Of a stretch of 33,584 nt of DNA, positions 1 through 33,584 are shown piece by piece. Under the pieces are notes generated by a model that was given only the letters and a program-made list of their open reading frames with translations, was not told where the DNA came from and did no database searches. The DNA comes from Frankia nepalensis (GTDB taxonomy: Bacteria > Actinomycetota > Actinomycetes > Frankiales > Frankiaceae). Position 1 is the first letter of the stretch. Every line of letters starts with the position of its first letter. Both the position numbers and the translations under genes were made by a program. The stretch is from assembly GCF_016786325.1 (NCBI RefSeq), contig NZ_JADWYU010000174.1, positions 1-33,584 on the forward strand. The letters run 5' to 3'.

Positions 1-759
1 GGCGGCGAGCAGGACGGCGGCCCAGCCGAGGAGGCGGGCGACGGTCTCGGTGCCGGCGCTGACCATCTCGTTGGTGAGGGTGGCGGCTTCGGCGGTGGTG
101 AGCCGGCGGGTGGTGTCGCCGTCCTTGACCTCGGCCTGGACGAGCGCGGTGATCATGTCGTCGCGGGGTCGGGCGCGGCGGTCCTCGATCTGGTCGGCGA
201 AGTAGGCACGTAGGCGTGTGGAGGCGTCGAGGGCGGTCTGGTTGAGCATTCCGACGCCTTCTTCGATGTGGAAGCAGAGGTCGATCATCTGGCGGACCTG
301 TTCGCGGTCGGTGGGGTCGACGCCGATGAACGCGGAGATGACCAAGGAGGGGAGTTGCGCGGCGAAGTCCTGGACGTAGTCGAAGCCGCCGTGGCCGATG
401 TGTGGGTCCAGTAGTTCCGCGCAGAAGGCCCGGACCTGGCCCTCCAGGGCGGCGATGCGCCGCGGGGTGAAGGCGCGTGAGACCAGTGTTCGTAGTGTCT
501 TGTGCCCCGGCGGGTCGGAGAAGATCAGGAAGCCGGGTGGGATCGGGTCCTTGCCCATGATCTCCAGCACGGTGCCGTAGGCCGAGCTGTAGGTCTTCGT
601 GTCGAGATGCACGGCGTCGACGTCGGCGTGCCGGGAGACCGCGTAGAAGTCGTACCTGTCGTTGCGGTACAGGGGCTGCTCGTCGCGCATCCGGCGCCAG
701 ACCGGATACGGGTCCACGTCGATGACCTTGTCGAAGGGGTCCCAATGTAAGTCCGTCAC
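1..759 (-). CDS. Cytochrome P450, N-terminal 253 residues (cut by window edge)
   Basis: Haem-thiolate monooxygenase, probably cytosolic and electron-fed by a ferredoxin not seen here. The frame is open from a GTG at 759 to the left edge, so the ExxR and haem-cysteine regions lie outside the window. Visible family marks are the DPYPVWRRMRDEQPLY start, the FSDPPGHKTLR segment near residue 80 and the I-helix oxygen-activating motif AGTET at about 235-239. It closely resembles the complete P450 at 3266-4465 (shared stretches such as DFYAVSR, FTPRRI and the DPYP start), so the two are paralogues. GTG 759 is chosen because the protein then begins like its paralogue; no strong ribosome site precedes it. 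It lies 156 bp downstream of the CoA-transferase on the same strand, with a 16-bp palindrome in the gap. Family is confident, substrate unknown. Confidence 0.9.
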   Translation of the reverse strand, partial: MTDLHWDPFDKVIDVDPYPVWRRMRDEQPLYRNDRYDFYAVSRHADVDAVHLDTKTYSSAYGTVLEIMGKDPIPPGFLIFSDPPGHKTLRTLVSRAFTPRRIAALEGQVRAFCAELLDPHIGHGGFDYVQDFAAQLPSLVISAFIGVDPTDREQVRQMIDLCFHIEEGVGMLNQTALDASTRLRAYFADQIEDRRARPRDDMITALVQAEVKDGDTTRRLTTAEAATLTNEMVSAGTETVARLLGWAAVLLAA

Positions 760-813
760 TGTTCAGACCTTTCTGTCCGAAACGCGTGTCGGCGGCTCGA
801 TGGCGTGGTCATC

Positions 814-829
814 GATCCTGGCCAGGATC
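814..829. promoter_or_regulatory. 16-bp perfect palindrome upstream of the partial P450
   Basis: GATCCTGG is followed directly by its reverse complement CCAGGATC. It lies 55 bp before the P450 GTG, in the 156-bp gap after the CoA-transferase. The size and position suit an operator for a dimeric regulator; the binding protein is unknown. Confidence 0.4.
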
Positions 830-915
830 ATGTCTTCCTTACGCATGAGGCGAAATCCTCGTGGTGCGGGACGCGAAGGTGCCGCGACACGGGTCGGAAA
901 GGGACATGGACGGGC

Positions 916-2133
916 TCACGCCACGATGCCGCGTACCTTCAGGTCCAGGATGGTGTCCCAGTCGAGGCCGAGGTCGGCGAGGATCGTGTCTCCGTGCTCG
1001 TTGAACTCGGGCGCGCGGCGGACCGGGGCCGGTTTGTCGTCGAACTGCACCGGCGCCGCGACCATCTGGAAGGGGACGCCGGCCGCCGTCTCGCAGGGCT
1101 GCATATAGCCGTTGGCGACCGACTGCGGATCGCCGGCGGCCTCGAGGGTGTCCTGCACGACCGTCCACTGGCCGACGAAGTCCTCGAGGGCGTCGCGCCA
1201 CTGTGCGACGGTGCGTTGCGCGATCACCTCCCGTACGGCCCGGGTGGCCTCGTCGCTGTGGGACATCAGCGAGGCGTGGTCGGCGAACCGGGGGTCGGTG
1301 GCGAGGTCCTCGCGCCCGGCGCACTCGCAGAAGGGCCGCCAGTAGCGGGCTGCCTGCAGGCAGCTGAACGAGAGCCACCGGTCGTCCTTGGTCCGGTAGG
1401 TGCCGACCAGCGGGTTGCCGCGCGGGGCGTCGAGTGGCGGGGGCGCCCACCCCTGGCCGAGGAGGACCGACAGGCCGATCGCCTGGCCCATCGCCCACAT
1501 GGCCGACGACATCAGCGACACGTCCACGACCGTCGCCTCACCGGTGCGTTCGCGATGGTAGAGCGCCATCCCTATGCCGCCGGCGATGGTCATCGCGCCG
1601 ATCGAGTCACCGAACCCCGGCCCCGGTGGGTAGGGCACCTGTCCGTGCTCGGGCTGCATGATGCCCAGCGCGACGCCGGCGCGGGCCCAGAACGCGAGGC
1701 CGTCGTAGGAGCCCTTGTCGGCGTCGGGGCCGCGTTCGCCCTGGCCGGTGCCGCGCACGTAGATGATGTTCGGGTTGTGGGCGCGGATGTCGTCGACCTC
1801 GATGTGCAGTTTCGCGCGGACGTGGGGGAGTTTGTTGGTGAGAAAGACGTCCGCGGTGGCGGCGAGCTGGTAGAGGATGTCGGCGCCTTCGGGGGTGGCG
1901 ATGTCGAGCCCGAGGCTGCGCTTTCCCCGGTTGGAGTGTTCGAGCAGCACGTGCACGTCGGCGGGCACGAACGCCGTACCGGTAGTGGCCAGTCCGCGCA
2001 TGGCGTCACCGCGCTCGACGTGCTCGATCTTGATGACGTCCGCGCCGAGATCGGCGAGAACCGCCGAGGCCGCCGGCACGAAGGTGTGCTCGGCGACCTC
2101 CAGGACGCGGACGCCCTCCATGACTCCCGCCAT
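916..2133 (-). CDS. CaiB/BaiF family CoA-transferase (class III)
   Basis: Likely moves CoA between an acyl-CoA donor and a carboxylic acid, activating a substrate for catabolism. The 405 residues match the usual family length. The N-terminus (GVRVLEVAEHTFVPAASAVL, then LGADVIKIEHVERGDAMRG) is the classic CaiB/BaiF opening. The family's catalytic aspartate fits D176 in GPGFGDSIGA. A strong ribosome site (AAGGAGGAG) precedes ATG 2133. The gene lies between the LLM oxidoreductase and the partial P450 on the same strand, with 117 and 156 bp gaps, so it may be co-transcribed. The neighbourhood suggests it activates an oxygenated acid. The exact CoA donor and acceptor cannot be read from sequence; racemases of this fold are a less likely alternative. 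Confidence 0.92.
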   Translation of the reverse strand: MAGVMEGVRVLEVAEHTFVPAASAVLADLGADVIKIEHVERGDAMRGLATTGTAFVPADVHVLLEHSNRGKRSLGLDIATPEGADILYQLAATADVFLTNKLPHVRAKLHIEVDDIRAHNPNIIYVRGTGQGERGPDADKGSYDGLAFWARAGVALGIMQPEHGQVPYPPGPGFGDSIGAMTIAGGIGMALYHRERTGEATVVDVSLMSSAMWAMGQAIGLSVLLGQGWAPPPLDAPRGNPLVGTYRTKDDRWLSFSCLQAARYWRPFCECAGREDLATDPRFADHASLMSHSDEATRAVREVIAQRTVAQWRDALEDFVGQWTVVQDTLEAAGDPQSVANGYMQPCETAAGVPFQMVAAPVQFDDKPAPVRRAPEFNEHGDTILADLGLDWDTILDLKVRGIVA

Positions 2134-2250
2134 TCCTCTCCTCCTTGAAAACGGGTCCTCCCGCGCGGCGCGGGGCCGCGGACAGGGGCTCGACTCGGGC
2201 TCGGTAGGGTTTCCGCTTTCCGCTCACCGCGGGCTTTTATCGCGGGATCG

Positions 2251-3147
2251 TCACGATATGTAGATCGCGCCGAAGCTCTCGATGAAGTCGAGGGTGGCGG
2301 CGGTTTCCCGGGTGAAGCATGTGATCATGAGACGGGTGACGCCGACCTTCTCCATCTCGGCGATCACCTCGCGGTGGCGGTCCGGTTCGACGGCGGGGTC
2401 GCCGAGGTCGTGGTAGGAGTACAGGAAGTCGAGCGGCTCGGTGCGGCCGTGCGCCGCGGCCGCCGCGCGCACTTCGGCGATCATGTCGCCGAGCTGTGCC
2501 AGCGAGGTGATCGCGACGGTGCGGGCGGTCGCGGACAGCTCGGGGGGTCCCGACATCGGCATCCAGCCCTGGGCCCGCTCGGCGACCCGTCGCCGGCTCA
2601 GCTTCGAGTTCCCGCCGATCCAGATCGGGATCGGGTTCTGTACCGGCCGGGGCAGCGCGATCACGTTGCGGGCGTCGAAGTGCCGGCCCTGGTAGCTGAA
2701 CGGCTGGCCGCTCCAGTGCAGCGGCAGGACGTCGAGTGCCTCGTCGAACAGGGCGTTGCGCTCAGCCATGTCCACGCCGAGCGCGAAGAACTCCGACTTC
2801 TGGTAGCCCGCGCCGAGCCCGAGGATGAACCGGCCGCCGGAGAGCTTGTCGACGGTGGCCGCCGCCTTGGCCAGCAGGAACGGGTTGCGATACGGCGCCA
2901 CCGACAGGTGGGTGAGCAGCCGCAGCCGTTCGGTCGCCGCGGCCGCGAACCCGAGGCCGACGAACGGGTCCAGGCTCTGGTGACCACCGGAGGACAGCCA
3001 CCGGGCGCCCGGGATCGGATGGTCGGTGAGCGCGAAACCCTCGAAACCCGCCCGCTCCACCGCGGCCGCGACCTCGCCCAGCGGGCCCGGGTCGAGCATG
3101 TCGCCGTCGGCTCCGGTGGTTTCCGGGTAGTGAAAGAAGAACTGCAT
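2251..3147 (-). CDS. LLM-class F420-dependent oxidoreductase (TIGR03619-like)
   Basis: A luciferase-like TIM-barrel flavin/F420 oxidoreductase of 298 residues. The start MQFFFHYPE, then FALTDHPIPGARWL, the DPFVGLGFAAAATERLRLLT segment, GGRFILGLGAGY and LPRPVQNPIPIWIGG are hallmarks of the Rv2161c-type F420 group, which typically reduces or oxidises C=C or alcohol groups using F420. ATG 3147 is preferred because MQFFF is the conserved start; a GTG two codons upstream behind GACGAGG is possible, and the open frame continues further upstream without family similarity. It is followed by the CoA-transferase (117 bp) and preceded by the P450 (118 bp) on the same strand. Reaction and substrate are not identifiable. 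A second, more divergent LLM protein sits at 15165-16025. Confidence 0.9.
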   Translation of the reverse strand: MQFFFHYPETTGADGDMLDPGPLGEVAAAVERAGFEGFALTDHPIPGARWLSSGGHQSLDPFVGLGFAAAATERLRLLTHLSVAPYRNPFLLAKAAATVDKLSGGRFILGLGAGYQKSEFFALGVDMAERNALFDEALDVLPLHWSGQPFSYQGRHFDARNVIALPRPVQNPIPIWIGGNSKLSRRRVAERAQGWMPMSGPPELSATARTVAITSLAQLGDMIAEVRAAAAAHGRTEPLDFLYSYHDLGDPAVEPDRHREVIAEMEKVGVTRLMITCFTRETAATLDFIESFGAIYIS

Positions 3148-3265
3148 CGTCACCTCGTCAGTAGTCGCGACGCCCTCGTCATGGGCTGCGTCTTCATGGG
3201 CCGCGTCGACGTTGGCCGCGCGGCGCCGGCCGGTCTCGAGCGCGGTCGGCCCTCGCCGTGGCCGC

Positions 3266-4465
3266 CTACCCGATGACGAGTGGCAGGGTCTCCCACCCGC
3301 GCACGGAGGATGTCTGGGCGAGCTTCGCGCCGTCCCAGTCGACATCCCAGTCCGGGAAGCGGGTGAGAATCTCGTCGAGGGCCACGCGGCCCTCGAGCCG
3401 GGCCAGCGCCGCGCCGAGGCAGTAGTGGGCGCCGAGGCCGAAGGTGAGCTGCTGGCTGATCCGGCGGCGGATGTCCAGGCGATCCGGCTCTGGGTAGCGC
3501 TCCTCGTCGCGGTTGGCCGCGGCGACGATGAAGACGACCGCACTGCCGGCGGGGACGGTCGTGTCGTGAAACGTGACGTCCTCGGTGACGTAGCGGGCGA
3601 TGAACGGGCCGGGCGGCTGCAGCCGGAGGATCTCCTCGATGGCGTTGGGAATCAGCGACCGGTCGGCGGCCAGCTCCCGGCGCGCGTCCGGATGGTCCGC
3701 CAGCGTCGAGCCGATCCAGCCGATGAGCCGCCCGGTCGTCTCGTTGCCGGCGCTCGCGACCACGGTGACGTAGGACAGCACCTCGTCGCGGGTCAGCGTG
3801 CGCGTCACACCGTTCTCGTCGGTGAACTCGGCGGTGAGCAGCTCGGTCATCAGGTCGTCGGACGGGTGTTCTTTCCGCCAGTCGACGTAGTCGCCGAAGA
3901 TCTCGCCGGACAGGATGGCGCCTTCGGACAGGTCCATCTGCCCGCCGTCCTCGGTACGCAGCCGGTCGTCGAACATGTCCCGCAGCTCGGCCTGATCCCC
4001 TTCGGGGATGCCCATCAGCATGCCGATCACCCGCATCGGCATCTCCGCCCCGACCGCCTGGATCAGGTCGAACCGCTGCTCGCCGACCAGCGGGTCGAGC
4101 ACCTGGCGGCAGTACTCCCGCACCTTCGGCTCCAGGGCGCTGATCCGGCGGGGTGTGAACACCCGCACGAGCAGGCGCCGGTGGATGTCGTGGATGGGCG
4201 GGTCCTCGAAGATGAGCGTGCCGGGCGGTATCTCCAGACCTGACTTGATCAGCTCGAGGATCCCGCCCCGCGCCGAGCTGAAAGTCTTCGTGTCCGGCAG
4301 ACCACGCTCGCAGTCCGCGAACCGGCTTACGGCGTAGAAGTCGTGCTTCTCATTGTAATAAAGCGGCTTCTCCTCGCGTAGCCGCCGGTAGATCGGATAA
4401 GGGTCGACTGCCAGTGCCGGGTCGTAAGGGTCCCAGTACACCGGGCCAGCGGTCGTCATCGTCAT
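3266..4465 (-). CDS. Cytochrome P450 (complete)
   Basis: Soluble bacterial P450 of 399 residues. All key motifs are present: I-helix AGNETT at about 239-244, ExxR as EILR at 278-281, and the haem loop FGLGAHYCLG at 342-351 with C349 as the iron ligand. There is no membrane anchor. It needs a ferredoxin and ferredoxin reductase, neither of which is encoded nearby. ATG 4465 follows AGGGA; an ATG two codons in is also possible. Its N-terminal half is strikingly similar to the P450 at the left edge, suggesting duplication around the CoA-transferase and LLM genes, or two successive hydroxylations of related substrates. The overall style recalls P450s acting on steroids, terpenes or fatty acids, but no CYP family can be assigned by eye. 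Confidence 0.95.
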   Translation of the reverse strand: MTMTTAGPVYWDPYDPALAVDPYPIYRRLREEKPLYYNEKHDFYAVSRFADCERGLPDTKTFSSARGGILELIKSGLEIPPGTLIFEDPPIHDIHRRLLVRVFTPRRISALEPKVREYCRQVLDPLVGEQRFDLIQAVGAEMPMRVIGMLMGIPEGDQAELRDMFDDRLRTEDGGQMDLSEGAILSGEIFGDYVDWRKEHPSDDLMTELLTAEFTDENGVTRTLTRDEVLSYVTVVASAGNETTGRLIGWIGSTLADHPDARRELAADRSLIPNAIEEILRLQPPGPFIARYVTEDVTFHDTTVPAGSAVVFIVAAANRDEERYPEPDRLDIRRRISQQLTFGLGAHYCLGAALARLEGRVALDEILTRFPDWDVDWDGAKLAQTSSVRGWETLPLVIG

Positions 4466-4672
4466 GCATTATCCCTGCGCGTAGAGGCCACACATCGCGC
4501 ACCGACGATGCCGGTACGGTGTCGCCAGGATTCACTCGGTAATGATTTCCACAGTGCGATGGCGTATTTCCCCGAAGGCCGGCTGAGCCCGATTGCCATC
4601 CCAGTAGTCCTCGGCTGTCGGGTCCGTGACGCCGCGGGGCCGGGAGTTTTCTCAGGTTGCGTCGCGCTGTCG

Positions 4673-5848
4673 TCAGATCCGGTAGAGCTTCGCCGCGTTC
4701 TCGCCCATGACCTTGCGCTGGGTCTCGGGACGCAGGGTGGCGATCGTCTCGCCGACCAGCTCGACCGGGTTCGGGTGCAGGCAGGTCGGGTGCGGGAAGT
4801 CCGTCTCGAACAGGATCTTGTCCTCGCCGACCTGGTCGACGAGGTGCTGCAGGTCGCCGCGGCCGGTCTCGAACCAGAAGGTCGCGTACCAGTTGTCGCG
4901 GAAGTACTCCGAGGGGAGCTTCTGGAGCTTCTTGGCGTGCGCGGGCGCGTTCTCCTCCAGCTCGTAGTCCATCGCCTCGAGCATGAACGGCACCCAGCCG
5001 ATGCCGCTCTCGACGGAGACCATCTTCAGGTCGGGGTGCCGGTCGAACATCCCGGAGTAGGCGCTGTTGAGCAGCACCCGGGAGTTGTTCTGGAACAGCG
5101 ACGCGCCGCCGATCGCCGGCTTCACGTAGTGGTCCTGGCTCGGCCAGAACGTGGTGCCGAAGTAGGCCAGCGCGGTCTGGCTGGCGCCGATGTGGAAGTG
5201 GACCGGCAGGTCGAGCCCGGCGCAGACCTCCCAGAACGGGTCCCAGGCGCGGTCGCCGAGGTCGGGTGACCCGGAGTCCTGCGGGTCGGCGGTCATGTTG
5301 ACCCCGCGGGCGCCCTGCGCGGCGCAGCGCCGCGCCTCGCGCACGCAGGCCTCGATGTCCCACGCCGGCATGATCGGCATCGGCAGCAGCCGGTTGCCCG
5401 ACCGCTCCTGCACCTCGGCCATGGCGTCGTTGTACAGCTCGACACACAGCCGCAGCAGCACCTCGTCCTGCACGGAGTTGCGCAGGTTCTGCCCGCCGAT
5501 GCCGATCTCGTTCGGGTAGAGGACCTGCGCGTGAATGCCCAGGTCGTCCATGAGGCGCAGGCGTTCCGCCGGGTCCCACGCGGCGGGGTGCACGTCGTCG
5601 ATGGTCCATGACCCGCCCTGCGAGGCGCGGAACGGGTGCTTCTTCCCGTCATGGTCGACCGTGCCACCCGAGCCTGCCTTGCCGAACGTCTTGCCCTCGA
5701 TCACCCACATGTCCATGCCGTCGATGTGCTCGACGTGGGGCACCCGGTCCTCGTACCCTTTCGGCGCCCGTTCGGTGAAGAGATCGTGACGTTCGGTCAT
5801 GTGCGAGTCGGCGTCGATCACTCGCAGACCGTCAGCCAGCTTGGCCAC
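4673..5848 (-). CDS. Amidohydrolase family 2 (ACMSD/resorcylate-decarboxylase fold)
   Basis: Metal-dependent TIM-barrel protein of 391 residues, of the group that includes ACMSD-like decarboxylases and many uncharacterised actinobacterial hydrolases. The opening LRVIDADSHMTE supplies the DxDSH metal-site version, HFHIGAS and VESGIGW lie mid-barrel, and LFETDFPHPT near the C-terminus carries the conserved aspartate and histidine. GTG 5848 is chosen because AAGGAGG sits just upstream and the conserved region starts a few residues in; an in-frame ATG at 5926 would add a poorly supported 26-residue leader that crosses the promoter and palindrome. It is divergent from the GntR regulator, which is likely its controller. 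Hydrolase versus decarboxylase cannot be decided. A second member of this family starts at 33499. Confidence 0.9.
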   Translation of the reverse strand: MAKLADGLRVIDADSHMTERHDLFTERAPKGYEDRVPHVEHIDGMDMWVIEGKTFGKAGSGGTVDHDGKKHPFRASQGGSWTIDDVHPAAWDPAERLRLMDDLGIHAQVLYPNEIGIGGQNLRNSVQDEVLLRLCVELYNDAMAEVQERSGNRLLPMPIMPAWDIEACVREARRCAAQGARGVNMTADPQDSGSPDLGDRAWDPFWEVCAGLDLPVHFHIGASQTALAYFGTTFWPSQDHYVKPAIGGASLFQNNSRVLLNSAYSGMFDRHPDLKMVSVESGIGWVPFMLEAMDYELEENAPAHAKKLQKLPSEYFRDNWYATFWFETGRGDLQHLVDQVGEDKILFETDFPHPTCLHPNPVELVGETIATLRPETQRKVMGENAAKLYRI

Positions 5849-5894
5849 CGCAGCCTCCTTGCGTCCGCTCGATCGCGCCTGTCCCGGCGCGGTG

Positions 5895-5910
5895 GTGAGC
5901 GTACGCTCAC
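5895..5910. promoter_or_regulatory. Perfect palindrome, candidate GntR operator
   Basis: GTGAGCGT is followed directly by ACGCTCAC, a perfect 16-bp dyad in the spacer between the divergent amidohydrolase and GntR genes. It covers the proposed -10 box of the amidohydrolase promoter (5898-5903). Repression by the neighbouring GntR protein is the simplest reading; this is inference. Confidence 0.6.
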
Positions 5911-5926
5911 GTCCGATGGCTGGCAA
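5898..5926 (-). promoter_or_regulatory. Candidate promoter of the amidohydrolase gene
   Basis: On the minus strand, TTGCCA (5921-5926) and TACGCT (5898-5903) are spaced by 17 bp. Directly upstream is an A/T-rich block (5925-5941) that could act as an UP-like element in this GC-rich DNA. The start codon lies 50 bp downstream of the -10 box. Confidence 0.5.
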
Positions 5927-5979
5927 TTTTTTATTTTTTATTGACTGGGGTGGCGCGTGGCGGCCACGATGGCGAGGTG

Positions 5980-6666
5980 GTGATCAAAGCCGTGCCGCGG
6001 CGGACGAAGACGAGTGCCGTGGTCGTCGAGTACGTGCAGCGGGAGATCTTCGAAGGCCGCCTACGGTGCGGTGACCGGATCTATGTCGAGCGCCTCACCG
6101 AGGCGCTCGACGTCAGCCCCACCCCGGTCCGGGAGGCGCTCGTGCTGCTCGAACGGGACGGCCTGGTATCGGCGCAGGTGCACCGGGCGACGTTCGTGCA
6201 GCACTTCGACGCGCGCACGCTGCGCGCGGACTTCCACGTTCTTGGCCTGCTCGGAGGGGTGGCCGCCGCGCGTGTCGCCGTGGACCGTGACCCGCGGGTG
6301 CTCGAGCAGCTCGAGAGCCTGCTCGACGAGCTGGCGAACAGCGGCGACCTGGCCGCCCGTCGCGCGGACCTGGCCAACGAGATCCTGCGGGTGCAGCACC
6401 GAGCCGGGGCGACGCCGCGGCTACTCGCCGAGCTGCGCGGCTACGGCGGCTTCCTCGGGTGGGCCGCGGGTGAAAGCGATCGCCGAAGCCACGGCGACAT
6501 CGTCGAGGCTCACCGGCGGGTCATCGAGGCGATCATCGCCGGTGACCCCCAGGGGGCGTCGCGGGCGCGCCTCGCGGAAGCCAACGAGGCCGCGGAACAG
6601 GTGGTCGACGAGCTGACCCGGCGCGGCGTGCTCCGGGCCGACGGCACCAACGCGGCCGTCGGCTAG
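5980..6666 (+). CDS. GntR family regulator, FadR-like with FCD domain
   Basis: DNA-binding repressor or activator of about 228 residues. The winged helix begins at KTSAVVVEYVQREIFEGRL and includes the recognition region TEALDVSPTPVREAL and LLERDGLVSAQ, the classic GntR signature. The helical C-terminal half resembles an FCD effector domain, with histidines in LRVQHRAG and IVEAHRRVIEAIIAGD. The last metal-ligand histidine usual in that domain seems replaced in the ARLAEANEA region, so metal binding may be altered. The start is uncertain: TTG 5941, GTG 5950, 5977, 5980 and 5992 are all in frame and none has a clear ribosome site. 5980 is a compromise that keeps the whole HTH. It is divergent from the amidohydrolase with a palindrome between them; FCD regulators often sense organic-acid intermediates. 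Confidence 0.88.
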   Translation: MIKAVPRRTKTSAVVVEYVQREIFEGRLRCGDRIYVERLTEALDVSPTPVREALVLLERDGLVSAQVHRATFVQHFDARTLRADFHVLGLLGGVAAARVAVDRDPRVLEQLESLLDELANSGDLAARRADLANEILRVQHRAGATPRLLAELRGYGGFLGWAAGESDRRSHGDIVEAHRRVIEAIIAGDPQGASRARLAEANEAAEQVVDELTRRGVLRADGTNAAVG

Positions 6667-7128
6667 CGCCCACCCGCGGGATACGGCAGGCGCCTTCCAC
6701 CGGGGAAGGGCGGGCTCGACGGCTTCCAGGGAGGGGCGGCCGCGGGGCTTTTCCGATCACCTCGGCATCAGGCGAGCGGGTGGTCACCTGAACTCGCCAC
6801 AGACGCGCGGCAACCGAGGCGCATCGGGGCGCCGTCGCGTCCGGCCAGAAGCGGCCGACGTCGGCCAGCGGGCCGGATCGAGCGACGGGTCACCGTGCTG
6901 TCCGTCCGGCCATATCGCCGTCCGGCCTTCCCGCCAGGCGGTGGCCGCGCCTTCCCCTGCCTGTGGAGCGTGGGGCGTGACGGCGGCCGCGAAATGAACG
7001 GAAGTACATACACCGAGACGCCGCTTCGTTCAGCCGGTGTGACAACAGCACGTCGGCTATCAATGCCCGGCCCTCGGCAAACGGTACGGCCATGGTTCCA
7101 CCCGGCAAGACGACGAACTGGGGTAGGC
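6667..7128 (+). other. Intergenic stretch, 462 bp, no gene recognised
   Basis: Open frames here are antisense shadows or an upstream extension of the lipoprotein frame without a signal-peptide pattern. Near the 3' end are two interleaved 6-bp inverted repeats, TGAACG (6995-7000) with CGTTCA (7027-7032) and ACACCG (7010-7015) with CGGTGT (7035-7040). They may belong to the promoter region of the lipoprotein gene but are too short to call. Confidence 0.4.
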
Positions 7129-8448
7129 ATGCAACGCGCAGGATTCCGGCGTAACGGCCCGACGCGCAGCCGCGCGACGCGCAGGCAGGAGCAAAAGAGA
7201 CCGTTATTCATATTAGCCGTCCCGCTGGCCGCGGCCACCTTGCTGGCAGCCGGCTGCGGAAGCGGCGGAGCGGAGAACACCACCGACCCGAGCACGTCGG
7301 CGGCGTCCGTCGACGCCGTCCTCGGCGCGCCCGACCCGGCCACCGGGGACCCCGTGAAGATCGGCATGATCTCCGACGGCAAGGCCCCCACCAGCGACAC
7401 CTCCGTCGAGGGGCGAGTGGCCGACGCGACCGTGGAATGGATCAACGCGCGGCGTGGCGGACTGGGCGGCCGGCCGATCCAGCTCGTCACCTGCGAGGCC
7501 CTGGCCGACCCGGCGAAGGCCGCCGACTGTGGTAACCGGATGGTCGAGGAGAACGTGGTCGCCGTGGTGTTCGGCGGGCCGGCGTTCCCGGACGCGGCCT
7601 GGCAGCCGCTGCACGACGCGCACATTCCGACGATGTTCTACGCCAACAGCAGCCCAGCGCTGCTTGCCGATCCCGAGACCTTCGTCCTCGCCGACCCGAT
7701 CTTCAGCGTCATCGGGCTGCCTATCAGCGTGGCGAAGGAAAAGGGCGTCAAGAAGGTGACCGCGGTCGTCATCGACCTACCAGCCGCGGTCGGTATCTAC
7801 CAGAACCAGGCGCCGCCGATCTTCACGGAAGCGGGTGTCGACCTCAACCTGGTGGCCATCCCGCCGGACCAGGCCGACATGACGCCGCAGATGCAACGCA
7901 TCGCCACCGACGGCACCGGCCTCGTCTTCGTCGTCGGCGGCGCCGCGTTCTGCACGGCTGCTTTCAACGGACTGCACGCTGTCGGTTACACCGGCACGGT
8001 CGTGAGCATCACGCAGTGCCTGGGTGAGGACACCGCCAAGGTGGTGCCCGGCAGCGTCCTGGCGGGGATGACTGTCGGCGCCCAGGCGCCAGTGGGCACG
8101 GACGACCCGTCGTTCAGGCTGTTCAGCGAGGTCTCGCGGACCTACGGCGACGACATCGACCTCAACAGCGGCGTCGCGATCGGCATGTTCACCTCCATGG
8201 CTGGCTTCCGTGACGCTCTCGAGGGCATTTCGCCGACCGACCTGACTCCGGCGGGCATCGCCGCCACGATCACAAAGATGCCGGAGAAGCCGCTACCCGG
8301 TGCTGGGGGAGTGCGCTTCCGGTGCAACGGCAAGGCCGACCCGGCACTGCCGGCCGTCTGCGTGCGCGGCGGGCTGGCGACCACGTTGGACGACAAGGGC
8401 AAGCCGACCACCTACCAGGCCCTCGGCCAGAGCTCGATCCCGGGTTAG
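7129..8448 (+). CDS. Substrate-binding lipoprotein, branched-chain amino-acid type (type I periplasmic-binding fold)
   Basis: Extracellular solute-binding lipoprotein of 439 residues. After a basic stretch (RSRATRRQEQKR) comes a hydrophobic core and the lipobox LAAGC, so the mature protein would be anchored at that cysteine. The mature part begins DPVKIGMISDG and contains VEWINARRGGLGGRPIQLVT and AVVFGGPAFPD, typical of LivJ/UrtA-like receptors. Actinobacterial members often bind aromatic or other carboxylates. ATG 7129 is chosen because it leaves a normal signal peptide; upstream starts would give a long leader. The signal sequence holds two TTA codons (7201-7203, 7210-7212) and an ATA, rare in this DNA. 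No permease or ATPase genes follow; instead two MaoC genes do, suggesting an orphan receptor in a catabolic operon. Confidence 0.88.
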   Translation: MQRAGFRRNGPTRSRATRRQEQKRPLFILAVPLAAATLLAAGCGSGGAENTTDPSTSAASVDAVLGAPDPATGDPVKIGMISDGKAPTSDTSVEGRVADATVEWINARRGGLGGRPIQLVTCEALADPAKAADCGNRMVEENVVAVVFGGPAFPDAAWQPLHDAHIPTMFYANSSPALLADPETFVLADPIFSVIGLPISVAKEKGVKKVTAVVIDLPAAVGIYQNQAPPIFTEAGVDLNLVAIPPDQADMTPQMQRIATDGTGLVFVVGGAAFCTAAFNGLHAVGYTGTVVSITQCLGEDTAKVVPGSVLAGMTVGAQAPVGTDDPSFRLFSEVSRTYGDDIDLNSGVAIGMFTSMAGFRDALEGISPTDLTPAGIAATITKMPEKPLPGAGGVRFRCNGKADPALPAVCVRGGLATTLDDKGKPTTYQALGQSSIPG

Positions 8449-8556
8449 GGGCAGGGCGACCGGTTCGAGCGGCCTGGAGACACAGCGCGGAGGCGGCTGA
8501 CGCGGCCTCGTGCGATGGTCAACGACGTCGGCGCTTCGATGGATCGAAGGAAAACG

Positions 8557-9051
8557 ATGACGCGGATCGACACACTGGTCACGCCCGAACTCGAGGCCCA
8601 GAAGGGCGTGTGGACCGACGAGCAGGCTTCCTACCCTGTGTCGGCCTCCGACATCCGCAGGTGGGCCATCGCGGTGTACTGGGGCGAGACGCCGCCGCGG
8701 ATCTACTGGGACGAGGAGTACGCCAAGTCGACCCGATGGGGCGGGATCATTGCCCCGGAGGACTTCAATCCCTTCGCCTGGGCCGTCCCGATGACCGAGC
8801 CGAGCCCGGCGGGAGCCGTCCCCGGCCAGGAGGCGAAGAAGGGCGAAAATATTCTCAATGGCGGGATGACCGAGAAGCTCGGCGCGAAGATCCGGCCAGG
8901 GGACGTCATCACGACCCGATCCCGGCTGATGCACTGGGAGGAACGCCAGGGCCGTAATGGCCTCACTCTCTACACGTACGTCGAGACCGAGTGGACCAAC
9001 CAGAACGGCGAGATCGTCAAGACCCGTGTCAAGACGACGATTCGCTACTAG
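8557..9051 (+). CDS. MaoC-like / FAS1-type dehydratase N-terminal hot-dog protein
   Basis: Single hot-dog fold protein of 164 residues, resembling the MaoC_dehydrat_N group. Marks are PVSASDIRRWAIAVYWGE, a YWDEEYAKSTRWGGIIAPEDF segment, and GEKL-type core residues GAKIRPGDVITTRSRL. Such proteins usually pair with a second hot-dog subunit to form a heteromeric enoyl-CoA hydratase, as known for ChsH1-ChsH2 in steroid side-chain breakdown. ATG 8557 follows a GAAGG ribosome site; the frame also contains earlier ATGs at 8515 and 8539 with weaker context. The canonical hydratase D-x4-H motif is not visible, so catalysis may rest with the partner at 9234. It lies 108 bp after the lipoprotein gene on the same strand. 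Confidence 0.82.
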   Translation: MTRIDTLVTPELEAQKGVWTDEQASYPVSASDIRRWAIAVYWGETPPRIYWDEEYAKSTRWGGIIAPEDFNPFAWAVPMTEPSPAGAVPGQEAKKGENILNGGMTEKLGAKIRPGDVITTRSRLMHWEERQGRNGLTLYTYVETEWTNQNGEIVKTRVKTTIRY

Positions 9052-9091
9052 CGCCGACCCCGCCAAGGGTTCGCCCTGTCTCGACGCCGGA

Positions 9092-9170
9092 CATGATCGC
9101 CGTTTCTGCCCTGGGGAGGTCGTGACCTGGCCATGTCCGCGACCTCTCCAGGGCACTATCGGCGATCATG
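9092..9170. repeat. Long imperfect inverted repeat between the two MaoC genes
   Basis: Two 31-nt arms (9092-9122 and 9140-9170) match at 27 of 31 positions, around a 17-nt loop. The outer 11 bp (CATGATCGCCG) and the inner block GAGGTCG are perfect, and a GCCCTGG block in the middle is perfect too. It would form a long stem-loop in the mRNA between two genes expected to be expressed together. It could be a mobile palindromic repeat (REP/MITE-like), an mRNA-processing or attenuation hairpin, or a terminator without a T-run. Confidence 0.8.
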
Positions 9171-9233
9171 CGTCGCAGACCAACGTTGACGGTCGAGGGA
9201 CTGGCCGGCAGCGACCTGTTAAGGACCGGTGAG

Positions 9234-9665
9234 ATGGCATACAACGTCTACTTCGAGGACGTGGCGGTCGGCCAGGAGATCCCGGCGTTTCAGCGCAAGA
9301 CCGACTTCATGAACTGGAATCGGTTCGCTGCCGTCAACGACGAGTTCTACTACATCCACATGGATGACGAGGCGGGGAAGGCGGCCGGGCAGGCCGCGGC
9401 GTTCGGCATGGGCAACCTGCGCTGGGCCTACGTGCTCAACGCCCTACGGGCCTGGATCGGCGACGAGGCGGAGGTCCGCGAGCTCGGCATGCAGTTCCGG
9501 GCGATCAACCACAAAAACGATGTTCTCACCACTGTCGGCGTTGTGACCGGGAAGAAGCAGGAGAACGGGGAGAACCTCGTAACCCTCGACATCAATGTGA
9601 TCAACCAGGACGGAGTCAAGACCTCCCCGGGTCACGCGGTGGTGTCACTGCCTACTCGCGGCTGA
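9234..9665 (+). CDS. MaoC family hydratase-like hot-dog protein
   Basis: Hot-dog protein of 143 residues, likely the catalytic partner of the MaoC-like protein at 8557. It starts MAYNVYFEDVAVGQEIPAF, the usual MaoC opening. The region VNDEFYYIHMDDEAGKAAG aligns with the hydratase motif D-x-N-P-I-H, with histidine kept but glutamate where the catalytic aspartate normally sits. FGMGNLRWAYVLNALRAWIG and LGMQFRAINHKNDVLTTVG continue the fold. ATG 9234 follows AAGGA; the frame extends up to 9168, inside the inverted repeat, which argues for the later start. The role is probably hydration of an enoyl-CoA together with the upstream protein. The Asp-to-Glu change may be normal for this subgroup or may mark altered chemistry. 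Confidence 0.85.
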   Translation: MAYNVYFEDVAVGQEIPAFQRKTDFMNWNRFAAVNDEFYYIHMDDEAGKAAGQAAAFGMGNLRWAYVLNALRAWIGDEAEVRELGMQFRAINHKNDVLTTVGVVTGKKQENGENLVTLDINVINQDGVKTSPGHAVVSLPTRG

Positions 9666-9984
9666 GCTCGTGCCATACCCGGCGACGTTCGTCCTGTGCC
9701 CGCGTGCGGCCGTGTGCTCGTCCTGTCCGACGTCACGGGGAATCGTGTCCGACACCAGAGCCAGGACCAGCGCCGTTCGGCGACCCTGATGACTGACAGG
9801 ACGCCCGGGATCTTCCGGGTGTCTGGCACGAGGCGGAGAGGGGTGGCGGGGGTGCCGCTCTGCCCGTTCGTCGACGGGGCAGACATTGCCCGCGGTAGCG
9901 TTGGCCGCGGCGTCCGCTTCCTGCCCGGGATGTTCGTCCGTATGCCGGCGCGTCGGTGAGGCCCACGCGCGGCGCTGTTCTCGG
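9666..9984. other. Convergent intergenic region, 319 bp
   Basis: Lies between the ends of the MaoC and SnoaL-like genes. No gene is supported. It holds the hairpin at 9800-9823 and an 11-bp dyad GTGTCCGACAC in the 9745-9756 region. Confidence 0.4.
9800..9823. terminator. Candidate hairpin terminator between convergent genes
   Basis: GACGCCCGG (9800-9808) pairs with CCGGGTGTC (9815-9823), nine pairs including one G-U, around the loop GATCTT. There is no T-run, as is common in GC-rich actinobacteria. Its place between two gene ends supports a terminator role. Confidence 0.45.
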
Positions 9985-10452
9985 TTATGTCGATGGCATG
10001 GTGGCGAGCAGCGCCGGCAGTTGTCCCAGCGCGTGGGCGATGCCGAGGGTGTGCTGGTATTCGCGCCATTCGGTGATGAGGCCGTCCCGGACGCGGAGCA
10101 CGCCGATGAACGGGGCCGAGGCGCGGCGGCCGGTGGTGGTGACGGTTCCGGCCAGTTCGTACTCGACGATGATCACCTCCGGGTCGGTGGTCTCGTGGAT
10201 CGCCACCTCCCGGCATTCCTCGAAACGGACCGGCAGGGCGGCCCGGCCGGCCGCGGCGAAGGCCAGGAACTCCTTTCGCCCGTGGAAGCGTCGCGGATGA
10301 CCCGGCGCGGCGAACGGCGTCTCGACGACGGCGTCCTCGGCGAGCAGGCTGTCCGCCGTGTCCGTGCCGTTGGCGAGCCACTGCCGCCACATGCACGCGA
10401 AGACCTCCCGCGGAGTCCTCGGGCCTGTCGTGGTCCCAGCCTGTGCGCCCAT
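9985..10452 (-). CDS. SnoaL-like / NTF2-fold protein
   Basis: Small cone-fold protein of 155 residues. It has the SnoaL pattern: an N-terminal helix (TPREVFACMWRQWLANG), DSLLAEDAVVETPFAAPGHPRRFHGRKEFLAFAAAG, then strands ending IGVLRVRDGLITEWREYQ. Family members are isomerases, cyclases, hydrolases or ligand-binding proteins; ketosteroid isomerase shares the fold. ATG 10452 follows GGAGGG; an ATG nine codons upstream would run into the first operator-like site. The gene is divergent from the TetR gene and probably under its control. An enzymatic role on a pathway intermediate is plausible, but the catalytic residues cannot be assigned. Confidence 0.8.
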   Translation of the reverse strand: MGAQAGTTTGPRTPREVFACMWRQWLANGTDTADSLLAEDAVVETPFAAPGHPRRFHGRKEFLAFAAAGRAALPVRFEECREVAIHETTDPEVIIVEYELAGTVTTTGRRASAPFIGVLRVRDGLITEWREYQHTLGIAHALGQLPALLATMPST

Positions 10453-10479
10453 CGCGGGCTCCCTCCGTGGCAGTAACAT

Positions 10480-10518
10480 GAGTGCGTACTCGATTTAGAA
10501 AAGTAAGAGTGGTCACTC
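10480..10518. promoter_or_regulatory. Twin operator-like dyads in the SnoaL/TetR divergent spacer
   Basis: GAGTGCGTACTC (10480-10491) and GAGTGGTCACTC (10507-10518) match at 9 of 12 bases and are 27 bp apart. They are themselves nested in an outer inverted repeat, AACATGAGTG (10475-10484) with CACTCATGTT (10514-10523). Two similar dyads in a 90-bp divergent spacer are the expected arrangement for the adjacent TetR protein controlling both genes. Confidence 0.65.
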
Positions 10519-10542
10519 ATGTTGTCAACGGGGGAGGCCGCG

Positions 10543-11175
10543 ATGACGCCACCGGGGCCGCCCGGGGGGGCGGGCAAGGCGGACGGCGCGCCGGCGCCGC
10601 GGGCCGACGCCCGGCGCAACCGGGCCCGCATCCTCGCCGCCGCGGCCGAGGTGTTCGCCGAGCGGGGCGCGTCGGCGACGACCGAGGAGGTCGCCCGCCG
10701 CGCGGGGGTGGCGATCGGAACGGTCTTCCGGCACTTTCCGACGAAGGACGACCTTCTCGCGGCGATCATGAAGGACCTGTTGGAACGGCTCACCGCCGAG
10801 GTGGGCGCCCTGGCGTCCGCGGGTGATCCGCGCACCGCGCTGTTCGGCTTCTTCACCCGCCTGGTCGCGCAGGCGGCGGCGCGGAAGACCGTCGTCGAGC
10901 TGCTGTCCCGGTCCGGCGTCGAGGTCCAGGCCGCGCAGCCGCTGCAGGCGCTGCGCGCCGGGATCGGCGAGTTGCTGACGCTGGGCCAGCGGTCCGCGGC
11001 GATCCGCGAGGACGCGCGGATCGACGAGGTGATGGCGTTGCTGACCAGCACCTGCCAGGGGGCGCTGCGGGCCGGCTGGGACGACGACCTGCAACGCCGC
11101 ACCCTCGCTGTCATCTTCGACGGGCTTCGGCCGCGAGCCTCGCTGGAGGTCCGGCCCGCGAACACCGGCGACTGA
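10543..11175 (+). CDS. TetR family transcriptional regulator
   Basis: One-component regulator of 210 residues. The N-terminal HTH is clear: RADARRNRARILAAAAEVF, then TTEEVARRAGVAIGTVFRHF and PTKDDLLAAIM. The C-terminal helices form the ligand-binding and dimer domain, of unknown specificity. ATG 10543 is chosen because GGGGGAGG ends about six bases upstream; the in-frame ATG at 10519 directly abuts the second operator-like dyad and lacks a ribosome site. It is divergent from the SnoaL-like gene with two dyads between, so autoregulation and repression of that gene are likely. It may also control the esterase gene 417 bp downstream. Confidence 0.92.
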   Translation: MTPPGPPGGAGKADGAPAPRADARRNRARILAAAAEVFAERGASATTEEVARRAGVAIGTVFRHFPTKDDLLAAIMKDLLERLTAEVGALASAGDPRTALFGFFTRLVAQAAARKTVVELLSRSGVEVQAAQPLQALRAGIGELLTLGQRSAAIREDARIDEVMALLTSTCQGALRAGWDDDLQRRTLAVIFDGLRPRASLEVRPANTGD

Positions 11176-11592
11176 CAACCCTTCCGCGTGGAGCCCGCTG
11201 GAGGGAAACCTCGTGACCGGTGAGCGGTGCGGCCCCGGCGAGCGGCTGGTCATGACCTGTGGGGTGTTCGACCATGATCCCAGACGCCATGGTGCCGAAA
11301 ACCTCCTGGCTTGGCACCACAGCCGATGGACCGATCCCAGGACCAGCCAGCGACCAGTGACCAGCGGCCAGCGATGTTCCATCGCCCCACGCGGCCGGGC
11401 AACGCCGGATCCCGGAACTAAAGGAGAGATCAGACGCGAGCCCTCACCTCGTGCCCGCCATATGGCGGGACATTGCCGCCAGCCGGCGCCTGTCGCCACC
11501 ACGGCGAACGGGTCAGCATGGTGTCGGCCGTCACAGCCGACGGGGGTGGCGCCGGTGCACGGCCACGACGTATCCGGAGCATGAGGAGAGTC
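11176..11592. other. Intergenic region, 417 bp, repeat-rich
   Basis: No gene is supported. It contains a nine-pair hairpin (11290-11298 with 11311-11319, one G-U) that may end the TetR transcript. It also has a run of degenerate ACCAG/CCAGCG units at about 11341-11374 and the perfect palindrome at 11454-11469 before the esterase gene. Confidence 0.45.
11454..11469. promoter_or_regulatory. 16-bp perfect palindrome upstream of the esterase gene
   Basis: CCCGCCAT is followed by ATGGCGGG without a spacer. It lies 123 bp before the esterase ATG. Its symmetry and position suit an operator; the regulator could be the TetR or PucR protein on either side, which is inference. Confidence 0.4.
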
Positions 11593-12660
11593 ATGACCAT
11601 CGCGCCAGCTGACCGAGACGCGACGCCCGACGAGGCGGGCCGGGCCGCAACGGTGTCGGCTGGAGCGGTGGGCCCGCCACCGCCGTTCGACGTGGAGCTC
11701 GCCGCGGGTCTCGAGGCGTTCGGGTTCTCGGTGGACGCGCCGTTCTCGGCCGAGGATCTCCTTACCCAGACCCGTTCCGGCGCCGCGCTCTTCACGGTCC
11801 CCGACGAGGTCCTGACCGGGAACGGCGCGTTCGCCGTCGAGGACCGTCTGGTTCCCGGCCCGCCGGGCGCTCCGGAGGTCTCGCTGCTCATCAGCCGTCC
11901 GGCCAAGGACGCCGCTGCTCCCGCCGCCGCCGACAGGCTGCTGCCCGCGGTCTACTTCATGCACGGCGGCGGAATGATCATCGGAAACAACCGGCTGGGT
12001 ATCTCGGAGATCCAGGAGTGGTCACGGGAGCTCGGCGGGCTGGTCGGGATCTCGGTCGAGTACCGGCTCGCTCCGGAGAACCCGCACCCCGCGCCGGTCG
12101 AGGACTGCTATGCCGGGCTGCTGTGGACCGTCGAGCACGCCGACGAGCTGGGCATCGACCCGAACCGGATCGTCATTGCCGGGACGAGCGCCGGCGGCGG
12201 CCTGTGCGCGGCGGTCGCGCTGCTCGCCCGCGACCGAGGCGGCCCCACGGTGGCCGGGCAGCTGCTGATGTGCCCGATGCTCGACGACCGCAACGACACG
12301 GTGTCGGCGGTGCAGATGGCCGGGCGCGGCGTGTGGGACCGCGCCGCGAACGAGGTCGGCTGGCGTTCCCTGCTGGGCGACCTGCGCGGCGGTCCGGACG
12401 TGTCGCCGTACGCGGCGCCCGCGCGCGCCGAGGACCTGTCGAACCTGCCGCCGGCCTTCGTCGATGTCGGGTCGGCGGAGACGTTCCGGGACGAGGACGT
12501 CGCCTACGCGTCCCGGATCTGGCGGGCCGGCGGCCAGGCGGAGCTGCACGTGTGGCCGGGCGGTTTTCACGGCTTCGACGGCCTGGCCCCGCACGCGACG
12601 CTGTCGCGGCAGGCGAGGGCTGCCCGGCTGGCGTGGCTGCGCCGGATCATCGCCGACTGA
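11593..12660 (+). CDS. Alpha/beta hydrolase, HSL-type (family IV) esterase
   Basis: Carboxylesterase of 355 residues, probably cytosolic because no signal peptide is seen. The oxyanion-hole motif HGGG is at 124-127 and the nucleophile elbow GTSAGGG places serine at 199. The acid lies in DVGSAETFRDED (E296 or D300), and the base is H326 in GGFHGF. VEYRLAPENPHPAPVEDCYA is the classic segment of this family. ATG 11593 follows GAGGAGAG; longer in-frame starts exist but run back across the palindrome region. It likely hydrolyses an ester or lactone of a small hydrophobic acid. The next gene is a PucR-type regulator. Confidence 0.93.
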   Translation: MTIAPADRDATPDEAGRAATVSAGAVGPPPPFDVELAAGLEAFGFSVDAPFSAEDLLTQTRSGAALFTVPDEVLTGNGAFAVEDRLVPGPPGAPEVSLLISRPAKDAAAPAAADRLLPAVYFMHGGGMIIGNNRLGISEIQEWSRELGGLVGISVEYRLAPENPHPAPVEDCYAGLLWTVEHADELGIDPNRIVIAGTSAGGGLCAAVALLARDRGGPTVAGQLLMCPMLDDRNDTVSAVQMAGRGVWDRAANEVGWRSLLGDLRGGPDVSPYAAPARAEDLSNLPPAFVDVGSAETFRDEDVAYASRIWRAGGQAELHVWPGGFHGFDGLAPHATLSRQARAARLAWLRRIIAD

Positions 12661-12666
12661 GGCGCG

Positions 12667-12715
12667 TGTTCGAGCGGGCGCGTCCGGCGATGTTCGAGCG
12701 GGTCGGGTCCGGCGA
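12667..12715 (+). repeat. Tandem near-duplication of 24/25 bp after the esterase gene
   Basis: TGTTCGAGCGGG followed by a variable 3-4 nt and GTCCGGCGA occurs at 12667-12690 and again at 12691-12715. It starts six bases after the esterase stop. It may be a recent slippage duplication in non-coding DNA. Confidence 0.65.
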
Positions 12716-12750
12716 TTGAGCCGGCCAGGCCACGGCGGCACGATGGACCG

Positions 12751-13797
12751 GTGAAGGAGCTCGCGGGTCGGCTGGTCGCGCTGGACCCGGATGCCGCCGC
12801 GGCTGTCCGCGTGATCGCGTACTTCGACCGTCTCGTCGAGGGCCGCGCCGGGCTCGAGACGATCGTGCGGGGCGCGGCCGTGCTGTCCGGCTGCCCGGCT
12901 CGTCTCGACGACGCGTCCCGCCACATCCACCTGGAGGTGGACAGCGAAGGCACGCGGCGGGACCGGCCGACGCCGCCGCGGCCCGAGTGGATGCGCGCCC
13001 CGGTGGTCCCGGGCGCGGACAGCACACTGTGGCTGGAGCGGGCGGGCCCGCCTAACGCCGTCGACGCGATGGTGCTGGAACGGGCCGCCGCTGCCGCGCG
13101 CGGCGCGCTCGAGCGGACGAGCGGGCGAACCAGGCCGAGCGGGCCGGCGGACGGCCCCGCCGCCGTCGAGGTCCTCATCGACGGGTCGCTTCCGGAGAGC
13201 GTCCGGGTTCGGGCGGCCGCCCAGCTCGGCCTGGGCGCGGCCAGCCGTGCTCGGGCGATCGCCCTCGAGGACGGGAAGGCGGTCATCCGGGCGGTGGCCG
13301 AGGCCGCCGACGAGGACCCGACCGCCGGGGACCTGCGCGAAGGCGGCCGGCGAGCCGGGATCGGGCCGGCGGTCGCGGTCGCCGACCTGCCGTCGTCGTG
13401 GGCCGCGGCCCAGACGGCGCTGCGCCTGACGGCCGAGGGTACGGCGCGCGATCCGGGCCCTCGGGTGGTCCACGCGGACGACCTCGGCGGTCTCGCCGTC
13501 CTCGCGAGCGCCGTCGGCCCGGACACGCGGCCCGTGCCGGACGTGCTCGCCCTCGAACGGGCGGCCCAGGCGGCCGGCTGGATGCTGCAGACGCTCGACG
13601 CCGTCGCGGCCAGCCCGAGCATGCGGGCCGCCGCCGCGGCGCTCACCATGCACCACTCCACGCTGCAGGACCGGTTCGCCCAGGCCGAACGCCTGCTCGG
13701 CTGGTCGCTGCACGATCCCCAGGGCAGGCTGCGGCTCCAGCTCGCGCTCGCCCTGCGCAGGCTGCACCGCAATCCTCCGGGACACCGGCCGGGCTGA
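12751..13797 (+). CDS. PucR/CdaR-type transcriptional regulator
   Basis: Predicted regulator of 348 residues. The C-terminal part reads AAAALTMHHSTLQDRFAQAERLLGWSLHDPQGRLRLQLALALRRL, which matches the HTH found at the end of PucR/CdaR proteins. The preceding region (VRAAAQLGLGAAS..., WAAAQTALRLTAEG) resembles their GGDEF-like sensory domain. The first 120 residues may be a degenerate GAF-like domain. It starts at GTG 12751 with a poor ribosome site and has no internal methionine near the N-terminus. Such proteins commonly activate catabolic genes; the alcohol-dehydrogenase gene 170 bp downstream or the preceding esterase gene are candidate targets. Confidence 0.78.
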   Translation: MKELAGRLVALDPDAAAAVRVIAYFDRLVEGRAGLETIVRGAAVLSGCPARLDDASRHIHLEVDSEGTRRDRPTPPRPEWMRAPVVPGADSTLWLERAGPPNAVDAMVLERAAAAARGALERTSGRTRPSGPADGPAAVEVLIDGSLPESVRVRAAAQLGLGAASRARAIALEDGKAVIRAVAEAADEDPTAGDLREGGRRAGIGPAVAVADLPSSWAAAQTALRLTAEGTARDPGPRVVHADDLGGLAVLASAVGPDTRPVPDVLALERAAQAAGWMLQTLDAVAASPSMRAAAAALTMHHSTLQDRFAQAERLLGWSLHDPQGRLRLQLALALRRLHRNPPGHRPG

Positions 13798-13882
13798 CCG
13801 GAGGCCGCATGATCGTCGCGATCGTGCGGGTGGCGGCGACCGGGTGACCGAGGCTGGCACCGCCGCGGAGCCATTCTCAAAC

Positions 13883-13912
13883 TTGGCGTCAACGTTGAGA
13901 TTCGTCTAGGGT
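13883..13912 (+). promoter_or_regulatory. Candidate promoter with internal palindrome, alcohol-dehydrogenase gene
   Basis: TTGGCG (13883-13888) and TAGGGT (13907-13912) are separated by 18 bp and resemble the TTGAC/TAGRRT pattern of actinobacterial vegetative promoters. The perfect 10-bp palindrome TCAACGTTGA (13889-13898) fills the spacer, where a bound regulator would block polymerase. Because the -10 overlaps the GTG at 13911, that codon is unlikely to be the translation start. Confidence 0.55.
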
Positions 13913-13967
13913 GACGGCACCGACCGACGGCCTGGCGACGGCCATTCACGAGATGGGTGACGGCCAG

Positions 13968-15083
13968 ATGGTCACTGCGCGCGCGGCGATGCTCTTCGGC
14001 CCAGGCGAGGACTTCAAGATCGAGACGGTGGAGATCGACGGCCCTGGGGCCGGCGAGGTCCTGATCGACGTGCGGGCGTGCGGGCTGTGTCATTCGGACG
14101 AGCACGTGCGTACCGGAGACATGCCGCTGCCGCACTACCCGGTGATCTGTGGCCATGAGGGCGCCGGCGAGGTGGTCGAGGTCGGCCCGGGTGTCACCGC
14201 GGTGCGGCCCGGCGACCACGTGGCGCTGTCGTTCGTGCCGTCGTGTGGCGCCTGCCCACTGTGCCGGACGGGCCGGGCGTTCCTGTGCAACGAGGGCGCC
14301 AAGCTGTTCAACGTCGGGATGATGACCGACGGGCGGATCGCGCATCGGGTCGGCGGGGAGCCGGCCGCCCGGTACGCGCAGTTGGGCGCGTTCTCCGAGC
14401 GTCAGCTGCTGGCCGAGTCGTCGGTCGTCCGGATCGACCCGGACGTGCCCTGGACCGTCGCCGCGCTCGTGTCATGCGGCGTGGCGACAGGGTTCGGCTC
14501 GGCGGTCCATCGGGCCGAGGTGAAGCCGGGGGACGCCGTCGCCGTCCTGGGCATCGGCGGTATCGGTGCCAGCGCCGTCCAGGGCGCGCGTATCGCGGGA
14601 GCACGACAGATCTTCGCGGTCGATCCGGTGGAGTTCAAGCGCGAGCAGGCGCTGCGTTTCGGGGCCACCCACGCGTTCGCGTCCCTGGACGAGGCCGCGG
14701 AAGAGATCAGGCGACTGACCGCCGGGGCGATGTGTGACTCGGTTATCTGCACGTTCTCGGTGATGAGGTCGGAGCTGCTGGAACCTGCGCTGGGCCTGAC
14801 CGGGAAGGACGGCACCTGTGTCATCACCGCGGTCGCGCCGGCCAAGCAGCGGCAGGTGGACGTCAACCTGTTCACGTTCGCGATGCTGAACAAGCAGATC
14901 CGCGGTTGCCTTTATGGCTCGCAAAGCCCCCGGGTAGCCATTCCGCGGCTTCTCGACCTGTATCGCGCCGGTACCCTGAAGATCGACGAACTCATTACCA
15001 GGACGTACACCCTCGACCAGGTGAACGACGGCTATGCCGATCTGGAGGCCGGCCGGATCCTCCGTGGGGCCATCGTCATCTGA
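13968..15083 (+). CDS. Zinc-dependent alcohol dehydrogenase (MDR, NDMA-dependent type)
   Basis: Medium-chain dehydrogenase of about 371 residues. The catalytic zinc site is seen in CGLCHSDEH and GHEGAGEVVEVG, the structural zinc site in CGACPLCRTGRAFLC, and the nucleotide fold in VAVLGIGGIGASAVQGARIAGA. The insert GMMTDGRIAHRVGG and AQLGAFSE recalls the mycobacterial/actinobacterial group that uses a tightly bound NAD with the artificial acceptor NDMA. ATG 13968 is chosen from family starts and because the likely -10 box covers GTG 13911; ATG 13953 is also possible. It would oxidise an alcohol or hydroxyl intermediate to the aldehyde or ketone. It begins a plus-strand run that continues with an LLM oxidoreductase. 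Confidence 0.9.
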   Translation: MVTARAAMLFGPGEDFKIETVEIDGPGAGEVLIDVRACGLCHSDEHVRTGDMPLPHYPVICGHEGAGEVVEVGPGVTAVRPGDHVALSFVPSCGACPLCRTGRAFLCNEGAKLFNVGMMTDGRIAHRVGGEPAARYAQLGAFSERQLLAESSVVRIDPDVPWTVAALVSCGVATGFGSAVHRAEVKPGDAVAVLGIGGIGASAVQGARIAGARQIFAVDPVEFKREQALRFGATHAFASLDEAAEEIRRLTAGAMCDSVICTFSVMRSELLEPALGLTGKDGTCVITAVAPAKQRQVDVNLFTFAMLNKQIRGCLYGSQSPRVAIPRLLDLYRAGTLKIDELITRTYTLDQVNDGYADLEAGRILRGAIVI

Positions 15084-15164
15084 GATGCTGGATTCCCCGC
15101 GGCGGCCTTCCGGTTCCGTCGCCGCGGCGCGAGGCGGAGCCGCATGTTCAGTGGAGGACTTGAC

Positions 15165-16025
15165 GTGAATCTTTCCGGCGTCGGTGTGTGGAGCCAGCAG
15201 TTGCGGTACGGCGACCCGGCCGAGTCCGCCGAGGCGGCCGCGGAGCTCGAGGAACTCGGGTTCGGCGCTCTGTGGATCCCGGACATGGGCGGTCCGATGT
15301 TCGGGGCTGTCGAGAACCTGCTCGCGGCGACGAGCCGGGTCGTGGTGGCGACCGGCGTGCTGAACCTGTGGAACTGCGCGGCGGCCGAGGCGGCGGCGTC
15401 GTACGCGTCGTCGTCGGCCGCCCATGGCGACCGTTTTCTGCTGGGCGTCGGGGTGAGTCACGCGGTGGCGGTCGACGCGGGGGAGCCCGGCCGGTACCGG
15501 CGGCCGTTGACGGCGATGGCGACGTTCCTGGACGGTCTCGATACCGCGGACCCGCCTGTTCCGGTGGACCGGAGGGTCCTGGCCGCGCTCGGTCCGCGGA
15601 TGCTGGAGCTTGCCGCGAAGCGGGCCCGGGGGGTGCATCCCTATCTGGTCACGCCCGAGCACACCCGGCGCGCCCGGGAGGCGGTGGGACGGGACGCGCT
15701 GGTGCTTCCGGAGCAGGCGGTGATCCTGTGCGCCACGGCGGACGAAGCGCATGCCATCGGTGGCGCCTGGCTGCGGGGCTACCTTTCGCTTCCGAACTAT
15801 GCCAACAGCCTGGTGCGATTGGGATACGCACCGGAGGAGGTGCGGTCCGTGAGCGACCGCGTGTTCGACGCGATGATCGCGTGGGGCGACGAGGACGCGA
15901 TCATGCGGCGGGTACGCGAGCACCACGCCGCTGGCGCTGACCAGGTGGCCCTGCAGGTGCTCACCGCCGATCAGCGTGCCTTCCCGCGGGAGGAATGGCG
16001 CCGGCTCGCCGCCGCGCTGCCGTAG
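15165..16025 (+). CDS. LLM-class F420-dependent oxidoreductase (TIGR03620-like)
   Basis: Luciferase-like TIM barrel of 286 residues. GVGVWSQQLRYGDPAESAEA, ELEELGFGALWIPDMGG, RVVVATGVLNLWN and RFLLGVGVSHAVAVD match the MSMEG_4141-type F420 group. LGPRMLELAAKRARGVHPYLVTPEHT follows in the C-terminal half. GTG 15165 is preferred since GTGGAGG lies seven bases upstream; an in-frame ATG at 15144 has no such site. It follows the alcohol dehydrogenase by 81 bp, so the two are probably co-transcribed and may act in sequence on the same carbonyl or unsaturated intermediate. Cofactor F420 is inferred from family; the substrate is unknown. Confidence 0.88.
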   Translation: MNLSGVGVWSQQLRYGDPAESAEAAAELEELGFGALWIPDMGGPMFGAVENLLAATSRVVVATGVLNLWNCAAAEAAASYASSSAAHGDRFLLGVGVSHAVAVDAGEPGRYRRPLTAMATFLDGLDTADPPVPVDRRVLAALGPRMLELAAKRARGVHPYLVTPEHTRRAREAVGRDALVLPEQAVILCATADEAHAIGGAWLRGYLSLPNYANSLVRLGYAPEEVRSVSDRVFDAMIAWGDEDAIMRRVREHHAAGADQVALQVLTADQRAFPREEWRRLAAALP

Positions 16026-16137
16026 GCGCCCTGGGCCACGGCGCCGGGCTCGGGCGGACGAGACGGCGTCTCTTCCGCCGTGACGCAGATCCCGCGTAAG
16101 TACCGCCGGTATGTTTCCGCGCAGATGGGAGAAATCG

Positions 16138-16650
16138 ATGTCGTCCGATCAGCGAGCCACCAGGATGGCGTTCTACAGCTCGGCGGACGCGCCGACCATC
16201 GAGGGCGACGGGATGATGTCGCCGCCGGTGATCGACAAGGCCGTCTACACCAACCTGGACATCCGCCCGGTGAGTGGCGGGCAGCATGTGACCGTGCTCT
16301 TCAAGGGCGAGGGGCCGGACGGGTTCAGTCTCGTCCACTCCTGGTTCGGCGCCGGTTTCCGGCTGCCCCGCCACAGCCATTCCGCCGACTGCCTGTACTA
16401 CGTCCTGTCCGGCGAGATCGTCATGGGCACCCGCGTCATGCGCGGGGGAGACGGGTTCTTCGTCGCGGCCGAGGCGCCCTACGCCTACGCCGCCGGGCCG
16501 GAGGGCGCCGAGGTGCTCGAGTTCCGCGTCGCGACGAGCTTCGACATGAAGATCACCGACCAGACCGCCGAGCGGTGGAAGCCGATCGTCGAGGCGGCGG
16601 TCGCGAACCGCGACCTGTGGGCCGCGACCCGGCCTGGCCAGCAGAGCTGA
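16138..16650 (+). CDS. Cupin-domain protein
   Basis: Single cupin barrel of 170 residues. The metal-binding motif is visible as RHSHSADCLYYVLSGE (H79, H81, E93), followed by GGDGFFVAAEAPYAYAAGPEG for the second cupin motif, where the usual histidine appears replaced by tyrosine or alanine. ATG 16138 follows GGGAGAAA. Cupins of this kind occur in catabolic clusters as dioxygenases, isomerases or small-molecule-binding proteins. It lies between the LLM oxidoreductase and the CoA ligase on the same strand. A catalytic role is possible but the incomplete metal site makes it uncertain. Confidence 0.82.
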   Translation: MSSDQRATRMAFYSSADAPTIEGDGMMSPPVIDKAVYTNLDIRPVSGGQHVTVLFKGEGPDGFSLVHSWFGAGFRLPRHSHSADCLYYVLSGEIVMGTRVMRGGDGFFVAAEAPYAYAAGPEGAEVLEFRVATSFDMKITDQTAERWKPIVEAAVANRDLWAATRPGQQS

Positions 16651-16773
16651 GGCCACCGGGCTCCGCCCGCCCCGCCTCAGAGGTCCCTCGCGCGGCCCGC
16701 CGCGGCTGGCGCGGCTGGTCAGGGGCTGCCGCGGTGGTCGGGCCCGCCTCGGCTCCCCGAACCGAAGAAACTC

Positions 16774-16798
16774 GACATCGGTGTCAACTTCGATATTC
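16774..16798 (+). promoter_or_regulatory. Dyad plus motif shared with the alcohol-dehydrogenase promoter
   Basis: GACATCGGTGTC (16774-16785) is an imperfect 12-bp dyad. It overlaps an 18-mer (16781-16798) that matches the ADH promoter region 13886-13903 at 14 of 18 bases (consensus GNGTCAACNTNGANATTC). It lies 110 bp before the CoA ligase start and could be a shared operator. Confidence 0.4.
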
Positions 16799-16907
16799 TG
16801 GCGACGCCGAGCCCGGCGTCAGCCGCGCACCCGGTGATCGATCGTGGACGAGCGGCCGACCAAACTGAACGGCGGGACGGACGGCGCTGGAGCAGCGAGG
16901 AGACGCC

Positions 16908-18551
16908 GTGCCAGAAGACCGATGGCAGACCAGGTTCGCGCCGGACGCGCTCACGGACGGGTGGCGTCGGGCGGGTCTGTGGGACGGCGAGACCCTGGGC
17001 ACGAAGATCGACCGCGCGTTCCGTGACCATCCCGACCAGATGTTTCGCGTCCACTCCCTGGAACGCCCGTGGGAGGGTTCCTTCGCCGAGCTGTGGGCCA
17101 GGACGCTCGCGGTGGCGGGCGGCCTCGCGGCGCGCGGGATAGGCCCGGGAGACGCCGTCGCCTTTCAGCTGCCCAACTGGGCCGAGGCGGCCGTCACCTT
17201 CTACGCGGCAAGTGTCCTGGGCGCCGTGGTGGTGCCGATCGTGCACTTCTACGGCCCGAAGGAGGTCTCCTACATCCTGCGCCGCACGGAGGTCGCCGCG
17301 TTCGTGTCGGCCGGGGCGTTCGGCCGCCGGAACTACCTGGACGACCTTCCTGGGGTGTGCGCGGGCATCCCGTCCCTGCGGGTGGTCGCGGTGGTCGGCA
17401 CGGACGCCGCGTCCCTGCCCGCCGGCGCGATCACGTTCGACACCCTGGAAGACGCTCTGCCGCGGCGGGTGCACCCGACGGTGGATCCGGACGCCCCGGC
17501 GGTCGTCGCCTACACCTCCGGGACCACCGCGGAGCCCAAGGGTGTGATCCACTCCCACAACACCCTGGGCGCCGAGGTGCGGCAGCTCGGCGCGATGCAG
17601 GCGGGCGGCGGCCTGCCCGCGCTGACCGGAACCCCGCTCGGCCACTTCATGGGCATGCTCAGCGCCCTGCTCATCCCGCTCACCCGGGGCGAGCAGATCA
17701 ACGTGATAGACGTCTGGGACCCGGGCCGGGTGCTTCAGGTCATGGCCAAGTACGGCCTGTCCGCCGGCTCGGGCGCGACGTACTTCCTCACCAGCCTGCT
17801 CGATCACCCTGAGCTGACCGACGAGCATCGCCGCCTGCTGCGGTACGTCGGGCTGGGCGGCGCGGCCGTGCCGCCGGCCGTCACCGAGAAGGCGACGGCC
17901 GCCGGCGTCTCGGTCGTCCGGATGTACGGGTCGACCGAGCATCCATCGATCACCGGCTCCCGCCACGCGGACGAGCGGCGGGCTCGCCTGCACACCGACG
18001 GCCGGCCGCTCGCCGGCGTCCAGATCAGGCTGCTCGACGAGGACGGCCAGCCGGTGGCGCAGGGGCAGCCCGGCGAGATCTGGTCACGGGGCCCGGACTG
18101 CTTCATCGGGTACACCGACCCCGCCCTGACCGCGGCCGCCTTCGACGCCGAGGGCTGGTACCGGACCGAGGACCTGGGCGTGCTGGACGGCGCGGGGTTC
18201 CTCACGATCACCGACCGGAAGAAGGACATCATCATCCGCGGCGGCGAGAACGTCAGCGCGGCCGAGGTCGAGGAGCTGCTGCTCAGCGTCCTGCCGGACC
18301 TTCTGGAGGTCGCGGTCATCGCGGTGCCGGACCCTCGGCTCGGCGAGAAGGTCGGCGCACTGCTGCGGCTGGCCCCAGGCCGTGCCGAGCCGACGGTCGA
18401 GTCCGTCCGCCGGCTGCTTCTGGAGGCCGGCCTCGGGCGGCAGAAGCTGCCGGAGTACCTCGAGGCGGTCGAGGACTTCCCCCGCACGTCGACCGGAAAA
18501 ATCATGAAAGCGGAGCTGAGGAGGCAGGCGGCGGCCCGCCATGCGCCGTGA
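16908..18551 (+). CDS. Acyl-CoA synthetase / AMP-dependent ligase
   Basis: ANL-superfamily enzyme of 547 residues that would activate a carboxylic acid to its CoA thioester through an acyl-adenylate. The ATP-binding P-loop YTSGTTAEPKG is near residue 203. RMYGSTEHPSITG is motif A5, GWYRTEDLGVLDGAGFL is A7, DRKKDIIIRGGENVSAAEVE is A8, and the catalytic lysine is in RTSTGKIMK near 531. It starts at GTG 16908 after AGGAGA. The family includes cyclohexanecarboxylate, steroid-side-chain and fatty-acid CoA ligases; the specificity is not readable. The adjacent acyl-CoA dehydrogenase pair would act on its product. Confidence 0.94.
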   Translation: MPEDRWQTRFAPDALTDGWRRAGLWDGETLGTKIDRAFRDHPDQMFRVHSLERPWEGSFAELWARTLAVAGGLAARGIGPGDAVAFQLPNWAEAAVTFYAASVLGAVVVPIVHFYGPKEVSYILRRTEVAAFVSAGAFGRRNYLDDLPGVCAGIPSLRVVAVVGTDAASLPAGAITFDTLEDALPRRVHPTVDPDAPAVVAYTSGTTAEPKGVIHSHNTLGAEVRQLGAMQAGGGLPALTGTPLGHFMGMLSALLIPLTRGEQINVIDVWDPGRVLQVMAKYGLSAGSGATYFLTSLLDHPELTDEHRRLLRYVGLGGAAVPPAVTEKATAAGVSVVRMYGSTEHPSITGSRHADERRARLHTDGRPLAGVQIRLLDEDGQPVAQGQPGEIWSRGPDCFIGYTDPALTAAAFDAEGWYRTEDLGVLDGAGFLTITDRKKDIIIRGGENVSAAEVEELLLSVLPDLLEVAVIAVPDPRLGEKVGALLRLAPGRAEPTVESVRRLLLEAGLGRQKLPEYLEAVEDFPRTSTGKIMKAELRRQAAARHAP

Positions 18552-18711
18552 TCCGCCCGCGCGTCGGCGAGACCGAGACGGCCGTCGGGCACGACGGGTC
18601 CCGCCGCGCGGAGCTCCGCGCGGCCCGGCGGATCGGACCTTGGACACGCGCTTCTCGCTCATGCGCCGGTCCTGCGGCGTCAACCCTGCTTCGAGATTGG
18701 GAGTTCTCTTG

Positions 18712-19869
18712 ATGTCGCATCTCACCGGTAGCGGCCGGCGCGACGTGCTGCGTGACGATCTGAGTGCGTACGCGGCCTCCTTCGAGGCGTGGCTGGCGTC
18801 TCGGCCGGCCGAGCTGGTGGCGGCGGCCCGGCCGCTTCCCGTCTACGCGGAGCGGGTCGCGGTGACGTCCGAGCTCATGCGCGCCCTGTTCGACGAGGGC
18901 TGGGCGCGTTATGGCTGGCCCGAGCAGGTCGGCGGGCTGGGTGGTGGGATCCTGCACCGGGCCGCGATGTGGGAGGCGCTGGCCCGGCACGGGGTGGCGG
19001 CGATGGCGCTGTTCGAGCACCTGGAGATCCTGGCCCCGACGCTGGTGGCGATGGGTGACGCGGGGTTCGTCGCGGGGACGCTGCCGCGGTTCCTGCGCGG
19101 CGAGGAGCGCTGGTCGCAGGGGTTCTCCGAGCCGGAGGCGGGCTCGGACCTCGCGAGCCTGCGTACCCGGGCCGTCGCCGCCGACGGCGGTTATCTGATC
19201 ACCGGTCGCAAGATCTGGACGAGCTGGGCCCGGTACGCGACGTGGTGCCTGGTCCTGGCGCGGACCGGGCCCCCCGAGTCCCGCCACCGGGGGCTGACGG
19301 CGTTCGCGGTGGATCTGCGTTCTCCGGGTGTCGAGGTCCGGGCGATCGAACAGGCGAACGGTACCGACGAGCTCGCCGAGGTCACCTTCGACGAGGTCGC
19401 CGTCGGGCCGGAGCGGATCGTCGGCGAGCTGGGCGGCGGGTGGGGTGTCGCGATGCACATCCTTGCCCACGAGCGGGGCACCTTCGCCTGGTTCCGGCAC
19501 AACTTCCTCTACCGCCAGCTACTCGAGACCGTCGAGACCGGCACCCCCGCCGCCGACCGCCTTCTCGGCGACGCCCTGCTGGATCTGGCCGCCGTCCGGG
19601 CGAGCAGTCACCTCGGCCTGCACGCCCACGCGAGCGGCGCGGCGCTGGGCCCCAAGGCCGCGTTCGTGAAGCTGCTGCTGGGGGCGAGCGAGCAGTCGGT
19701 CAACGACTGGGCGCTGGCCAGCGACCCGGACCTCGCCGTCGGGCCGCCCGATGACGAGGCCGCCGCGCGTCGTCAGGACTATCTGTTCTCCCGGATCGTC
19801 ACCGTGTACGGAGGCTCCCAGCAGATGCAGCTCGACACGATCGCCAAGCAGATCCTTCGGCTGCCATGA
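18712..19869 (+). CDS. Acyl-CoA dehydrogenase, first subunit of a pair
   Basis: FAD-dependent acyl-CoA dehydrogenase of 385 residues. GFSEPEAGSDLASLRTRAV and YLITGRKIWTSWARYATW are the flavin and substrate segments. AEVTFDEVAVGPERIVGELGGGW is the beta-domain end, and VYGGSQQMQLDTIAKQILRLP closes the C-terminal helical domain. ATG 18712 is chosen because homology begins here; the frame is open upstream to 18541, with no family resemblance. The stop overlaps the next gene as ATGA, indicating translational coupling. Such adjacent unlike subunits form alpha2beta2 enzymes in steroid and other side-chain catabolism (FadE26-FadE27 type). It is 160 bp after the CoA ligase. Confidence 0.92.
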   Translation: MSHLTGSGRRDVLRDDLSAYAASFEAWLASRPAELVAAARPLPVYAERVAVTSELMRALFDEGWARYGWPEQVGGLGGGILHRAAMWEALARHGVAAMALFEHLEILAPTLVAMGDAGFVAGTLPRFLRGEERWSQGFSEPEAGSDLASLRTRAVAADGGYLITGRKIWTSWARYATWCLVLARTGPPESRHRGLTAFAVDLRSPGVEVRAIEQANGTDELAEVTFDEVAVGPERIVGELGGGWGVAMHILAHERGTFAWFRHNFLYRQLLETVETGTPAADRLLGDALLDLAAVRASSHLGLHAHASGAALGPKAAFVKLLLGASEQSVNDWALASDPDLAVGPPDDEAAARRQDYLFSRIVTVYGGSQQMQLDTIAKQILRLP

Positions 19870-20843
19870 CCGTGACCGTGGAACAGGCCGACCAGGAGTT
19901 TCTCGACGCCGCGTGCCTCGCGCTGCGCGCGCCCCGCGAGGGCGGCGACCCGCTGGACGCGTTGGGCTGGTGGGACCTGCTGGGTGAGCTGGCCGACCGG
20001 GATGCCCGGATGGCCGCCCTGGCGCTGTTTCGTGCGCAGGGCCGGGAGCTGGCGACGTCGGCCGCGCTGGGCGCGTTGATGGCCCAGCCGTTCCTCGCCG
20101 CCACCGGGCATGCCCCCGGGTCCCTCGTCGCGGCGATCAACCACCGCTCGCGCCGGCGAGGCGAGCGGCTGATCGTGATCGGCGACGTCGCCGGCAGGTC
20201 CCTGCTCGTCGACCGCCCGGGCCAGGGCGCGGGCGTCGTCGACGCCGACCGGGTCGGCCTTCGCCCGCTCGAGGTCGCGGGCCGGCTCGCCCTCCACGAG
20301 GTCGAGCTCGACCCGTCCGCGTGGGCGCCCACGGTCGCCGAGAGTCACGCGTCGCCGGCGCGGGCCCGCGGCCAGTTCCTTGGCCGTCTCGCCCTCGCGT
20401 GGGAGATCCTGGGCGCGGCCGAGGGCGCGCTCGCGCTGGCGGTGGCCCACGCCGCCACCCGGGAGCAGTTCGGCAAGCCCATCGGCACGTTCCAGGCGGT
20501 CCGTCACCTGCTGGCCTGGGCGAAGACCGACTGCGTGGCGCTGGAGAGCGTCGCCGTCACCGCGGCCCGCCTCGACGAGGCGACGCCCCCGCGCCACGAC
20601 GAGGTCGTCAAGGCGCTGGCCGGCCGCAACGGGCGCCGCGCCTGCGAACGCGCCCTGCAGGTGCTGGGCGCCATCGGCTTCACCGCCGAGCACAGCCACC
20701 ACCACTTCCACAGCCGGGTGCTCGCTCTCGACGCGCTGCTGGGCACCTCCGCGGAGCTCACCCACGCACTCGGCGGCTGGGTCCGCCAGACGCGCGCCGA
20801 TCTGGCCGTGGACGCCGCGGCCCTGCTGGCAAGCCCACAGTAA
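19866..20843 (+). CDS. Acyl-CoA dehydrogenase, second subunit of a pair
   Basis: Shorter, divergent acyl-CoA dehydrogenase of 325 residues, overlapping the preceding gene by four bases. The N-terminal domain is alanine/leucine-rich and lacks the usual flavin-contact signature seen in its partner. The C-terminal half is clear: GRLALAWEILGAAEGALALA, TREQFGKPIGTFQAVRHLLA, and ALQVLGAIGFTAEHSHHHFHSR. The length and the loss of the middle-domain motifs fit the beta subunit of a heteromeric dehydrogenase that shares one FAD site with its partner. It ends the plus-strand run, 97 bp before a convergent gene. Confidence 0.9.
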   Translation: MTVTVEQADQEFLDAACLALRAPREGGDPLDALGWWDLLGELADRDARMAALALFRAQGRELATSAALGALMAQPFLAATGHAPGSLVAAINHRSRRRGERLIVIGDVAGRSLLVDRPGQGAGVVDADRVGLRPLEVAGRLALHEVELDPSAWAPTVAESHASPARARGQFLGRLALAWEILGAAEGALALAVAHAATREQFGKPIGTFQAVRHLLAWAKTDCVALESVAVTAARLDEATPPRHDEVVKALAGRNGRRACERALQVLGAIGFTAEHSHHHFHSRVLALDALLGTSAELTHALGGWVRQTRADLAVDAAALLASPQ

Positions 20844-20940
20844 ACGATCATCAAGAGGTGGCCCGCGGCCAGGCGGCGGTGGGCGCGCGCCGCGGCGCCG
20901 CACCGGACTGTCGGGAGCGGGGACGGGCGCTCACCCGGAG

Positions 20941-21993
20941 CTAACCGGCTCGCTGGGTGGCATCGGCTGCGTCCACGAGTCCGAGGTCGTCGGCTCGCTG
21001 GTACGCGTTCCGCGCGCCTTCCGCCTGGCCGTTGCCCGTGGACTCATCCACCCGCCCTGTCGGGCGGGGTGCCGGGCCCGGCCGGGCGGTCGCTCTGATC
21101 AGGGCCAGAGCGGCGACGAAACCCAGTGTCATCAGGCCTGTCACGAACGCGGACCCGTAGATGTCGGCGGTCACGAAGGTCCGGTCGCCCACCGTGACCT
21201 CTCCCGGCGGCGGCGACAGGAGGAACCCGAGCAGCGGGAGGACGGGCAGCGCCCACACCACGCTCGGGAGCACCTGGAGGGCTCGGTGGGCCGGGGGCGT
21301 CTCTGTCGAAACCTTCGATTCGACGAGCGCGAACACCTGGGAGATGACCCAGCCTGTGAGGAGCCAGCCGAGGAAGTTCGAGACGGGCACTCCGAAGTAG
21401 CCGCCGGGGTCGTCGTACCGGTACTGAGAATTCACGGTGGCATACACCGCGTCGAAGGTGAAGTCCCAGCCGGTGAGGATGACCGTCGCGACGAGCGGAA
21501 CGGTGAAACGCTCGGCGCCCACCGGCCGAGAAGGACCACCACGCACGATCACACTGGCCAGCACCCACGCGATCCAGCCGTACGCGAAATACGCCGACGG
21601 CACCACGAGCGGAATATCGAGAAGACTCGGCCCGCCGGTGAAGTGCTCGTAGTAGCCGAAGGGGAAGCCGAACGCGACACTGCACGCCTCCAACGCGAAC
21701 GCCACGACGTAGCTGATCACGAAGTAGGCGCCGACGCCGCGCCAGCCCACCCACAGCGAACCGTGCACCAGGCTGAACAGCAACGCGACGCCGGGCAGTA
21801 CGTCCGTGGCCGCGTCGCCGATCTCGCTGCCCGCCCAGACCGCTCCACCGACCGCGGCCACCAGCGCGATCAGCGCCACGACCCACAGGATCAGGACGCG
21901 GGTACGTCCCACGGGACGACCCGCGTCCGCCTCCGACGTCCCGCTTCCAGCCAGGACAGCCGCCGCTGACCCCCGCCGAGCCTCGCCAGCCAT
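20941..21993 (-). CDS. CruF-like carotenoid-biosynthesis family membrane protein
   Basis: Integral membrane protein of 350 residues with about seven to eight hydrophobic segments, starting with VLILWVVALIALVAAVGGAV. The motifs GFPFGYYEHF, VPSAYFAYGWIAWVLASV, GWDFTFDAVYA and YRYDDPGGYFGVPVSNFLGW match the family that includes carotenoid 1,2-hydratase CruF and bisanhydrobacterioruberin hydratase. ATG 21993 gives a basic N-terminus followed by the first membrane helix; a longer frame to 22113 adds an unlikely leader. The C-terminal tail is proline-rich and charged. No other carotenoid gene (phytoene synthase, desaturase, cyclase) is in the window, so its substrate may not be a carotenoid. Confidence 0.78.
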   Translation of the reverse strand: MAGEARRGSAAAVLAGSGTSEADAGRPVGRTRVLILWVVALIALVAAVGGAVWAGSEIGDAATDVLPGVALLFSLVHGSLWVGWRGVGAYFVISYVVAFALEACSVAFGFPFGYYEHFTGGPSLLDIPLVVPSAYFAYGWIAWVLASVIVRGGPSRPVGAERFTVPLVATVILTGWDFTFDAVYATVNSQYRYDDPGGYFGVPVSNFLGWLLTGWVISQVFALVESKVSTETPPAHRALQVLPSVVWALPVLPLLGFLLSPPPGEVTVGDRTFVTADIYGSAFVTGLMTLGFVAALALIRATARPGPAPRPTGRVDESTGNGQAEGARNAYQRADDLGLVDAADATQRAG

Positions 21994-22060
21994 CCGCGGC
22001 CGCCCTTTCGTCCTCCAATAGATATAGATCTTATGCTGGCACAGAGCGGGCCGTCGCGGG

Positions 22061-22891
22061 TCAGCCGGCGGCCCAGCCCCAGTGACGGCGGTGAGCGTCG
22101 GCGGACCAGGCACCGATGGCCGCCAGGTCGGGGTCGGGGGCGAGCGGGGTGCGGCCGGCGTCGAGCAGGGTGGTGATCTCGGTTTCGACCACGGCGATCT
22201 CGTCGAGGACCTGGGTGACGTTGCGGACGTCGCCGCGCTTGACGCGCAGGACGCGTTCGCGCTCGCCGTCGGGCATCGGCAGGGTGAGCCGGCCGTGGGC
22301 GGCGACCTCGCGGCCCTGGAACGCCAGCCGTAGCGCGTGGGAGGCGAACTTGACGTCGTAGCCGTACCTGGCGACCAGCTCCGGGCGTGCCCACCCGCCG
22401 CGCCGCGCCGTCAGGCCCTTGCCCGCTGGCACGGCCTGGCCGCCGATGCGGGCGCGTTGGCCGGCGAGGTAGCCCAGAAATCGGCGCACCGCGCGTTGGG
22501 AAAGGATGGCCGGCGCCAGCGCGCGCAACTCCTCGCCGAGCGGCGTGCGGACCAGGATCGCGTCCGTCGGCGCGTAGAGCGGCAGCAGCGCGGTCGGGTT
22601 GCCCTGGGTGGCGAGCCGCAGGTACTTGCGCAGGGAGTAGATGACGAGGTCGGTGTCGCCGGGGCCGGAGCGGGCTCCTTCTGGCTGGGTCCGGTACACG
22701 TAGTGCTCAAACCGGCCGTCCATCCCCAGGACATGGCGCGGCGGCTCGATGAAGACACCCATCTCGTCGTGGTCGTCGGTTCCCGCGATCGCGATCCCGT
22801 GCAGCCCGGAGCCCACGACGGTCCGCAGGATCTCCCCGGCCAGAGCCAGATCCCGGTTTCCATACTCCGTGCGCGCCACTGTCGCCGACAT
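22061..22891 (-). CDS. RlaP-type nucleotidyltransferase (DNA polymerase beta superfamily)
   Basis: Protein of 276 residues with the RNA-repair-associated nucleotidyltransferase pattern. The active-site region GSGLHGIAIAGTDDHDEMGV (27-46) holds the GS motif and the D-x-D pair (D40, D42) expected to bind metal and nucleotide. EPPRHVLGMD, DLVIYSLRKYLRLATQGNP and YGYDVKFASHALRLAFQG are typical of the RlaP/COG3541 family, which is found in phages and bacteria, sometimes beside RNA ligases. No ligase is adjacent. The start is ATG 22891. It lies 114 bp downstream of the IclR gene and 67 bp upstream of the CruF-like gene, all on the minus strand. Its true substrate (tRNA ends, nucleotides or a small molecule) is unknown. 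Confidence 0.82.
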   Translation of the reverse strand: MSATVARTEYGNRDLALAGEILRTVVGSGLHGIAIAGTDDHDEMGVFIEPPRHVLGMDGRFEHYVYRTQPEGARSGPGDTDLVIYSLRKYLRLATQGNPTALLPLYAPTDAILVRTPLGEELRALAPAILSQRAVRRFLGYLAGQRARIGGQAVPAGKGLTARRGGWARPELVARYGYDVKFASHALRLAFQGREVAAHGRLTLPMPDGERERVLRVKRGDVRNVTQVLDEIAVVETEITTLLDAGRTPLAPDPDLAAIGAWSADAHRRHWGWAAG

Positions 22892-23005
22892 GCCGCGACG
22901 ATCCCAAATATCCCGGCCGGTATCTAATTGTTTTTGTCAGCCGGAGATGGCGAGGGGCGTATCGCGCGGCGGCTCCCAGGCGGCTGCCGCCACAACGAAG
23001 CGCTA

Positions 23006-23863
23006 CTACGAGACCGGCGGGCTGGTGGGCTGGTTGGGGTGGGCTGGATTGCCTCCGATGGTCGCGGTGACCTGCGCCGCGACATCGACGACGCGGGTGG
23101 CGATGTCGTGGAGTTCGGCTCCGCTGAGGTCGCCGGGCAGGGCGGTCAGCGCGAGGGAGCAGGCCAGGGTCCGGTCGGAGGCCCAGACGGGCGCGCTCAG
23201 TCCGATCACGCGCAGCTGCGCGGACGCCAGGTCCGCGGCCGTGGCCTCGTGGACCGTGGAGGGTTCGTAGGCCGCGGCCTGGTCACGGCGGGAGCTGATG
23301 GTCGCGCTCCATCCGCGTGCGCGGACCTCGGCCAGCGCCGCGCGATGGGTGTCTCGCTGGGTGGGCGAGAGTGCTGGCTGGGCACGGGCCAGCCAGTGGG
23401 CCTCGGCGTCGCCGCCGGCCCACGCCACGTAGATCGGGCCGATCGGGGCGCGCAGCGGCAGCGGTGAGCCGCTTTTGACGGTGAGCCCGTACGGGTGCGG
23501 CACGGGGTAGGCCGCGGTGATGACGACGCTGTCGCCGTGGACGACGCCGGCCATCGCCGTGGCCGCGAACTCGTCTCGTAGCCGCGGCAGCGCGTCGGCC
23601 AGGACGTCGGCCAGGGCGACGGCCTGGCTCGCCGCCCGGCCGAGCCCGAGCAGCTCGGGGCCGAGCCGGTAGTGCGGCCCGGGGTCCCGGCGAAGCGCCA
23701 GCCCCTCGTCGCACAGCGCGAGCAGGACCGCCTGGCAGGACGAACGCGGCATGCCCACGGCGCGCGCGATGTCGGACAGCGAGCGGTCGGTGTCCGGGGT
23801 GGCGGCGAGCACCTTCAGGACCTGTGCTGCCCGCTGGACGGAGCGGGCCGGCTGGGTGGGCAT
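23006..23863 (-). CDS. IclR family transcriptional regulator
   Basis: Regulator of 285 residues. The winged helix reads RSVQRAAQVLKVLAATPDTD, SLSDIARAVGMPRSSCQAVL and LCDEGLALRRDPGPHYRLGP, and the remainder is the IclR effector domain (VHGDSVVITAAY, LPLRAPIGPIYVAWAGG, GLSAPVWASDRTLACSLALT). ATG 23863 follows GAGGAGG; the frame continues upstream but without similarity. It is divergent from the first SDR gene, with two dyads between them, so control of the SDR genes is likely. IclR proteins often respond to aromatic or acidic pathway intermediates. Confidence 0.93.
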   Translation of the reverse strand: MPTQPARSVQRAAQVLKVLAATPDTDRSLSDIARAVGMPRSSCQAVLLALCDEGLALRRDPGPHYRLGPELLGLGRAASQAVALADVLADALPRLRDEFAATAMAGVVHGDSVVITAAYPVPHPYGLTVKSGSPLPLRAPIGPIYVAWAGGDAEAHWLARAQPALSPTQRDTHRAALAEVRARGWSATISSRRDQAAAYEPSTVHEATAADLASAQLRVIGLSAPVWASDRTLACSLALTALPGDLSGAELHDIATRVVDVAAQVTATIGGNPAHPNQPTSPPVS

Positions 23864-23881
23864 GCGTTGACGCCTCCTCGC

Positions 23882-23933
23882 GACACGTCCTATCGTGTCT
23901 CGTGACCAGAACATTGTCTCTATATATAGACAC
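23882..23933. promoter_or_regulatory. IclR/SDR spacer with two dyads built on GACAC half-sites
   Basis: GACACG (23882-23887) and CGTGTC (23894-23899) flank 6 bp. Further on, GTCTC-TATATATA-GACAC (23916-23933) is an 18-bp palindrome with one mismatched pair and an A/T centre that could also serve as a promoter core. The GACAC/GTGTC half-site recurs four times (one as GTCTC). This suits an IclR dimer or tetramer controlling both directions. Confidence 0.6.
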
Positions 23934-24033
23934 AGTATATCGGGACGAGGTCGCCACGAGATGCCACTCGTGACGACCGCTCGTCCGCGGCTCCCCGTCG
24001 GGCTGCCCGTCACCACCACCCGAGGGACCGATC

Positions 24034-24786
24034 ATGGGAACACTTGACGGCCGGACCGCCATCGTCACCGGCGCCGGCCAGGGAATCGGGCGCGGCATCG
24101 CGCTCGCGCTGGCATCACGGGGCGCGTCGGTCACCGTCGCCGAACTCAACGCGGACAACGCCGTCGCTGTCGCCGCCGAGATCGAAGCGCGCGGCGCGAA
24201 GGCGCTCGCGTTCCCCTGCGACATCCGGGACTCCGCCCAGGTCGAGGCGTGCGTCGCGGCGACCGTCGAGCATTTCGGCGGCCTGCGGATCCTGGTGAAC
24301 AACGCGATGGCGGCCCGGGTCGGCGTGCCGCTGGAGGAGACCACCGACGACGACCTGGCGCTCGCGCTGGCAGTCGGCCCGGCTGCCACGCTCGCCTTCA
24401 TGCGGGCGGCGTTCCCGCATCTGAAGGGCGACGGCCGGATCGTCAACCTGCGGTCGGGCTCGGAGCTCAGCGGCCTGGCCGGGTTCTCGGCGTACGTCGC
24501 GGCCAAGGCGGCGGTGGGCGGACTGACGAAGGTCGCCGCCCGCGAGTGGGGCGTCCATGGCATCACCGTGAACGCGGTCGCGCCGTTCGCCGCCGGGCCG
24601 TCGATGAGGGCGCATTTCGACTCGACGCCCGGGTTCATGGACGAGGTGCTGCGCGGACTGTCCATCAAGCGGGTCGGCGACCCGGAGCAGGACATCGGTG
24701 GCACGGTGGCGTTCCTGGTCGGACCCGACGCCGGCTACATCACCGGCTGCACGGTGTCGGCCGACGGCGGCGGCAGCTTCCTGTAG
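24034..24786 (+). CDS. SDR family oxidoreductase (first of three)
   Basis: Classical short-chain dehydrogenase of 250 residues. The cofactor motif TGAGQGIG is at 12-19 and the NNA motif at 89-91. The catalytic Ser is in the SGSELSG region at 141-147, with Y154-x3-K158. The third NNAG residue is methionine rather than glycine, a small departure. The acidic residue AELN after strand 2 suggests NAD preference. ATG 24034 starts the usual GTLDGRTAIVTG N-terminus. It is the first gene downstream of the IclR divergent spacer and is followed by two more SDR genes at 97 and 60 bp, a likely operon. It would oxidise or reduce a hydroxyl/keto group, substrate unknown. Confidence 0.93.
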   Translation: MGTLDGRTAIVTGAGQGIGRGIALALASRGASVTVAELNADNAVAVAAEIEARGAKALAFPCDIRDSAQVEACVAATVEHFGGLRILVNNAMAARVGVPLEETTDDDLALALAVGPAATLAFMRAAFPHLKGDGRIVNLRSGSELSGLAGFSAYVAAKAAVGGLTKVAAREWGVHGITVNAVAPFAAGPSMRAHFDSTPGFMDEVLRGLSIKRVGDPEQDIGGTVAFLVGPDAGYITGCTVSADGGGSFL

Positions 24787-24883
24787 CGCGACTTCCCGTA
24801 ACCCGGCGACGCGGGCCGGCGCCCGCGACGGCAACTCACAACCACAACTCGATCGCCACGGTCGAAGACGGGAAGGAGACACC

Positions 24884-25681
24884 ATGCCCTGGGGTCGACT
24901 GGACGGGCTGCGTGCCCTGGTCGTGGGCGGCGGCAGCGGGATAGGCCTGGCGACGGCGACGATGCTCGCCCGGGACGGCGCCACGGTCACCATCGCCGGA
25001 CGCACCGAGGAAAAGCTGAACGCCGCGGCGGCGCGGCTCGCGGACACCGACGGCCTGCGCCTGGGCACGGCACGCTGCGACACCCTGGTCGCCCCCGACG
25101 TGGAACGGGCCGTCGAGATCGCGGCCGGCGACACCGGGAGCCTGGACATCGCGGTGACGGTGCCCGGCGGCGGCTCGTTCTCCCCGATACTCGCCTACGA
25201 CCCGGACCAGTTCAGCCGTGAGGTGGACCTGAACGTCCGGCCGGTCTACCTGCTCATCAGGTACGCCGCGGCCGCGATGCCGGCCGGCGGGTCGATCGTC
25301 GCGACCTCGTCGACCGCGGCCGCGTTCTCCACCCGCAACCTCGCCAGCTACGGCACCGGCAAGGCCGCGGTCGACGCCCTGGTCCGGATCGCCGCCGACG
25401 AACTGGGAGCACGCGGGATCCGGGTCAACTCGGTGCGCCCCGGGCTCACCCGGACCGACACCACCACCAACCTGTTCGCCAGCGACGCCGTGCGCGCCAC
25501 CTTCCTCGCCGGCCAGCCCCTGGCCCGGCACGGCGAGGCCGACGACCAGGCGGCGGCCATCCGCTTCCTCGCCGGCCCGGAGTCGTCCTGGATCACCGGC
25601 CAGCACCTCGCCGTCGACGGCGGGCACACGCTGCGCAGCTTCCCCGACCTGCTCGCGGGCACCACCGCCGCGACCAGCTGA
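24884..25681 (+). CDS. SDR family oxidoreductase, divergent (second of three)
   Basis: SDR of 265 residues with clear YGTGK catalytic Y156/K160 and serine at 142/143 (ATSSTAA). The cofactor motif is VGGGSGIG instead of TGxxxGIG. The conserved NNAG after strand 4 is missing, replaced by TVPGGG at 93-98, so the active-site asparagine arrangement is altered. The AGRTEEKL region suggests NADP binding. ATG 24884 follows GGAAGGAG. It is the middle gene of the SDR trio, and likely works on a related intermediate or acts as a specialised reductase. The family assignment is safe; the altered motifs make the reaction less so. Confidence 0.92.
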   Translation: MPWGRLDGLRALVVGGGSGIGLATATMLARDGATVTIAGRTEEKLNAAAARLADTDGLRLGTARCDTLVAPDVERAVEIAAGDTGSLDIAVTVPGGGSFSPILAYDPDQFSREVDLNVRPVYLLIRYAAAAMPAGGSIVATSSTAAAFSTRNLASYGTGKAAVDALVRIAADELGARGIRVNSVRPGLTRTDTTTNLFASDAVRATFLAGQPLARHGEADDQAAAIRFLAGPESSWITGQHLAVDGGHTLRSFPDLLAGTTAATS

Positions 25682-25741
25682 CCCCTGCCGGGACGAGACC
25701 CGGGACCGCCCACCCGTCCCCGACCTGTTGAGGAGGACCGA

Positions 25742-26575
25742 GTGCCCGATGACACCCGGCTGCTCGTCGGACGCACCGCGCTGATCACCGGCGCCGGTCA
25801 CGGCATCGGTGCCGCGACGGCCCGGCTGTTCGCCCAGCACGGCGCCACCGTGCTGGTGACCGACGTCGACACCGAGGCGGCGCACCTGGTCGTCAAGGAG
25901 ATCACGGACCGGGGCGGCAGCGCCGAGGCCCACGACCTCGACGTCCGCGACGCCGGACGCGTCGACGCCGTCGTCGGTGAGGTGCTGGCCCGCCACCGGG
26001 TCGACGTCCTGGTGAACAACGCCGGGCACTGGGTCCGCATCCCGCGTGACTTCGCCGACAGCCGCCCGGACGACTGGGAGGCCCTCTACCGGGTCAACCT
26101 CTGGCACGTCTTCGCGCTGACCCACGCCTTCCTACCCGCCATGATCGACCGGGGGAGTGGGGTGATCGTGAACGTCGCGTCCATCGAGGGACTGCGGGGC
26201 TACCCGGTGGACCCGGTCTATGGCGCCTTCAAGGCGGGGCTGGTCCAGTTCACGCGTTCGCTCGGAGTCCAGGTCGCGCCGAAGGGTGTGCGGGTCAACG
26301 CGATCGGACCGGACGTCACCAACACCGCCCAGTCCGACTTCGCGCGTTTCGACCCGCCCGAGTGGGCCGAGCGGTGGCCCAGCTGGGTTCCCGCGGGCCG
26401 GGTCGGAACCCCCGAGGAGCAGGCCGGGGTGATCCTGTTCCTCGCCTCCGACCTGGCCTCCTTCGTCGTCGGCCACACGATCCCGACCGACGGCGGAACG
26501 GGCGCGGCCGGCGGCTGGTACCCCTCCACCAAACGCCCCGGCAGATCCTGGACCAACCGCCCGATGGACGCCTGA
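25742..26575 (+). CDS. SDR family oxidoreductase (third of three)
   Basis: SDR of 277 residues with canonical motifs: TGAGHGIG (16-23), NNAG (92-95), serine in NVASIEG (S147) and Y160-x3-K164 (YGAFK). Asp in VTDVDTE after strand 2 indicates NAD. The insert WYPSTKRPGRSW at the C-terminus is family-typical and may shape the substrate pocket. It starts at GTG 25742 after GAGGAGG. It closes the SDR trio and is followed 103 bp later by the diguanylate cyclase. Three SDRs in tandem suggest oxidation of several hydroxyl positions of one compound, for example a polycyclic alcohol. Confidence 0.94.
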   Translation: MPDDTRLLVGRTALITGAGHGIGAATARLFAQHGATVLVTDVDTEAAHLVVKEITDRGGSAEAHDLDVRDAGRVDAVVGEVLARHRVDVLVNNAGHWVRIPRDFADSRPDDWEALYRVNLWHVFALTHAFLPAMIDRGSGVIVNVASIEGLRGYPVDPVYGAFKAGLVQFTRSLGVQVAPKGVRVNAIGPDVTNTAQSDFARFDPPEWAERWPSWVPAGRVGTPEEQAGVILFLASDLASFVVGHTIPTDGGTGAAGGWYPSTKRPGRSWTNRPMDA

Positions 26576-26678
26576 CCCAGCCGAGGCGGGCGGAACGCGC
26601 GGCGGCGCGGTCGCCGCCAGGTGGTCCGAGGTGTGCCGGGCGGCCAGGCGGTGATGCTGAAGGCGGGAGTGGTGCGCG

Positions 26679-28388
26679 ATGATCGCTGGTCTCGGCGGGG
26701 CGGGACGCGCGCCCGCGCGCCCATCTGGCGAAGGTGGTCGCGTAGCGGCGGCCCAGACGTGCCGTCCGATCAGCGAGTGCGCCTTCCGGTGGTTTCTGGC
26801 CATCACGATGGGGCTACTGGCCGTCGCCGCCGCGCTGTGCCTCCTGCTTCCGGGCACCGCCCTGGATGCTGTCAGGCCGGCCGTTCCGCTGGCGGCGAGT
26901 TCGGCGGCCCTGGTGCTTGGCGTCTTGGGCTTCGCCCGCGCCCCGCCTCGGGAACGTCTGTGGCGCGGGCTCCTGCTCCCGGGGTTGGCCACCATTCTCG
27001 CCGGAGCGATCGAGTGGGTCCTGTATGACAGCGGCAACATCGAAGGGTTCTCCCGGCAGGGACCTCGGGCGGCTGATGTCCTGCACCTCGCGCCGTTGGT
27101 GCTGGCCCTGTTCAGCCTGATGAGCTATCCGAGCCGCTCGGCGACCAGCACCGGCGACCCCGGTGCGCGGCCCCTGGATCACGACCACCGGATGCGTAGC
27201 AGCATCATCATCATCCTCGACAGTCTCCTGATCGTGGTGTCGACGCTGCTGATCGTGTGGATCGTGTTGCTCCGCGAGGTGGCCGCGAGCGGGGTGCACG
27301 GCCTGACCTTCACGCTCGGGATCACGCACGCCACCGCCGGATCGGCGCTCGTCGTGGCAGTGATCCTGATGTGGACGTTTCGCCGGCCACGCAACGGGCG
27401 CGCCATGGCCCTGCTCACCGGCGGGATGGGCCTGACCGCCGTCTCGGAGGCGGCGATCGTGCATGTCGTCGTGGTCGGCCCGACACCGGTCAACCAGGCC
27501 CTCATCGCCTGGCCTGGCCTGACCGTCGGGCCCCTGCTGATCGCGCTCGCCATCGTGGCGCCTCCCTGTCCGAGGCAAGGTGAGGAACGTGTCCACTCAG
27601 CCCGCGCGGCGGCAGCGCTGCGGTGGGGACACCTCTACCTGCCCTACCTCCCCTTTGGAGTCGCGTCCGCGCTCGTCGTCCTGCCGGCGGCGCGCGGCGA
27701 CTCGCTGGGCGGCTTCACCCTCCAGCTCGCCTTCGTGCTCGCGGCGCTCGTGACGATCAGGCAGGTCATCACCATCGCGCAGAACGCCCGACTGCTGACG
27801 AGAATCCAGGCCGCGCAGCGCAGCCTGCACCACCAGGCCCACCATGATCCGCTGACCGGCCTGGCGAACCGCGCGCTGTTCACCGCCACCCTGGACAGGG
27901 CCGTCGCCGAGCACCGCGAACACGGCACGCCGCTGGCGCTGCTCTACTGCGACATCGACAAGTTCAAACCGATCAACGACACCTTCGGGCACGCGGCCGG
28001 CGACGACCTGCTCCGGGCGGTCGCCGGCCGGCTACGCGGAGCCGTCCGCGAGCAGGACCTCCCCGCCAGGCTCGGCGGCGACGAGTTCGCGGTCCTGCTC
28101 CAGGACGTCGACGACCCCTGGGCAACCGGCCAGCGGACGGCCGAGCGCGTCGCCGAGGCCATGGACTCCTCATTCATGATCCACAGCCGTCCCTGCCGGG
28201 TCAGCGTCAGCGTCGGAGTCGCCGTGACCGACGCGGCCGAGTCCGCCATCGACACCAGCGAGGACCTCCTGCGGCGCGCCGACCAGGCGATGTACTCGGC
28301 GAAGAAGCACAGCCGGCCCCCCGCCGCCTCGCCCGTCTCCTCCCGCGCGCTCTCCCCGCGGCGCCCGCCACCACCCAGCGGCCGTTGA
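26679..28388 (+). CDS. Membrane diguanylate cyclase (GGDEF)
   Basis: Signalling enzyme of 569 residues that makes cyclic di-GMP from two GTP. The N-terminal 370 residues hold about eight to ten hydrophobic helices in the inner membrane and likely act as a sensor (MHYT/7TM-like arrangement, not assignable). The GGDEF domain begins at HDPLTGLANRALF, includes CDIDKFKPINDTFGHAAGDD and the active motif GGDEF at 466-470. The inhibitory site RxxD is present (REQD, 457-460), five residues before GGDEF, so product inhibition is expected. ATG 26679 is the best start. The C-terminal tail is proline/serine-rich. It lies after the SDR trio and may be expressed from the same run, though a regulatory link is unproven. 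Confidence 0.92.
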   Translation: MIAGLGGAGRAPARPSGEGGRVAAAQTCRPISECAFRWFLAITMGLLAVAAALCLLLPGTALDAVRPAVPLAASSAALVLGVLGFARAPPRERLWRGLLLPGLATILAGAIEWVLYDSGNIEGFSRQGPRAADVLHLAPLVLALFSLMSYPSRSATSTGDPGARPLDHDHRMRSSIIIILDSLLIVVSTLLIVWIVLLREVAASGVHGLTFTLGITHATAGSALVVAVILMWTFRRPRNGRAMALLTGGMGLTAVSEAAIVHVVVVGPTPVNQALIAWPGLTVGPLLIALAIVAPPCPRQGEERVHSARAAAALRWGHLYLPYLPFGVASALVVLPAARGDSLGGFTLQLAFVLAALVTIRQVITIAQNARLLTRIQAAQRSLHHQAHHDPLTGLANRALFTATLDRAVAEHREHGTPLALLYCDIDKFKPINDTFGHAAGDDLLRAVAGRLRGAVREQDLPARLGGDEFAVLLQDVDDPWATGQRTAERVAEAMDSSFMIHSRPCRVSVSVGVAVTDAAESAIDTSEDLLRRADQAMYSAKKHSRPPAASPVSSRALSPRRPPPPSGR

Positions 28389-28512
28389 GGCCGCGCGGAT
28401 GGAACGGACGCCGACCCCAGGCGCGCCCGGGCGAACATGGTCAGTGCCGTTCCACGACGGTGCCCCACTCGGGCTGGGCATCTCCTTGGCGGATACCAGT
28501 GATGTGGCCCAT

Positions 28513-28552
28513 CGGTGGTCGGCGTGGATGACCAGCCGCACGCCGACCACCG
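28513..28552. terminator. Perfect 14-bp stem, bidirectional terminator candidate
   Basis: CGGTGGTCGGCGTG (28513-28526) is perfectly complementary to 28539-28552 around a 12-nt loop. It sits between the convergent diguanylate-cyclase and lipoprotein genes. A separate 10-bp palindrome, CGGGGCCCCG (28551-28560), immediately follows and touches the lipoprotein stop region. No T-run is present, as is usual for GC-rich terminators. Confidence 0.7.
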
Positions 28553-28561
28553 GGGCCCCGT

Positions 28562-29905
28562 TTAGTTCAGCTTGACCCAGGCGCCGCAGGACAGGTCCTG
28601 GACGATCCTGAAGTTCTGGTCGACGAGCTGGACGAGGGAGGCGCAGGGGCTGCTGGAGGCGTGGTTCAGCGGCCAGCGGGTCTCCGGGACGGCGTCGGCC
28701 ACGGAGTAGGTGTAGTCGCCGCCGTTGAGGGTGTTCAGCAGGTTGTCGACGGTCAGGTCGGGGCCGGTCTTGTCGAGGGCGTCGAGGAACATGTCGGCCG
28801 TCCAGTAACCCGCCATCGCGAGCAGGCTCAGCGTCTGCTCGGGGGCGTACTTCTGGAAGTCGGCCGTCATCTGCGCGATCGCCGGGACGTCGGTGTCGAT
28901 GCCGGGCTGCCACTGGACGGTCGTGTAGACCCCCTGCAGCGCCTGGAAGCCGGCCAGCCGCGGGTCGTAGGCGACCGCGTTGTGGGTCTTGCCCTGGTAG
29001 CCGGCCGCGGTGAGCGCCTCGGTGAGCTTGGTCGTCGAGGGGAAGTCGAGGATCATCAGCACCGCGTCGGCCGGTGCGCCCTTGTCGGCCGTCATGAGGT
29101 CGTTGACGATGGCCGTGGTGTCGGTGAGGCCGGTGACCGGGACCGGGTTCTTCTCGTAGACGACGTCGATGTCCACCGTGGTGATCTGGCGGGAGATTCC
29201 CAGCAGCCCTTCGCGGGCGGCGTCGTTGTCCATGCCGACCAGCGCGACGGTCTTGCCCTCGCCGTTGCCGTCGAACATCGACTGGACCATCAGCCCGTAG
29301 GTGGTGCTGCTGACGCCGTCGCGCGGGAACAGGCAGCCGGTGAACCCGAACCCGATGGTGTTCTCGCAGTATCCCGGGTTGGTGCCCCAGCCGAAGAACG
29401 GCACCTTCTGCGCGCAGAAGACGTCCTTGTAGGCCGACTGGCTGGCGTTGAGCGGGACCGCGGCGAAGACCTTCTCCTGTTCGACCATGGCCCGGGCCTG
29501 CTGGCCGTTGCGAGCGGGGTCGTTGCCGTCGTCGAACGTGCCGGCGTAGTTGATCGTGCGGCCGTGGACGCCGCCCTCGTCGTTCGCCCGGTCGAACCGC
29601 ACCTGGGCGCCGATCTCGGCGCCCGCCATCGTGCTGCCGTTCGGGCTGGTGAGGTTGACCAGCCCACCCACCTTGATCTCGGTGTCGGTGACCCCGCGGG
29701 TCGGGTCCGCGGCGGGCCCGGCGCATTCCAGGCTGGCCGCGTCGACCGTGACGCCGTCCGCGCTCCACCCGGTCGACGGCCCCGGCGTGAGGCCCGCGAC
29801 CTCGACCACCCGCTGGTCCGGCGCGTCGTCCTCGCCACCGCTGCTACAGGCCCCGACCAGGGCGAGCGCGGCGACGGACAGTACCACCAATCGCGATCTG
29901 CGCAT
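28562..29905 (-). CDS. Substrate-binding lipoprotein, branched-chain amino-acid type
   Basis: Receptor lipoprotein of 447 residues. A signal peptide (MRRSRLVVLSVAALALVGAC) ends in the lipobox LVGAC, followed by a serine/glycine linker. The mature region reads TRGVTDTEIKVGGLVNLTSP, VRFDRANDEGGVHGRTINYA and FAAVPLNASQSAYKDVF, with FFGWGTNPGYCENTIGFGFT, typical of LivK-like type I periplasmic-binding proteins of actinobacteria. ATG 29905 follows TAGGAA. No transporter permease or ATPase gene lies beside it. It resembles the lipoprotein at 7129 in fold only; they are not close copies. The divergently placed Rieske/ADC genes and its own TetR neighbour suggest binding of the pathway substrate. Confidence 0.92.
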   Translation of the reverse strand: MRRSRLVVLSVAALALVGACSSGGEDDAPDQRVVEVAGLTPGPSTGWSADGVTVDAASLECAGPAADPTRGVTDTEIKVGGLVNLTSPNGSTMAGAEIGAQVRFDRANDEGGVHGRTINYAGTFDDGNDPARNGQQARAMVEQEKVFAAVPLNASQSAYKDVFCAQKVPFFGWGTNPGYCENTIGFGFTGCLFPRDGVSSTTYGLMVQSMFDGNGEGKTVALVGMDNDAAREGLLGISRQITTVDIDVVYEKNPVPVTGLTDTTAIVNDLMTADKGAPADAVLMILDFPSTTKLTEALTAAGYQGKTHNAVAYDPRLAGFQALQGVYTTVQWQPGIDTDVPAIAQMTADFQKYAPEQTLSLLAMAGYWTADMFLDALDKTGPDLTVDNLLNTLNGGDYTYSVADAVPETRWPLNHASSSPCASLVQLVDQNFRIVQDLSCGAWVKLN

Positions 29906-30033
29906 GATTCCTAACTTCTAGCTCGGATCCCTGGCTGGAGACGCGTCCGAGACGCGTGACGGGAGCCGGGTGACAGGAGGGAGCCGAGACGTCCGCGCCG
30001 GGGTCGCCTCGACTCTGTATAAATTCGGTCTGG

Positions 30034-30061
30034 ATCGTAACGTAAGTCTGCTCGATTGCAA
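30034..30061 (-). promoter_or_regulatory. Candidate promoter of the second lipoprotein gene
   Basis: On the minus strand TTGCAA (30056-30061) and TACGAT (30034-30039) are spaced by 16 bp in a locally A/T-rich patch, 128 bp before the ATG at 29905. Such patches are rare here, which supports the call; the spacing is slightly short. Confidence 0.4.
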
Positions 30062-30194
30062 CCGGTGAGGGCTGGCGGCCGGGTCGGCGCGCGTCCTCCC
30101 GGCGACGGGCGCCGGTAGGTCCGCCGGGACGCCGGGCGGGCGCTGGCGTGGCGGACCGGAGCGTCGGCCCCTCCCAGGCCGGCTACCAGGTCCG

Positions 30195-30818
30195 CTACAC
30201 GGCCGCGAACGCGCGGCGGACCATGTCGATGAAGATCGTGTCCGACAGGCCCTCGCCGGCGGCGGCGCTCTCGCCGCGCTCGGACTCGTCGGCGCGGTAC
30301 GCGCCGACCATGGCCACCAGCAGGCGGGCGAGGGAGACAGGGTCGCCGGCGCGGATCGTGCCGTCGCGCTGGCCCTGGCGGATGATCTCGGCCTGGAGGT
30401 GCAGGACTCCCCGGTAGCCCTCCGCGAGGTCCGCGCTCAGCTGCGGCACAAGGGACTGCCCGGCGGGGAACAGGCGGCCAATGATCCGTCCGAAGTCGGG
30501 ATGGTGCCGGTAGAACTCGATCTCCGCATGCGCGAGGCCGGTGAGTCGGTCGATGCCAGGCCCGTCCTCCTCGGCGAAGGAGGCGATGCGCGCCAGGAGG
30601 ACGACGGAGCGTCGGTCTATGACGGCGCGTAGCAGTTCTTCCTTGCCGCTCAGGTGCAGGTAGAGCGCGCCGACCGAGATGCCGCAGGCCTCGGCGACGT
30701 CGCGCAGGCTGGTCGCGCGGTAGCCGTCGCGCCCGAACCGCACCTCGGCCGCGTCGAGCAGGCGCTCACGGGCGACCGCGGCCTGCTCGCGGCGGTGCTG
30801 TTGGCTTCGCGTCGTCAT
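30195..30818 (-). CDS. TetR family transcriptional regulator
   Basis: Regulator of 207 residues. The HTH is clear: AAVARERLLDAAEVRFGRDG, TSLRDVAEACGISVGALYLH and SGKEELLRAVID. The C-terminal helices (IDRLTGLAHAEIEFYRHHPD, FGRIIGRLFPAG, LARLLVAMVGAYRADE) are the ligand domain of the AcrR-like class. The start is ATG 30818. It lies upstream of the lipoprotein gene on the same strand and divergent from the Rieske oxygenase gene 468 bp away. The triple palindrome before the Rieske gene is a reasonable target, but at about 350 bp from the regulator start another regulator is equally possible. Confidence 0.92.
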   Translation of the reverse strand: MTTRSQQHRREQAAVARERLLDAAEVRFGRDGYRATSLRDVAEACGISVGALYLHLSGKEELLRAVIDRRSVVLLARIASFAEEDGPGIDRLTGLAHAEIEFYRHHPDFGRIIGRLFPAGQSLVPQLSADLAEGYRGVLHLQAEIIRQGQRDGTIRAGDPVSLARLLVAMVGAYRADESERGESAAAGEGLSDTIFIDMVRRAFAAV

Positions 30819-31285
30819 CCGGGTCGGCGCGGGGCAGTCGGGGGCCGGCCTGAAGCGGCGGGCGCGGCGCGGCGCATCAGCCTTTCTACACCGGCCTTCC
30901 GGGCGAACCAGTCATCGGGAGACGGCACCGTCCGGGAAGACGCGCCGCCATAGGGCCGATCGGAGCTAGCACCGCGGCGCCTGGCTCGGCGACGCGACAC
31001 CAGATCGTATACAGCCTCGGCGACCCATGGCGGGAGGAGGCGGGGCGCCCTACGCGCGGTCCTTGCCTGGAGCCGCTCGACGCCTCTGCCTGTGCGGTGG
31101 CCGGTGCAGGTCGCGTGCTCGCAAGATCGTCGAGTGATCTCGTGATCCATCTTGTATGAACTTCTGAACCGTGGTTCACTGAACCGCAGTTCACTGAACC
31201 ATGGTTCAGTGATCTTTTTGGATGGTCTGGACGCGTCGGGATGGTTCTGTATCACCTCCCGCGCGCACCTCTCGGGAGGCAGCTC
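30819..31285. other. Divergent intergenic region, 467 bp
   Basis: Spacer between the TetR and Rieske genes. No gene is supported. It contains the tandem palindrome cluster at 31165-31212, and a TATACGAT-like patch on the minus strand near 31004-31011 that could be a -10 for the TetR gene, though no good -35 is seen. Confidence 0.45.
31165..31212. promoter_or_regulatory. Three tandem TGAACC-GGTTCA-type palindromes, operator cluster
   Basis: TGAACCGTGGTTCA (31165-31178), TGAACCGCAGTTCA (31180-31193) and TGAACCATGGTTCA (31195-31208) follow each other at an exact 15-bp period. The third is perfect and extends to a 22-bp perfect palindrome (31191-31212). The cluster ends 73 bp before the Rieske start codon. 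A dimeric regulator binding three adjacent sites would act cooperatively. The spacing of the AAC/GTT halves (4 bp) differs from the published KstR site (2 bp), so it is not that site. Confidence 0.85.
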
Positions 31286-32371
31286 ATGACGATCTCCGGC
31301 GAGACCAGGGCCAGCCAGCCCGGCCCGGCCGGCGTCTACGGCACGTCGGCGGTCGCCGCGACGGCCACGGAGGATCTGGTCGGGTTGCCGATGCCGCAGC
31401 GGCCGGACACCCTCTACGACCTGTCCCGGCGTACCCGGGTGCGCCGGGAGTCGGGGCCGCGTTTCCCGTTCCCGATCCCCAACGGCTGGTTCGTCGTCGC
31501 TCGGGCCGACGAGATCGAGCCGGGCCGGACGAAGTCGCTGTTCTACTTCGGCAAGGACCTCGTGCTCTTCCGCGGCACCGACGGCACGCCGTATCTGTTC
31601 GACGCCTACTGCCCGCACCTGGGCGCGAACCTGGGTGTCGGCGGCAAGGTCGTCGACGGCAGCCTGCAGTGCCCGTTCCACGGCTGGCGGTTCGACGGCG
31701 CGAGCGGTGCCTGTGTCGAGGTGCCCTACGACGACAACCCCTACATCCCGAAGACGGCCACCGCGCGTTCCTACCCGGTGGTCGAGCGCAACCACATGAT
31801 CTGGGCCTGGCACCACCTCGAGGGCTCCGAGCCCTTCTACGAGGTCCCCGAGGTGCCGGAGTTCCACGACGACGACTGGCTGCCGATCGTGGTCAAGGAC
31901 TTCGAGATCGCGACCTGCTGCCAGGAGATGGCCGAGAACAACGTCGACACCCCGCACTTCGTGTATGTGCACGGCACGCCCGCCATCCCGGAGGAGGAGT
32001 TCCACGTCTACGGCTATTTCAAGCGCACCGTCGGCATGGACGGCAACTTCGTCCGCGAGGGCTTCGGCCTGGGCCTCGCCGTGCTGCGGGTGAAGGGCTA
32101 CACCACGTTCGTCTCCTCCACGACGCCGATCGACGAGGAGAACGTCCACGTCCGCTGGATCTTCACCTCGCCCCGGGCCCTGGGCGAGAACGCCGCCGAG
32201 GACGCGGCGAGCAGCTTCACCGCGGGCATCAGCCAGGACCTGCCGATCTGGGAGAACAAGATCTTCAAGGACCCGCCGGTGCTGCGGCCGTCCGAGAAGG
32301 CCGTCACCGAGCAGCGCCGCTGGTGCCAGCAGTTCTACTCCTGGCCCAAGGACGACCAGCGCCGCCGCTGA
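31286..32371 (+). CDS. Rieske non-haem iron oxygenase, KshA-like
   Basis: Terminal oxygenase of 361 residues. The Rieske cluster ligands are C109 and H111 (YCPHLGANLG) and C129 and H132 (CPFHGW). The mononuclear iron site is seen in AENNVDTPHFVYVHG, with H224 and H229 and bridging D221, and the third ligand is probably the Asp in QDLPIWENK. This layout is that of 3-ketosteroid 9-alpha-hydroxylase oxygenase KshA and its relatives. ATG 31286 follows GGGAGG; an upstream in-frame start at 31241 is less likely. It needs a reductase (KshB type) not in the window. It is preceded by the triple palindrome and followed by the ADC-like gene. Steroid or other polycyclic hydroxylation is plausible but unproven. 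Confidence 0.94.
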   Translation: MTISGETRASQPGPAGVYGTSAVAATATEDLVGLPMPQRPDTLYDLSRRTRVRRESGPRFPFPIPNGWFVVARADEIEPGRTKSLFYFGKDLVLFRGTDGTPYLFDAYCPHLGANLGVGGKVVDGSLQCPFHGWRFDGASGACVEVPYDDNPYIPKTATARSYPVVERNHMIWAWHHLEGSEPFYEVPEVPEFHDDDWLPIVVKDFEIATCCQEMAENNVDTPHFVYVHGTPAIPEEEFHVYGYFKRTVGMDGNFVREGFGLGLAVLRVKGYTTFVSSTTPIDEENVHVRWIFTSPRALGENAAEDAASSFTAGISQDLPIWENKIFKDPPVLRPSEKAVTEQRRWCQQFYSWPKDDQRRR

Positions 32372-32429
32372 CATCGTCAGACCGCCGCGCCCGTGACCGG
32401 CGCTCCGGGTGACTGCCGTACCCGTGCCG

Positions 32430-32511
32430 CCGCGCCCATCCTGGCGCGTCCGTCATTGCCGTGTCCATGACCACCGTGCCTGTGACCACCGCGCCCGTCC
32501 TGGCGCGTCCG
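32430..32511 (+). repeat. 23-bp direct repeat in the Rieske/ADC spacer
   Basis: The 23-mers at 32430-32452 and 32489-32511 differ at one position and are 59 bp apart. Each ends CTGGCGCGTCCG. The surrounding bases carry shorter related GTGACC/CCGCGCCC units, so the whole spacer looks like a decayed tandem array. Confidence 0.6.
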
Positions 32512-32646
32512 CTCGGTCCGGGCAGTCCCGCGGACCTGGCCAGTCGACCTGGCCTGGCCACACCGATCAGCCAGTCCGTCGGCTGTGCACTGCCGTCGGC
32601 TGGTTCACGTCTTCCCACATCCAGCCGATCAACGAGGAGGGTCCCG

Positions 32647-33408
32647 ATGGGGAACCGTTGGGTACGCGCCGTCGAGAAGAAGTCCGAGGCCGAGGCGAGC
32701 ATCGGGGCCGGCCTGCCGCCGATCCCGTCGCTGGAGGTCGTCTACCTGACCGATCCCGCGGTGCTGGCGGCGGTGCTGCCGCCACCGCTGACGCCGCCGG
32801 CCGAGCCGCGGGTGCATGTCCGGGTCACCGACATCGACCTGCGCTTCGGCGACTACCACTACAAGGAACTCGTCGGCTACTTCGCTGTCGACGCCGTGTA
32901 CGACGGCGTGACCGGGGAGTACCCGCTGCTGATCCCCATCGACCTCGAGTCGGCGATCTCGATCAGCCGCGAGAAGCACGGCGAACCGAAGAAGCTCGCC
33001 GATCTGGAACTCACCCGGGATGGAAACCACGTCGAAGGGCGGATCACCCGCAACGGCGTGACCTTCATCGAGATCATCGGCGATGTCACCGAGAGCCTGC
33101 CCGTTCCGCCGCCCTACCCGGCCACCCAGTGGTGGTACAAGTTCATGCCCGCCGTCTCCGGCTCCGGTTTCGACGGCGACCCGCTACTCGTGCGCTACGA
33201 CCAGGTCCGCACCCCGGTCACCGCGGAGAGGGTCGAGGGCAAGCTCGTGCTGCGCGACGAGCCCACCGCCCCCGTCATCGACCTGCCCGTGCTCGAAACC
33301 GTCTCGATCGCCTGGACGACGCGGTCGTCGAAGGGCGGGGCCAGTGTCGTCGGACCGGTCGACCCGGTCGCTTTCGAGCCGTTCGTGCGTGCCCGCTACG
33401 ACCACTGA
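32647..33408 (+). CDS. Acetoacetate decarboxylase-like protein
   Basis: Protein of 253 residues of the ADC fold. The Schiff-base lysine pair of the family appears as ISREKHGEPKKLADLEL, with K115 and K116 falling at the same numbers as in the clostridial enzyme. LEVVYLTDPAVLAAVLPPPL and the GYFAVDAVYDGVTGEYPLLI segment are typical ADC features. ATG 32647 follows GAGGAGGG; an upstream GTG at 32461 lies in the repeat-rich spacer and is rejected. It would decarboxylate, hydrate or dehydrate a beta-keto acid or related aldol substrate. It follows the Rieske oxygenase and precedes an amidohydrolase, suggesting ring or side-chain processing. Confidence 0.9.
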   Translation: MGNRWVRAVEKKSEAEASIGAGLPPIPSLEVVYLTDPAVLAAVLPPPLTPPAEPRVHVRVTDIDLRFGDYHYKELVGYFAVDAVYDGVTGEYPLLIPIDLESAISISREKHGEPKKLADLELTRDGNHVEGRITRNGVTFIEIIGDVTESLPVPPPYPATQWWYKFMPAVSGSGFDGDPLLVRYDQVRTPVTAERVEGKLVLRDEPTAPVIDLPVLETVSIAWTTRSSKGGASVVGPVDPVAFEPFVRARYDH

Positions 33409-33498
33409 TCCGAGAGCCGGCGCGGCCATGGGCCATCCAACACGTCCCGCGGTCCCAGAAATCCGAGCAACCCATGCCTCAGAACCAGGAAAAAAGTC

Positions 33499-33584
33499 AT
33501 GAGCGATAAATACCTGTTGATCTCGACTGACACGCATGCCGGGTTGCCGCCGGAGCAGTACCGCGACTATCTGGACCCGAAGTA
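33499..33584 (+). CDS. Amidohydrolase family 2, first 28 residues (cut by window edge)
   Basis: ATG 33499 follows AGGAAAAAAG and opens MSDKYLLISTDTHAG, then LPPEQYRDYLDPKY, the usual start of actinobacterial TIM-barrel amidohydrolases that carry a DTHAG metal-site version. It is 90 bp after the ADC-like gene on the same strand. Only the N-terminus is visible, so metal-site completeness and length are unknown; it is a relative of the amidohydrolase at 4673 by family, not a close copy. Confidence 0.75.
   Translation, partial: MSDKYLLISTDTHAGLPPEQYRDYLDPK

Follow-up and report, generated by a model that had tools for sequence, protein, structure and literature searches.

The stem-loop found at positions 9092–9170 of the window (the whole 33,584-nt stretch of Frankia nepalensis DNA that was analyzed) is, with high probability, the core of a RUP-like MITE of approximately 151 bp, which was probably moved in trans by an IS630-type transposase. 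The arms of the inverted repeat (9092–9122 and 9140–9170, 31 nt each) pair at 27 of 31 positions (87%) and enclose a loop of 17 nt. This is the longest among the inverted repeats listed for the window at a distance limit of 100. The MFE of the hairpin RNA was −64.9 kcal/mol, compared with −35.9 (SD 3.4) for shuffled sequences (z = −8.5), and none of the 200 shuffles folded as well; the position, arm length, pairing and loop size are all as reported in the first-pass annotation. The hairpin lies between two genes located on one strand and forms only the middle of a longer element, which occupies about 9048–9204. The features of this region are listed below, where G006 is a genome of the same genus.

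8515–9051, plus strand: upstream gene with a PF13452 FAS1-like dehydratase region (178-aa reading, a later start is possible)
9049–9051, plus strand: stop codon TAG of the upstream gene; it overlaps the target site, and the G006 orthologue ends at the same TAG
9048–9051, no strand: probable left copy of the target, CTAG (TA = 9049–9050), identical to the single CTAG of the G006 empty site
9051–9201, plus strand: putative mobile element of family A, 151 bp with TA counted as the duplicated target
9092–9170, plus strand: central hairpin, core of the family-A element, also present in other genomes of the genus
9201–9204, no strand: probable right copy of the target, now CTGG, located by comparison with the G006 empty site
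9234–9665, plus strand: MaoC-like downstream gene (PF01575), whose start and preceding AAGGACC are kept in G006 and untouched by the insertion
9667–9899, plus strand: putative second short element, family D; its left end, CTCG-TGCCATACCCGGCGACGTTCG, is like that of family A, and its right end is uncertain

No Rfam family matched the window at the gathering score. ORFs overlap the element, as expected in high G+C DNA, and no case is made for any of them as a gene. An ATG located in the right arm of the hairpin shares the reading frame of the downstream MaoC gene (9168–9665) and could add 22 N-terminal residues to its product if used.

The insertion was detected by comparison with G006, where the same gene pair is contiguous, 90–91% identical to that of the window and devoid of the element. 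The G006 junction (...CGCTACTAGCCGGCCACGACC...) has 29 nt from stop to start versus 182 nt in the window, where the junction reads ...CGCTA-CTAG-(element)-CTGG-CCGGCAGCGACC.... The net insertion relative to G006 is 153 bp, a length that fits 151 bp plus TA; the insertion would comprise 151 bp and a duplicated TA, the right copy of which now reads TG. The first gene retains its stop codon, the TAG of the target, and the second gene has its AAGGACC and ATG intact.

The joined flanks of 16 other copies were tried in five relatives, and matches across the junction were obtained for loci L008 and L012 only. G004, G005 and G006 clearly lack L008, and G003 lacks it with small gaps; the flanks of L008 are CCAG/TGAG, and the site in the relatives reads CCAG, CGAG or CCAT. 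L012 is flanked by CTGG/CTAG, and the sites of the relatives are CTAG (G001), TTAG (G003) and CTAT (G005 and G006). This third empty site was counted as weak, since only approximately 30 nt of the left flank align, with gaps, and the farther left flank is located about 800–900 bp away in four of the five loci. The claim of insertion stands because the window's own empty site and that of L008 carry it.

An identical target pair was found in none of the empty-site cases, and CTAG-like targets recur among them. The two target copies there are never both intact, so that the duplication of TA is an inference and 2 bp are not distinguishable from 4. CTAG is present at both fitted ends in only one of the 21 two-ended copies described below, and in three right ends CTAG is displaced from the fitted position by one or two bases. 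The tetranucleotide CTAG is generally avoided, and the changes from CTAG to CCAG or CTGG may reflect its decay. As for the target duplications expected of a mobile repeat, the single CTAG of the G006 empty site, compared with the flanking CTAG/CTGG of the window, would fit them, and identical pairs are rare.

Copies of the hairpin were searched for in the F. nepalensis genome, a draft of 398 contigs (10,728,764 bases). A 166-bp query around the hairpin detected at least 40 places, including that of the window (40 of the 111 first-look candidates were scored). When up to two mismatches were allowed, the 19-nt arm pattern matched 86 arms, which are distributed over 55 places; the reversed control yielded no match. 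According to both lists merged, the hairpin is present, in whole or in part, at no fewer than 57 places, many of the copies being incomplete. The aligned copies have about 150 bp in common, with the hairpin in the center, and then diverge abruptly. The start and the finish of family A, CTAGTGCCGGCCCCGCCAAGGTTCGCC and CCAACGTTGGCGGTCGCGGCACTAG, are terminal inverted repeats, and the consensus of these imperfect inverted ends is GTGCCGGCCCCGCCAAGGTTCGCC / CCAACGTTGGCGGTCGCGGCAC. At thresholds set by the analyst, both ends are present in 21 of the 56 loci examined, and the length from CTAG to CTAG, both included, is 156 bp in 12 of these 21 copies. The hairpin core is 77 bp long, and the spacing of its arms is equal in most copies. 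Family A is thus short, non-coding and multi-copy and carries terminal inverted repeats, as is characteristic of MITEs.

Some copies of the hairpin contain other sequences. In L033, L040, L076, L077 and L080 (C316 end, C286 start, C99, C157 and C85, respectively), related sequences (..CTCGCAACACC..) break up the hairpin at or close to its loop; they resemble the terminus of an IS that carries an HTH-encoding gene. In L076, a 57-aa fragment matched HTH_23 just below the cut-off and HTH_8 weakly, and no NCBIfam model matched it. Four of the five interrupted hairpins are located at contig ends, and several draft contigs end inside such copies; near a contig end, L067, L072 and L074 likewise pass into other sequence. 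In addition, about 200 bp of other sequence, apparently a nested short element, is located between two half hairpins in L038 (2050–2480).

The terminal sequences of family A are not restricted to it. With two mismatches at most, the pattern of these ends, TAGTGCCG-N8-AAnGTTnGCC, was found 62 times in the F. nepalensis genome and twice in the reversed control. By eye, the matches represent at least four short families, A, B, C and D. Families B (L185–L190, L192 and L193) and C (L194 and L195) carry the CTAG-TGCCG ends of family A; family D includes L196 and the element at approximately 9667–9899 of the window, and L191 is D-like inside. Several copies of family B repeat an inner CGCGGTCCCTGGCTCGCG module, and the lengths of this family vary. 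The family-D element of the window is 86.5% identical to L196 over 178 nt and can be aligned with L076/L185 (one place), L072, L018 and L191. It starts 1 nt past the downstream MaoC gene, which is therefore flanked by two elements of the mobile type. The scan of the window for the end pattern with up to four mismatches gave three matches (two in the reversed control), namely, both ends of the element itself and a further end at 9668, which belongs to another family; the earlier statement that the window contains no second copy holds true for family A.

The transposase families PF01797 and PF13358 were searched for, and four DDE_3 transposase genes (L197, L198, L199 and L200) were found in the F. 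nepalensis genome. The L198 gene is uninterrupted, and its 388-aa product belongs to the IS630 family (NF033545, 168 bits with a cut-off of 100; PF13358). The ends of this element, CTAG-TGCGCTGTCCACGAAGGTTGGCC and, inverted, CTAG-TGCGCTGACCACGAACGTTCACC, have 35-nt arms with 83% complementarity. They score 14/16 and 13/16 on the MITE end pattern and have CTAG on both sides, so an IS630-family element of the same genome matches the MITE ends, without carrying the exact family-A ends. In L199 (1–1330), an IS630-type gene is split over two frames and adjoins a family-B-like element that starts at CTAG. The L200 gene (also fetched as L298) has one visible end with a score of 11/16.

The search with the L198 transposase in eight genomes of the genus, including that of F. 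nepalensis, gave matches in six. An end with a score of at least 13/16 on the MITE pattern was found in 12 of the 17 transposase loci (14 ends) and in none of the 17 in the reversed control; the 17 loci represent fewer independent elements because several of them overlap. The ends of L298, L300, L308 and L309 score 11–12, and L296 has none. The 14/16 ends are located in two loci, L291 (the L198 element) and L295 (G003). In the latter, the gene contains stops and is only 41% identical, and the single visible end starts with CTAGTGCCGC, as in the MITEs. Likeness of the ends supports an IS630-type partner for the MITEs, with the L198 enzyme as a candidate mover of family A.

According to the mechanism proposed, an IS630-family (Tc1/mariner-type, DDE) transposase supplied in trans would recognize the CTAG-TGCC ends, excise the element and join it to the TA inside CTAG, with duplication of this TA. 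In the window, the target TA would have been part of the upstream gene's stop codon, and for this reason the insertion could leave the two reading frames and the ribosome-binding site of the downstream gene intact. The hairpin would be a consequence of the palindromic make-up of the element, and any influence on the transcript of the two genes, such as RNase III cleavage or altered stability, would be a by-product. Such a regulatory side effect would be possible.

Other explanations differ from this one in the mover or in the role of the hairpin. The same MITE could have been moved by a non-IS630 transposase, for example, by another TA- or CTAG-targeting DDE family, perhaps now lost. The exact family-A end occurs on no IS630 element examined, and other IS families targeting CTAG exist. 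However, IS630 ends agree with the MITE pattern beside the same CTAG in the F. nepalensis genome and in several relatives, and a mover of another family appears unlikely. It is considerably less probable that the 77-bp hairpin is itself the mobile unit, a REP-like palindrome moved by a RAYT (REP-associated tyrosine transposase). Between species, conservation is indeed highest in the core, and many copies of Frankia sp. AgB1.9 and G001 are core-only. Nevertheless, the two-ended copies have inverted repeats, the window copy has a CTAG target, and PF01797 (Y1_Tnp) has no match in the F. nepalensis genome, compared with matches in 5 of 14 in the control set; the REP/RAYT origin was rejected on the latter basis.

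The hairpin could also be a conserved intercistronic RNA element that tunes the ratio of the two gene products by RNase cleavage or 3′-end protection. The control of the subunit ratio through mRNA processing had been suggested in the first-pass annotation. Such a role would suit a very stable hairpin between co-directional genes, and ERIC elements can act so, according to PMC2229807. Stem pairs 21 and 22 vary together in the three genomes examined. At the same time, G006 has the same gene pair without the hairpin, at least 56 other places carry the hairpin in whole or in part, and no intrinsic terminator or sigma-70 promoter was found in 8950–9950 by a simple scan (loops 3–8), a type of search that actinobacterial promoters may not fit. 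In the five copies that AgB1.9 and G001 have in common, the divergence is similar to that of the flanks. The suggested control is left unsupported by the absence of the hairpin in G006 and by this divergence, and the RNA element is a very improbable explanation.

The data on selection come from a comparison of the cores of F. nepalensis (G000, 40 cores), AgB1.9 (51) and G001 (84), with the filter of at least 22 of 31 positions paired. Most stem pairs are simply conserved across copies, and the core keeps its length and sequence. Covariation beyond independence was observed for pairs 21 and 22 in each of the three genomes and also for pair 25 in G000 and pair 23 in G001; pairs 11, 13 and 14 of G000, however, are formed less frequently than would be expected under independence. 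This covariation was not counted in favor of RNA function because the copies were filtered by pairing and fall into subfamilies and because some G000 pairs are below independence. Eight AgB1.9 copies had both flanks in the fetched G001 locus, and six of them were aligned. In the five aligned copies occupied in both AgB1.9 and G001, 346 of 381 core positions and 912 of 1018 flank positions are identical; L154/L239 is also occupied in both species, judging by spacing. Since the cores diverge about like the flanks, stronger constraint on the core is not apparent in this sample, which is small and biased, the G001 loci having been fetched for carrying the repeat.

Outer ends scoring above the control maximum were found in 24 of 40 copies of G000, 9 of 51 of AgB1.9 and 16 of 84 of G001, most copies of the last two being without clear ends. 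The 77-bp core might represent a genus-wide module that is kept as the ends decay, moves or is maintained alone, and serves as a landing pad for IS in its loop, which seems rather doubtful. The one difference observed between AgB1.9 and G001 (L168/L122) was rejected as a core-only insertion, being a messy change of about 269 bp without clear ends.

Matches to the element were obtained within a single genus among the genomes searched. Among the 58 genomes searched, with up to 14 best candidates scored per genome, the element was matched in F. nepalensis and in five of the seven other genomes of the genus; none of the 27 genomes of other genera of the family and none of the 23 genomes of other families gave a match at this depth. 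The arm pattern was present in six of the seven other genomes of the genus, with 194 matches in G001, 15 in G002, 239 in G003, 14 in G004, 8 in G005, 18 in G006 and 0 in G007. The pattern scan of named genomes gave 39 stretches, all from Frankia sp. AgB1.9 (the F. nepalensis genome possibly being outside this set). The matches show a strand bias in G002 (one contig; 13 of 15 on the minus strand) and in G005 (280 contigs; 7 of 8 on the plus strand) and are nearer to even in the other genomes. The alternative offered by the first-pass annotation, namely, a lineage-specific mobile repeat of palindromic type, is supported by the number of places in the F. nepalensis genome, the restriction to the genus among the genomes searched and the empty sites in relatives. 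The search for copies in this genome and its relatives, which had been recommended there, revealed many copies, and the repeat is not unique to the locus.

Elements of this kind are known in other bacteria. The RUP reports describe a non-coding element of Streptococcus pneumoniae with a length of 107 bp, which is present in 108–110 copies and folds tightly (PMC2229807, PMC3049150). They further describe IS630-Spn1-like ends and TA-containing targets, and mobilization in trans was proposed from the similarity of the ends (PMC2229807, PMC3049150). Family A is also short, non-coding, multi-copy and tightly folding, with IS630-like ends and a TA-containing target. In contrast to RUP, it occurs in another phylum, is approximately 151 bp long and G+C-rich and has a CTAG-centered target, as compared by description; moreover, several Frankia families have one end type in common. 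By analogy, family A likely works like RUP.

Correia/NEMIS elements of Neisseria (about 107 and 155 bp) and ERIC elements of enterobacteria (127 bp) are described as having TIR, TSD, TA at the termini and stable RNA stem-loops, and effects of ERIC on mRNA stability are also described there (PMC2229807). By description, family A is similar to both in size, structure and TA termini; effects on mRNA stability are described for ERIC and none for family A. The likeness to REP/BIME consists of many dispersed hairpins and of other sequences, some of them IS-like, inserted in the hairpin. REP hairpins are targets of IS insertion. Unlike REP/BIME, the full family-A unit has inverted ends and a TA/CTAG target, and the F. 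nepalensis genome has no RAYT-type match.

A published account of this element family was not found among the titles and abstract openings of the Frankia literature searched, the coverage of which was partial and constitutes no proof of absence. Family A is a new family within a known kind of element (MITE) and gives rise to long hairpins on a large scale in these genomes; for this reason, additional proof is required before such hairpins in their operons are interpreted as regulatory RNAs. The presence of several short families with one IS630-like end type in one genome would offer a usable natural system for the study of MITE mobilization in trans in actinobacteria.

The window contains two other palindromes. 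The inverted repeat AACATGAGTGCGTACTC / GAGTGGTCACTCATGTT (10475–10523) is located between divergent genes encoding SnoaL-like and TetR-family proteins and is likely a TetR operator, as predicted from its sequence and position. A short palindrome, TCACTGAACCGCAGTTCA / TGAACCATGGTTCAGTGA, with 83% complementarity and a 1-nt spacer, is located at 31176–31212.
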